From positions 1 to 41,254 of the forward strand of contig JAIXZE010000224.1 of NCBI GenBank assembly GCA_027489875.1: a DNA stretch of 41,254 nt, in the 5' to 3' direction. Numbering within the stretch: position 1 is the stretch's first letter; each line of letters begins with the position of its first letter. The DNA is from Verrucomicrobiales bacterium (GTDB lineage: Bacteria; Verrucomicrobiota; Verrucomicrobiia; Limisphaerales; UBA9464). This document shows, one piece after another, positions 1 to 41,254 of the stretch. Under the pieces are notes generated by a model. It was not told the DNA's origin. It saw only the letters and a program-made list of their open reading frames with translations, and did no database searches. The position numbers and the translations under genes were made by a program.

Positions 1-917
1 CCGAATCCGAACGCCCATCCGCTCCAGACCTCGGGATCATATCCCACGGTCTCGAACACCTTCGGATGAACCATTCCGCACCCGGCGATCTCCAGCCACT
101 CCTTGCCCAGCTTCCGGACGAGGGCGTTGGTGAAATCGATCTCGAGGCTCGGCTCGGTGTAGCTGAAGTAATGCGGTCGGAATCGCAGCTTCACGTCGTT
201 GCCCAGCACTTCACGGAACACGGCTTCGACCGTTCCCTTCAGGTCTCCGACGGTCACGCCGCGATCCACATACAACCCTTCGATCTGATGGAAGGTCGGG
301 TTGTGGGTGGCATCGGCGTTGTCCCGGCGGAAGACGCGGCCCGGAACCACGATCCGGATCGGAGGCGGTGCCTTCTCCATGACCCGGATCTGCACGGAAC
401 TGGTGTGCGTCCGCAGCAACGGCCGCGAGGCGGCATCGAGGAAGAACGTGTCCTGCGAGTCCCGCGCCGGATGATCTGCCGGCGTATTGAGGGCGTCGAA
501 GCAGTGGTACTCGTCCTCGATCTCGGGTCCGTCCGCGACGGCGAACCCCAGCTTGCGGAAGGCGCGGACGATGTCGTCGGTGATCTGGGTCAGCGGATGC
601 AGCCGGCCCTGGGCGCGACGGCGGCCGGGAAGGCTGAAGTCGGTGGGCTCCTTGGGGAGTGCGGCGCGCAATTCCAATTCGGACCGGCGCGCGGCCAGCG
701 CCGCTTCCAGTTCGAGCTTCACGGCATTCAGGGCCTTGCCGGCGGCCGGACGCTCTTCCTTGGCCAGGCTGCCGAGTTGCTTCAGCAGGACCGTGAATCG
801 GCCTTCAGCACCCAGCACCGCGCCCTTCGCCTGATCCAGCGACGGCAGATCGGCCGCGGCTCCAAATGAAGCCAGGGCCACGGACTTAACTTCCTCCAAC
901 TCGACCAGCACGCTCAT
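1..917 (-). CDS. pheS: Phenylalanyl-tRNA synthetase alpha subunit (3' end outside window)
   Basis: Catalytic alpha subunit of the class II (alphabeta)2 phenylalanyl-tRNA synthetase, which charges tRNA-Phe in the cytoplasm. About 305 codons are present and the C-terminus runs off the left edge. The N-terminus (MSVLVELEEVKSVAL) is a charged helical region like the usual tRNA-binding coiled coil. The catalytic core follows, with a readable class II motif 2 (GRVFRRDN, then THNPTFHQIEG) and the segment FRPHYFSYTEPSLEID. The start at 917 has a good ribosome binding site (GAAGGA about 8 nt upstream). It follows rpmI and rplT, the common gene order. A hairpin at 971-1003 lies in its leader and could be an attenuator. 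pheT would be expected just beyond the window. Identification is secure. Confidence 0.97.
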   Translation of the reverse strand, partial: MSVLVELEEVKSVALASFGAAADLPSLDQAKGAVLGAEGRFTVLLKQLGSLAKEERPAAGKALNAVKLELEAALAARRSELELRAALPKEPTDFSLPGRRRAQGRLHPLTQITDDIVRAFRKLGFAVADGPEIEDEYHCFDALNTPADHPARDSQDTFFLDAASRPLLRTHTSSVQIRVMEKAPPPIRIVVPGRVFRRDNADATHNPTFHQIEGLYVDRGVTVGDLKGTVEAVFREVLGNDVKLRFRPHYFSYTEPSLEIDFTNALVRKLGKEWLEIAGCGMVHPKVFETVGYDPEVWSGWAFGF

Positions 918-970
918 GGCAGTTCCTTCGGTAGAAATCTTCCCGCCCCACATCCTCACCCCAAAACGCA

Positions 971-1003
971 AAGGCGGGCGCCTCCAGAGAGGTCGCCCGC
1001 CTT
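971..1003 (-). terminator. Hairpin in the rplT-pheS gap, terminator or pheS attenuator
   Basis: AAGGCGGGCG pairs with CGCCCGCCTT, and the inner CCTC/GAGG extends the stem. Read on the minus strand it is followed by TGCGTTTTGG, a short and imperfect U-tract. It lies after rplT and about 55 nt before pheS, so it could end part of the ribosomal-protein transcript or attenuate pheS. I see no T-box or Phe-rich leader peptide. Confidence 0.55.
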
Positions 1004-1073
1004 GCATTCATCGAATGGCCGATGCCGGGGCTGGATGCAGCACATCCCACCGCCAGGCGTCGCCCCGATCGAC

Positions 1074-1445
1074 TCAGGCCTTCGCCGCCTTGGCCTTCAG
1101 AGCTTCCGCAGAAACCTTCAGCAACTCACCGAAGGCGGCGGAATCCGTGGCAGCGATGTAGGCCAGGACCTTGCGGTCGAGCGAGCACTTGGCGGCCTTC
1201 AGACCTTCCATGAAGCGGCTGTAGGTCGTACCGGCCAACCGGGCGGCCGCATTGATACGGGCCTGCCAGAGGGCACGGTAGTTGCGCTTCTTGGTCTTCC
1301 GATCCCGGAAGGAATACACCAAGCCGTGATACACGGCATCCTTGGCGTACCGATACAGCTTGGAACGACGCATCCGGAAACCGGAGGCGCGCTCGATCAT
1401 TGTTTTGCGACGCTTACGCGAGGCAACGGCGTTGGTAACACGCAT
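1074..1445 (-). CDS. rplT: Ribosomal protein L20
   Basis: Large-subunit protein bL20, needed early in 50S assembly through binding to 23S rRNA. It has 123 residues, the normal length. The basic N-terminal tail MRVTNAVASRKRRKT and the signatures YRYAKDAVYHGLVYSFRDRK and LWQARINAA are typical. The C-terminal tail is Ala/Lys rich. It lies 64 nt downstream of rpmI on the same strand and ahead of pheS, the classical arrangement. In other bacteria L20 represses this operon by binding its leader; no such site is obvious here. Confidence 0.97.
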   Translation of the reverse strand: MRVTNAVASRKRRKTMIERASGFRMRRSKLYRYAKDAVYHGLVYSFRDRKTKKRNYRALWQARINAAARLAGTTYSRFMEGLKAAKCSLDRKVLAYIAATDSAAFGELLKVSAEALKAKAAKA

Positions 1446-1509
1446 GGCAGTAAATCAGTTTTATGTTGGTGTGGCGGGGGAGGTCAGCGATGACCCCAAC
1501 CGTCCTCGC

Positions 1510-1719
1510 TCAATGCGAGAACGGCAGGCTCGCCTTGATCTTGTAAACGTCGGTGTGGTGAACCTCCTTCACCTCCCCGAGGGCGCGACGACGCTTCGCA
1601 CTCTTGCCGGACAACAAATGGCGCTTGCCAGCATGGCGCGTCAGCACCTTGCCGCCAGCGGTGATCTTGAACCGCTTGGCCACGGACTTCTTGGTCTTAA
1701 TACCCTTCGGACGACGCAT
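1510..1719 (-). CDS. rpmI: Ribosomal protein L35
   Basis: Small basic 50S protein bL35, 69 residues: MRRPKGIKTKKSVAKRFKIT, then GGKVLTRHAGKRHLL. The reading frame stays open to 1956, but the family N-terminus fixes the start at 1719, and AAGGA lies about 8 nt upstream of it. The C-terminus is slightly extended beyond the usual end (HHTDVYKIKASLPFSH). rplT follows. infC, which usually precedes rpmI, is absent: ispE lies upstream instead. Confidence 0.95.
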   Translation of the reverse strand: MRRPKGIKTKKSVAKRFKITAGGKVLTRHAGKRHLLSGKSAKRRRALGEVKEVHHTDVYKIKASLPFSH

Positions 1720-1822
1720 ATCAGCTTCCTTGCTTACGAAAAGGAGCGCGCAGTCTATGGAGAAAGAGGTCGGGAGCAAGGGGGATTTTTGCGAAGTCCC
1801 CAAACTTTCTTCATCGCCCCCT

Positions 1823-2695
1823 TCACAGGCCCACCACCTCGGTCCATCCCGCCACGCCAAATTCAGCCTCAAACGGCCCAATTGCGGCCTTTGCCAGCCC
1901 CATATCGGGAAAAATCGCAAAGGTCGTGGATCCACTCCCCGACATGAGCGTCCCAACCGCGCCGCGGGCCTTCAGGAACTCCTGGAACATCCGCAGCACC
2001 GGGTATTTCTCCAGCGCAGGGGCCTCCAGCGAGTTGTAGAGCCCCGCCAGGGCGATCGGAAGCGACTCCGACTCCATCGCCGCCACGAACTCCTTCGCGC
2101 GCCCTGAACGCCCGTTCAGCGCCTCCGGGAACCTCGCGAGATTCTGGTAGGCCCACGCCGTCGAAATCCCAAAGCCCGGATGGTGAAGAAACAGCGCGCG
2201 CCCCTTCAAGGCATGGAACGGTGGCAATGGTGTCACCTTCTCCCCGCGCCCAACGGCCAGCGCTGGCCCGTCCTGGAGGAAGAAGTTCACATCGGAGCCC
2301 AGGCCTGCCGCCAAGGCATCGATGATCTCGGCCGGGAGCACGTTCCCAAAAAGATCATTCAACCCAAGGAGCGTGTGGGCGGCATTGCCGCTCCCACCGC
2401 CCAATCCCGCCGCCATCGGGATCTGCTTCTCCAGATGGATGCGCACTCCGCTCCGGATCCCGGCAGCTTCAAGGAATCGAACGGCGGCCTTGTGAACGAG
2501 ATTCGTGGCGTCCACGGGAAGCTCCGGGTGACTGCAGGTCAGTTGAACCCCCTCCCCCGCCACCTCAAATATCAGCGTGTCGTGGAGGGGAACCGGCAGG
2601 AAGATCGTCTCCAGATCGTGAAAACCGTCCGGACGCCGCCCAAGGATGTTGAGCAGCAGGTTGACCTTGCAGGGCGAATGTCGTGTCAGGGACAT
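1823..2695 (-). CDS. ispE: 4-diphosphocytidyl-2-C-methyl-D-erythritol kinase
   Basis: GHMP-family kinase that phosphorylates CDP-methylerythritol with ATP in the non-mevalonate (MEP) pathway to IPP and DMAPP. It has 290 residues, near the family norm. The N-terminus has the substrate-binding CKVNLLLNILGRRPDGFHDLET. The glycine-rich phosphate loop PMAAGLGGGSGNAAHTL follows near residues 95-110. GSDVNFFL and the C-terminal LMSGSGSTTFAIF are further family motifs. It sits about 100 nt upstream of rpmI on the same strand and may be co-transcribed. The gap before it holds the terminator of the gene upstream. Confidence 0.95.
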   Translation of the reverse strand: MSLTRHSPCKVNLLLNILGRRPDGFHDLETIFLPVPLHDTLIFEVAGEGVQLTCSHPELPVDATNLVHKAAVRFLEAAGIRSGVRIHLEKQIPMAAGLGGGSGNAAHTLLGLNDLFGNVLPAEIIDALAAGLGSDVNFFLQDGPALAVGRGEKVTPLPPFHALKGRALFLHHPGFGISTAWAYQNLARFPEALNGRSGRAKEFVAAMESESLPIALAGLYNSLEAPALEKYPVLRMFQEFLKARGAVGTLMSGSGSTTFAIFPDMGLAKAAIGPFEAEFGVAGWTEVVGL

Positions 2696-2711
2696 GGCAG
2701 TCGAAATGAAA

Positions 2712-2737
2712 AACGCGCCAACGGAAGTTGGCGCGTT
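2712..2737 (-). terminator. Rho-independent terminator of the TIGR04073-like gene
   Basis: Perfect 11-bp stem (AACGCGCCAAC pairs with GTTGGCGCGTT) with a 4-nt loop. On the minus strand it is followed by TTTTCATTT. It lies 18 nt past the stop of the lipoprotein gene and just before ispE. Confidence 0.85.
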
Positions 2738-2755
2738 CGAAAGGAATGAAGGCTC

Positions 2756-3169
2756 TTATTCGAAGATCTTGAAGCGGCTTCCAGGGAACATTGGAGCCAC
2801 GTCGGTCGAATCGAACCCGAGCGACACATCCGTGCGCACCGCGCTCGAATCGAGGATGCCGGGCTTGAACGTGTCCGGGTACACCGGGTTTTCCGGCGTG
2901 ATGTAGGGCTTCGAGGGGATCGGGAAGGTCAGGACTTCGACGGCACCAACGACGGTGCGACCGATGGTCCGGTTGATACCCTTGATCGTGCCCCGGCCGT
3001 AGGCAGCATCCGGGCCATCCCAGAGGTAAGTCTGCTCGTACGCCCGGCTCATTTCACCCCATCGGAGCGGCTCGGAAAGGTTGGTCAGCCCACGCCCGAG
3101 CTTGCGCTCGGCACTGGCACACCCCGCTGAAAGGGCGGCGACAACTACGAGGAGGGAAAGATGCTTCAT
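2756..3169 (-). CDS. Exosortase system-associated lipoprotein, TIGR04073-like
   Basis: A protein of 137 residues with a lipoprotein signal peptide: MKHLSLLVVVAALSAGCAS, with LSAGC as lipobox. The mature part begins RKLGRGLTNLSEPLRWGEM, then AYGRGTIKGINRTIGRTVVGAVEVLTFPIP and PENPVYPDTFKPG. As I recall, this pattern defines the TIGR04073 family found in Verrucomicrobia and relatives that carry exosortase/PEP-CTERM sorting; its molecular role is unknown. An ATG four codons earlier (3181) is an alternative start. It has its own terminator (2712-2737) and is divergent from the zincin gene. No exosortase or PEP-CTERM protein is in the window. Confidence 0.75.
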   Translation of the reverse strand: MKHLSLLVVVAALSAGCASAERKLGRGLTNLSEPLRWGEMSRAYEQTYLWDGPDAAYGRGTIKGINRTIGRTVVGAVEVLTFPIPSKPYITPENPVYPDTFKPGILDSSAVRTDVSLGFDSTDVAPMFPGSRFKIFE

Positions 3170-3329
3170 TCCGGTGCGCATAATGCTTGTGAAGTCTGGC
3201 GTGCAGCCTATCGGCGGAGTCGAGCGGTGCAAGCGTCGAGTTCGACCAACCGCAAATGGTTTCGTCACGGCCGCACCAACTCGCACTCCGATGCAGGCTT
3301 CCCTCTGTCCGAACACGGCGGGTGCAGGC

Positions 3330-3719
3330 ATGTTCACCGCCATGGACGCAACGGCCAAATGGCTCCTCCGCGAAGCACAGGCGGTGGTCTCTGCGACGGT
3401 CCAATCCCTCCCGGCCGACCTGGCCGAGCTCGCGGCCACCGTGACGGTGATCTACGAACCGGCTCCCGGGCCCCAATTGATCGAGGAAGGCTGGGAACCG
3501 GATCTCCTCGGCATGTTCTCCGGGCAGGCCCTCGGAGAACCCCTGGACTCCGGGGTTCCCCTGCCGCCACAGATCCTCTTGTTCTATGAGAACCTCTGGG
3601 ACTTCGCCGAGGGGGAGGAGGAGGTTTACCGCGAGGAGGTGAAGATTACCTTCCTCCACGAATTGGGGCACTGCCTCGGCCTCGACGAAGACGAGATCGA
3701 AGCCCGGGGGCTTCTCTGA
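3330..3719 (+). CDS. Small zincin, metallopeptidase family protein (PF06262-like)
   Basis: About 129 residues. A basic helical N-terminus precedes an acidic middle (EEGWEPDLLGMFSG, a typical family segment). The C-terminus has the zinc site HELGHCLGLDEDEIEARGL (His110, Glu111, His114, with an acidic third ligand near 119-120). This matches the one-domain minimal zincins of PF06262, of unknown substrate and probably cytoplasmic. The frame is open further upstream; I chose the ATG at 3330 because the preceding residues look like noise. 3342 is an alternative. It is divergent from the lipoprotein gene and convergent with the peroxidase gene. Confidence 0.8.
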   Translation: MFTAMDATAKWLLREAQAVVSATVQSLPADLAELAATVTVIYEPAPGPQLIEEGWEPDLLGMFSGQALGEPLDSGVPLPPQILLFYENLWDFAEGEEEVYREEVKITFLHELGHCLGLDEDEIEARGLL

Positions 3720-3749
3720 TGAGCCCCGCCGACCGACTCGACGAGACAG

Positions 3750-4292
3750 TCACTTCGCCTTGAGGGCGTCTTCGATGGCCTTGGAAACCTCTTCGGAGGT
3801 GGGCTCCACGCCTGAATCCCAGCGCTTGAGGATCTTGCCATCCTTGCCGAGGAGGAACTTTCCGAAGTTCCACTTCACGTCGCCCGGAAACGGGGATTCC
3901 TTGCCGGTCAACGCCGCGTAAATGGGATGCTGCTCGCCTCCCTTGACGTGAACCTTCTCCATGAGCGGAAAGGTGACATTGTACGTCAGGGAGCAGAACT
4001 CCTTGATCTCCGTGGCCGAGCCAGGCTCCTGCTTCCCGAAATCATTGCAAGGGAACCCGACCACGCTGAAGCCCTGTTCCTTGTACTTCTTGTGGGTGGC
4101 TTCCAGCCCCTTGTATTGAGGGGTGTAGCCGCACTTCGAAGCCACGTTGACGATCAGGACAACCTTGCCTTCAAACGCCTTCAGCGACGTGGCCTTGCCG
4201 TCGATGTCCTTGACGGGGATTTCCTGGATGGGGGAAGCGATCATGGTGGTGGCCACCAGAAGGGTGGCGATGGATGCGATGATGGTTTTCAT
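3750..4292 (-). CDS. Secreted glutathione peroxidase-family protein
   Basis: Thiol peroxidase of the GPx/BtuE family, which reduces peroxides with glutathione or, commonly in bacteria, thioredoxin. It has 180 residues. A signal peptide (MKTIIASIATLLVATTMIAS) suggests periplasmic or membrane location. Catalytic tetrad: Cys54 in NVASKCGYTPQY (Cys rather than selenocysteine), Gln88 in FPCNDFGKQEPGS, Trp141 and Asn142 in KWNFGKFL. The frame extends 19 codons upstream to 4349, but the signal peptide supports 4292. The electron donor cannot be told from sequence. Confidence 0.93.
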   Translation of the reverse strand: MKTIIASIATLLVATTMIASPIQEIPVKDIDGKATSLKAFEGKVVLIVNVASKCGYTPQYKGLEATHKKYKEQGFSVVGFPCNDFGKQEPGSATEIKEFCSLTYNVTFPLMEKVHVKGGEQHPIYAALTGKESPFPGDVKWNFGKFLLGKDGKILKRWDSGVEPTSEEVSKAIEDALKAK

Positions 4293-4388
4293 GACAGACG
4301 TGAGCACGTTGCGACGGCTTCCGACGCTGTCAAACGCGGGTTCGTTCAACCGGTCTGGCGGATGAAGGCGAAACCAGCCAGATCCACC

Positions 4389-5231
4389 TCACTTCACCAC
4401 GATCCGCATTCCTTCCTTTTCCAACTCCGCCGCCAGCTTCTTCGAACTGGAGGAGAGCCGGTTGCCCTTGAGGTAAAGCCGGAGGAAAGGAGCCCAGTTC
4501 TTGCCTGCCGCGAGGTCCGCCTTGGCCGCGGCGTGCAACGGCTTGAGGTCACTGATCTTGTTGTCCTGAAGCAGGATCAGGCTCGGGGCGCGCAACTTGG
4601 TGAGAGGGGTGATGTCCGAAATCCGGTTACCCGAAAGCGACACCGTGGTCAGCCACTTCAGGTTTTCGAGGCCCGCAACCGTCTTCAATCCGTTCCCATC
4701 CGCGTAGAAGGTCACCACCCTGGGGAGTGAGGTGAGGGGCGCGATGGTCTTGAGCTTGTTCCGTGAAAGGTACACGGAGGCCAGGTTGGTGCACGACGCC
4801 AGCGGAGCGGCGTCGGTGACACCATTCGATTCCAACTGGATGTACTGGAGTGCGGGCAATGTCCCCAGCGCGTCCACGCTCGCGATCCGGTTCGAGGCCA
4901 GATGCACGTACTGCAATTGGCGCAACCCTTTCAGCGGGCCCAGATCCACGATCTGGTTGCCGGCCAGTTCCAGCGAGGCGAGCGCCTTGCAATGTTCCAA
5001 CCCTGCCAGGCTGGTAATGCCGCGAAAGTTGCCCTGCACCACCGCGACGGTCGCCACATCGGCCGCAGTCAGCGGCTTGTCGGAATCCCGTTTGGAGAAA
5101 ACCTGCTGACGGACCGCAGCCTCCAGGTTCCGGTCGGTGAAGACCGAGACCTCGGGTGCCGCGTTGGTGGCATCCGCGGCCCGGAGTTGGGACGCCAAGG
5201 CGAGACAGACGAGAATGATCCAGCTTTTCAT
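4389..5231 (-). CDS. Secreted leucine-rich repeat protein
   Basis: A protein of 280 residues. Signal peptide MKSWIILVCLALASQLRAA is followed by an acidic region (FTDRNLEAAVRQQVF) common ahead of internalin-like LRRs. Then come about eight 21-23-residue repeats of the SDS22/internalin type (for example LASLELAGNQIVDLGPLKGL and LQYVHLASNRIASVDALGTL). The last repeat is interrupted by KPLHAAAKADLAAGKNWAPF. No anchor or catalytic domain is visible, so a protein-binding role outside the cytoplasm is inferred. It lies 96 nt upstream of the peroxidase gene on the same strand and could be co-transcribed. Confidence 0.85.
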   Translation of the reverse strand: MKSWIILVCLALASQLRAADATNAAPEVSVFTDRNLEAAVRQQVFSKRDSDKPLTAADVATVAVVQGNFRGITSLAGLEHCKALASLELAGNQIVDLGPLKGLRQLQYVHLASNRIASVDALGTLPALQYIQLESNGVTDAAPLASCTNLASVYLSRNKLKTIAPLTSLPRVVTFYADGNGLKTVAGLENLKWLTTVSLSGNRISDITPLTKLRAPSLILLQDNKISDLKPLHAAAKADLAAGKNWAPFLRLYLKGNRLSSSSKKLAAELEKEGMRIVVK

Positions 5232-5492
5232 GGGACACGCCAGTGTGACCGCCCTTCGCCCCCCATCGTCAAGCGGGTTCCCGGTTCAAGATCGGATCCG
5301 GGACGTACGGGGCCAAAACCCGTTTGACCCGAGGACCCCGGATGTGGCTATCTTCGGCCGTCCGATTTCAGCATGCAGTGTCGGCGTCACGGTGACGGTT
5401 TGCGGAGGCCGCGTCAGATCCAGTGTGGGCCCCTCAATCAGAGTTCTGCCTGGGGCAGATTCCCACGCGGTGTTTGAAGCGGCTCTCGTGTT

Positions 5493-5981
5493 ATGGACAA
5501 CCAGAATCGTCTCTTCGTGGGCAATTTGTCCTACCAGACGATGGAGCGAGACATCCAGGACCACTTCGCCGCTGCCGGGGTCGTCCTGAACGTCAACCTG
5601 ATGCTCGACAAGTTCACCGGCCGCTCACGCGGATTCGCGTTTGTCGAGTTCGCCTCCGCCGAAGAGGCCGAACGCGCCGTCGAAATGTTCAACGGTCAGG
5701 ACCTCGGTGGTCGGGCCCTCACCGTCAACATTGCGCGCCCTCGCGAAGAGCGTCCGCCCCGTGAAGGCGGCGGTGGTGGTGGCGGCGGCTTCCGTGGGGG
5801 TGGAGGCGGTGGAGGCGGAGGTTTCCGCGGCGGTGGAGGAGGCGGTGGTGGTGGTGGTGGATGGCGCGGCGGCGGTGGTGGCGGTGGAGAGCGCCGTGAA
5901 CGCGGTGGTGGTGGTGGCGGCGGCGGATGGCGCGGCGGCCGCGAAGAACGCGGCGGTGGCGGCGGACGCGATCGCTACTGA
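5493..5981 (+). CDS. RRM RNA-binding protein with glycine-rich tail
   Basis: A protein of 162 residues. One RNA recognition motif fills residues 6-82, with RNP-2 (LFVGNLSY) and RNP-1 (RGFAFVEF) both intact. A basic linker (ARPREERPPRE) follows. The tail, from about residue 93 to the end, is almost pure glycine broken by FRG, WRG and RER, like the RGG boxes of cold-induced RRM proteins. Single-RRM proteins in cyanobacteria and other bacteria are often cold induced and are proposed RNA chaperones. The 261-nt region upstream (5232-5492) has no gene and could hold a regulated leader; I see no clear motif there. A hairpin follows at 5998-6040. Confidence 0.92.
   Translation: MDNQNRLFVGNLSYQTMERDIQDHFAAAGVVLNVNLMLDKFTGRSRGFAFVEFASAEEAERAVEMFNGQDLGGRALTVNIARPREERPPREGGGGGGGGFRGGGGGGGGGFRGGGGGGGGGGGWRGGGGGGGERRERGGGGGGGGWRGGREERGGGGGRDRY
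5769..5981 (+). repeat. GGN-rich coding microsatellite (glycine tail of the RRM gene)
   Basis: Runs of GGC/GGT/GGA codons interrupted by short Arg/Phe/Trp blocks. This kind of tract changes length easily by slippage. Confidence 0.8.
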
Positions 5982-5997
5982 CTTCCGATTCCCACGT

Positions 5998-6040
5998 CCT
6001 TGGTCGAGGCCTCGTGAATGTTCCCGAGGCCCGACCAAGG
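5998..6040 (+). terminator. Strong hairpin after the RRM gene
   Basis: Outer stem CCTTGGTCG/CGACCAAGG and inner stem GGCCTCG/CGAGGCC, separated by a one-base bulge on one side, with a 10-nt loop. It starts 17 nt after the RRM stop. The downstream U-tract is weak (TGACGATTTC), so it may be a terminator or a 3' mRNA stabiliser. Confidence 0.6.
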
Positions 6041-6169
6041 TGACGATTTCAGAGACCTACCCTAATCCGGTGTCCGCGGGAGCGCATTCCGTGCGGTTTC
6101 CACGGCCGATCGGTCAAAGCCATTGACATTGAACCGGCCACCTTCCTAGCGTGGCCAAAAGCACGCCAT

Positions 6170-6637
6170 ATGTCGGAAAACAATCCCGTCCCGCCCCCGC
6201 CCTCGCCCACACCGGAGCCCCCGAAGCCCGCGGATGCTGCACAAAAGAAGCAGACCGTGCGGATCTCGCTCCCGCCCAAGCCCGCGGGTGGACCGTCGAT
6301 CCGGATTCCTTCCGCGGCAGGCGCGCCTGCTGCTCCGGCACCTGCCGCCGCAGCGGCACCGGCAGCCCCAGCTGCTCCGGCGGCCCGTCCTGCGGCTCCG
6401 ACGCCTCCCTCCCCCGGTTCAGCAGCGCCTGCTTCCATGGCTGCTTCCGCCAAGCCGGCCGCACCCGCCGCGCCAGCGGCTCCGGCAGCCAAACCCGCCG
6501 CAGCGGCCCGTCCTGCCCCTGCCCGTTCGGGCGGTGGCGTGAGTGGCCTTGATGTCGGCTTGGCTTTCGCCGTGGCCCTGCTTGGCATTGCCGCCGTCGC
6601 CGTCCAGTACTGGTTCGTTGCGCAGACCAATTCCTGA
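6170..6637 (+). CDS. Pro/Ala-rich protein with C-terminal membrane anchor
   Basis: Not assigned to a family. It has 155 residues. The N-terminus is proline rich (MSENNPVPPPPSPTPEPPKP), then a basic stretch (KKQTVRISLPPKP), then about 70 residues of nearly pure Ala/Pro. The C-terminus holds one hydrophobic segment (LDVGLAFAVALLGIAAVAVQYW) ending within ten residues of the stop. This predicts a disordered cytoplasmic domain tethered by a single C-terminal helix. It lies 14 nt upstream of trxA on the same strand, so they are probably co-transcribed. A real gene is supported by its coherent architecture and tight spacing. Function unknown. Confidence 0.7.
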   Translation: MSENNPVPPPPSPTPEPPKPADAAQKKQTVRISLPPKPAGGPSIRIPSAAGAPAAPAPAAAAAPAAPAAPAARPAAPTPPSPGSAAPASMAASAKPAAPAAPAAPAAKPAAAARPAPARSGGGVSGLDVGLAFAVALLGIAAVAVQYWFVAQTNS

Positions 6638-6651
6638 GCTAAGACTAGAAC

Positions 6652-6984
6652 ATGGCTGCCAAGAACATTGTCACGCTGACCTCGCAGAACTTCGACACAG
6701 AGGTCATCAAGTCCGAACAACCTGTCCTCGTGGACTTCTGGGCCGAGTGGTGCGGTCCGTGCAAGATGCTGGGTCCTGTGCTGGACGAGCTGGCCACCGA
6801 ATTCGACGGCCGCGCGCGTATCGGCAAGGTCAACATCGATGACCATCAGGATCTCGCGGTCCAGTTCGGGATCCAATCGATCCCGACGCTGCTGGTCTTC
6901 AAGGGAGGTCAGGTTGTGGGGCAGAGCGTCGGTGCGAAGCCCAAGGCAGCCCTGCGTCAGGTGTTGGATGCCGCCGTCAAATAG
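6652..6984 (+). CDS. trxA: Thioredoxin
   Basis: Small cytoplasmic dithiol reductase, 110 residues, that passes electrons from thioredoxin reductase to ribonucleotide reductase, peroxidases and other targets. The active site WCGPCK is at residues 33-38 within VLVDFWAEWCGPCKML. The cis-proline is in QSIPTLLVF. Length and fold order match TrxA exactly, with no signal peptide. It follows the Pro/Ala-rich anchor gene by 14 nt. Its transcript most likely ends at the hairpin and T-run at 7029-7062, which is inside the next gene. Confidence 0.96.
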   Translation: MAAKNIVTLTSQNFDTEVIKSEQPVLVDFWAEWCGPCKMLGPVLDELATEFDGRARIGKVNIDDHQDLAVQFGIQSIPTLLVFKGGQVVGQSVGAKPKAALRQVLDAAVK

Positions 6985-7013
6985 TCTCCCCCGATCCTGA
7001 CCCACAGACGGTC

Positions 7014-8015
7014 ATGATCGCCTTTTCTGCGCCCGCTGGCTCCCGCCAGCGGGCGCTTTTTTATCATCAATTGTCCACCTTGGTGGAGGCGGGGCTCCCG
7101 TTGTTCACGACGCTGGATCAGCTCTCCCGCAATCCGCCAGCGGCCTCCCTTCGCCCCATCGCGACACACCTGCTTTCCGGGCTTCGGCGCGGCCAGACGT
7201 TTGCGGAAAGCTTCCGGGATCTTCCTGGGTGGGCTCCTGAGTTCGACATCGCGCTCATTGAGGCTGGAGAACGTTCCGGGCGACTGGAACTGGCCTTCGG
7301 CGTCCTGGCGCGCCACCACGAGGCACTGGCCACGAACTGGCAGACCGTCTTGCAGGAGGCGGCCTACCCTGTGCTCATCCTCCACGTGGCGGTGTTCATC
7401 GTTCCCCTGCCCCGGTTTGTTCAGACCGGCAGTGTCAGCCTCTACCTGCTCCATTCCGTAGGAACCCTGGCCTTGGGTTACCTCGCGGTATTCGGAATCC
7501 ACTGGGCCACACGCCCCATCCGACCACCCTCGTGGCGGGCGATGATGGAACGACTGCTGATCCACGTGCCGGTGCTTGGGAGTGCGCGCTCGGAGCTGGC
7601 ACTCGCACGGCTTGCGGGCTCGTTGGAAGCGCTGCTTTCCGCAGGGATCCTCGTGACCGAGGCATGGCCCATGGCCGCTCGTGCCAGCGGGTCCAAGATC
7701 CTGGACCGATCGGTTGCCACGTGGCGGGAGCCGTTGGCAGCTGGGGTGACTCCCGCAGAATTGGTGAGCGGTTCAGGGCTGTTCCCGGAGATGTTCTCCA
7801 GCGCGTACGCCGCCGGGGAAATCTCTGGAAAACTGGAGGAGCAACTTCGCCGGCTCGCACGGATCCATGAAGAGGAGGGTTTCCGGAAACTCCGCACCTT
7901 CAGCCAGTGGAGTCCACGCCTCTTCTACGCCTTTGTCAGCATCTGGATCGCGTTCCAGATTCTCGCCATGGCCGGCGGTTACGTGGCCACCCTCCAGCAG
8001 TTGCTGGGGGAATAG
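7014..8015 (+). CDS. Type II secretion / type IV pilus inner-membrane platform protein (GspF/PilC-like)
   Basis: A protein of 333 residues with two T2SSF domains. The first is about 12-105 (FYHQLSTLVEAGLPL ... ALIEAGERSGRLELAF). Two hydrophobic segments follow at about 120-165. The second domain is about 190-310 (ARLAGSLEALLSAGILV ... SSAYAAGEISGKLEEQL), with a final helix near the C-terminus. It is shorter than typical GspF (about 400) because the N-terminal cytoplasmic extension is missing. No other secretion or pilus genes are nearby, so it is an orphan here. Codons 6-16 coincide with a textbook terminator hairpin (7029-7062). Starts further downstream would cut into the conserved first domain. 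Confidence 0.82.
   Translation: MIAFSAPAGSRQRALFYHQLSTLVEAGLPLFTTLDQLSRNPPAASLRPIATHLLSGLRRGQTFAESFRDLPGWAPEFDIALIEAGERSGRLELAFGVLARHHEALATNWQTVLQEAAYPVLILHVAVFIVPLPRFVQTGSVSLYLLHSVGTLALGYLAVFGIHWATRPIRPPSWRAMMERLLIHVPVLGSARSELALARLAGSLEALLSAGILVTEAWPMAARASGSKILDRSVATWREPLAAGVTPAELVSGSGLFPEMFSSAYAAGEISGKLEEQLRRLARIHEEEGFRKLRTFSQWSPRLFYAFVSIWIAFQILAMAGGYVATLQQLLGE
7029..7062 (+). terminator. Rho-independent terminator of trxA, inside the next ORF
   Basis: Perfect 11-bp GC-rich stem (GCGCCCGCTGG pairs with CCAGCGGGCGC), 6-nt loop and six consecutive T. It lies 45 nt after the trxA stop and begins at the sixth codon of the GspF-like gene. Confidence 0.9.
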
Positions 8016-8042
8016 CTTGTTCCGCGCAACGCCGCCGCCGTC

Positions 8043-8978
8043 TCAGGAGATTTCTCCCGGGCGGCCACCATTGATCAGATACAGGACTGCCATCCGCACG
8101 GCCAACCCGTTGGTTACCTGTTCCAGGATGACGGACCGGTCGCAGTCGGCCAGTTCACTCTCGATTTCAACCCCGCGATTGATCGGCCCCGGATGCATGA
8201 TGATCGCGTCCGGATGCAGCAGGGAGAGCCGAGCCCGATTGAGGCCAAAGAGGGTCGCATACTCGCCGATGGACGGAAACATGGTCTTCCTCTGCCGTTC
8301 GTGCTGGATGCGGAGGAGATTGACCACATCAGCCCCCCTCACGGCGTCCTCGACGTTCCAGGTGACCCGGCATCCCCACTGCTCGAAAACCTTCGGTACC
8401 AGCGTCGGTGGGCCGCAAAGGGTGACCTGGGCTCCCAGCTTCAAAAGTGCCCAGATATTCGAACGAGCCACACGGCTGTAGAGGATGTCACCCAGGATGG
8501 TCACCTTGAGCCCGGCGATCCGGCCCTTGTGCTCCCGGATGGTGAAGACATCCAGTAGCCCCTGCGTGGGGTGTTCATGCGCCCCATCGCCCGCGTTGAT
8601 CACGTGCGAGCGGGCAAATCGGGACAGGAAGTGCGGCGCACCGCTGGCTCCGTGACGCAGGATCACGAAGTCCGCGTTCATGGCCTCCAGGTTTCGCAGG
8701 GTGTCCTTGAGGGTCTCACCTTTCTTCAGCGAGGAGGCTTCGGCGGTGAAGTTGATGACATCCGCGCTCAGCCGCATGGCCGCGAGTTCGAAACTGATCC
8801 GGGTGCGGGTGCTGGGCTCGACGAAGAGGTTGACCACCGTCCGGCCCCGAAGCGCTCCCACCTTCTTGATGTCGCGCTCCCCGACAGCGCGGAATTCCCG
8901 GGCAACATCCAGGATCAGGGTGATCTCCCCGGCTTCCAGCGCCTGGAGGTCCAGCAAATGTTTACGATTCCAGTTCAT
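8043..8978 (-). CDS. pyrB: Aspartate carbamoyltransferase catalytic subunit
   Basis: Second step of de novo pyrimidine synthesis: carbamoyl phosphate plus aspartate to carbamoyl-aspartate. It has 311 residues, the usual length. The carbamoyl-phosphate site [13 protein letters not shown] is at about 52-64. [22 protein letters not shown] and the C-terminal [11 protein letters not shown] are all intact. No pyrC or regulatory pyrI is adjacent. It is convergent with the GspF-like gene (27-nt gap). I see no PyrR-type attenuator in the 170-nt gap upstream, only the hairpin at 9050-9081. Confidence 0.97.
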
Positions 8979-9049
8979 CGTGATCAGCAGTCCGGCCGAC
9001 GTTAGCCGTTGAAGTTGTCGGCTGTCACCCCTCCGCCCTGCAAAAGAAC

Positions 9050-9081
9050 AAGGGGACGGGTCCCGTGGACCCGTCCCCTTT
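9050..9081 (-). terminator. Long perfect hairpin between pyrB and the small upstream gene
   Basis: A 14-bp stem (AAGGGGACGGGTCC pairs with GGACCCGTCCCCTT) closed by a 3-nt loop. On the minus strand it is followed by GTTCTTTTG. It is about 70 nt past the stop of the small minus-strand gene and about 70 nt before pyrB. Confidence 0.7.
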
Positions 9082-9148
9082 CGAATTCATGATTCCCGGC
9101 ACCCCAACCTTTTGAACAGAGGAGAGGCAACGGGGTCCACTTCACATG

Positions 9149-9370
9149 TCAACGCACCGCCGATGGCTGACGGGCGCTTCGCCAGCCCGAGCGATACTTC
9201 GAGACCCAGTCAATGAGGGCAGCATCGAAACCGATATCCCGACCCGCCTTCTCTGACTCGATCCACTTGTGCCTGAGAATCTCGTCGCGCTCGGCGAGAA
9301 ACTCCCGGTACAGCGTCGTACTCTGCAGCAACGCATGCGCCTCGCGTCGCAACTCTGATTCGTTACTCAT
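9149..9370 (-). CDS. Small conserved-looking protein of unknown function
   Basis: A protein of 73 residues, charged and helical: MSNESELRREAHALLQSTTL, then YREFLAERDEILRHKWIESEKAG, then GFDAALIDWVSKYRSGWR. No membrane segment or metal site. The mix of invariant-looking aromatic and charged residues suggests a genuine gene. A GTG four codons upstream (9382) is an alternative start. It is divergent from the propeller gene at 9512 and is followed by the hairpin at 9050-9081. Confidence 0.6.
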   Translation of the reverse strand: MSNESELRREAHALLQSTTLYREFLAERDEILRHKWIESEKAGRDIGFDAALIDWVSKYRSGWRSARQPSAVR

Positions 9371-9511
9371 ACGTGCTGTCACTGTGATGGAATCGTAACC
9401 ACCTACTCTCCGGACTCAACCGCCAATATTGAGTATGTTGCCGTCCGGCGGTTCCCGACACCGCCTCCGGACTTGGTTCCAACCGCGGGCGGGTCCATCG
9501 TCCCTCCAACG

Positions 9512-10498
9512 ATGCGACCCTTCGCCGTCAGCGTCCTGATCCTGTTCCTTGGAACCACCCTCCGCCTGCTTGCGGTGGAATCCACTTCGACGCCGGGGAC
9601 GCCTTCGACGAATTCCTTCGATTTGATCCCGGACGGCCGATGGCTGATGCAGCCCGTATCGGGTCGCTACGACGCTTCCGCGCTCCTCCGATTGCCGGAC
9701 GGACGCTTGTTGACGGTCAACGACAAGGAAGTCCCGCCATGCGTGATCATCTTCGGCACCAACACCGTGGCGCGGTTGGTTCCGGAACGGAAATGGTTTC
9801 CCATGGATGCGGTCCGGGCTGCCGCAGGCCGCCCCAGGTACGCACCCGACATCGAAGGCCTCGCCATCGATGACCAAGGGCGGCTCTATCTCTGTACCGA
9901 GGGACCCCGATGGATCTTCCGCACCGATCCGGATGGCCAGTCGGTCGAGCGGCTCCCCATCGACTGGACCCCGGTCCAGCGCTGGTTTTCAACCAACGAT
10001 GCGAATGCGTCCTGGGAGGGCATCGCGGTGGGCGGAAATCGACTCTATCTCGCAAACGAACGTTCGACCGGTCGGATCGTGGAAGTGAACCTGTCCACCT
10101 TCAAGGTTGTGCATGACTTCCAGGTGGCACCGCAGGGAAACACGAGCGCCGACGTCCATTATTCGGATCTTTCGTGGTTCGCCGGCGAGCTCTGGGTGCT
10201 TTGCCGGGATTTGCGGAAGATCCTGCGGGTCTCCCCGTCGACACGATCCGTGATCGCCGAGTACGACTTTGCCGCGGCGGAACTCTCTCCGCAGAACATT
10301 TACCTCACCGCCTTGCCCTACGGGTTCGCTGAAGGACTTTCCGTCGATGCCACCCATCTGTGGGTGGCCTTCGACAACAACGGCATGCCGCGAAGATCCG
10401 CTCCAACGGACTTCCGGCCATTGCTCCTGCGGTTCCCTCGGCCGGACAGGCCTGCGCCCTCCGCCGCGCAGGACCCGATCTCCACCCCCCATCCTTGA
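9512..10498 (+). CDS. Secreted beta-propeller protein (SdiA-regulated / esterase-like phytase type)
   Basis: A protein of 328 residues. N-terminal signal peptide MRPFAVSVLILFLGTTLRLLA. The rest reads as propeller blades: SALLRLPDGRLLTVNDKE, then DIEGLAIDDQGRLYLCTEGPRWIF, then WEGIAVGGNRLYLANERS, then DLSWFAGELWVLCRD, then EGLSVDATHLWVAFDNNG. The paired EG(L/I)A motifs are typical of the SdiA-regulated and esterase-like phytase propellers. Ligand unknown; an exported location is inferred. The frame opens 13 codons earlier, but the signal peptide supports 9512. The TPR gene follows 17 nt later. Confidence 0.72.
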   Translation: MRPFAVSVLILFLGTTLRLLAVESTSTPGTPSTNSFDLIPDGRWLMQPVSGRYDASALLRLPDGRLLTVNDKEVPPCVIIFGTNTVARLVPERKWFPMDAVRAAAGRPRYAPDIEGLAIDDQGRLYLCTEGPRWIFRTDPDGQSVERLPIDWTPVQRWFSTNDANASWEGIAVGGNRLYLANERSTGRIVEVNLSTFKVVHDFQVAPQGNTSADVHYSDLSWFAGELWVLCRDLRKILRVSPSTRSVIAEYDFAAAELSPQNIYLTALPYGFAEGLSVDATHLWVAFDNNGMPRRSAPTDFRPLLLRFPRPDRPAPSAAQDPISTPHP

Positions 10499-10515
10499 AT
10501 CGACCCGCACGATCC

Positions 10516-11022
10516 ATGGAATCGCTCGATTATCCCGACCTGCACCACGCCAGCGCGATGGAAGGCTGGCTGGATCTGGACCTTCCGGACGAGGCGTTGG
10601 CGGAATTTGATCGGCTGACCGCGCCAGCCCGGAAGCATCCGTCCGTTCTGGAACTGCAGTGGCGCCTCCAATCGATCCAGAAGGACTGGTTGGCAGCGGT
10701 CGAAACCGCCCAGAAGGTCATGGAACTCGCGCCATGGCTCCCGAACGGCTGGATCCACCGCAGCTTTTCGTTGCACGAACTGCGACGCACCGAGGAGGCG
10801 CTCCGCAACCTGCTCGAAGCTGAACCGAGATTCCCGACCAACTCGATCATCCCCTACAACCTCGCCTGCTACGCCTGCCAACTGGGCGACCTGGCACTGG
10901 CTCGTCGATGGCTGCGTCGGGTCATCGATCTCAAGGGCATCGGCCACCTGAGATCCAATGCACTCGACGACCCGGACCTCGCCCCGCTCTGGGCGGAGAT
11001 TGCATCCTCCGATATGGCTTAG
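10516..11022 (+). CDS. Tetratricopeptide repeat protein
   Basis: A protein of 168 residues, entirely helical, with about four TPR-like hairpins: SAMEGWLDLDLPDEALAEFD, then LELQWRLQSIQKDWLAAVETAQKV, then WIHRSFSLHELRRTEEALRNLLEAE, then YNLACYACQLGDLALARRWL. No signal peptide, so a cytoplasmic scaffold or adaptor is inferred. It lies 17 nt after the propeller gene. Its last four bases overlap the end of the convergent gene at 11019. Confidence 0.8.
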   Translation: MESLDYPDLHHASAMEGWLDLDLPDEALAEFDRLTAPARKHPSVLELQWRLQSIQKDWLAAVETAQKVMELAPWLPNGWIHRSFSLHELRRTEEALRNLLEAEPRFPTNSIIPYNLACYACQLGDLALARRWLRRVIDLKGIGHLRSNALDDPDLAPLWAEIASSDMA

Positions 11023-11714
11023 ATGGGACCCAGGTCGTGCCCGGTTCCGTACCGCCACCGGCCCTCCACCAACGTCAGCAGCGGATCGAATGGGTGCCTG
11101 CCGAAGACGTCGCGGAGGATTCCGGCCCCGTTCCTGACCCCGGCCGGCCCGCGTTCGAGCAATCGTTGGATGGCGTGGCGTGCCCGTTCCAGGCCCGGCT
11201 CCTCCAGACGTCGTCCTTCGATCAGCGCGGCGAGCACGCCCTGAAAGGATTCCGGGCCCAACTCCATCGCAGACTCCCTGAAAACGGTGGCCCTCGCCGC
11301 GCTATCGAATCCCGGCGGACCAAAAACCCCGTCCAGGACGACTCCCACGCGCTCTGCGGTCTCGGGTGACCACGCGGCAGACTGGACCACCGTTGACGGC
11401 TCCTTGCCGGGAGAAGGAACAAGGGGCCGCAACTCGGCTCCCTCCGGACTCCATTCCAGATCCACGGTATGCGGGGAGTCGCCCAGGCTTGGCACCCATT
11501 CCCACTTTCCCCCGGGGCAGGCAACGCAGGAGACCGCCATACGAACCCGGATCCGATCCAGCTTCCAGGGCTGGCCTTCGGAAGGTGGCCCTGACCGGGC
11601 TGCTCCTTCGAGTTCGCGTCGCAACGCCAACAAAGCGGCTTGGAGTTGGGTCGGGCAGGATTCCTCGTCGTCTTCGAATGGCATCCCGCCCTGCATCGTT
11701 CCGTTGTTCATCAT
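11019..11714 (-). CDS. Unknown protein coupled to the PQQ-propeller gene
   Basis: Not recognised. It has 231 residues, acidic, with no signal peptide or membrane segment. The N-terminal part has WKLDRIRVRMAVSCVACPGG followed by a short WEWVP. The C-terminal half is helical (ESFQGVLAALIEGRRLEEP, then ARHAIQRLLERGPAGV). The Cys pair (CVAC) is the only motif-like feature. Its start overlaps the stop of the upstream PQQ-type gene by 4 nt, implying translational coupling. That tight join and convergence with the TPR gene support it as real against antisense frames in the same stretch. Confidence 0.55.
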   Translation of the reverse strand: MMNNGTMQGGMPFEDDEESCPTQLQAALLALRRELEGAARSGPPSEGQPWKLDRIRVRMAVSCVACPGGKWEWVPSLGDSPHTVDLEWSPEGAELRPLVPSPGKEPSTVVQSAAWSPETAERVGVVLDGVFGPPGFDSAARATVFRESAMELGPESFQGVLAALIEGRRLEEPGLERARHAIQRLLERGPAGVRNGAGILRDVFGRHPFDPLLTLVEGRWRYGTGHDLGPI

Positions 11715-13051
11715 TCAACGCGGTAGACGCCCGACTTGCTGCGGAGGATCAGGGCGTTCCCAACGATGGCCGGCGAGGCCATGAAGCCGTCACCCAACTG
11801 GTTCTCGGCCAATTTCCGGAACTCCCGCGATGCGGCGACCACGGTGGTCTTCCCCTGCTCACTGCAGAAGTAAAGCCGACCATCCGCCGCAACGGGCGAG
11901 GCGGAGTAATTGCCCCCGATGCGCTCGTTCCACACGACGTCGCCGTTGGCCGCGTCCCAGCAGGTGGCGACGCCGTTGTCATCGATCCCGAACAACAGGC
12001 CATCCAGGAACACCAGCGCCGGCTTCTTCGGCACGTTCCGCTTGGAGCGCCACACCATTGAAAGACCGCCGCTCACGCTGTTGGTGCCGTTGACGTCCAA
12101 CACCTCGCCGGACTTGCCCGGGCGGATGGCAAGGACCTGCCCCTGCGACCAACCCGAGGGGAAGAAGACCATTCCCGAGCCAACGACCGGACGCGTTCCG
12201 GCCGAATGACTGGTCCGTTCCTCCACGCGCCACAACTCCCGGCCAGTCTCCGGATCGTAGCCATAGAACGCCTTGGCCCCCTGACTCAACAACTGCGTCA
12301 CGCCTCCGACTTCGGCGACGTGGCAGGTGGCGAACGCCTTCCGCCAATCGCCTTCGCTCTCAGGCTTCCCGTCCGCGCCGAGATCCCGGTAATCGATGGA
12401 ACGATCCACCTTCCAGACCGTGCGTCCGGTCGTCGAATCGAGTGCGACGATGTACTGACGGTCGCTTCCGTCGAAGTTCAGGTACAGACGACCGTTGTGA
12501 AGGATGGGAGATGAACCGGCTCCCCGGTAGTGATTGCACTCCAGGTCGCGCCGCTCCCACAAAACCTTCGCTGTCGATGCGTCCAGACAGGCGGTTCCCG
12601 GCGAACCGAACGTCACCCAGACCCGATCTCCAGACGCCACCGCCGAAGGAGAAGCCCCTGAATTGAAAGCATGGATGAACTGCGGGCGGTCAATGTCGTA
12701 GAGCTTCTGATCGACCAACACCTTTCCCGTGGCCGCATCCAGGCAAACCACAAACAACTCCGTGCCCTTCTCCGTCGCGGTGGTAAGCCAGATCTTTCCC
12801 CCGCTGACGATGGGTGAGGACCAGGCCTTGCCGTGGACGGGTTGGAACCACTTGACGGACTTGCCCTCGGCCCATTCCACGGGGGGCTTGGATCCGCGCG
12901 CGATGCCATCCCCCTGGGGGCCTCGGAACTCAGGCCAATCCGGTCCTGCCCAGACCGTCGACACCCCTCCGATCACGAGCGTCGAAAATCCAATCGCCCG
13001 GACCGATCGGCCCGCCAGAAGGTGCAGGAATCGCAAACCACAGGAGAACAT
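11711..13051 (-). CDS. Secreted PQQ-like beta-propeller protein
   Basis: A protein of 446 residues from the ATG at 13051. N-terminus MFSCGLRFLHLLAGRSVRAI plus a hydrophobic stretch ending VSTVWAG is a signal peptide. The mature part starts DWPEFRGPQGDGIARG, a hallmark of the PQQ-like propellers common in Verrucomicrobia and Planctomycetes. Blades follow with W-motifs such as LDAATGKVLVD, LDSTTGRTVWK, YDPETGRELWR and WDAANGDVVW. No PQQ ligand residues can be confirmed, so a structural or sugar-related role is as likely as redox chemistry. The frame opens 42 codons earlier, but that extension looks non-coding. Confidence 0.83.
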   Translation of the reverse strand: MFSCGLRFLHLLAGRSVRAIGFSTLVIGGVSTVWAGPDWPEFRGPQGDGIARGSKPPVEWAEGKSVKWFQPVHGKAWSSPIVSGGKIWLTTATEKGTELFVVCLDAATGKVLVDQKLYDIDRPQFIHAFNSGASPSAVASGDRVWVTFGSPGTACLDASTAKVLWERRDLECNHYRGAGSSPILHNGRLYLNFDGSDRQYIVALDSTTGRTVWKVDRSIDYRDLGADGKPESEGDWRKAFATCHVAEVGGVTQLLSQGAKAFYGYDPETGRELWRVEERTSHSAGTRPVVGSGMVFFPSGWSQGQVLAIRPGKSGEVLDVNGTNSVSGGLSMVWRSKRNVPKKPALVFLDGLLFGIDDNGVATCWDAANGDVVWNERIGGNYSASPVAADGRLYFCSEQGKTTVVAASREFRKLAENQLGDGFMASPAIVGNALILRSKSGVYRVE

Positions 13052-13173
13052 GGACGCAGCGTAACGGACACGCCACGGGAGGAGAAGCACCCAGACACGG
13101 GGATCACCGGGACGGGCAGATCGTGAAACCACTCCCATCCAGTTCCAAAGCCGGGGCGACCTGAAGATGCGGT

Positions 13174-13866
13174 TCACCCGGACTTCCGGGCCGCCCGCTT
13201 GCCAGCCACGCCCGCTTCAGCCTTCCGCCACGCCGACTCCTGCTGACGAATCTCGGAGCGGAGCAACTCCTCCGCGGACCACCCCTCTCCCTGACATTTC
13301 CGGGCGAGATCGAACAATTGCCGCCCAACCGATTCCTTCGTCGTCTTCCCCGCCTTCCTGGGCTTGGCCAATCCCGCCTTGGTCGCCTTCTTCACCAGCT
13401 TCTGGGCTCGCATCAAGGCCGGCATCCGACGCGGGATCCCGTCCAGCGCCGACTTGCGCTCGTGGACCGATCCCTCCTTCTCGGAGCGCTTGATCCGCTC
13501 CCAGTTCGCCCAGACCTGATCCACGTCCCGGACCTTGACGTCGCCGAAGACGTGGGGATGGCGACGGACCAGCTTTTCGGAAAGGCGCGCACAGACCGCG
13601 TCGAAATCGAAGGTGCCACGCTCGCGTCCCAATTGGGCGTGAAAGACCACCTGCAACAGCAGATCGCCCAGTTCCTCCACCATCTCATGCTCATCACCCG
13701 CTTCGATGGCATCGAGCAGTTCGTAGACTTCCTCCACCGCATGCCATCGCAGGCTCTGGTGATCCTGTTCGCGGTCCCACGGGCAACCATCAGGTGCACG
13801 CAGTGCGGACATGACTTCAAGCACCTGACGGATCGGTGCCAGGCGGGCGGAAGGAGGTTTGGGCAT
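13174..13866 (-). CDS. mazG: Nucleoside triphosphate pyrophosphohydrolase
   Basis: House-cleaning enzyme that hydrolyses NTPs and dNTPs to monophosphates and pyrophosphate. It has 230 residues, slightly shorter than E. coli MazG. The first domain has CPWDREQDHQSLRWHAVEEVYELLDAI with the ExxE metal site, then EELGDLLLQVVFHA (EExxD). The second domain has HPHVFGDV and WERIKRSEK but a less canonical EELGD equivalent. The C-terminal Lys/Arg-rich end (AGKRAARKSG) is an extension. It lies 46 nt downstream of proB on the same strand. Confidence 0.92.
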   Translation of the reverse strand: MPKPPSARLAPIRQVLEVMSALRAPDGCPWDREQDHQSLRWHAVEEVYELLDAIEAGDEHEMVEELGDLLLQVVFHAQLGRERGTFDFDAVCARLSEKLVRRHPHVFGDVKVRDVDQVWANWERIKRSEKEGSVHERKSALDGIPRRMPALMRAQKLVKKATKAGLAKPRKAGKTTKESVGRQLFDLARKCQGEGWSAEELLRSEIRQQESAWRKAEAGVAGKRAARKSG

Positions 13867-13912
13867 GGGTGGATTTCGCGGTTTCGACCGTTGGGGATGT
13901 TCGCTCAGGGAA

Positions 13913-14974
13913 TCAGAGGATCACCAGATCGTCGCGGTGGACCACTTCGGCGCGGCCGGTCGCGCGTTCCCGCAGGGCAACCGCGCCAAAGCGGACCAAC
14001 CCGCGCGCCCGCTCGCGTCCGTCGGGACCACAGATCCGGACCACGTCCTCAGCTTCGAAATCACCTTCGAAGCGGACGATACCCGGAGCGAGCAAGCTGC
14101 GCCCCTGTTCCGTCAAGGCACGGATCGCCCCATCGTCGACGTGCAGTGCCCCCTTGGCGTGGTGGTAGAAGGCGATCCAACGCTTCCGACTGGGAAGCTT
14201 CCCGGGCACCGGAAGGAAGAGTGTCCCCTCCGGCTCTCCAGCCAGGATCCGGGCCAGACCGTCGTGACGGCGCCCCGGTGCAATCACCAATGGGATGCCC
14301 GAACGGACCACGATCCGTGCAGCGGTGATCTTCGTCGTCATGCCACCCGTGGCGGTCGCGCTGGTGGTCCCTCCGGCCATGGCTTCGATCCGGTCGTCGA
14401 TCTTCTCGACGACATCGAGAAGCCGTGCCTGGGGTGTCCCAAACCCTTCGATGAGGCCATCGGCCGTTGTCAGGATGACCAGCAGATCCGCTGGGAGGAG
14501 GCTGGCGACGAGCGCAGACAACCGGTCGTTGTCGCCGAACTTCAATTCCGTCACCGAGACCGCATCATTCTCGTTGATGATCGGGAGCACGCCCCGCTTC
14601 AGCAGGGTCAGGAGCGTGTTGCGGGCGTTGAGGTGCCGGGCGTGATCCGCCAGGTCCTCGTGCGTCAACAGGACCTGGGCGATGGGTTGGTCGAAATGGC
14701 GGAAGAGGCTGTCGTAGGTGGCCATCAACCGCGATTGCCCAATCGCCGCGCACGCCTGCCGTTCGGCCAGGCTCGCTGGGCGTTTGTCGTACCCCAGCAC
14801 CCCCATTCCGGCCCCCACCGCTCCGGACGTCACGAGCACCACTTCCAGTCCCGAATCACGCAACGCCGCGATCTGGGAAACCAACTGGGCGAATTGAACC
14901 AGGTCGGGACGCTTCCGGGAATCCGTCAGCACACCCGTCCCCAGTTTCACCACCAACCGACGCACAGACTTCAT
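13913..14974 (-). CDS. proB: Glutamate 5-kinase
   Basis: First step of proline synthesis: ATP-dependent phosphorylation of glutamate. It has 353 residues from the ATG at 14974 (MKSVRRLVVKLGTGVLTD). Amino-acid kinase motifs include VTSGAVGAG, PIINENDAVSV, FGDNDRLSALVA and the GGMTTKITAA lysine loop. A PUA domain fills the last 75-80 residues, as in E. coli ProB. An upstream in-frame extension to 15082 has no family similarity. proA is not in the window. Proline feedback at the kinase is expected from the family. Confidence 0.95.
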   Translation of the reverse strand: MKSVRRLVVKLGTGVLTDSRKRPDLVQFAQLVSQIAALRDSGLEVVLVTSGAVGAGMGVLGYDKRPASLAERQACAAIGQSRLMATYDSLFRHFDQPIAQVLLTHEDLADHARHLNARNTLLTLLKRGVLPIINENDAVSVTELKFGDNDRLSALVASLLPADLLVILTTADGLIEGFGTPQARLLDVVEKIDDRIEAMAGGTTSATATGGMTTKITAARIVVRSGIPLVIAPGRRHDGLARILAGEPEGTLFLPVPGKLPSRKRWIAFYHHAKGALHVDDGAIRALTEQGRSLLAPGIVRFEGDFEAEDVVRICGPDGRERARGLVRFGAVALRERATGRAEVVHRDDLVIL

Positions 14975-15190
14975 CAGCGCAGGACGCACAGACGGAAGAG
15001 ACGGAAAAATCCGGGTGGAAACAAGCCTCGGACCATGCGCACCCATTCCACGAATCCCGCAACTATCGGCAGATTGAGACAATCAGGGAAAAGATTTGCG
15101 GATAACGGCATGGATATGGCTTAGTCCGTCCTCAGTTGAAACCGGCGGCTCGCACAGGTGCGGCCCGTCGGTAACGACGACGGAAGACGG

Positions 15191-15469
15191 ATGAACCGCC
15201 GCCGCATGCAGGTGCTTTACTCCGGCCGCGTGCAAGGAGTGGGATTCCGCTACCAGACCCGACAAGTCGCCTCCGGTTTTGAGGTGACTGGTACAGTTCG
15301 AAACCTCCCCGACGGGAGGGTTGAACTGGTCGCCGAGGGTATGGAAGCGGAGCTCAAGGAGTTCCGGACAGCCATCCGCGAGAGTGGCCTTGGGCCGATG
15401 ATTCGGAACGAACAGGAGTTTTGGGCAGAACCCAACGGAGAATTCCGTGGGTTCGAGATCGTGCGTTGA
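15191..15469 (+). CDS. acyP: Acylphosphatase
   Basis: Small enzyme hydrolysing acyl phosphates, 92 residues. The signature [20 protein letters not shown] holds the catalytic arginine. [17 protein letters not shown] holds the catalytic asparagine. FEIVR ends the ferredoxin-like fold. The start at 15191 has GGAAG just upstream. Its TGA stop overlaps the next ATG by one base, indicating translational coupling with the metallophosphoesterase. Confidence 0.94.
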
Positions 15470-16191
15470 TGAGATACGGAATCATTGCCGACATCCACGC
15501 CAACCTGGAAGGACTCCAGGTGGTGCTGGCTGACATCAAGGCGCAGAAGTGTACCCACGTGGTATGCCTCGGCGATGTTGTCGGCTACGGGGCCAACCCC
15601 AAGGAATGCCTGGACATCATCCGGGGCATGAACATCCCCGTCGTGAAAGGCAATCACGACGAATACATCGGCTCCAGCGAGGACCCGGAAGGCTTCAATG
15701 ACGCCGCTGCCGAAGCCGTCAATTGGAGCCGTAACCAACTCACCGAGGACGATCGGAAGTGGCTTCGCGAACTGAAGTACTTCCGACTGGTGGCCAATTT
15801 TTCCATCGTTCACGCCACGCTCGATGCCCCGCAACGTTGGGGCTACGTGTTCGAGAAGCTCGAAGCCGCCGCCAGCTTCACCTACCAGAACACCCAGGTG
15901 TGCTTCTTTGGCCACACCCACGTCCCTGTCGCCTTCATTCGTGATACCGGGGTTCGCGGTGGGACCTATTCCAAGTTCCGCGTGGAATCCGGGAAGAAGT
16001 ACTTCGTGAACGTCGGTTCGGTCGGACAACCGCGGGATGGCGATCCCCGCGCGGCCTACGTGATCTACGATCTCCCCCAGCAGACCATCGAATTGCGTCG
16101 GCTGGACTATGATATCGCCACCGCCCAACGGAAGATCCGGGCAGCCGGTCTCCCGGAACGCCTCGCGGAACGTCTGAGCACAGGTCGATAA
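15469..16191 (+). CDS. Metallophosphoesterase (calcineurin-like)
   Basis: Cytoplasmic two-metal phosphoesterase, 240 residues. All blocks are present: GIIADIHANLEGL (D-x-H), CLGDVVGYG (GD), VVKGNHDEYI (GNHD), VHATLDAP and FFGHTHVPVAF (GHTH), then VNVGSVGQPRDGDPRAAYV near the C-terminus. This is the DIHAN/VGYG subgroup, close to diadenosine-tetraphosphatase-like and YfcE-like proteins; substrate unknown. Its ATG shares a base with the stop of acyP. Confidence 0.92.
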   Translation: MRYGIIADIHANLEGLQVVLADIKAQKCTHVVCLGDVVGYGANPKECLDIIRGMNIPVVKGNHDEYIGSSEDPEGFNDAAAEAVNWSRNQLTEDDRKWLRELKYFRLVANFSIVHATLDAPQRWGYVFEKLEAAASFTYQNTQVCFFGHTHVPVAFIRDTGVRGGTYSKFRVESGKKYFVNVGSVGQPRDGDPRAAYVIYDLPQQTIELRRLDYDIATAQRKIRAAGLPERLAERLSTGR

Positions 16192-16364
16192 CCACCAATG
16201 GACGGGGCGTGGTTCCGTGCCGTGAGTTTTTCCCGTCAGGGCTGTCCGATCCGGCTCATGACCAACTCCGATGTTTCGGACGGGCCTTTCCCGGGTGGGA
16301 ATGCCCCTTCCGCCCGGGGTCCCAACCTTGCCCTCCCGTCACAGCCCCTTAAGATGCCTCCCTC

Positions 16365-17252
16365 ATGAAGCGTTTCCTGTTCCTCCTGTGCGGGCTCCTC
16401 GCCACCGCTCGCCTGCTGGCCCAGGTGGAGGTGCGCGTCACCCTTCCGCAGGAACAGTTCCTGCCGGGGGAAGCCATCGAAGCCGCTGTCCGCATCTCCA
16501 ATTTTGCCGGCCGCAAACTGACGTTTGGTGCGCGACCGGGCTGGGTACGGTTCGAGGTCGAGGGCAGCAGTGACATGGTGGTCAACCGCCTGTCCGAGGT
16601 GAGCGAAAGCGGCGAGTTCAGCCTCGAATCCTCGACCCGTGGCACCATCCGCTACGACATCCAGCCCCACTTCGACCTCAATCGTCCTGGACGCTACCGC
16701 GTGACTGCGATCGTCCGGCTCTCAGACACGGAGGAGTACGCCAGCCCGCCCGTCAGCTTCGAGGTCTTCCGTGGAACCCGGATCTGGGAACGCGAAGTCG
16801 GTGTTTCCTCCGCCGACGGAGCCCCCGATGGCCGCCGCAAGTACATCCTCCAGCAGGCCACCCAACTGCGGAATGTGCGCCTCTACATCCGACTGACGGA
16901 TGCGGACGAGGTCAGCACGGTCAAGGTCATCCCCATCGGCCCCACCGTGTCCTTCAGCCGGCCCGCCTGCACCGTGGATCGCAAGTCCCGCCTCCACTGC
17001 CTGCACCAGATCTCGGCAGACACCTACCGCCTCCATGTCGTGGCACCGGATGGCACCTTGTTGCGCCGGCAGACGTTCAACTTCGCGGAACGCCGCCCCC
17101 AACTGCGCATGAATGATTCCGGCGATGTGGCCGTCATCGGAGGCGAACGTCGCCGCGCCGCTGATGACCTTCCCGAAGAACCGCCGGCCGCGGGCACCGG
17201 ATCCAAGCCGGATGAATCTCCAGCCACAAAGCACGCCGTTCCCGCGAAGTAA
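16365..17252 (+). CDS. Secreted protein of unknown function
   Basis: Not recognised. It has 295 residues. Signal peptide MKRFLFLLCGLLATARLLAQ is clear. The first mature domain (residues 22-140) reads as an immunoglobulin-like beta sandwich: LPGEAIEAAVRISNFAGRKLTF, then LNRPGRYRVTAIVRLSDTEEYASPPVSFEV. The second half (REVGVSS ... TYRLHVVAPDGTLLRRQTF) is also beta rich. The tail is polar and low in complexity. The 173 nt upstream hold no gene. Its 3' end overlaps the next gene by 41 nt. Confidence 0.72.
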   Translation: MKRFLFLLCGLLATARLLAQVEVRVTLPQEQFLPGEAIEAAVRISNFAGRKLTFGARPGWVRFEVEGSSDMVVNRLSEVSESGEFSLESSTRGTIRYDIQPHFDLNRPGRYRVTAIVRLSDTEEYASPPVSFEVFRGTRIWEREVGVSSADGAPDGRRKYILQQATQLRNVRLYIRLTDADEVSTVKVIPIGPTVSFSRPACTVDRKSRLHCLHQISADTYRLHVVAPDGTLLRRQTFNFAERRPQLRMNDSGDVAVIGGERRRAADDLPEEPPAAGTGSKPDESPATKHAVPAK

Positions 17253-18351
17253 GTCATCGCGGCTCCTGCTGGCATGGGTCGTGGCTTCCTTGGCGTTCGG
17301 TGCGGGTCCGCTCATCGGTTCCACCAACATCGTCCTGCACCTGCGGAACGGCGACCGCCTTTCGGGCGTGGTCATCCGCGAAAACAACCGATCGATCATC
17401 GTTCGAACTCCCGTCGCAGGTCGCGTCACGGTCCCCCTCAACTGGATCGAGAAGCGGGAGGCCCCAGGAACGGCATTGGCCGCTTCCCCGCCCCCGGCTC
17501 AGGCACCCCCCGTCTCCGCCGAGCCAACTCCGTCCCCGACGATTCCTGCGGCCACTCCTCCATCGCCTCCCACCGCATCCGCTGCACAGCCACTCGCGCA
17601 ACCGGCGACTCCACCTGTTGCGCCGCCCCCGCTGCCTTCGCCTTCCGGTTCCCTCTTCGCCAGCAACTGGATGCCCGGCTGGCTCGCCCCCTACACCACC
17701 AACTGGCACGGAAACGTCGGCCTCGGCATGAACCTGGGCTTCGGGACCACCGACCGGCAGACCTTCTTCGCAACCGCCAACGCGACCCATTCGTGGAGGC
17801 GGATTGTCAACGCGGTGAACGTGAACGCCGCCTACGGTCTCGTCGACCAGGTGGAGGCAGCGAACCGGATGGAAGGCATGGTCAAGACCGACGTCTACCT
17901 CGACCGCAAACGCCATGTCTACGCCTACAACCTGGCCCTCGGCGGCTACGATTCCATCCGCCTGATCGACCGACGCCTCGAGGAAGGCGTTGGCCTGGGA
18001 TACCGGATCTACGAACGGCCTCGACTCGCCGTAAACCTCGAGGGCGGTGTCCAGTTCCAGAACTTCGACTACGCCCAGCAATCCGACCGGTCGCTCTGGT
18101 CGGCCCGTATCTCGGAAAACCTGAACTGGAAACCTTCGGACAAGATGACGCTGACCCAAAAACTCCAGTTCATGCCCAACATGGCCGACCCGTCTGATTA
18201 CCGGGTGCGCTTCGACCTCATCCTCTCCTATCCCCTTTTCCGCCGGATCACGATCAGCCTGAACGCGGTCAACGAATACGAGTCGCTCGCGCCCCGCGGC
18301 GTGGACAACAACGACCTGCAGATCACCACGAACGTCAACCTGACGTTCTGA
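17212..18351 (+). CDS. DUF481-like outer-membrane beta-barrel protein
   Basis: A protein of 379 residues. A signal-like segment follows a basic N-terminus (SKSSRLLLAWVVASLAFGAG). Next comes NIVLHLRNGDRLSGVVIREN, an N-terminal motif typical of this group, and then a long Pro/Ala linker (about residues 85-145). The C-terminal 225 residues are amphipathic beta strands ending NDLQITTNVNLTF, with a terminal Phe as in outer-membrane barrels. This matches the YdiY/DUF481 pattern. The start at 17212 overlaps the preceding gene by 41 nt; an internal start nearer the signal peptide is possible. Confidence 0.75.
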   Translation: MNLQPQSTPFPRSKSSRLLLAWVVASLAFGAGPLIGSTNIVLHLRNGDRLSGVVIRENNRSIIVRTPVAGRVTVPLNWIEKREAPGTALAASPPPAQAPPVSAEPTPSPTIPAATPPSPPTASAAQPLAQPATPPVAPPPLPSPSGSLFASNWMPGWLAPYTTNWHGNVGLGMNLGFGTTDRQTFFATANATHSWRRIVNAVNVNAAYGLVDQVEAANRMEGMVKTDVYLDRKRHVYAYNLALGGYDSIRLIDRRLEEGVGLGYRIYERPRLAVNLEGGVQFQNFDYAQQSDRSLWSARISENLNWKPSDKMTLTQKLQFMPNMADPSDYRVRFDLILSYPLFRRITISLNAVNEYESLAPRGVDNNDLQITTNVNLTF

Positions 18352-18369
18352 TCAGCAAACCCGGCGTGC

Positions 18370-18387
18370 CGGGCCGGTCGCGGCCCG
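18370..18387. terminator. Short hairpin between convergent genes
   Basis: CGGGCC pairs with GGCCCG in the 38-nt gap between the barrel gene and the reductase gene. It has no T-run, so a role as a bidirectional terminator is only possible. Confidence 0.3.
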
Positions 18388-18389
18388 CG

Positions 18390-19109
18390 TCAGCCCCACT
18401 TCTCGGTCTTCATCTGCTCCTTGGGCAGACCGAGGTCGTGCATCACCAGATGTTCGACCGCTTCGACCATCTCGTTCGTCCCGCACGCGTAGAAGATCGT
18501 GTTGGCCGGGTCATCGACAAAGCTCTTCACCCATTCGGGCGTGATGCGGCCGCGACGCCCAGCCCACGGATCGTCCGGTTGCAGGCGCGTGCACGTGACG
18601 TGGAACTTCACCCGCGGGTTCTTCGCCTCCAACTCCCGGAACTCCGTCTCGAAGATGATGTCCTTGGTGGTGCGCACCGTGTACAGGATCGTGATGCGCG
18701 TATCGAGGTTGCGCGCCGTGGCCTCTCGGGCGAACCCACGGAACGGGGTCACGCCCGAACCGCCAGCCACGCAGATGAGATGTTTGCCAGGGGGATCAAA
18801 CACCGGAAGGAAACGTCCGGTAGGCGGGATCACGACCATCTTGTCCCCGGCCTCCACCCAATCGACGATGCTGGTGCCCATCTTGCCATCGCGCTTCACC
18901 GAGACCTCGAAGTGCCCCCGGTCCAGAGCCGATGAACTCAGGGAATAGGCCCGCTTGTACTTTGGCTTGTGGGGCCAATAAACCGTGATGAACTGGCCCG
19001 TCTTGAACTCAGGCTCGTAACCCTCCGGCCATTGAAAGCGGACGGTTTTGACATCCGGAAGCTCCATCTTCACGGACTCCACCAGCATCTCGGCAATGAC
19101 TTTTGACAT
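18390..19109 (-). CDS. FAD/NAD(P)-binding oxidoreductase, ferredoxin-reductase type
   Basis: A protein of 239 residues with the two domains of the FNR superfamily. The FAD domain has FKTGQFITVYWP and the flavin motif RAYSLSSS. The NAD(P) domain has ICVAGGSGVTPFRGFAREA, LYTVRTTKDIIFETEF and FYACGTNEMVEAVEHLV. There is no 2Fe-2S domain, so it probably works with a separate carrier protein. The partner is not in the window. The start at 19109 (MSKVIAEMLV) is preferred to 19136. It is divergent from the DUF5009 gene. Confidence 0.88.
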   Translation of the reverse strand: MSKVIAEMLVESVKMELPDVKTVRFQWPEGYEPEFKTGQFITVYWPHKPKYKRAYSLSSSALDRGHFEVSVKRDGKMGTSIVDWVEAGDKMVVIPPTGRFLPVFDPPGKHLICVAGGSGVTPFRGFAREATARNLDTRITILYTVRTTKDIIFETEFRELEAKNPRVKFHVTCTRLQPDDPWAGRRGRITPEWVKSFVDDPANTIFYACGTNEMVEAVEHLVMHDLGLPKEQMKTEKWG

Positions 19110-19236
19110 GTGTCGGGTATGGACCAGGCCCACCACGGACCGGGGATTTCCGGATCATGAACAAGAGGGTTTCGGTGTAAAGCCCGGGCCTCCGGCCTTG
19201 CACTCCCACCCCCACCCGAGGCACACCAACCCTTGC

Positions 19237-20475
19237 ATGGAAGCATCCACTCCCCCCGTCCCCCAACGTGCCGTCTCCCTCGATGCCTACCGCGGCTTCG
19301 TGATGCTCCTCATGGCCGGCGAGGTCCTCCGGTTCCATGCCGTGGCCGAAAAGCTTCCCGAAAGCGGCCTGTTCCGCTTCCTGGCCCACCACCAGGATCA
19401 CGTGGAGTGGCGCGGATGCACCCTGCACGACCTGATCCAGCCCTCGTTCTCCTTTCTGGTGGGTTGCGCCCTGCCCTTCTCGATCGCCAACCGTCAGGCC
19501 CGGGGCCAGGGGTCCGCTGGCATCTGGCTCCACACCTTCTGGCGTGCCTTCCTGCTGATCGCCCTGGGCGTGTTCCTGCGCTCCACGGGCTCGAAGTTCA
19601 CCAATTTCACCTTCGAGGATACCCTCTCGCAGATCGGCCTGGGCTACGTGGCCCTGACCTTCCTCGCCTGGCGCTCCGTGCGCATGCAGGTCGCGAGCCT
19701 CGTCACGTTGCTCGTCGCCTACTGGGCATGGTTTGCCTTCACGCCATTGCCCGGACCCGAGTTTGATCCCTCGACCGTCGGGGTTCCCCGCGACTGGCCG
19801 CATACCCTCCAAGGCTTCGCCGCCCACTGGAACAAGAACGCCAACCCCGCCCACCACTTCGAATACTGGTTCCTGAACCTGTTCCCGCGGATGAAGCCGT
19901 GGCTCTTCAATGGAGGTGGATACCTCACGCTGTCGTTCATCCCGACGCTGGGCACGATGATCCTCGGCCTGCTCGCGGGACAATGGATCCGCCGCACCGA
20001 CCTGCCCGCCAACCGTCGCCTGGGCGGCCTGCTGCTGGCCGGCCTGACTGGCCTGGCCGTGGGAACGACCCTCGACCTCACCGGGGTCTGCCCCAGCGTG
20101 AAACGCATCTGGACCCCGTCCTGGGTGTTGTTCAGTGGCGGTTGGGCCTGCCTGTTCCTCGCCGCGTTCCACGCGGTGGCCGACGTCCGGAAATGGACCG
20201 CACCGCTCTTCCCGTTGGTGGTCGTCGGGATGAATTCCATCTTCACGTACGTCATCTCGCACCTTTGGGACGGGTTCTTCCGAAACAACACCACCAACCA
20301 CCTGAACACCTTCCTGCTCTGGCTCCGCGGCCCCGAACCGTTCAGTGACGGAAGCTCGTTCTGGAAGATCACCAGCGGTCCCTACGCCCCCATGCTCGAA
20401 GGGGCCATCGCCCTCCTTTGCATCTGGCTCTGCTGCCTCTGGCTCTGGCGCCGTAGAATCTTCATCCGGATTTGA
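19237..20475 (+). CDS. DUF5009 / heparan-alpha-glucosaminide N-acetyltransferase-like membrane protein
   Basis: Integral membrane protein of 412 residues with about ten hydrophobic segments. The N-terminal SLDAYRGFVMLLMAGEVLRF is the family signature. An extracytoplasmic His-containing loop follows (FLAHHQDHVEWRGCTLHDLIQPSF), then FLVGCALPFSIANR. The family is related to acyltransferase-3 proteins and the lysosomal enzyme HGSNAT, which acetylates sugars across a membrane using cytoplasmic acetyl-CoA. Activity is not proven for bacterial members. The LysR-type gene follows 58 nt later on the same strand. Confidence 0.85.
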   Translation: MEASTPPVPQRAVSLDAYRGFVMLLMAGEVLRFHAVAEKLPESGLFRFLAHHQDHVEWRGCTLHDLIQPSFSFLVGCALPFSIANRQARGQGSAGIWLHTFWRAFLLIALGVFLRSTGSKFTNFTFEDTLSQIGLGYVALTFLAWRSVRMQVASLVTLLVAYWAWFAFTPLPGPEFDPSTVGVPRDWPHTLQGFAAHWNKNANPAHHFEYWFLNLFPRMKPWLFNGGGYLTLSFIPTLGTMILGLLAGQWIRRTDLPANRRLGGLLLAGLTGLAVGTTLDLTGVCPSVKRIWTPSWVLFSGGWACLFLAAFHAVADVRKWTAPLFPLVVVGMNSIFTYVISHLWDGFFRNNTTNHLNTFLLWLRGPEPFSDGSSFWKITSGPYAPMLEGAIALLCIWLCCLWLWRRRIFIRI

Positions 20476-20515
20476 CCGGGTCCGGCCCACGAGTTGCTTC
20501 GGGGTTTTCCTTAAG

Positions 20516-20532
20516 GATGAACCTCCTTCATC
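20516..20532 (+). promoter_or_regulatory. Candidate LysR-type operator (T-N11-A dyad)
   Basis: GATGAA, five bases CCTCC, then TTCATC form a perfect 6-bp dyad containing T-N11-A, the classic LysR-family box. It ends two bases before the start codon of the LysR-type gene, so binding there would repress translation start or transcription. Autoregulation is inferred. Confidence 0.4.
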
Positions 20533-20533
20533 A

Positions 20534-21478
20534 ATGAAGCCACCGATCGACTCACGTCAGCTCCACGCCTTCGTTATCCTCGCACGCACGGGCAGCTTCA
20601 CGCAGACCGCGCGTGAACTCTTCCTCACCCAGTCCGCCGTCAGCCATTCCATCAAGTCCCTCGAAACGGACATGGGCTGTCGTCTTTTTGACAGGGTGGG
20701 CAAGACCGTCATGCTGACCCAGGCCGGCGAACAACTCCTGCCTCACGCCGACCGCATCCTCCGCGAAATGGATTCCGCCCGCGGCGGGATGACCGGCCTC
20801 CGCCAATGGGGATTCGGCCGCCTCCGTGTCGGCGCACCTGCACCCATCGGCGATGGCCTTCTGCCCACCGTCCTCGCCGAGGTCCGTCGCCGCGAAGCCC
20901 GCACCCTCCTCAAGACCGAGGTCGCCGACGAATCGAACCCCCTCGAACTCCTCGAAGCCCGCCGCGTCGACCTCGTCCTCAGCCCCGCCGGGAAGCCCGA
21001 CGAACGATTCGCCACCGAACCGCTGTTCTCCGAGGAACACGTTTTCGCCGTCCCCTCCGATCATGCGTGGGCACGCCTTCAGACCGCCCCGCTCGAAGCC
21101 GTCGGTCCCCAGGCCGTGATCGTCCCGGGATTGCACACCATCACCTGGCGGTTCATCGACGAGTTCTTCCGTGCCGACCAGATCAGCCTGAATGTGCAGT
21201 GCGAAACCGGAACGCCGTCGCAGGCTCTCGCCCTGGCCTCGGCCGGGCTCGGTGCCGCACTGGTTCCCAGCTGGGCGTTCAACGCCTTCGCCGCCTCCGC
21301 CAAACTCGTGGCACTCCCCCTCGGACGTCGCCGCCTCCGCATCCCGTGGGTCATCACCTTCTGGCGCGGCCGACGCCTGAGCCTGCCCGAGAGCCTCTTC
21401 ATCGACGTCGCCCGGCAGCAGATCGCCCAACTCTCGGGGGAAGTCAGCCCGCCCAAGAAATCCAAGGCCGCCCACTGA
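20534..21478 (+). CDS. LysR-family transcriptional regulator
   Basis: A protein of 314 residues. The N-terminal winged helix-turn-helix (residues 6-65) reads RQLHAFVILARTGSFTQTAREL, FLTQSAVSHSIKSLE, CRLFDRVGKTVMLTQAGEQLL. The effector domain (about 95-295) has two Rossmann-like halves, with RLRVGAPAPIGDGLLPTVL and GTPSQALALASAGLGAALVPSWA. The inducer cannot be inferred. It is not divergent from any gene, so its target is not obvious; the DUF5009 gene just upstream and itself are candidates. A candidate operator lies directly before its start. Confidence 0.93.
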   Translation: MKPPIDSRQLHAFVILARTGSFTQTARELFLTQSAVSHSIKSLETDMGCRLFDRVGKTVMLTQAGEQLLPHADRILREMDSARGGMTGLRQWGFGRLRVGAPAPIGDGLLPTVLAEVRRREARTLLKTEVADESNPLELLEARRVDLVLSPAGKPDERFATEPLFSEEHVFAVPSDHAWARLQTAPLEAVGPQAVIVPGLHTITWRFIDEFFRADQISLNVQCETGTPSQALALASAGLGAALVPSWAFNAFAASAKLVALPLGRRRLRIPWVITFWRGRRLSLPESLFIDVARQQIAQLSGEVSPPKKSKAAH

Positions 21479-21551
21479 GCGGGCCGGGTGCGCCGCCAGC
21501 CCACGCTCCCTCAGCCCGGGCTCGAACCCGCCGCGGATCGAAGGCACGCTG

Positions 21552-22409
21552 GTGCCACCAATGGTGTCTTCGCCCACGAAGGGATCGTCCGGCCTGTTCC
21601 TTCAGGAATGGGCCTTCGGCGGCATGCTGCTCTACCTCGCGGTCCGTGCGTGCCTCCAACTGGGCCCGCTGGATCCCGCCGCCTGGATCCCTGCAGCGCT
21701 CCTTGGCCTCGACGCCGCCCTGATCCGGTGGGATCTCCAGCGGAACTCCCTCCTTTCGGGGCGTTGCCGCCTGCTCTTCCACGCCGTCGCGATGAACCTC
21801 GTCTATTGGCGCCTCGGTCAGGATGTTCCCAAGCTCGGCGTTCCTTCCGCCGATGAATGGCTGCTGGGAATCGATCGCCAATGGTTCGGCGAAACACCGG
21901 CCAGGAGCCTCGCAACGTTCACCCATCCCGCCCTCACGGAACTCCTCTCCGGCTGTTACCTGCTCTTCTATCCCGCGATGGTCGGCTATCAGTGGGCCTG
22001 GCTGTTCGCCGAGGCGACGCACGCCCGCCGGTTCTTTGCAGGACTGTACTTCGTCTACGCCGTGGGATTCGTCGGCTACACGCTGGCCCCAGCCAAGGGG
22101 CCCTGGATCCATCTCGCTGGGTCACTACAACCGTTCACCGGTGGCCCGTTGACCCACTGGACCGACCTGATCGTCCGCAACGGGTGCAACGGCGTGGACG
22201 TCTTCCCCAGCCTGCACACCGCGGTGATGGCGTATTTCGTCGGGTTCGACTTCCTCAACGGACGCCGCCGCCGGGCCGCCGCGATGCTGGGGCCGGCCAT
22301 CGGCCTCTGCCTCGCCACCGTGTACCTGCGCTACCACTACGCCGTCGATGCGCTCGCAGGACTGCTCCTCGCCGCCGCCGGCCTCGGACTCACGCGCTTC
22401 GTCCGTTGA
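21552..22409 (+). CDS. PAP2-superfamily membrane phosphatase/transferase (Aur1-like PAP2_3 type)
   Basis: Membrane protein of 285 residues with about six hydrophobic segments. The catalytic motifs are VDVFPSLHTAVMAYFVGFDF (PSLH, His as proton donor) and VYLRYHYAVDALAGLLLA (nucleophile His with Asp). The first phosphatase motif is replaced by YTLAPAKGPWI, as in the PAP2_3 group, which includes inositol-phosphorylceramide synthase-like proteins. The substrate is probably a lipid phosphate or phospholipid head group. It converges on and overlaps the inositol-monophosphatase-like gene by 20 nt. Confidence 0.85.
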   Translation: MPPMVSSPTKGSSGLFLQEWAFGGMLLYLAVRACLQLGPLDPAAWIPAALLGLDAALIRWDLQRNSLLSGRCRLLFHAVAMNLVYWRLGQDVPKLGVPSADEWLLGIDRQWFGETPARSLATFTHPALTELLSGCYLLFYPAMVGYQWAWLFAEATHARRFFAGLYFVYAVGFVGYTLAPAKGPWIHLAGSLQPFTGGPLTHWTDLIVRNGCNGVDVFPSLHTAVMAYFVGFDFLNGRRRRAAAMLGPAIGLCLATVYLRYHYAVDALAGLLLAAAGLGLTRFVR

Positions 22410-23169
22410 GGATCCGCACCACCTCCGCATGGACCCCCGGCATCGCCGCAATGCCGGAAGCCGCCGCCAGCCCATCGGCCGAGTTCCCGTTCCAATCCGT
22501 GATGATTCCCCCCGCCCCGCGGATGATCGGGACGATGGGCTGCAGGTCCCACGGATTCATGATCGGATCCACCATGACGTCCGCCCAACCCGCGGCCACC
22601 AGCAGGTAGCCGTAACAATCGCCCCACGACCGCACGACACGGACGGTCCGGCACAACGATTCAAACCGGGCCCCATCCTGGTAGACGGCCGGATGCATCG
22701 GGTCGCTCATCAGCAAGGTAGCCGTCGACAGATCGACACAGTCACGCCCCCGAACCGGCTTGCCGTTCAACGTCGTGGTGGAGCCATCCCCGATCATCAA
22801 CTGACGCAACACCGGTTGATGGATGCAGCCCAGCACCGGCTTCCCGCGATGCAACAGGCCGATCAACGTGCCAAACAGGGGCACGGCCGAGATGAAGGAC
22901 TTCGTGCCATCGATGGGATCAAGCACCCACACGAACTCCGCGTCGCCACGTACCGTGCCGAATTCCTCGCCCACGATGCCATGCGCGGGAAAGCGCTGGG
23001 TGATCATCTCCCGCATCACCCGCTCCGCCTCGCGATCGGCGATGGTCACCGGGGATTGGTCGGACTTCACCACGACGCCCACATCCTTTTGTCCAAAGTG
23101 CGGCAGGATCTCACGAGCGCTGGCCTGCGCCAGCTCTTCGATAAACACCCGGGCCTCGTCAAAACTCAT
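22390..23169 (-). CDS. Inositol-monophosphatase-family phosphatase (possibly histidinol-phosphatase)
   Basis: Mg-dependent phosphatase, 259 residues. Metal ligands are visible in GIVGEEFG (Glu68/69), VLDPIDGTKSF (Asp84, Asp87) and NPWDLQPIVPIIRGAGG near 200-216. The LDPIDGTKSFISAVPLFGTLIGL block resembles HisN-type histidinol-phosphatases as well as SuhB-type inositol phosphatases; sequence alone does not decide. No his genes are nearby. The frame extends to 23358, but the ATG at 23169 (MSFDEARVFIEELAQ) fits the family. Its 3' end overlaps the PAP2 gene tail to tail. Confidence 0.88.
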   Translation of the reverse strand: MSFDEARVFIEELAQASAREILPHFGQKDVGVVVKSDQSPVTIADREAERVMREMITQRFPAHGIVGEEFGTVRGDAEFVWVLDPIDGTKSFISAVPLFGTLIGLLHRGKPVLGCIHQPVLRQLMIGDGSTTTLNGKPVRGRDCVDLSTATLLMSDPMHPAVYQDGARFESLCRTVRVVRSWGDCYGYLLVAAGWADVMVDPIMNPWDLQPIVPIIRGAGGIITDWNGNSADGLAAASGIAAMPGVHAEVVRILNGRSA

Positions 23170-23263
23170 TCCCGGAAACCAATCAGATTTCCAATACGTC
23201 GACCATACCCCAATCCGCCGAAGTCCATACGATCGTTGCCCGTGGGGGGAACGCGAGCGGGTT

Positions 23264-23330
23264 GGCGACGTCTTCACCCCCGTGTGAATGCTTCTGGAAA
23301 GGCGACGAGGACGTCGCCACCCCGTTCCAG
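23264..23330. repeat. MITE-like repeat, copy 1 (partial)
   Basis: The core hairpin GGCGACG-AGGA-CGTCGCC is flanked by CTGGAA and TTCCAG, giving a longer imperfect palindrome. It aligns to the copies at 32764-32870 and 35000-35122 across most of its length but lacks their right-hand terminal repeat. It lies in the divergent gap between the inositol-phosphatase-like and PhoD-like genes. Confidence 0.65.
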
Positions 23331-23339
23331 AACCGAGCT

Positions 23340-23366
23340 GTAGGCCGCGTGCCCCCACGCGGCGAA
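23340..23366 (+). repeat. REP-like palindrome, GTAG-footed
   Basis: GTAG followed by GCCGCGTG, a CCC loop and CACGCGGC. It has the same sequence as the plus-oriented halves at 37444 and 38387, and sits 10 nt after MITE-like copy 1. Confidence 0.75.
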
Positions 23367-23445
23367 GGATGAAACCCTCTCAGCGCCGGGACGGCTCGCA
23401 CCCGCACGCTTGCACCGCAACCCTCGGGCTCACAGCCTCCCCCCA

Positions 23446-24849
23446 ATGCGTCGGTCCTTCCTCAGCTTTCTGACGGTGATCCTTGGGCTCCTCGGCGGTT
23501 CTTCCGCACGGGCGGAGTCCCGCGTCGAACTCGGTCCGTGGTCCGGCGGCATCACCGCGACCTCAGCCGTCGTGAAGCTGAAGGTGCGCAAACCCGATTA
23601 CGACGTCGTCCTGCTCGTCGCCAACCAGTCGCGGCCGGAACCGCTCCGCCGCTTTGGCCCGTTCCGTTCCACCACCAACGACCACCGCGTCGTCACCTTC
23701 CACATCGGCGGCCTGACACCCGGGACGCGCTACCGATACGTGGCGCAGGTCAAGGGCACCCCGGAACCCGCGGAGGCCGGTGCCTTCCAGACCTTCCCCG
23801 TCGGGCCAGCAAGCTTCCGCTTCGCCTTCGCTTCCTGCGGCAAGACCGGATCCACCAACGCCAGCTACGAACGCATCCGCGAACACAAGCCGCTGTTCTT
23901 CCTCTGCCCGGGCGACTTCCACTACGAGGACATCGCCACCAACCGGGTCGACAAGTTCTGGCGCGCCTACGACCGCGTCTTTGCCTCGCCGGTGCAATCC
24001 CGCCTCTACCGCCAGACACCCCTCGTCTACATGTGGGACGACCATGACTACTGCGGCAACGGCAGCGATGATCGCGCCACCGGCCGCCCCGCCGCCCGCG
24101 CCGCCTACGAGTTGTACGCGCCCCATTACCCGTTCCCCTTCGAGGGCCTCGACAACCCGATCTGCCAGGCCTTCACCGCGGGACGCGCCCGCTTCATCGT
24201 CACCGACCTCCGTTCCCAGCGGGAACGCGCTTCCGCGAAGGACACCCCGGAAAAGTCCATGCTCGGCACCGCACAGAAGGAATGGTTCAAGCGGGAACTG
24301 CTCGCCGCCCGGGACACCCACGCCCTCACGTTCTGGGTGAGTTCGGTGCCCTGGGGCGGAACGACCGCCACCAACCACTACTGGCCGGTCACCACCAACG
24401 ATTTCGGATACATCCATCACGCCTCGCTCGCCTACACCACCAACAACGGTGCCAAGCCCTCCAAGCCGCCCCCGGGCGATTCCTGGGCCGCCTACGCCGC
24501 CGAACGCGAAGAGATCGCGAACTTCATCCGCGAAAACCAGATCCGGAACCTCATCCTTCTCCACGGCGACATGCATGCGCTCGCCGCCGATGACGGTTCC
24601 AACTCCGACTTCGCCACCGGCGGCGGTGCTCCCATTCCCGTGTTTGCCGCCGCCCCCCTCGACCGCGACGCCAGCATCAAGGGGGGCCCCTACAGCCAGG
24701 GTGTGTACAAGCCCCGCAAGGGCGAAGGCTGCTTCGGTCTGGTGGACATCGAGGACCGCGGAACCACGCTGGTCGTGCGCTACTCCGGTCGCAGCAACGA
24801 TGACATCGAACGGATCCGCCACACCGTGACCCTACCGGCCAGCCGATGA
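23446..24849 (+). CDS. PhoD-like alkaline phosphatase / phosphodiesterase
   Basis: Secreted metallophosphoesterase, 467 residues. Signal peptide MRRSFLSFLTVILGLLGGSSARA. An N-terminal fibronectin-like domain (25-120) ends GLTPGTRYRYVAQVKG, as in PhoD proteins. The catalytic domain shows FAFASCGKTG, FLCPGDFHYED, YMWDDHDYCGNGSDD, a GTAQKEWFKREL helix and LLHGDMHALAAD. The C-terminus ends in a beta-rich domain. PhoD enzymes use Fe/Ca to release phosphate from mono- and diesters. No Pho box is evident. The next gene starts 95 nt downstream. Confidence 0.9.
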   Translation: MRRSFLSFLTVILGLLGGSSARAESRVELGPWSGGITATSAVVKLKVRKPDYDVVLLVANQSRPEPLRRFGPFRSTTNDHRVVTFHIGGLTPGTRYRYVAQVKGTPEPAEAGAFQTFPVGPASFRFAFASCGKTGSTNASYERIREHKPLFFLCPGDFHYEDIATNRVDKFWRAYDRVFASPVQSRLYRQTPLVYMWDDHDYCGNGSDDRATGRPAARAAYELYAPHYPFPFEGLDNPICQAFTAGRARFIVTDLRSQRERASAKDTPEKSMLGTAQKEWFKRELLAARDTHALTFWVSSVPWGGTTATNHYWPVTTNDFGYIHHASLAYTTNNGAKPSKPPPGDSWAAYAAEREEIANFIRENQIRNLILLHGDMHALAADDGSNSDFATGGGAPIPVFAAAPLDRDASIKGGPYSQGVYKPRKGEGCFGLVDIEDRGTTLVVRYSGRSNDDIERIRHTVTLPASR

Positions 24850-24944
24850 CGCGTTTGCGCCCACAAGCTCTGGCCATCTCCATCCCAACCATCGTTGCGG
24901 TCACTCTTCCGCTAAGAAAACCGCGGGTCGGGTGTCATCCCTGT

Positions 24945-25490
24945 ATGACAAGAATCACCTTCCGGGCTCTGGCCCTCGCCTTCGGTCTCTGCCTCGTGCT
25001 CGCCAACGCCAAGGCCCTCGCGCTAGGGTCCGATCACCCCACCGGCCAACCGATCACCGGCTCCACGAACTGGCCTGCCGGCCTTGAACGGTTGGTCAAC
25101 GTCACCAACCGCATCCACGGTTACTTCATCAACCAGGCGGACTCCTATTTCTACGCGGGCTCGCAAGCCCAGTTCGCCGACTTCCTCAAGGATTTCTCCC
25201 GACTGGAGAGCGCGTCACCCAGGCGTCTGATCGTCCACACGGGTGTCGGCGAGGCCAAATCCCCGTGGTCCAAAGAGGGACGCCCCTGCGATTGGCAGCT
25301 CTATACCTGCCCGAAAGGTTGGCACAATCTCGGCAAGCTCTCCCTCGATCCCAAGTCCACCCCCGAAGAACGCCGCAAGGCGGTCCAGGAACCCGGTTAC
25401 GTGGTCGAACTGCACTTCTGGAAAGGCGGCACCATCGCCCTCGACCAGATCCAGATCCCACCCGGCGTCGTCGTCGTCCACGAACGTTGA
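24945..25490 (+). CDS. Secreted protein of unknown function
   Basis: Not recognised. It has 181 residues. Signal peptide MTRITFRALALAFGLCLVLANAKALA is clear and sets the start at 24945; the frame is open back to 24846, where it would overlap the PhoD-like stop. The mature part has RIHGYFINQADSYFYAGSQAQF, then RRLIVHTGVGEAKSPWSKEG, then CDWQLYTCPKGW, then GYVVELHFWKGGTIALDQIQIP. One Cys pair may form a disulphide. Function unknown; probably exported with the phosphatase. Confidence 0.7.
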   Translation: MTRITFRALALAFGLCLVLANAKALALGSDHPTGQPITGSTNWPAGLERLVNVTNRIHGYFINQADSYFYAGSQAQFADFLKDFSRLESASPRRLIVHTGVGEAKSPWSKEGRPCDWQLYTCPKGWHNLGKLSLDPKSTPEERRKAVQEPGYVVELHFWKGGTIALDQIQIPPGVVVVHER

Positions 25491-25507
25491 ACCGGGAACC
25501 GGCGCTC

Positions 25508-25604
25508 CAGGCCCGGAGGGCCGAAAGACAGTAGCCCACGGCGTGAGTCGTGGGTGGACTTGGGTTGTGGGACCCCAGCCCCAGCGGGGCGACAGAACCC
25601 AATC
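25508..25604 (+). repeat. Structured multi-hairpin intergenic element, second GTAG-footed REP type
   Basis: Successive palindromes in about 97 nt: GGCCC-gga-GGGCC (25510-25522); GTAG then CCCACG, an 8-nt loop and CGTGGG (25531-25554); and GCCCC-agc-GGGGC (25578-25590) enclosed by TTGGGTT/AACCCAA (25560-25602). It lies between two convergent genes. It is the only copy in this window and differs in sequence from the GCCGCGTG family. Confidence 0.6.
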
Positions 25605-25633
25605 CCCCCGGAATCCTGCGCCCCTCCTGGAGA

Positions 25634-27046
25634 CTATACCCCGCGACCTCCGCGCCGGGCCCGGAGCATCTCGCGGATCGCCTTCGGGATGTCTTCCCAG
25701 TCTTCGGGAAGGCCGCCCGTCTGATCCCGCAGCCCGGGGTCGGCTCCGTGTTCGAGGAGACATTGCGCGAGCGCCTCCGAGCGCAGGCGGAACAGGCAGG
25801 TCCAACCATCGACATCCTGAGCATTCACGTAAGCACCCGCGTCCAGCAGCAGGCGGACGCATTCGAGGTTGTCCTTCGCAACCGCGGCGAACAGCGCCGT
25901 CTCACCGGTGGACGTCAGGTCGGGATCAGCACCGTGCTCCAGAAGGAACCGCACGGCCTCGGTATTGCCTTGTTCGCACGCGTCGTGCAGGGGCCAGGAT
26001 CCCCCGCCCGAGACGTCATTGACCTCAAGGCCGGCAGCCAACAGGAGCTTCAGCATCCCGAGGCTCCGGCCAAAGGGAACCCGATGGATCAAACCATAGT
26101 CCTGGGGATCCCGCACCCCCACGTTGGCCCCGAGTTCCATCAACACCGCCGCCGCACCGAGGGAATCCGAACTCACCGCCGACTCCAGAGCCGTATGACC
26201 GAATGAATCCACGCCGTCCACGACGAAGCCCTCCCCGACCAACCATCGGATCATTTCGACCCGATCATACTCCGCAGCCAGATGGAGGGCGGTGGCAGCG
26301 CAATGACCGACCGCCTCCATGTCACTGCCGTGCTCCACCAGTGCCCGGGCGATCGCGACCTCACCCGCGGCGACCGCCAGAAGGAACGGTGTCCGTGACC
26401 AACCATCGGTGTGCTTCAACTCTTCCGGTGCCACGCTGGTCACCTGCTCCACACGGGCACGGCCCAGGGCCAGATCGAGCATGAAGGGCGTCCATCCGGT
26501 CTCCTCGATCGGGATGCCCAGTTCCAGCAAACCGGGAACGTCCTGCCAGCCGTCGGGATCCCGGGAAGCCCAACCCAGTTTCCGCAGACTGTCCTTGCAG
26601 GTCGGGTCGATCTTAAGCCCCTGCGATACGAGCCACTCCCGGACGCGGGCCACGTCCGGGGTGTCGTCGAATCGATCCTGGGAAGCCCGGCTCGGGTGGA
26701 TCTCGGAAAGCGCGTTGGCTCCCGTCGGGCTCGACCAGAAGACGTCCGCCCCGGCATCGGCGAGCTTTCGCACCAAGTCGAGTCTTCCCAGCTTGGCTGC
26801 CAGGACCAGCGGCGTGCTCTGATACTCCACCCCCAATTCATCGCGCGCGCATTGCGCCGGAACACCGGCTTCCAGCAGGGCATCGAGCAACTCCGACGCC
26901 GTAGCACCGCCTGCCATCGCCATTCCGAGGAAGCCCGCCAACTCCGAGCCCGTGAACTTCTTGAGGCACGACTTCCCGTCGCGAAGGATCTTGCGCGTCG
27001 TCGGCACATCGCCGTTTCCCAGAGCCGCCAGCAGGCTGACCTGCAT
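25634..27046 (-). CDS. Ankyrin-repeat protein
   Basis: About 470 residues from MQVSLLAALGNGDVPTTRKIL. The frame continues upstream, and 27094 and 27133 are alternative starts. The N-terminal third is a divergent repeat region (TPLVLAAKLGRLDLVRKLADAGADV). The rest contains about seven ankyrin repeats, for example TALHLAAEYDRVEMIRWLVGEG, WPLHDACEQGNTEAVRFLLEHGADP and TALFAAVAKDNLECVRLLLDAGAYV. No signal peptide or enzyme domain, so a cytoplasmic protein-binding role is inferred. It lies downstream of the ECF sigma gene on the same strand, with a 257-nt gap that contains a REP-like unit. Confidence 0.87.
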   Translation of the reverse strand: MQVSLLAALGNGDVPTTRKILRDGKSCLKKFTGSELAGFLGMAMAGGATASELLDALLEAGVPAQCARDELGVEYQSTPLVLAAKLGRLDLVRKLADAGADVFWSSPTGANALSEIHPSRASQDRFDDTPDVARVREWLVSQGLKIDPTCKDSLRKLGWASRDPDGWQDVPGLLELGIPIEETGWTPFMLDLALGRARVEQVTSVAPEELKHTDGWSRTPFLLAVAAGEVAIARALVEHGSDMEAVGHCAATALHLAAEYDRVEMIRWLVGEGFVVDGVDSFGHTALESAVSSDSLGAAAVLMELGANVGVRDPQDYGLIHRVPFGRSLGMLKLLLAAGLEVNDVSGGGSWPLHDACEQGNTEAVRFLLEHGADPDLTSTGETALFAAVAKDNLECVRLLLDAGAYVNAQDVDGWTCLFRLRSEALAQCLLEHGADPGLRDQTGGLPEDWEDIPKAIREMLRARRGGRGV

Positions 27047-27253
27047 CGACGTGCACTGGGCAGGCCGCTCCTTGCGGGTCCCCGGGAGGGTCATTCCCCA
27101 GCAAAGACGGATCTCGTCATCGGGTATCGGCATCCTTCCGAAACCACACCCGCAACCCGGTCCCACCGCAAGGGCCAACCCCCGTTGCCCCCTCGCGATC
27201 TCCGGGTCTCCAACGAACTGAGGAGCCGTTCGTAGATGAGGAACCACGGAGCT

Positions 27254-27280
27254 GTAGGCCGGGTACCCTCACCCGGCGCA
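27254..27280 (+). repeat. REP-like palindrome, GTAG-footed
   Basis: GTAG followed by GCCGGGT, an ACCCTC centre and ACCCGGC. It is a compensated variant of the unit at 23340: both arms change together, so the stem is preserved. It lies between the ankyrin and sigma-factor genes. Confidence 0.75.
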
Positions 27281-27303
27281 TGCATTTGCGGAAAGCCCGC
27301 GCC

Positions 27304-28911
27304 TCAGCGGCGCGGCCCGAGCCGTTGTCGAACAGCCCGGGCGTAGTGCACGACGGGCACGAGAGCGATCACGCTCACCACGGCCACGATCAACGTGGGC
27401 GACCACACACCCGACGCGGCCGCCATCGAGCCGTTGGCGTGCTCGGCCCACGCGAAAGGCCCGGTCGCTTCGAACCGGGCGATCGAAAAGCCACCACCCC
27501 GGGCCTCCACCCAACCGAGCGCCGACAACCAGGCGAAGGCGTTGTGCCCCGCCGCGAGACAACCGAACGCCACGCCACCGATCGCCACCGTTCCAAGCGA
27601 GAGCACGCCCACACTCAGGGAACCGATCGCCACCAACCCTACCGCAACCGATCCGATGCTGAACGGGGCAACCGCCAGGCCACCCCACGCGAACAACAGT
27701 CCGTAAGCCCGATCCCCGCCGGCAATCCAGGCTACCACCGGAGGTTGTCCCTGTTCGATCCAGGTGTATCGCAGGTGGACCAACGGGAACCCGAACAGCG
27801 TCCAGCGGCTGCGGAATTCACCCGCCGTGGAACCGATCTGGTCGCGCGGATCACGGAACAATTCCGGGTGCCGCTTCCGTTCGGCGGCGCGCAACGCGCC
27901 CAGGGAACGCATCCTGCGCAACAAGACTATCGGCCATCCCACGACAAACATCAGCACCAGGGCCTGTGTCGCCCATGCCAATCCCACACGGGCCTCGGAC
28001 CAACGGAACGCCGCGGCGCGCATCAGGTACGCCGCGACCAACACCGCCATCGCACCGAAGAACAACTGGAACGTCACACGCAGGATGGCGCGCTTCTCCG
28101 CGGGGGTGCGCGCCTGATCCAAGTTCGCACGCAGCGCCAAGGCTGCGGAAACCACGCCGGACAAAGAGGACAGGATTCCGGCCAGCCCGGTGGACTTGGC
28201 AAGCAGGCCGCCCTGGACCGCGGTGGCCGTCCCAATCCCCACGGCCTTGGCCGGCGGCATCAGGGCGGGCAGCAGCGACATCACCGACAGCGTGAACCCA
28301 CACCCCGGCGTGCTGCGTGACAGCGCTCCCTCGACGAACGACAGGACCCGTTCCTGCAGGAGCTTCCGGCCGCGTGCGAGCCGCTGCTTCACGGCATCCT
28401 CGGTGAGGTCGAGAGCGACGGCCACATGTTCGATCGAACGGTGCTCGCGATAGTAGAGGATCAGGGGCTCGCGATAAATCTGCGGCACGCGCTCCAGCAC
28501 GCTCCACAGGATCGCCTGTTCCTCCCGGCCCATGGCGAATTCAGCGGCCGGTTCATCGGCCGAGGGCAGTTCCTCGGCATTCTCCAACCCCTCGGCCTGA
28601 CGCACCGGTTCCTGCCGATCCGAACGCCGGAGACGCCCGACCTTGTGGCGCAGGATTCCACACAACCACGGCCGGAGCTTCTCCGGTTCGCGCAGCGAGC
28701 CGAGCTGACGCCAGGCATCCAGGAACGCCTCCTGCGCCACATCCTCGCTCTCGCTCAGGCTCCCGGTAGCCGAGTACGCCAGCGAACACAGCAGGCCCTG
28801 GTATCGCTCCACGATCCGGCCAAAGGCCTCGCGATCGCCTGAGAGACAGGACGCCACCAACTCGGCGTCGGTGACGAACCCAACCGGGGTGCTGTTCGCG
28901 GCGGCAGTCAT
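27304..28911 (-). CDS. ECF RNA polymerase sigma factor with C-terminal membrane domain
   Basis: A protein of 535 residues. Sigma region 2 is at about 14-96 (LVASCLSGDREAFGRIVERYQG ... DVAQEAFLDAWRQLG ... LRPWLCGILRHKVG). Sigma region 4 is at about 129-193 (VLERVPQIYREPLILYYREH ... VAVALDLTEDAVKQRLARG). A 340-residue extension follows. It has a Gly/Ala-rich linker, hydrophobic helices near 282-298, 311-331 and 504-523, and a pentapeptide array at 416-455. Such fused membrane tails occur in ECF groups of Verrucomicrobia and Planctomycetes and may replace a separate anti-sigma factor; none is encoded nearby. The start at 28911 is preferred to 28977. A TGACAAA dyad lies upstream. Confidence 0.88.
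   Translation of the reverse strand: MTAAANSTPVGFVTDAELVASCLSGDREAFGRIVERYQGLLCSLAYSATGSLSESEDVAQEAFLDAWRQLGSLREPEKLRPWLCGILRHKVGRLRRSDRQEPVRQAEGLENAEELPSADEPAAEFAMGREEQAILWSVLERVPQIYREPLILYYREHRSIEHVAVALDLTEDAVKQRLARGRKLLQERVLSFVEGALSRSTPGCGFTLSVMSLLPALMPPAKAVGIGTATAVQGGLLAKSTGLAGILSSLSGVVSAALALRANLDQARTPAEKRAILRVTFQLFFGAMAVLVAAYLMRAAAFRWSEARVGLAWATQALVLMFVVGWPIVLLRRMRSLGALRAAERKRHPELFRDPRDQIGSTAGEFRSRWTLFGFPLVHLRYTWIEQGQPPVVAWIAGGDRAYGLLFAWGGLAVAPFSIGSVAVGLVAIGSLSVGVLSLGTVAIGGVAFGCLAAGHNAFAWLSALGWVEARGGGFSIARFEATGPFAWAEHANGSMAAASGVWSPTLIVAVVSVIALVPVVHYARAVRQRLGPRR
27547..27666 (-). repeat. Coding pentapeptide array in the sigma-factor tail
   Basis: About seven consecutive pentapeptides of form x(V/L)(A/S)xG: SVAVG, LVAIG, SLSVG, VLSLG, TVAIG, GVAFG, CLAAG. 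The period is exact. It could form a hydrophobic beta-helix or a Gly-zipper membrane segment. Confidence 0.75.
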
Positions 28912-28971
28912 GATCCTTCGATCCCTAGTGCCCGGGAACCCCGCCCCGGTGACAAGGAATTTTCCGAGCCC

Positions 28972-28989
28972 TGACAAAACACTTTGTCA
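28972..28989. promoter_or_regulatory. Perfect dyad upstream of the sigma-factor gene
   Basis: TGACAAA, spacer ACAC, TTTGTCA. A third TGACAA lies at 28950-28955. These lie 39-78 nt upstream of the sigma gene start and in the shared gap with the divergent CIA30-like gene. An operator or ECF-type promoter elements are possible. Confidence 0.4.
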
Positions 28990-29004
28990 CCCGCACATCG
29001 GATC

Positions 29005-29030
29005 CGGGCCCCTGTGAGCAGGAGGGCCCG
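29005..29030. other. Hairpin in the divergent gap before the CIA30-like gene
   Basis: GGGCCC with CTG pairs with CAG and GGGCCC, separated by a two-base bulge on one side. No T-run. Its role is unclear; possibly an mRNA leader structure. Confidence 0.3.
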
Positions 29031-29111
29031 AAGCGTCCGCACACCGCACCCATGACGGGACGGCAGAAGCGTACGCCGGGACCTCCCCGTATCCACACCT
29101 GCAATCCTTCC

Positions 29112-29723
29112 ATGAATACTGAACAACATCCTTCCCGCACCTTACGGCCAACAACACCGCTGGGCCTGCTCCTCGCCGTGGCGGCGCTGTCCCTCACCGC
29201 CGCCCCCCCCGTGGTCGCGCCACTGCTCATCGACGACTACTCGGATCCGACGAAGAACCGCAGCGGACTCGAACGACTCCTGATCGACGACAAGATGGTC
29301 GGCAGCAGTTCGAAGGCGACTCAGCGCTGCACGAACGGCGTCCTGTTCGTGCAGGGCAACCTCGTCCCGGGCCGTGGCGTGCCGGCGTTCATCAGCCAGG
29401 CGTCGCTGCTCGCACCGGACGGCAAGCCCCAGGACCTCACCGGCCATCAGGGCGTGCGTCTGCGCGTAAAAGTCATCCAGGGCCTCCTCTGCGTTCAGGT
29501 GGCCAGTGCCTCCGTCACCAACTTCGACTACCACGCGAGTCCGCCGATTGCCGGCAAGCGCGGCGAATTCCAGGAAGTGAAGGTTCCGTTCAAGGACATG
29601 AAACGCTCTTGGTCGGAACAAACCCCGCTGAACCTGAAGACCCTGACCAGCGTCAACCTGATCTCGTTCGGCATGGCCAAGGACGCCTTCGCCTACGAGG
29701 TGGATGAACTCGGGTTCTACTGA
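29112..29723 (+). CDS. Secreted CIA30/CBM11-like protein
   Basis: A protein of 203 residues. A signal peptide lies near the N-terminus (LGLLLAVAALSLTAAPPVVA). The mature part is a single jelly-roll-like domain: LLIDDYSDPTKNRSGLERLL at the start, LTGHQGVRLRVKVIQGLLCV in the middle, EFQEVKVPFKDMKRSW and AYEVDELGFY at the end. This order of strands is typical of CIA30 (complex I intermediate-associated protein 30) and related CBM11 domains. A carbohydrate-binding or redox-assembly role cannot be separated. It lies 28 nt upstream of the acyltransferase gene. Confidence 0.65.
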   Translation: MNTEQHPSRTLRPTTPLGLLLAVAALSLTAAPPVVAPLLIDDYSDPTKNRSGLERLLIDDKMVGSSSKATQRCTNGVLFVQGNLVPGRGVPAFISQASLLAPDGKPQDLTGHQGVRLRVKVIQGLLCVQVASASVTNFDYHASPPIAGKRGEFQEVKVPFKDMKRSWSEQTPLNLKTLTSVNLISFGMAKDAFAYEVDELGFY

Positions 29724-29751
29724 ACCGGCAACCCACTCCCACCTCCGGACC

Positions 29752-31224
29752 ATGCCACCCGATTCGCCTTCACCCACGCCAGCCCCGCCGGCCCGGCTGG
29801 ACCACCTCGACGCCACCCGCGCCTTCGCCCTCGTGCTCGGCGTCCTCTTCCACGCGTCCCTGTCCTTCGTCCCGGTCTTCATGGGCTGGGCCGTGCAGGA
29901 CGTCTCCACGAGTCCACTGGTGTCGATGCTCACCACGGTCTCGCACTCGTTCCGGCTGGAACTGTTCTTCCTCATCGCCGGCTTCTTCAGCCGCGGAATG
30001 CTGGATCGGCAGGGACTTGCCGGGTTCCTCCGGTCCCGGCTGCTTCGCATCGGCGTGCCCTTCGTCTGTGGCTGGTTCCTGCTCCGTCCACTGATGGTCT
30101 CGGGATGGATCATGGGGTCCGCCAGCCTTCGCGGGGATGTCGACGTATGGGCCGGACTTCTGGGTGGCTTCCGGTCTCTGGAATCCCTTCCCGCCGGATT
30201 GTTCCTGGGTTCACACCTCTGGTTTCTCTACTACCTGCTGCTGGTCACAGCCGCGACCGTGCTCGGCCGCGCTTTGCTCGCGGCGACGGGTTCCTGGGGT
30301 GACGCCGTACGCGGGCGAACCGACGCCCTCGTGTCACGACTCGGGCATTCTCCGTGGGTGCCCGGGTTCCTCGCCGTTCCCACCGCGGGAGTCCTCTGGT
30401 TCATGCGCAGCTGGGGCATGGACACACCCGACCAGTCGCTCATGCCGCACCTGCCGGCGTTGGGGATCTATGGGGGATGCTTCCTCCTCGGCTGGATCAT
30501 CGGCCACCAACGCGAACAGATCGGACCCATCTTTCGGCCCTGCTGGCAACGCGTCGTCCTCGCCGCCGTTGGCATCGCGGCCGTGCTGACTCTCGATGAC
30601 ATCGGACGCGATCCCGGCCATCCGCGCTTCGTCGAGGCCCATGTCGCCCACTGCCTCGGATATGCGGTGATGATGTGGTCCCTCGTCTTCCTGACGCCCG
30701 GCCTCTTCGGAAAACTGTTCCACCGTCCGAATGCCTTCGTCCGCTACATCGCGGACGCCTCCTATTGGATCTATCTCGTCCACCTTCCGGTCGTCGTGTG
30801 GCTGCAGGTGGCCGTCGCGGAGTGGCCCGTGCATTGGTCGCTCAAGCTCCTCTTCGTCACCACGGCGACCCTGGCCGTGGCACTCGTGACCTACGATGTG
30901 TTCGTACGCCCCACCTGGCTGGGCTGGTTGCTGAACGGACAACGCCGTGGCCGGGTGCTGCTCCCAGGGACATCCCGCCGCAAGCCGATTCACCACGACG
31001 TTCGCCAAGACAATCACGCGCTGGTCTCCGCCACCCTGGCGACACCCCCTCCTCCCAGAAGAGCCAATGGCGTCAATCAAGTTGTCGTTCTGCCCGGACA
31101 GAACATCTGCACCTCAAACCTGTCTGATCGCACGTGCCTCCATCCCGTCATTCCGGAGTCCAACGCCCGCTTCGATCCAAGTGGATCGTCCTTTGGACGA
31201 TCCTTGCCGGGATCGCCGGACTGA
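29752..31224 (+). CDS. Acyltransferase-3 family membrane protein (MdoC/OpgC-like), long tail
   Basis: A protein of 490 residues with about ten membrane segments up to residue 395. The N-terminus has the family pattern ARLDHLDATRAFALVLGVLFHASLSF with its conserved His. RLELFFLIAGFFSRGM, FLGSHLWFLYYLL and YIADASYWIYLVHLPVVVW are further family blocks. This group O-acylates or succinylates extracytoplasmic glycans. The family normally ends near GWLLNG; the remaining 90 or so residues (from about 30950) are low-complexity and unlike the rest, and overlap the next gene by 91 nt. The stop may have been displaced by a frameshift. Confidence 0.83.
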   Translation: MPPDSPSPTPAPPARLDHLDATRAFALVLGVLFHASLSFVPVFMGWAVQDVSTSPLVSMLTTVSHSFRLELFFLIAGFFSRGMLDRQGLAGFLRSRLLRIGVPFVCGWFLLRPLMVSGWIMGSASLRGDVDVWAGLLGGFRSLESLPAGLFLGSHLWFLYYLLLVTAATVLGRALLAATGSWGDAVRGRTDALVSRLGHSPWVPGFLAVPTAGVLWFMRSWGMDTPDQSLMPHLPALGIYGGCFLLGWIIGHQREQIGPIFRPCWQRVVLAAVGIAAVLTLDDIGRDPGHPRFVEAHVAHCLGYAVMMWSLVFLTPGLFGKLFHRPNAFVRYIADASYWIYLVHLPVVVWLQVAVAEWPVHWSLKLLFVTTATLAVALVTYDVFVRPTWLGWLLNGQRRGRVLLPGTSRRKPIHHDVRQDNHALVSATLATPPPPRRANGVNQVVVLPGQNICTSNLSDRTCLHPVIPESNARFDPSGSSFGRSLPGSPD

Positions 31225-31844
31225 TCGCGTGGCGGACGTTCATCCGTGGTGACTTCACTCCGCGATTCACGGCCACACTTCTGGAGCATTCCCGGACGAA
31301 CGACATCGGCTACACCGTCTGGATCGGCTCGGCGGACTCCTCCGGAAAATCCGTCTTCCTGAGCTCGAAGCCCGCTCCTCAATTGATGGGCGAGCGACAC
31401 ATCATCCAAGTGCGAACGATCCAAACCACTCGCCGACTTCGGTTTCAGATCGTGAACACAGGTCGCGAGGCGGTCCGCCAGTCGACTGCGCGCAGGCAGT
31501 GGTATGGCCTGGATTGGCAGATCGATGGGGAGTGGCTCCCCGAGAGGGATTCCGCATGGTTCCTCTTTCGCGATGATCTGATCCTGCCGGGCGAAGCACG
31601 CAGCTTGGAGTTCTTCCTTCCGGAAGATGCCACCGCCATCCGGCTTCGATGGCTGGCCCAACCTGCCTCCAGCCTTTACCGACTCGCGTGGAAGTACCCA
31701 CCGGCTTTCAAGACCGCACCCGCCAAACTTCTGGGCCGCCTTCTGGAATCCGACGATCCTGAGTCGACGGAAGTCTTTCTGACATCCGACCCGATCCCGC
31801 TCAATGCGCTTCCTGGCAACAGGGAATCCCTCGAGCTTCGATGA
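31134..31844 (+). CDS. Membrane-anchored protein of unknown function
   Basis: Not recognised. About 236 residues from a GTG at 31134. One N-terminal membrane helix (WIVLWTILAGIAGLIAW) precedes an extracytoplasmic domain: RFTATLLEHSRTNDIGYTVW, then RRLRFQIVNTGREAVRQST, then SLEFFLPEDATAIRLRWLAQP. It reads as beta-rich. It overlaps the acyltransferase tail by 91 nt; a start a little downstream, nearer the helix, is possible. The coherent topology supports a real gene. Confidence 0.6.
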   Translation: MPPSRHSGVQRPLRSKWIVLWTILAGIAGLIAWRTFIRGDFTPRFTATLLEHSRTNDIGYTVWIGSADSSGKSVFLSSKPAPQLMGERHIIQVRTIQTTRRLRFQIVNTGREAVRQSTARRQWYGLDWQIDGEWLPERDSAWFLFRDDLILPGEARSLEFFLPEDATAIRLRWLAQPASSLYRLAWKYPPAFKTAPAKLLGRLLESDDPESTEVFLTSDPIPLNALPGNRESLELR

Positions 31845-31931
31845 CGCTCAACGACGGGGCATCGACGAAAGGACTCTCCAGCCAATGGGTCGTGTCGGCA
31901 CAATCTAAATCTGTCACCTATTCTGCTTCTC

Positions 31932-32636
31932 TCAGGCGGGTCTCTGCTCGCGCCCGCCCTTCCCCGGCAGATGCAAGGCACGGTGTCGGTCGATCTCCCC
32001 GAATCGATCCGTCGCCGCCCGGATGTATGGCATCATCGCCGCCCCTTCCCCGCCACTCGTTGCCGTCGATCCCCAGCAGTACCAGAGATCCGTCGCCTGT
32101 TCCCGCAGCCACTCGTAGACGGTGCCCTCCTCGTCGTCGGCATGTACTTCAACGGCGGTGGTCAATGCCTCCGCACAGGCCCGATTCCAACTCTGGTCCA
32201 GCTCCCGCAACTGTTCCTCTGCTTCCTTGAACTGCCGGGCGGCGGCCAGAGCCCATGCGCGTTGGAGGACGTGTTCATCCCGGCCGGGACCGCGCCGGAT
32301 GAAGCCCGGCAGCAAGGGCGGCGGACGGACGGAACGGGGAGCCCGGCTGAAGCGCACCCGTGTTCCGGGCGTCGGGAGCTCGTCGCCCAGATCCTCGAAG
32401 AACTGCTTCATCCGACCATTCCCGGGCCCCGTCTGGGAGCGGAGGTCAAACGTCAACCGTTCCACCTTGCCTGCCACCTCCCAGGCGATCTGGAACTCCG
32501 CTCGAACCGGGTCGTATTCGAGGGTTCGGATCGTCCCCATGACCCCGGCCTCGTGCCGGATTCCTCCCTTGTCCTGAAACGCCTGCAACACCCGGACCCG
32601 GAGATCCCGCCTCAGATGATCGATCGTGCACGCCAT
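31932..32636 (-). CDS. Conserved-looking protein of unknown function
   Basis: Not recognised. It has 234 residues from MACTIDHLRRDLRVRVLQAF. The N-terminal 90 residues look like a compact conserved domain (GTIRTLEYDPVRAEFQIAWE, then LTFDLRSQTGPGNGRMKQFF). A proline-rich linker follows. The C-terminal half is helical (QRAWALAAARQFKEAEEQLREL) and then acidic (EVHADDEEGTVYEWL). No signal peptide or membrane segment. The frame extends to 32801, but the N-terminal domain sets the start. Confidence 0.62.
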   Translation of the reverse strand: MACTIDHLRRDLRVRVLQAFQDKGGIRHEAGVMGTIRTLEYDPVRAEFQIAWEVAGKVERLTFDLRSQTGPGNGRMKQFFEDLGDELPTPGTRVRFSRAPRSVRPPPLLPGFIRRGPGRDEHVLQRAWALAAARQFKEAEEQLRELDQSWNRACAEALTTAVEVHADDEEGTVYEWLREQATDLWYCWGSTATSGGEGAAMMPYIRAATDRFGEIDRHRALHLPGKGGREQRPA

Positions 32637-32763
32637 GATTTCGTCTTGTCCCTCGCCTTCGGTCGTCGACCCACGGCGCAGGGCGCAGAAAACCCGATCC
32701 ATGCGAAAGCCGCCATCCGACCTCGGCAGTACGCCGGGCGTGGGCTCATCGCGAAACGGTACC

Positions 32764-32870
32764 CGTTGGGAATGGATTCGGGGCGGGGATGCCCTGCTCA
32801 CCGTGGGAAAGGATTCGGAACGGCGACGAGGACCTCGCCACCCCGTTCCATGCAGGGGCAGCGTCGAGAG
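32764..32870. repeat. MITE-like repeat, copy 2 (left end degenerate)
   Basis: It shares with the 35000-35122 copy the blocks ATTCGGGGCGG and GATGCCCT, the core GGAACGGCGACGAGGA and a right end GGGGCAGCGTC. The left terminal repeat is not recognisable. It fills the middle of a 319-nt stretch without protein genes (32637-32955) directly ahead of tRNA-Val. The rest of that stretch shows nothing I can identify. Confidence 0.7.
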
Positions 32871-32955
32871 GTGCCCCCTCTCGAACCGATCCGCCTGAAA
32901 ATGCTGTCGCCATTTTTCATCGGGGTTGGTACCTCGTTCTCCACGCTTGGTGCAC

Positions 32956-33031
32956 GGGCGAGTGGCGCAGCGGTTAGCGCAGCTGCCTTACACGCAGTTG
33001 GTCGGGGGTTCGAATCCCTCCTCGCCCACCA
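32956..33031 (+). tRNA. tRNA-Val (anticodon TAC), CCA encoded
   Basis: Complete cloverleaf. Acceptor arms GGGCGAG and CTCGCCC, D-arm GCGC/GCGC, anticodon loop CTTACAC (TAC at positions 34-36), T-arm with GGTTCGAATCC, discriminator A at 33028 and CCA at 33029-33031. It reads GUA/GUG valine codons. Confidence 0.95.
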
Positions 33032-33099
33032 AGCAATCACTTCAGGGCGCACCTCCGGACGGCTTCCGCTGATTCGACCGTCCAACACTTCCGTTCCGA

Positions 33100-33624
33100 A
33101 TGAGGCTCCATCTCCGAACCCACGGATTCATCGATTGGCCAGCCAGCGTCGGATGCCTCGCTGTCGTCGGAGCAATCGCCTTCTCCAGCAACATCGCCGC
33201 AGACGCTCTACAGGTGGCCCGCTGGGAAGCAGCCCTCGGAGTGACCACGCTCGTCGCGGCCATCAGCGCGGCTTCCCCACCCGCCCGTTCCACCTTCGTC
33301 CGCGGCATCCTCGGTTGCTTGTCTCCCCTTCTGCGCGTCCGTTCAGCCGACGCGACGGTCATCGACTCCGAAGCGGAGCGCGATCGGATCCACCGGGGGC
33401 CCGAAAAAAACTTGGGCGACGTCGATCTCTCGCCTCGTGCCCGATACGTCGTGGAGGTGGAACTCGAGGATGGCTCCAGCCTCAGCTGCGTCCTCCCCCT
33501 CCAGGATTGGGCCCGACTCCGGGTCGGAGCGACCGCGCGACTCGTCTGGCAAGGGATCTGGTTGCGCTCGATCCTCCCCATCCCGAGTCACGAAGCGGTG
33601 CCTTGGACCGGGGAGAAGTGTTGA
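33100..33624 (+). CDS. Small membrane protein of unknown function
   Basis: Not recognised. It has 174 residues. Two hydrophobic segments are at about 13-33 and 45-60 (ASVGCLAVVGAIAFSSNIAA; LGVTTLVAAISAA). A soluble C-terminal region follows (RARYVVEVELEDGSSLSCVL, then DWARLRVGATARLVWQGIWL), which reads as a small beta domain. An antisense frame of similar length exists but has no coherent topology. It starts 69 nt after tRNA-Val. Confidence 0.5.
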   Translation: MRLHLRTHGFIDWPASVGCLAVVGAIAFSSNIAADALQVARWEAALGVTTLVAAISAASPPARSTFVRGILGCLSPLLRVRSADATVIDSEAERDRIHRGPEKNLGDVDLSPRARYVVEVELEDGSSLSCVLPLQDWARLRVGATARLVWQGIWLRSILPIPSHEAVPWTGEKC

Positions 33625-33665
33625 GAATTCCTGTCCGCTGGGAAAACCGGCATTGCCGTGTTGCG

Positions 33666-33693
33666 CGAAAACCGAAAACCGGGAACCAAAACC
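33666..33693 (+). repeat. Heptanucleotide tandem array (CGAAAAC type)
   Basis: Four consecutive 7-mers: CGAAAAC, CGAAAAC, CGGGAAC, CAAAACC. It has the same period as the CCAGTTG arrays downstream. Confidence 0.55.
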
Positions 33694-33756
33694 CGGCCAC
33701 TGGATAATTCGTCTGGGTCCGCCTTGTGAACGAGTCCGTGGGTAGCTGCGTTCATC

Positions 33757-33783
33757 TGCGTCGCGTGAGGGCACACGGCCTAC
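33757..33783 (-). repeat. REP-like palindrome, inverted orientation
   Basis: On the minus strand: GTAG, GCCGTGTG, CCC, then CACGCGAC. Foot and length are the same as the unit at 23340, but the stem is slightly mismatched. It lies upstream of a heptamer array and tRNA-Tyr. Confidence 0.65.
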
Positions 33784-33842
33784 AGTTCCAGGAATCTGAA
33801 AATCCTGCTTGAGGACAGCGCCGCCTCCTCAAGGGCGACGCG

Positions 33843-33881
33843 GGAGACTGGAATCTGGGAACTGGCGACTGGAAACTCTGG
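33843..33881 (+). repeat. Heptanucleotide array (AATCTGG/GAACTGG type)
   Basis: Consecutive 7-mers AATCTGG, GAACTGG and CGACTGG, flanked by GACTGG and AAACTCTGG. It is the right-half type of the inverted arrays at 37381 and 38315, here without a clear inverted partner. Confidence 0.6.
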
Positions 33882-33888
33882 AAGAAGA

Positions 33889-33976
33889 TGGTGGTAGGAG
33901 AAGGATTCGAACCTTCGAAGGGCGTTAGCCCGGCAGATTTACAGTCTGCTCCGATTGACCACTCCGGCATCCTACC
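33889..33976 (-). tRNA. tRNA-Tyr (anticodon GTA), CCA encoded
   Basis: Type II tRNA on the minus strand. Acceptor arms GGTAGGA and TCCTACC, anticodon stem GCAGA/TCTGC with loop CTGTAAA (GTA), a long variable arm (CGGGCTAACGCCC), T-arm GAAGGTTCGAATCCTTC, discriminator A and encoded CCA at 33889-33891. Confidence 0.95.
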
Positions 33977-34091
33977 ACGGATGCGCCCGGTAACGGGCGG
34001 GCGGAAATGAATGCAAAACACCGCCCACCGGCTCAAGGGCATTTTCAATATTTCTCACTTCCCGGATACATCGCCTCCTTCCCTCCGCACC

Positions 34092-34931
34092 TCAGCGTTG
34101 GCATCCGCGACAGAAGAAACTGCTCCGTCCGCCCTGCACCGACCGCTGGATGACTCCGCCACAGCGGGAACACGGTTGTCCGGCGCGGTCGTACACACGG
34201 AAGCGTTCCTCGACACCGGATCCGGTGCCCGATTCCCCGTAGTAGAAAAGTCCGCCGGCCCCCGCGGTGAAGTCGGGTTGCACTCGCAACCCGAGTGCGA
34301 TGGCCTCCTCGAGGACGCTGCGGACAGCCGTCCACAGCCGCCCGCATTCGTCCGGCTTCAATCGACGACCCGGTCGCGTGGGCAGGATCTCCGCCTGCCA
34401 CAACGCCTCGCTGGCGTAGATGTTTCCCACGCCAGCCACCACCGATTGATCGAGAAGCAATTCCTTGATGGACCGCCCGGAACCGGCAATCCGCTGACCG
34501 AACACCAGCGGTGTCCACGCCGGATCCCAGGGTTCGGGGCCCATCCCGCCCAGGACGGAGACGTCCGCGTGGAAGCGTCCAAACTGGCGTGGATCCTCGA
34601 AGACAAAACGGCCCTGATCCAAACCCAGCACTACGGCAGCGTGACGCGGCAACTCCCGAACGCCATCATCGACGAACATGCGTCCGGTCATGCCCAGATG
34701 CCCGATGATCTGACCGTCCGTTCCGGAGGGATGCGGCCCGTTGAAGAGCAGGTGTTTTCCCCGACGCCCCACCGCGTGCACCGTCATGTCCACCAACAGC
34801 GCGCGCAACGCATCGGTTCCCGTGGGCCGCACCAAACGGGGACGAAGGACCTCCACGGAAAGCACACGCCGCCCCCGCAACACCCCGTCCAGATGGCGGC
34901 GCAGGACCTCGACTTCGGGCAACTCAGGCAT
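34092..34931 (-). CDS. mutM: Formamidopyrimidine-DNA glycosylase
   Basis: Base-excision repair enzyme removing 8-oxoguanine and formamidopyrimidines, with AP-lyase activity. It has 279 residues. The N-terminus is MPELPEVEVLRRHLDGVL, with Pro2 and Glu3 catalytic. The lysine loop (GRRGKHLLF), HLGMTGRM, FEDPRQFGRF and the helix-two-turn-helix VVAGVGNIYASEALW are present. The C-terminal zinc finger is CSRCGG ... FFCRGCQR, intact. The open frame extends upstream to 35162 through the MITE-like element, but PELPEVE fixes the start at 34931. It is divergent from pta. Confidence 0.97.
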   Translation of the reverse strand: MPELPEVEVLRRHLDGVLRGRRVLSVEVLRPRLVRPTGTDALRALLVDMTVHAVGRRGKHLLFNGPHPSGTDGQIIGHLGMTGRMFVDDGVRELPRHAAVVLGLDQGRFVFEDPRQFGRFHADVSVLGGMGPEPWDPAWTPLVFGQRIAGSGRSIKELLLDQSVVAGVGNIYASEALWQAEILPTRPGRRLKPDECGRLWTAVRSVLEEAIALGLRVQPDFTAGAGGLFYYGESGTGSGVEERFRVYDRAGQPCSRCGGVIQRSVQGGRSSFFCRGCQR

Positions 34932-34999
34932 TTCGGGAGCCTCGCCTCGCAATCCGTTTTCGCCAACCAAGCCGTTCCCATCTTCCGGGTTCCGGGGGG

Positions 35000-35122
35000 A
35001 TCTTGACACTGCCCACTTTTGGAAGGAATTCGGGGCGGCGATGCCCTCATCGCGTTGGGAATGGCTTTGGAACGGCGACGAGGACGTCGCCTCCCCGTTC
35101 CTCACGGGGGCAGTGTCCAGAT
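35000..35122. mobile_element. MITE-like element with 17-bp terminal inverted repeats
   Basis: Left end ATCTTGACACTGCCCAC (35000-35016) pairs with the right end 35106-35122, whose complement is ATCTGGACACTGCCCCC; 15 of 17 match, 10 of them contiguous. The centre is the hairpin GGCGACG-AGGA-CGTCGCC at 35074-35091. There is no coding capacity. No clear target-site duplication was seen. It lies in the divergent mutM-pta gap, where it could affect both promoters. Confidence 0.7.
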
Positions 35123-35190
35123 ACGGCCCCGGGTTTCCCTGCCCTGACTGCCCGCTGGCCACCCGGCCAGGATCCGGTTAGCCTGACCCC

Positions 35191-36246
35191 ATGCGATTCA
35201 TTGGCGGCGTCATCGAGAAGCTCCAGCGGCATCCGAAGCGCATCGTCTTTCCCGAGGGAACCGAACCGCGCGTGCTCCAGGCCGCCCGGCAGTTCCACTC
35301 CCTGCGTCTGGGAGTACCCATCCTGCTGGGCGAACGCTCCGCGGTGAAGGAAGCGGCGGCCGCACTCAACGTCTCCCTCGAAGGCATCCGGATCATCAAT
35401 CCGTCCGAAAGCCCCGACCTCGACTCCTTCGTGAAGCGGTTCGAAATGATCCGCCGCTCGAAGGGCATCAAGGAACAGGAAGCGCGCGAAGCCATGACCA
35501 AGCCGAACTACTTCGGCGCGATGATGGTTGGGATGCGTCAGGCCGACGGCCTCATCTCCGGCACCAACGAGATTTCCGGATCCGTCCTGCGCCCGCTGTT
35601 CCAGATCATCAAGGTCGCCCCGCGCACGACGACCGCGTCCTCCTGCATGGTGATGGAGGTCGAGGACTCCCGGTTCGGTGATCGCGGCACGCTGTTCCTC
35701 GGTGATTGCGGCGTCATCCCGGATCCCACGGTCGAACAGCTCGCGGACATCGGCATCTCCACCGCGCGTCTCGCGCGCCAGATGCTGGGTTCCAAGCCGC
35801 GCGTGGCGTTCCTGTCCTTCTCGACCCACGGCAGTTCCTCCCAAGCCTCGGTCCTCAAGGTCAAGGCGGCCACCGCCCTCGCGCAACAGAAGGCGGCCGA
35901 GGAATTCTTCGAGGCCGACTTCGACGGCGAACTCCAGGTCGACGCCGCCCTGATCCCCGAGATCGCCGCCCGGAAGCTGCCCGATTCCAAGGTCGCCGGA
36001 CGCGCCAACGTGCTGATCTTCCCCGACCTCAATTCGGGCAACATTGCCTCCAAGCTGATCCAGCACATCGCCCGCGCGAACGCCTACGGCCAGATCCTCC
36101 TCGGCCTCGATCGCCCCGCGGCCGACGTCTCCCGCGGCTCCAACGCCCACGACATCCTCGGTGTCGCGGCCATCGTGGGCCTCCAATCCATCGAGTACCA
36201 GAAGCTCTACCCCGGTGCCGGCGAACACCTGCCCGGCGAACTCTGA
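35191..36246 (+). CDS. pta: Phosphate acetyltransferase (catalytic domain only)
   Basis: Converts acetyl-CoA and phosphate to acetyl phosphate, or the reverse. It has 351 residues, one PTA_PTB domain. Readable family blocks are HPKRIVFPEGTEPRVLQAA, ANYFGAMMVG-like PNYFGAMMVGMRQADGLISG, RVAFLSFSTHGSS and RANVLIFPDLNSGNIASKL, then GQILLGLDRPAADVSRG. The P-loop and DRTGG domains found at the N-terminus of E. coli Pta are absent but are encoded by the next gene, 31 nt downstream. No ackA is in the window. Phosphate butyryltransferase activity cannot be excluded. Confidence 0.9.
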   Translation: MRFIGGVIEKLQRHPKRIVFPEGTEPRVLQAARQFHSLRLGVPILLGERSAVKEAAAALNVSLEGIRIINPSESPDLDSFVKRFEMIRRSKGIKEQEAREAMTKPNYFGAMMVGMRQADGLISGTNEISGSVLRPLFQIIKVAPRTTTASSCMVMEVEDSRFGDRGTLFLGDCGVIPDPTVEQLADIGISTARLARQMLGSKPRVAFLSFSTHGSSSQASVLKVKAATALAQQKAAEEFFEADFDGELQVDAALIPEIAARKLPDSKVAGRANVLIFPDLNSGNIASKLIQHIARANAYGQILLGLDRPAADVSRGSNAHDILGVAAIVGLQSIEYQKLYPGAGEHLPGEL

Positions 36247-36277
36247 TCTGCTGCCCACCTTGAGTGCGAACCCCGAC

Positions 36278-37375
36278 ATGCTCCTCAACGAAGTCACCCC
36301 CCGGGTTTTTGTCGCTGCCACCCGGCAGAACGACGGCAAGACCACCACCTCCCTCGGGCTCCTCGCCGCCCTCGAACGCCGTTATGGCCGCGTCGGGTAC
36401 ATCAAGCCCGTCGGCCAACGGTTCGTGGAAATCGACGAGCAGAAGATCGACGAGGACTCGGTCCTCATGAACCACGTCTTTCGCCTGAACTGTCCGCTCG
36501 TGGACATGTCGCCGATCGCCGTCGAGCCGGATTTCACCCGCCGCTACCTGCAGAACGCCAACCTCGATTCGCTGATCAAGCGCATCCACAAGGCCTTTGA
36601 TCGCGTGGCGTGGGAGAAGCAGTTCGTGCTCATCGAAGGCACCGGCCACGCCGGCGTGGGTTCCGTCTTCGACCTTTCCAACGCGGCCGTGGCCAAGCTG
36701 CTCGGCTCGAAGGTGGTGATCGTTTCCCGCGGTGGCATCGGACTCCCCATCGACGAAGTCGCCATGAACCGCGCCCTCTTCGAGGCCGAGGGCGTGGAGG
36801 TCATTGGCGTCATCCTGAACAAGGTCCTGCCCGAGAAGCTCGAGTACATCACCGACTTCGCCCGACGCGGTCTCAAGCGCAAGGGCCTCGAACTGCTCGG
36901 GGTGATCCCGCACCAACCCATCCTCTCCAAGCCCACCCTCGACCTGATCCGCGAGGAACTGAAGGCCGAGGTCCTCGCCGGGGCCGGACGCATCCACAAC
37001 ATCGTCCAACGCGTGGTGATCGGGGCCATGTCGCCGGCGAATGTCGGGAAGCTCCTCCAACCCGACACGCTCCTCATCTGTCCTGCCGACCGGGAAGATA
37101 CCCTCGCTGCCGCCGCCGAAACCTCCATCCGCGATGAAGGCCGTCTCGCCGGCATCATCCTCTCCGACGACATCCACCCAACGCCCGCCGCCCGTCGTCT
37201 CGTCGAGCGTTTCAACTGCCCCGTGCTCTTCTCGCCGGAGGACAGTTACACCGTCGCCTCGACCGTCCACGACCTGACCGTCAAGACACGGCCGGACGAC
37301 ACCCAGAAGATCCGACTGATCCAGGATCTCATCGCCCGCCACGTGAACCTGGATCGGATCCTGAAGGCGTTGTAA
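36278..37375 (+). CDS. P-loop / DRTGG-domain protein (Pta N-terminal-like)
   Basis: A protein of 365 residues. The N-terminal BioD/CobQ-like P-loop domain (1-215) has VFVAATRQNDGKTTTSLGLL, IEGTGHAGVG and VVIVSRGGIGLPIDE. A DRTGG domain follows at about 230-340 (GAGRIHNIVQRVVIGAMSP ... ADREDTLAAAAE ... GIILSDDIHPTPAA). This order matches the regulatory N-terminal half of E. coli Pta, which senses metabolites. As a stand-alone gene behind pta it probably supplies that module in trans. A TTG six codons earlier (36260) is an alternative start. Confidence 0.82.
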   Translation: MLLNEVTPRVFVAATRQNDGKTTTSLGLLAALERRYGRVGYIKPVGQRFVEIDEQKIDEDSVLMNHVFRLNCPLVDMSPIAVEPDFTRRYLQNANLDSLIKRIHKAFDRVAWEKQFVLIEGTGHAGVGSVFDLSNAAVAKLLGSKVVIVSRGGIGLPIDEVAMNRALFEAEGVEVIGVILNKVLPEKLEYITDFARRGLKRKGLELLGVIPHQPILSKPTLDLIREELKAEVLAGAGRIHNIVQRVVIGAMSPANVGKLLQPDTLLICPADREDTLAAAAETSIRDEGRLAGIILSDDIHPTPAARRLVERFNCPVLFSPEDSYTVASTVHDLTVKTRPDDTQKIRLIQDLIARHVNLDRILKAL

Positions 37376-37380
37376 GGGGA

Positions 37381-37437
37381 GAGTTCCCAGTTGCCAGTTG
37401 CCAGTTGCCAGAACTGGGAACTGGCGACTGGCAACTC
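37381..37437. repeat. Inverted heptanucleotide array (CCAGTTG)n / (CAACTGG)n
   Basis: Left half: three CCAGTTG units after GAGTTC. Right half: TGGGAAC, TGGCGAC, TGGCAAC, then TCC. The two halves are inverted complements and would form a hairpin of more than 20 bp with a few mismatches. It lies 5 nt after the stop of the DRTGG gene and ends just before a REP pair. Confidence 0.75.
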
Positions 37438-37443
37438 CGCTTT

Positions 37444-37507
37444 GTAGGCCGCGTGCCCCCACGCGGCGAACTCCCTGAGCCTCGCCGGGTGAGGGCACCC
37501 GGCCTTC
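37444..37507. repeat. BIME-like inverted pair of REP units
   Basis: Plus unit 37444-37470 (GTAG, GCCGCGTG, CCC, CACGCGGC). The minus unit at 37481-37507 reads GAAG, GCCGGGTG, CCC, TCACCCGGC on the other strand. The two are homologous in opposite orientation with a 10-nt spacer. Heptamer arrays lie on both sides. Confidence 0.75.
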
Positions 37508-37512
37508 ACTCG

Positions 37513-37561
37513 GAGTTCCCGGTTCCCAGACTCCAGAACTGGGAACTGGTCTCTGGCAACT
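37513..37561. repeat. Inverted heptanucleotide array
   Basis: GAGTTCCCGGTTCCCAG and ACTCCAG on the left mirror CTGGGAAC, TGGTCTC and TGGCAACTC on the right, giving an imperfect long hairpin. It ends 6 nt from the stop of engB, so it lies in that gene's 3' region. Confidence 0.7.
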
Positions 37562-37567
37562 CCACCC

Positions 37568-38239
37568 TCACCACGGCGTATCGCGGGGGATCGGCGTCCG
37601 TGCCTGGACACGCTTGGCCTCGGGTTCGAGGACCGAGTCGATCAGGGCGAGCAGGGCGTTCCTCCCCTGCCCTTCAACGGACGAGCAGACCATCACCTCC
37701 GGCGGCGTATCGCTCAGTTGGAGCAGGTGGGCCTTCACCGCATCAATCGTCTTCTGCAACGCTGTCTGGCTGACCTTGTCCGCCTTGGTGAACACCAGCA
37801 CGAACGGCACCCCGTTCTCGATCAACCAATCAAGGAACTCCAGGTCGTTGCCCTGCGGCGGCAGCGAACCGTCCAGAAGGACGAACACGCATTGCAGGTT
37901 CGAACGTTCCTTCAGGTAATCCAGCACCGCCTTGCTGAACCGCCCACGCTCCTTCCGCTGCACACGGGCGTACCCGTACCCGGGCATGTCAACCAACCGC
38001 CAGCGGTTGTTGATCGTGAAGAAATTCAGGTGCTTCGTATGCCCCGGCGTGGGCGAAACACGCGCCAGATCCCGCTTCCCCACCAGCAGGTTCAGCAGCG
38101 ACGACTTGCCCACGTTCGAGCGCCCCGCGAAGGCAAACTCAGGCAGGTCCTCTTCCGGACAGGACTCCAGATCCGGCGCACTTCCGGTAAAGACAGCAGT
38201 CGAGGTGTTCATCAGTTCAAGCCGTACGTCCCCATTCAT
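37568..38239 (-). CDS. engB: Ribosome biogenesis GTP-binding protein EngB/YsxC
   Basis: Essential GTPase for 50S subunit maturation, about 223 residues. G1 is GRSNVGKSS at 39-47, with the family lead-in PEFAFAG. Next come SPTPGHTKHLNFF (switch I), G3 DMPGYGYARV at 84-93, G4 FTKADKVS and G5 SSVEGQGR. ATG 38239 was taken; 38212 (MNTSTAVFTG) is equally plausible. The C-terminus (QARTPIPRDTPW) is slightly extended. It is flanked on both sides by repeat clusters (37381-37561 and 38297-38455). Confidence 0.94.
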   Translation of the reverse strand: MNGDVRLELMNTSTAVFTGSAPDLESCPEEDLPEFAFAGRSNVGKSSLLNLLVGKRDLARVSPTPGHTKHLNFFTINNRWRLVDMPGYGYARVQRKERGRFSKAVLDYLKERSNLQCVFVLLDGSLPPQGNDLEFLDWLIENGVPFVLVFTKADKVSQTALQKTIDAVKAHLLQLSDTPPEVMVCSSVEGQGRNALLALIDSVLEPEAKRVQARTPIPRDTPW

Positions 38240-38296
38240 GCCAGAACCCCGCCCCCGACGCCTCCCCAATTCTCAACGATCTCCGATCGCCCCACT

Positions 38297-38318
38297 GGAG
38301 GCCGCGTACCCGGGGGAG
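38297..38318 (+). repeat. Degenerate REP-like unit
   Basis: GGAG followed by GCCGCGTACCCGGGG. It resembles a REP unit whose right arm has decayed. It sits directly ahead of the heptamer array at 38315. Confidence 0.4.
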
Positions 38319-38383
38319 TTCCCAGTCGCCAGTCTCCAGTTCCCAGAAATCTGGAATCTGGGAACTGGCATCTGGCAACTCCC
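38315..38383. repeat. Longest inverted heptanucleotide array
   Basis: Left half units TTCCCAG, TCGCCAG, TCTCCAG, TTCCCAG; right half AATCTGG, GAACTGG, CATCTGG, CAACTCC. The halves are inverted complements and would form a hairpin of about 30 bp. It is followed 3 nt later by a REP pair. Confidence 0.75.
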
Positions 38384-38386
38384 GTT

Positions 38387-38450
38387 GTAGGCCGCGTGCC
38401 CCCACGCGGCGGACTCCCTCAGCCTCGCCGGGTGAGGGCACCCGGCCTTC
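38387..38450. repeat. BIME-like inverted pair of REP units
   Basis: Nearly identical to 37444-37507, including the 10-nt spacer (one or two differences). GTAG unit at 38387-38413, inverted unit at 38424-38450. The protein-gene-free stretch 38240-38648 contains this repeat cluster; from 38471 to 38648 I see nothing recognisable. Confidence 0.75.
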
Positions 38451-38648
38451 AAGCAGAGTTCCCAGCGAACCCACGGATCCCGCCAAAGGAGGATGTGCCC
38501 CCCGTCCCGACACGGTTGACCGGGACTGTCGAGTTGCGGAGCCTCCGCCTCACCGGATCCGGATGGACCCGGCGGCGGGCCGCGAGCGCGAAACCGTGTG
38601 TGCGCTCCGGCCCGCCGTTTGTTTGGTCATCGCGGGGCGTTTCCCCAC

Positions 38649-39374
38649 TCATTTCCCGGCCCGCCGCACCGTCACCTCGGGCCGATACTGGATCCGCACC
38701 AGCAGGTCTCCCCGACCTCCCCGCGGCCGTGGCAATCCCTCCCCGGTGACCCGCACGATTTCCCCGCGTCCCACCCCCTTGGGAATCTCTACCCGAACCG
38801 ATCCGCCCCCCAATCCCCGCAACAGTTCCGATCCACCCTTCGCCGCGCGATCCGCCGAAATCCGAAGGTCGCACCGCAAATCCGAACCCCGCGCCTTGAA
38901 TTGGAAATCGGCCCCGGCCTTCACCCGCACGAGAACATGTCCACCGCGGAACGCACCCTCGCGCGGAACGCGGAACCGGGCCCCCGGAGCCGTCCCCGCC
39001 GGAACCTCGCAGGTGTACGTCTCCGGTCCGTCGGGGTTCGCCGGATCGTTTACCCGGATTTCCAAACGCGTTCCCTTGAGGAAGTCCTCCAACCGCAGCG
39101 TGATGTCCTGCGCCACGTTCTTCTCGATCCGTCCTGCCCGGACGCGAACCGAGGCACGCTCGGCGGCCGCCAACTCCCGATCGTACGCCGCACGCGCCTC
39201 GGGATCGCTCAACACCTCATGGGCCGCATTCAGCATCCGGGTCCGCAGCACCGACTCCTCCGACCCGCCATTGACATCCGGATGATGCTGCTTGGCCAGC
39301 ATCCGGTACGCCGTCCGGATCTGGGCTTCCGTACACCGCCGATGCAACCCCAGCGTCTGGTAATGGTCCGTCAT
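38649..39374 (-). CDS. DnaJ-class co-chaperone, CbpA-like
   Basis: Hsp70 co-chaperone, 241 residues. The J domain (2-68) has HYQTLGLHRRCTEAQIRTAY and the HPD motif in AKQHHPDVNGGS. There is no Gly/Phe region and no zinc finger. The C-terminal part (80-235) is the substrate-binding double barrel: QDITLRLEDFLKGTRLEIRV, then VPAGTAPGARFRVP, then ADFQFKARGSDLRCDLRIS, then VEIPKGVGRGEIVRVTGEGLPRP. This is the type II (CbpA) layout. AGGAA lies just upstream of the start at 39374. No dnaK is nearby. Confidence 0.92.
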   Translation of the reverse strand: MTDHYQTLGLHRRCTEAQIRTAYRMLAKQHHPDVNGGSEESVLRTRMLNAAHEVLSDPEARAAYDRELAAAERASVRVRAGRIEKNVAQDITLRLEDFLKGTRLEIRVNDPANPDGPETYTCEVPAGTAPGARFRVPREGAFRGGHVLVRVKAGADFQFKARGSDLRCDLRISADRAAKGGSELLRGLGGGSVRVEIPKGVGRGEIVRVTGEGLPRPRGGRGDLLVRIQYRPEVTVRRAGK

Positions 39375-39475
39375 TTCCTCGTGCACGCGACGAAGGGTGA
39401 AGGTTTTCGCTTCAGCTTTGAATCTTCCCTTGCGGAAACTGGCGACCCTTTCCCCAGCCTCCTGGCTACTCACCT

Positions 39476-39542
39476 GTAGACCGCGTGCCCCCACGCGGCG
39501 AAATCCATAAACCCCGCCAGGTGCAGTCCCCCCCGGCCTTCA
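39476..39542. repeat. BIME-like pair, right unit degenerate
   Basis: The left unit has GTAG, ACCGCGTG, CCC, CACGCGGC. The right, inverted unit (CCCGCCAGGTG ... CCCCGGCCTTCAC) has lost part of its stem. It lies in the divergent gap between the dnaJ-like gene and the membrane-protein pair. Confidence 0.65.
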
Positions 39543-39545
39543 CAC

Positions 39546-39562
39546 GGAGTTCCCAGTTTCCA
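39546..39562 (+). repeat. Half heptanucleotide array
   Basis: GGAGTTCCCAGTTTCCA matches the left half of the arrays at 37513 and 38315. The right half is missing. Confidence 0.5.
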
Positions 39563-39634
39563 GAAGCCATCTCCTACAACACCGTTTTGAACACATCTCG
39601 CGGACGCCTGTCTGGTTACTTTGTACAGCAAAGC

Positions 39635-40381
39635 ATGGAACCCACCCTTCCCGCCTCGACACCGCTGCCGACCCGGAATCATCCGGATCACCGGCTGATC
39701 CCGGCACTGCTGCGGGGGGATTCGGCCGTGCTCGCTCCCTGGGTCCTGAACCCCGCACTGCCGTTCTGGGCCGCATTGCTGGCAATGGTCGTCCTCGGTG
39801 CGGGTGCGTACGGCGTGGCCGTTGGATCCTGGCGCGGAGGATGGCAACCGATGTTCACCGGTCTGAAGCTCCCGGGAATCCTGCTGCTGACCGCCGCCGG
39901 CAACGCCGGACTCAACGCCGCACTCGCGCCATTGCTGGGATTGAACCTCCACTTCCGCCAATCCCTCGCCGCCGTCCTAGCCAGCTTTGCCATCAGCGCC
40001 GTGATCCTCGGCGCCGCCGCCCCGGTCGTCGCGTTCCAACTCTTCAACCTGCCCGGCATCGATGCCGACTGGTCCGCGCGCGGCCGGGCCTTCGACACCG
40101 TCCAGGCGACGCAGGTCCTGGTCATCGCGTTTGCGGGCATCGCAGGAACCGTCCGGTTGCTCCAACTGCTGGAAACCCTGGCCGGCTCAAGAGCCGTGGC
40201 CAATCGGGTGCTGGTCGGATGGCTCGCGGGGAACTTCCTTCTCGGAACCCAGATCACCTGGATCCTGCGACCGTACTTCGGGTCCCACGCGCTCCCCGTG
40301 GAGTTCCTGCGCGAACACCCACTCCAGGGAAACTTCTTCGAGACGATCTGGCACTCGACCCAGGAAATGCTCTTTCGCTGA
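39635..40381 (+). CDS. Polytopic membrane protein of unknown function (Yip1-like layout), paralogue 1
   Basis: A protein of 248 residues. A proline-rich cytoplasmic N-terminus (MEPTLPASTPLPTRNHPDH) is followed by six hydrophobic segments, including FWAALLAMVVLGAGAYGVAV, GILLLTAAGNAGLNAALAPL, AVLASFAISAVILGAAAPVV and VLVGWLAGNFLLGTQITWIL. The topology and the first-helix motif GAxxYGVxVGS recur in the next gene, so the two are paralogues. It resembles Yip1-type membrane domains but no signature is decisive. Alternative starts upstream run through repeat DNA and were rejected. Confidence 0.68.
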   Translation: MEPTLPASTPLPTRNHPDHRLIPALLRGDSAVLAPWVLNPALPFWAALLAMVVLGAGAYGVAVGSWRGGWQPMFTGLKLPGILLLTAAGNAGLNAALAPLLGLNLHFRQSLAAVLASFAISAVILGAAAPVVAFQLFNLPGIDADWSARGRAFDTVQATQVLVIAFAGIAGTVRLLQLLETLAGSRAVANRVLVGWLAGNFLLGTQITWILRPYFGSHALPVEFLREHPLQGNFFETIWHSTQEMLFR

Positions 40382-40400
40382 ACCACGTACCGCCACACCC

Positions 40401-41126
40401 ATGAATCCTGAACCGCCCCCGATTCCTACGCCTGCTGCACGACACCCTTCGATCACGGCGCCCCCCGAAATCCCACCGCGGAATCTGATCGGACAACTCC
40501 TGCGGGCTCCTCGGGTCCTGGTGGATCCCGCCGGGCCCGGTGTCGGATTGCCGGCACTGCTGGGACTGACGTTGCTGGGAGCGCTGATCTACGGAGTGGT
40601 CGTGGGCTCGTTTGCACGGGGCGACATGCTCTGGATCGTTCCGCTCAAGCTCGCCGGCGGAATGCTCCTCGCGGGCCTGATCTGCACCCCCAGCCTGTAC
40701 GTCCTGTCGGTCATGGCGGGCGCGGATCTCCGACCGCGGCAACTGCTGATCGTGCTCGGCGGGATCCTTTCGCTGACCATGCTCCTGCTGCTCAGTTTCG
40801 CGCCGGTGGCCTGGGTGTTCTCGGAATCGTCGTCCTCGGTTGGCTTCGTCGGATTCCTGCACTGGCTGCTGTGGTTGATCTCGGTGAGCTTCGGGTTGCG
40901 ACTGGGCCGGACATGCCTGCACGCGCTCGGCGCGGCGGCACCGGGCACCTTCATCGTCTGGTCCGGGATCTTCATCCTGGTGACGCTCCAGATGGCCACC
41001 GCCCTGCGTCCGTGGCTGGGAAAATCCGACCTCGTCTTCGCCAAGGAAAAGATCTCCTTCCTCGGTCATTGGAGCGATGCGATCTCCGAGAAGGCCGCCA
41101 AACCGTCCACGCGGCCGACACCTTGA
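40401..41126 (+). CDS. Polytopic membrane protein of unknown function, paralogue 2
   Basis: A protein of 241 residues starting 19 nt after paralogue 1, so co-transcribed. A Pro-rich N-terminus (MNPEPPPIPTPAARHPSI) precedes six hydrophobic segments, for example GLTLLGALIYGVVVGSFARG, MLLAGLICTPSLYVLSVMAG, LLIVLGGILSLTMLLLLSFA and GTFIVWSGIFILVTLQMATA. Shared features with paralogue 1 are GALIYGVVVGS against GAGAYGVAVGS, the PLKL/GLKL element before helix 2 and RPWLG/RPYFG near the end. Function unknown. Confidence 0.68.
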   Translation: MNPEPPPIPTPAARHPSITAPPEIPPRNLIGQLLRAPRVLVDPAGPGVGLPALLGLTLLGALIYGVVVGSFARGDMLWIVPLKLAGGMLLAGLICTPSLYVLSVMAGADLRPRQLLIVLGGILSLTMLLLLSFAPVAWVFSESSSSVGFVGFLHWLLWLISVSFGLRLGRTCLHALGAAAPGTFIVWSGIFILVTLQMATALRPWLGKSDLVFAKEKISFLGHWSDAISEKAAKPSTRPTP

Positions 41127-41235
41127 GACGTGTCCCTGGGGTAGTTGTCGCACGCGGAGAACCGCCCTCTACGGAAAGGGTGTCTTCCAGCAATGAACTG
41201 GCGGTCCACAGTGCGTCTACGGTCTTCAATGCCTG

Positions 41236-41254
41236 CGCCGGGTGAGGGCACCCG
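41236..41254 (-). repeat. REP-like unit cut by the window end
   Basis: CGCCGGGTGAGGGCACCCG matches the minus-oriented units at 37481 and 38424. The foot would lie outside the window. Confidence 0.65.

Follow-up and report, generated by a model that had tools for sequence, protein, structure and literature searches.

Heptad arrays with a CCAG core near GTAG-type REP palindromes in the intergenic DNA of a Verrucomicrobiales bacterium

What fills the gaps between genes in this stretch of DNA from an uncultured Verrucomicrobiales bacterium, where short arrays with a 7-nt period lie beside palindromes: a simple tandem repeat, or one module of a larger, dispersed element? The window, by which we mean the whole stretch of 41,254 nucleotides, is an entire contig (C10) of a draft genome (G000; 6.2 Mb in 451 contigs, 89% complete). 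A preliminary description, made from the letters alone, had proposed inverted heptad arrays which flank REP pairs to form one composite, and had likened them to the STRR repeats of cyanobacteria. The term STRR is reportedly due to Mazel in 1990.

Array anatomy in the window and the genome

The three inverted arrays and two half arrays first described are all present (Table 1). The convergent gap 37376-37567, between the DRTGG gene and engB, is filled by an array hairpin, a REP pair and a second array hairpin; the two outermost caps lie 4-5 nt from the stop codons. That the inverted halves would fold as hairpins was also borne out: the predicted RNA folds have energies of -44.2 kcal/mol for 37381-37438 (z -8.0), -25.2 for 37513-37563 (z -2.7) and -44.3 for the pair at 38316-38381 (z -7.2). 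The region around a single array (33765-33885) folds no better than shuffles (z -0.9).

The different 7-mer described at 33666, CGAAAAC, is unsupported as an array family: it comes down to two clean copies and degenerate ones, and exact GGTT-N3-GGTT-N3-GGTT chains of this CGAAAAC/GGTTTTC family occur 3 times in eight sample groups, 33666 included. Separately, a repeat of ~137 nt (34994-35130), which matches both strands and recurs at at least about 30 further places in G000 with 85-91% identity, sits inside a long Fpg reading frame, upstream of the Pfam domain.

Table 1. Arrays and REP1 units of the window.
Feature	Position	Strand	Remark
REP1 unit	33760..33782	-	2 mismatches; 65 nt from the 33848..33878 array
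Array, 4 units and cap GAGTTT	33848..33878	-	10 nt downstream of tRNA-Tyr 3' end (33889-33976, minus)
Array, cap GAGTTC and 4 CCAG units	37381..37411	+	5 nt past AAA_26/DRTGG gene stop codon (37373-37375)
Inverted partner array, 3 CCAG units and cap GGAGTTG	37414..37438	-	2 nt from the 37381..37411 array
REP1 unit	37445..37467	+	GTAG end towards array
REP1 unit, inverted partner of 37445..37467	37484..37506	-	3 mismatches; GTAG/GAAG ends of the pair outside
Degenerate array (CCGG, CCAG, CCAG), cap GAGTTC	37513..37536	+	
Inverted array, 3 units and cap GGAGTTG	37539..37563	-	Cap 4 nt from engB stop (37568-37570, minus)
Array, cap and 4 units	38316..38346	+	
Inverted partner array, 4 units and cap	38351..38381	-	
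REP1 unit	38388..38410	+	14 nt from its GGCC to the array's first CCAG
REP1 unit, inverted partner of 38388..38410	38427..38449	-	3 mismatches to pattern
Cap and one CCAG, decayed or minimal array	38456..38465	+	At REP1 end
REP1 unit	39477..39499	+	1 mismatch
Half array, cap GAGTTC and only 2 units	39547..39563	+	

These arrays belong to a genome-wide family, in which a cap GAGTTN is followed by CCAG-W-Y-N at 7-nt steps; the cap is mostly GGAGTTC or GGAGTTG, and the array closes on CCAG, with AA next in 26/80. The genome-wide search which the preliminary description had proposed gave 220 (partly overlapping) matches to the exact pattern CCAGTNN x3, CCAGTNNCCAGTNNCCAG, and 0 to the reversed control pattern; in the window GAGTTCCCAGTNNCCAG, at up to 3 mismatches, has 19 matches against a shuffle mean of 1.3. 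Most counts below come from 736 kb of G000, made up of 367 kb taken by contig number (the unbiased sample) and a picked 369 kb (the window, and stretches mostly selected since arrays were listed in them). Most array counts rest on exact chains of at least three CCAGs, which the REP1- and cap-anchored table described below does not; a looser detector (10/12 core bases) admitted too much and was set aside. By this measure the sample holds 82 arrays, 80 of them with 3-4 units, one with 5 and one with 9, which occur singly or as inverted pairs (12 pairs listed).

In the unbiased sample, 7 is the period with the highest count among periods 4-21 (18 arrays; a single shuffled copy has 0). There are 0-1 arrays at each of the periods 4, 5, 10, 11 and 13, but 12 at period 8 and 10 at period 14; counts at multiples of three are elevated, as expected from coding sequence. 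When arrays were detected by self-similarity alone and only afterwards sorted by best core, 60/69 fitted CCAG. Over their 195 units the information content is 1.7-1.9 bits at each of the first four positions, 1.05 at position 5 (T, in some cases A) and 1.09 at position 6 (T, in some cases C), but only 0.27 at position 7.

Descent of the arrays by copying is unsupported, with 11 arrays in identical groups against 12.3 expected from independent draws, so that spreading by copying can only be inferred; local tandem array copies do exist, for example at L090:13953-14121.

Some variants stand beside the main family. Adjacent units which both have A at position 5 are almost missing from G000 (1 against 7.7 expected). 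Arrays with an 8-nt step (CGCAGAGA, CTTTGCGT), inverted pairs included (L117:1157/1304, L123:2588/2647, L188:952/997), occur in G000 and also in G001, a relative with no CCAGTNN x3 match. Another heptad core, CAAG/GAAG, whose cap is likewise of GGAGT type, is found in G000 (L124:1227, L139:2845) and in the sister species G006 (L148:18810, L149:14343, L163:20), where some such arrays adjoin a further palindrome, GGCGAGTGTCCTCACGAGCC; self-similarity detection counts 6 of them in G000 and 13 in G006. We do not claim this palindrome (REP3) as a partner, since by pattern it lies within 150 nt of just 3/11 G006 CAAG arrays, despite the impression by eye.

Junctions with REP palindromes and conservation of the core

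The palindrome of the window, REP1, is a GTAG-type REP with a GTAG end, a GC-rich stem-loop and a high copy number (117 REP1-like cores in 736 kb); its unit, TAGGCCGCGTGCCCNCACGCGGC, has 8 window matches at up to 3 mismatches and 0 in shuffles. A REP1 core lies within 150 nt of 22/26 arrays in the unbiased sample and of 33/56 in the picked one, whereas one is that near to only 11.9% of random intergenic positions and 2.6% of all positions. Array plus REP pair plus array is thus a genuine composite here, although not a universal one: in G006 only 3/23 arrays have REP1 near.

The two repeats often meet at a preferred spacing. The GTAG end of REP1 faces the cap at 13-16 nt (from the GGCC of GTAGGCC to the first CCAG) in 19/82 arrays, and at exactly 14 in 13 of these. 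With labels assigned in the order REP1, gene 3' end, gene 5' end, REP2 (a different palindrome, described below) and none, 20 further caps meet a gene 3' end within 20 nt, one meets a gene 5' end and three meet REP2, but 39/82 have none of these at the junction. The module orders show alternating REP orientation plus other motifs, as BIMEs do.

The arrays are also placed with respect to genes. Gene calls from a simple codon-usage script, by which 83% of bases are coding, place all 82 between genes (allowing up to 12 nt of overlap), with a called gene on both sides for 73, and it is the cap which approaches the gene: it lies within 11 nt of the facing gene 3' end in 18/42 cases, against 0/41 for the inner end (P 7e-7).

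The conservation of CCAG does not depend on having selected for it. We anchored sequences on REP1 cores with [GCA]AGTT within 22 nt on the GTAG side, and so avoided choosing them by CCAG; this cap-like motif is found at 35/117 cores against ~6 expected, with offset 8 in 20. Among the 30 anchored sequences tabulated (offsets 4-12), each base of the first CCAG is retained in 26-29, of the second in 24-27, of the third in 22-26 and of the fourth in 20-22. The triplets between are freer, with 0.06-0.89 bits per position and some preference for T or A and for T.

We propose that each array is a module within a BIME-like repeat dispersed between genes, in which CCAG heptads would be read by a putative factor, and we put the probability of this reading at about one half. 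The module consists of a cap GAGTTN and three or four CCAGs at 7-nt steps, single or as an inverted pair, and its cap end often keeps a nearly constant spacing to the GTAG end of a REP or lies just past a stop codon or tRNA end. Retention of CCAG may reflect a sequence-specific factor that reads it at each 7-nt step, and the composite could spread or persist as DNA through this reading. On the whole the composite seems to be a repeat of two parts that is recognised by something, not the usual stuttering kind of tandem repeat.

Slippage, RNA 3' ends and quadruplexes as alternatives

Could the arrays instead be ordinary heptanucleotide SSRs, produced by replication slippage, later decayed, and gathered with REPs in intergenic DNA by chance? 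The period-7 peak described above fits such an origin, and homogeneous heptad arrays do exist in relatives: G003 has long ones, and many of the outside-genus matches listed among the 50/387 phylum genomes with CCAGTNN x3 are homogeneous, such as (CCAGTCA)n. The 9-unit G000 array (L096:182) itself looks slipped. However, the unit number is 3 or 4 in 80/82 arrays, and neighbouring units are less alike than chance: compared with within-position shuffles, adjacent units in 80 G000 arrays agree in the whole triplet 9 times against 14.6 expected (P 0.05), at position 7 29 times against 39.5 (P 0.02), at position 6 57 against 65.4 (P 0.02) and at position 5 68 against 81.8 (P 0.0003), an effect which is absent in 23 G006 arrays, where adjacent-unit likeness is neither in excess nor in deficit. 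Phase-specific conservation, seen even in sequences not picked by CCAG, and the cap and junction preferences also argue against slippage as the sole cause, which we reject, even though relatives do have long homogeneous arrays; decayed SSRs are an unlikely account of the family. The likeness to STRRs holds for the period and core only. Near-identical neighbours in widely varying number, as in heptanucleotide SSRs and STRRs, are not found here: the units are few, heterogeneous and anti-correlated, the opposite of what slippage gives.

Another possibility is that the array hairpin and REP pair act in RNA, to end or protect the transcripts of flanking genes. This would suit the strong folds of the three inverted pairs in the window, and also the arrays of codirectional gaps whose cap is no more than 20 nt from a gene: 10 of these 11 are sense and 1 antisense. 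Arrays favour convergent gaps (21/73 arrays against 41/274 gaps of at least 60 nt, P 0.009) and avoid divergent ones (11/73 against 75/274, P 0.03), same-gap arrays not being independent in either count, and in the part of Rehm et al. (PMC4692102) that we draw on, heptamers lie up to 50 bp from stop codons on the sense strand. Yet across all codirectional gaps 21 arrays are sense and 20 antisense, which argues against a strand-specific RNA role for arrays at large, and an inverted partner within 70 nt is labelled for just 20/82. Nor does base pairing appear to maintain the hairpins: with caps aligned, the arms of the 12 inverted pairs agree at position 7 in 8/33 cases against 11.6 expected (positions 5 and 6 being near expectation), and with loops aligned in 9/33 against 10.5 in shuffled pairs. 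Since neighbouring units are more unlike than shuffles and arms agree at position 7 no better than shuffled ones, slippage or pairing alone is insufficient. An Rfam scan of 33300-41254 found no family above its gathering score except tRNA (mir-1537 and cold-seep-1 were far below threshold), and the core is missing or nearly so (0-3 matches) in 6/8 sister species, which would be odd for a basic cellular signal. An RNA 3'-end role is doubtful and has no support for the arrays at large, but it is conceivable for the codirectional caps within 20 nt of a gene.

G-quadruplex heptamers in the Xanthomonas or Nostoc style are highly improbable: although GGNNACT is the Nostoc GGGGACT core with two freed bases (from the portion of PMC4692102 used here) and four-unit arrays carry four GG tracts on that strand, only 1/82 arrays has four tracts of G3 or more, and G-tracts would not need the conserved AG of CCAG. 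Overall, a site that is recognised accords better with the data than do slippage, pairing or a quadruplex.

Relatives, a possible reader and known repeats

Relatives retrieved via an array-adjacent protein are by title nearly all Verrucomicrobia MAGs, some labelled Pedosphaera, Limisphaerales or, oddly, Akkermansia muciniphila. Among 39 relatives, CCAGTNN x3 matches are numerous in G006 (98) and G002 (56). The remaining six members of the genus divide evenly between those with no match and those with 1-3, and G018 has 20. The reversed pattern (a TGACCNN array) matches in G018 (141), G003 (81) and G017 (51), and in 120 kb sampled from G018 no TGACCNN arrays were seen. As an aside, the heptad repeats of G003 are long and block-homogeneous, with several cores (L175:16033, L182:3115, L182:3518, L182:11527), while G000 arrays are short and mixed.

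The palindromic partner changes in the sister species G006. There REP2 lies on the cap side at 10-18 nt in 12/23 arrays, and within 150 nt of 14/23 compared with 3.3% of random positions; we defined the REP2 pattern with the G006 contexts already in view, and ten of the 20 G006 stretches were selected for arrays or matches. There is much turnover. In a comparison of seven loci with G006, the array is conserved at two (tRNA-Tyr, 33848-33878, and L086:8862), reduced to a remnant at one (L094:19620) and absent from four (after the DRTGG gene, after engB, and at L093:3851 and L093:12465). At an eighth locus (L094:16019), compared with G002, both flanks are kept and a REP-like pair is there, with no array. 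For L097, neither G006 nor G002 gave a usable orthologous gene at the arrays. In part these comparisons draw on portions of L224-L226, L228-L230 and L232-L235 (L234 read in both directions), out of 20 such stretches, and on L244 and L245, out of six, of which L245 stops short of the gene's stop codon and is uninformative. The two orthologous arrays have four units each in both species, one unit being mutated in G006, and differ at 1/32 core bases against 8/18 triplet bases (P 0.0006), a contrast which overstates core conservation since only recognisable arrays enter the count.

What might read the CCAG heptads? The natural candidate, suggested by the GTAG ends, would be a REP-type transposase acting on single-stranded DNA. 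Among nine genus genomes, 8 have Y1 transposase loci, and 0/22 such loci have REP1 on both sides, in drafts whose contigs break at repeats, so no RAYT link was retained. A single REP1 lies at one locus (L223), and arrays lie within 1.5 kb per side of two (L104, L207). It is possible, though we think it improbable, that the array serves for recognition in a mobile or maintained repeat of two halves, in which one factor would read CCAG every 7 nt while the hairpin half has been swapped between lineages (REP1 to REP2 in the sister species), with related genomes using CAAG/GAAG cores or an 8-nt step.

The separate parts of this composite have counterparts elsewhere. GTAG families are reported in Verrucomicrobia, in O. 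terrae (Di Nocera et al. 2013, PMC3733652; Nunvar et al. 2010, PMC2817692), and, to the extent that the sections of these papers used here describe them, GTAG REPs and BIMEs share with ours the GTAG end, the GC-rich stem-loop, pairs with GTAG outside and frequent contact with stop codons; they differ in that REP1 is often joined at a nearly constant distance to a heptad array and that no flanking transposase gene was found beside it. The heptameric repeats GGGAATC of Xanthomonas and GGGGA(C/T)T of Nostoc (Rehm et al. 2015, PMC4692102, in part) have the 7-nt period, a related core, an intergenic place near stop codons and an inverted example, but our arrays are few-unit, heterogeneous, mostly without G3 quadruplex potential, and REP-coupled. 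Inversion, which had been proposed as distinctive, is real here, but is known from Xanthomonas and, according to the portion of PMC3488679 cited, from the P6b stem-loop of the Nostoc tRNA-Leu intron, where degenerate heptads likewise pair as a hairpin, unlike ours at one locus inside an intron and with variable copy number. TAACTGA heptamers of Beggiatoaceae, Cyanobacteria and Bacteroidetes (MacGregor 2015, PMC4679880) are also mostly intergenic 7-nt direct repeats in short sets (2-6 copies in BOGUAY), but their units are exact and in BOGUAY mostly lie immediately 5' of start codons, and they have no REP partner in the parts of that account drawn on here; scattered bacterial heptamer repeats are there attributed to polymerase slippage (Mrazek 2007, as cited in PMC4679880). 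Thus heptamer arrays, inverted heptamers and REP mosaics are each known, and in titles and abstracts of an open-access library we found no account of heptad arrays joined to REPs.

With a conserved core, preferred cap and junctions, and a palindrome which depends on the species, a specific binding factor becomes testable, and two classes of intergenic repeat which are usually handled apart become linked.

Follow-up and report, generated by a model that had tools for sequence, protein, structure and literature searches.

A GNAG-footed REP population arranged in REPINs in a Verrucomicrobiales genome, and its association with one clade of RAYT transposases in related bacteria

Palindromic repeats with a GTAG-type foot were described in 2013 as 24 families, which include dimers and heterodimers, show a patchy distribution and have Opitutus terrae among their hosts (Di Nocera et al. 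2013, PMC3733652). The same work already described degenerate second and third foot positions, REP sequences that flank RAYT genes, and species that may have lost their RAYTs (PMC3733652). Characterised RAYTs cut the folded single strand between C and T, either 5' or 3' of the hairpin; their strand transfer abuts the T, and A3-G4 of the foot are thought to choose the CT, with the E. coli enzyme tolerating no change in the foot and the Marinomonas enzyme some (PMC8266576). The repeats described here share with this GTAG super-family the GTAG-type foot with a degenerate second position, a stem in a family range of 6-9 bp, a short loop, intergenic placement, and occurrence as singles, HH/TT dimers, heterodimers and clusters (PMC3733652). 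As verrucomicrobial GTAG repeats have thus already been reported, we regard the present system as a further, unusually well-linked GTAG REP case.

The window is the whole stretch of DNA analysed, 41,254 nt, and is the entire contig C10 of the Verrucomicrobiales bacterium assembly GCA_027489875.1 (G000; 6.2 Mb in 451 contigs, 89% complete). A pattern search found eight units at ≤3 mismatches in it, where dinucleotide shuffles lead one to expect 0.00, and two incomplete ones, a decayed partner and a unit that runs into the contig end, make ten in all. The initial annotation had listed about ten GTAG-type palindromes, and both this number and their coordinates, to within a few bases, proved correct. 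Two stem types, CG and GG, can be told apart by one swapped mid-stem base pair. The unit at 23340..23363 (+) is an exact match of CG type with a GTAG foot, its exact 26-nt core spanning 23339-23364; that at 27254..27277 (+) is of GG type, also with a GTAG foot, and has one unpaired stem position; and a single GTAG-footed unit with two mismatches lies at 33760..33783 (-). In REPIN 1, a CG-type left half with a GTAG foot (37444..37467, +), which folds as single-stranded DNA at -11.6 kcal/mol (z -4.7), is joined by a 16-nt spacer (37468-37483) to a GG-type right half with a GAAG foot (37484..37507, -). REPIN 2 is built likewise from a GTAG-footed CG half (38387..38410, +), a 16-nt spacer (38411-38426) and a GAAG-footed GG half (38427..38450, -). 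All four halves carry the exact 26-nt core, the feet point outward in both pairs, and the two spacers have 14 of their 16 bases alike. Further on, a CG-type unit with a GTAG foot lacks its first stem pair (39476..39499, +), and its GG-type partner, read from the sequence within the repeat copy 39474-39552, has decayed (about 39516-39541, -). The last unit, of GG type, is truncated by the contig end (41236..41254, -) and is identical at 19/19 positions to the unit at 37483 (family D10). The three head-to-head pairs first proposed therefore comprise two intact ones (37444/37484 and 38387/38427) and a third with a decayed partner, and the spacers of the two that were said to match are indeed equal in length, at 16 nt rather than 10.

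Across the genome we counted 447 + 449, that is about 896, copies at ≤3 mismatches, compared with 1 + 1 for a reversed control pattern, and the exact 26-nt core TGNAGGCCGSGTGCCCYCACSCGGCG (T-GNAG-hairpin-G) occurs 275 + 286 = 561 times (control 0 + 0). The population exceeds those of unit-rich sister species by a factor of roughly 4-10. Anatomy and location were studied in about 854 kb fetched from the genome, from which 152-154 units could be aligned. A single unit of 154 falls in a predicted coding sequence, where 121 would be expected from the 79% coding fraction given by a simple, home-made dicodon gene caller; the sampled contigs were largely picked for carrying units, a choice that biases unit density and not the coding/intergenic contrast. 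High copy number and intergenic placement, as known for GTAG REPs, are thus both found. Strong hairpins whose location is exclusively intergenic might be thought of as intrinsic terminators or mRNA 3'-end stabilisers that are selected at gene ends. However, in the 854-kb sample the units per kb of intergenic gap are of much the same number whether the flanking genes are unidirectional (1.38), divergent (1.09) or convergent (1.15), and in unidirectional gaps 36 of 82 units are closer to the upstream stop, which is no bias to gene 3' ends; together these two results argue against such a role as the main reason for the placement. In addition, a T-tract is absent, no terminator is predicted around REPIN 1 and 2, and the species of a single genus carry anything from 0 to about 900 copies, all of which makes selection as terminators or stabilisers extremely unlikely in our judgement.

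The aligned units share the order T-GNAG, 8-bp stem, CCCY loop, other arm, G. The T at position -1 is present in 147/152 units and the G after the stem in 142/152, and the base at -2 varies (C 63, T 55, G 28, A 6; n=152). Within the foot, G1, A3 and G4 are each conserved in more than 96% of the sampled units and position 2 varies freely (A 64, T 62, C 13, G 13; n=152), which is looser than in most GTAG REP families; the tetranucleotide that marks the 5' side of the stem in GTAG REPs is thus there, as GNAG. GTAG (59/154) and GAAG (63/154) are about equally common, and GTAG thus makes up less than half of the feet. The GTAG foot with GAAG in inverted partners, as initially described, corresponds to two abundant forms of a foot whose second position is degenerate in the sampled units. 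The foot also follows the stem type, GTAG being found in 41 of the 65 CG units and GAAG in 50 of the 81 GG units. Thirty-six close pairs have their feet outward, with spacers of 13-16 nt apart from one of 18, and these spacers have kept their length while their sequence drifted. Thirty-two of the pairs are CG+GG, none is CG+CG or GG+GG, and four more have an atypical half. Neighbours with their feet inward (n=20) are spaced 12-16 nt, which gives rise to tandem arrays, and BIME-like clusters of alternating units occur in C50 (10449-10658, with a period of 74 nt) and C227. Inverted doublets with a short defined spacer, as in REPINs, and alternating clusters, as in BIMEs, are therefore both present.

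The architecture resembles that of the E. coli BIME/TnpA-REP system (a group 2 REPtron), which likewise has alternating heterodimeric REPs and a GTAG foot. Unlike E. coli BIMEs, the units described here have a perfect, bulge-free 8-bp stem and a free second foot position, and no RAYT was found in their host genome. Pseudomonas REPINs are similar in being an abundant inverted doublet with many dispersed copies, but homodimers are absent here and the halves differ by one base-pair switch (PMC3116915). The spacers of 13-16 nt also contrast with those of 1-2 nt in the GTAG-17/19 dimers of O. terrae (PMC3733652), and the stem and loop read GCCGSGTG-CCCY, which we set beside the GTAG families by their description rather than their consensus sequences (PMC3733652). 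As a test of the fold, 345 units from all fetched loci, relatives included, were selected by their outer three stem pairs with the inner stem ignored. All five inner pairs are Watson-Crick in 241 of the 345 despite about a dozen differing inner arms (GCGTG, GGGTG, GGGTC, GTGTG, CGGTA, CGGTC, CGCTG, CGATG, GCTTG and others), and we therefore conclude that the fold is maintained. The compensated arm changes that had been noticed in the window correspond to the one base-pair switch, C-G to G-C.

Linkage to a transposase is found in relatives. In contig C420 of G047 a dense cluster of units surrounds a 173-aa RAYT that scores 85.9 bits with NCBIfam NF047646, above the cut-off, and has as its best solved relative 4er8, the E. 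coli TnpA-REP. Alignment of the two shows that W94, Q95, H101, R104, Y115 and N119 (E. coli numbering) are conserved, while E100 is replaced by D, a residue reported at this position for subclasses 2.5/2.7 (PMC6006769). Homologues of this protein at about 50-60% identity include two from the genus of G000, G006:C245 (95.2 bits) and G004:C383 (85.1 bits), both embedded in these units, and unit-flanked RAYTs also occur in G021, G064, G069 and G070. Five RAYTs exceed the NF047646 cut-off and a sixth reaches 76 against 80. Judged from their alignment, the relatives' proteins possess the HUH motif, catalytic Tyr, guide-contact residues and N119 of a RAYT. In G006, G004 and further loci the RAYT is flanked by its own REP type, which is the arrangement of a REPtron. 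REP insertions lie inside RAYT genes (loci L104, L156, L157 and L158), between HuH and Y, with reading frames that stay open; this trait is shared with TnpA-Y1 subclass 2.4 REPtrons, as are flanking GTAG REPs, a likeness judged by these traits (PMC6006769). 

The association follows the phylogeny of the enzyme. In a scan of a collection of 84,980 named species, the best 17 RAYT homologues, all of them from Verrucomicrobiota or Lentisphaerae, have units ≤500 nt from the gene in 17/17 cases, as does only 1/59 of the more distant ones. In a tree of 30 RAYTs of the order, all seven that carry GCC-type units fall together (support 85/68); they form a single group in 86% of bootstrap trees, and 0/500 label shuffles were as good. 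RAYTs outside this group carry other units, either GTAGGGAC... or GGAG-footed. The RAYT genes of G031 (L166/L132) and G076 (L147) are flanked solely by GGAG-footed repeats, GGAGGGCGTGGTTCCACCCACGCC, whose foot is not of the GTAG type. The initial annotation had named three observations that would count against a REP/RAYT interpretation, namely a mere handful of genomic copies, the lack of an intergenic bias and the lack of a RAYT homologue in this or related genomes; none of these was made, and the interpretation is supported.

In G000 itself the picture is different. A RAYT gene had been said to be absent from the window, where indeed none was found, and with the G006 RAYT as query no cognate RAYT was detected at E≤1 in the G000 assembly, so the REP population and its transposase are not seen together in this genome. 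Two RAYT candidates, one of them in G000, were discarded: L101:13781-13990, considered as a RAYT fragment beside units, is a chance match of 38 residues, and G000:C330 is a weak hit with five in-frame TAG codons that a closer query did not confirm. Units are not enriched at contig ends (1/43 ends against a background of 1.3%), and this gives no support to the idea that the repeats broke the assembly and so cost it the RAYT. Either RAYT loss has left the about 900 copies as an orphan population, or the RAYT gene lies in the unassembled part; 11% of G000 is missing from the assembly, but the unit-rich G001, which is 96% complete, also has no cognate RAYT.

The Y1_Tnp genes found in this genome are three, and one could argue that one of them mobilises the repeats, since no other Y1 genes were found. 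Two are of IS200 type: the one in C58 is intact, and in the one of C254 another palindromic repeat has taken the place of the 5' part; the third encodes a long, partly RAYT-like protein at a contig end in C449 (58.8 bits against the NF047646 cut-off of 80). Yet no unit lies within several kb of any of them, most same-genus homologues with fetched flanks likewise have no unit nearby, the palindromes around the IS200-type genes are of other kinds, and the C449 type is without the WQ....DH..R guide motif. We consider mobilisation by these proteins very unlikely. The intact C58 gene has CCCCAACGGGG palindromes on both sides (L031 1300-1350 and 2260-2300), and the repeat that substitutes the 5' part of the C254 gene is a GGCGACG..CGTCGCC palindrome (L032, about 700-760). 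The latter is abundant in its own right, with about 66 copies in the 854 kb, and is found in the window at 23247-23329, 32768-32850 and 35020-35102. In G004:C14 (L073 8936-9306) inverted GTAGCCGGCGGTGGAACACCGCCGG hairpins, which represent another REP or IS-end family, enclose a truncated Y1 gene.

Within the genus, unit copy number and RAYT presence are uncoupled. Relatives of G000 range from 0 to about 240 units: a cognate RAYT accompanies 120 units in G004 and 238 in G006, and none accompanies 218 units in G001, 244 in G002 (66% complete), 89 in G005 (91% complete) or 0, 3 and 6 units in G003, G007 and G008. The 244 units of G002 were counted at ≤3 mismatches and include 0 exact GNNGGCCGSGTNNCCNCACSCGGC matches, which indicates a species-specific unit variant. 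Beside EngB, units occur in G000 and, differently built, in G004, with none in G006, G007, G008 or G003, and synteny is too poor for a junction to be mapped. A hairpin that is nearly invariant while its 13-16 nt spacers have drifted, in a large population without a RAYT, might also be a host-selected nucleoid or gyrase/IHF-type binding site whose mobility is past and irrelevant. Such a site would be needed by the chromosome, however, and the patchy distribution in the genus (G003, G007 and G008) is unlike that; we think it very unlikely, and note that units may have been recruited as binding sites after their spread.

Our preferred reading is that these REP sequences, in their REPINs and BIMEs, are very probably non-autonomous single-stranded DNA hairpins spread by a Y1-HUH RAYT (TnpA-REP). 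What the data show are the copy number, the intergenic placement, the fold, the anatomy of units and pairs, and the linkage of this family of units to a single RAYT clade whose active-site residues are intact. The cleavage chemistry, the exact cut point and mobility itself are inferred, with the E. coli and Stenotrophomonas enzymes as the model for the mechanism; insertions and excisions were not seen directly. In the mechanism that we propose, RAYT would bind the folded hairpin and its GNAG foot on an exposed single strand, for example the lagging-strand template. A3-G4 of the foot would select the site between C and T, and the enzyme would cut immediately before the conserved T and join the released end to another intergenic site. 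The usual mobile unit would consist of two units in opposite orientation and of different stem type. The simplest reading of the alignment is that the element would begin with T(-1) and that position 2 of the foot would be unneeded for the choice of CT, because T(-1) is near-invariant, position -2 variable, A3-G4 conserved and position 2 free. Against the RAYT model stand the feet, most of which are of a kind that the E. coli enzyme would reject (PMC8266576), and the lack of a cognate RAYT in the assemblies of G000, G001 and G005. It is possible, and we put it forward tentatively, that the doublets are polarised, CG units being mostly GTAG-footed and their obligatory GG partners mostly GAAG-footed, so that only one strand of each doublet may be a RAYT substrate, in a population that was built by a RAYT whose guide had relaxed to GNAG or that has outlived its RAYT.

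With these results, one clade of Verrucomicrobiota and Lentisphaerae gains a well-linked REP-RAYT pair. A genus with 0 to about 900 copies and a variable RAYT offers a natural series for asking what sustains REPs after transposase loss, a testable cut point is given by the conserved T that precedes the foot and itself follows a free base, and the one-base-pair heterodimer rule lends itself to testing whether homodimers are purged because of the long cruciforms that they would form.

Other hairpins accompany the units. Heptad hairpins (AGTTSCC repeats with an inverted repeat) lie on both sides of REPIN 1, at about 37378-37442 (fold z -7.8 for 37383..37436) and at 37514..37563 (direct-repeat family D11, 82% identity), and beside REPIN 2 at 38317..38383 (families D5 and D6). 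In the 854 kb, 101 of the 146 copies of the heptad motif AGTTNCCAG are ≤150 nt from a unit. An Rfam search gave no match for the REP unit itself; it did place an Acido-Lenti-1 'RNA' (RF01687) at 25509-25554 (-) of the window, with 48.4 bits against a cut-off of 37, and the complement of this match is a GTAG-footed hairpin. Acido-Lenti-1 was first listed as 'probably' an RNA and probably not cis-regulatory (PMC2864571). Of 96 related genomes 69 contain it, in numbers from a single copy to at least 56, the scoring cap, and often as inverted pairs, and it occurs in 0 of 14 controls; at least 56 copies were scored in the present genome. Copies flank an IS200-type Y1 gene on both sides in G019 (L260) and G052 (L266). 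As both-sided copies were seen in 2 of the 20 Y1 loci tested, the link to IS200 is suggestive, and Acido-Lenti-1 may be a mobile-DNA hairpin of IS200-type elements instead of an sRNA.
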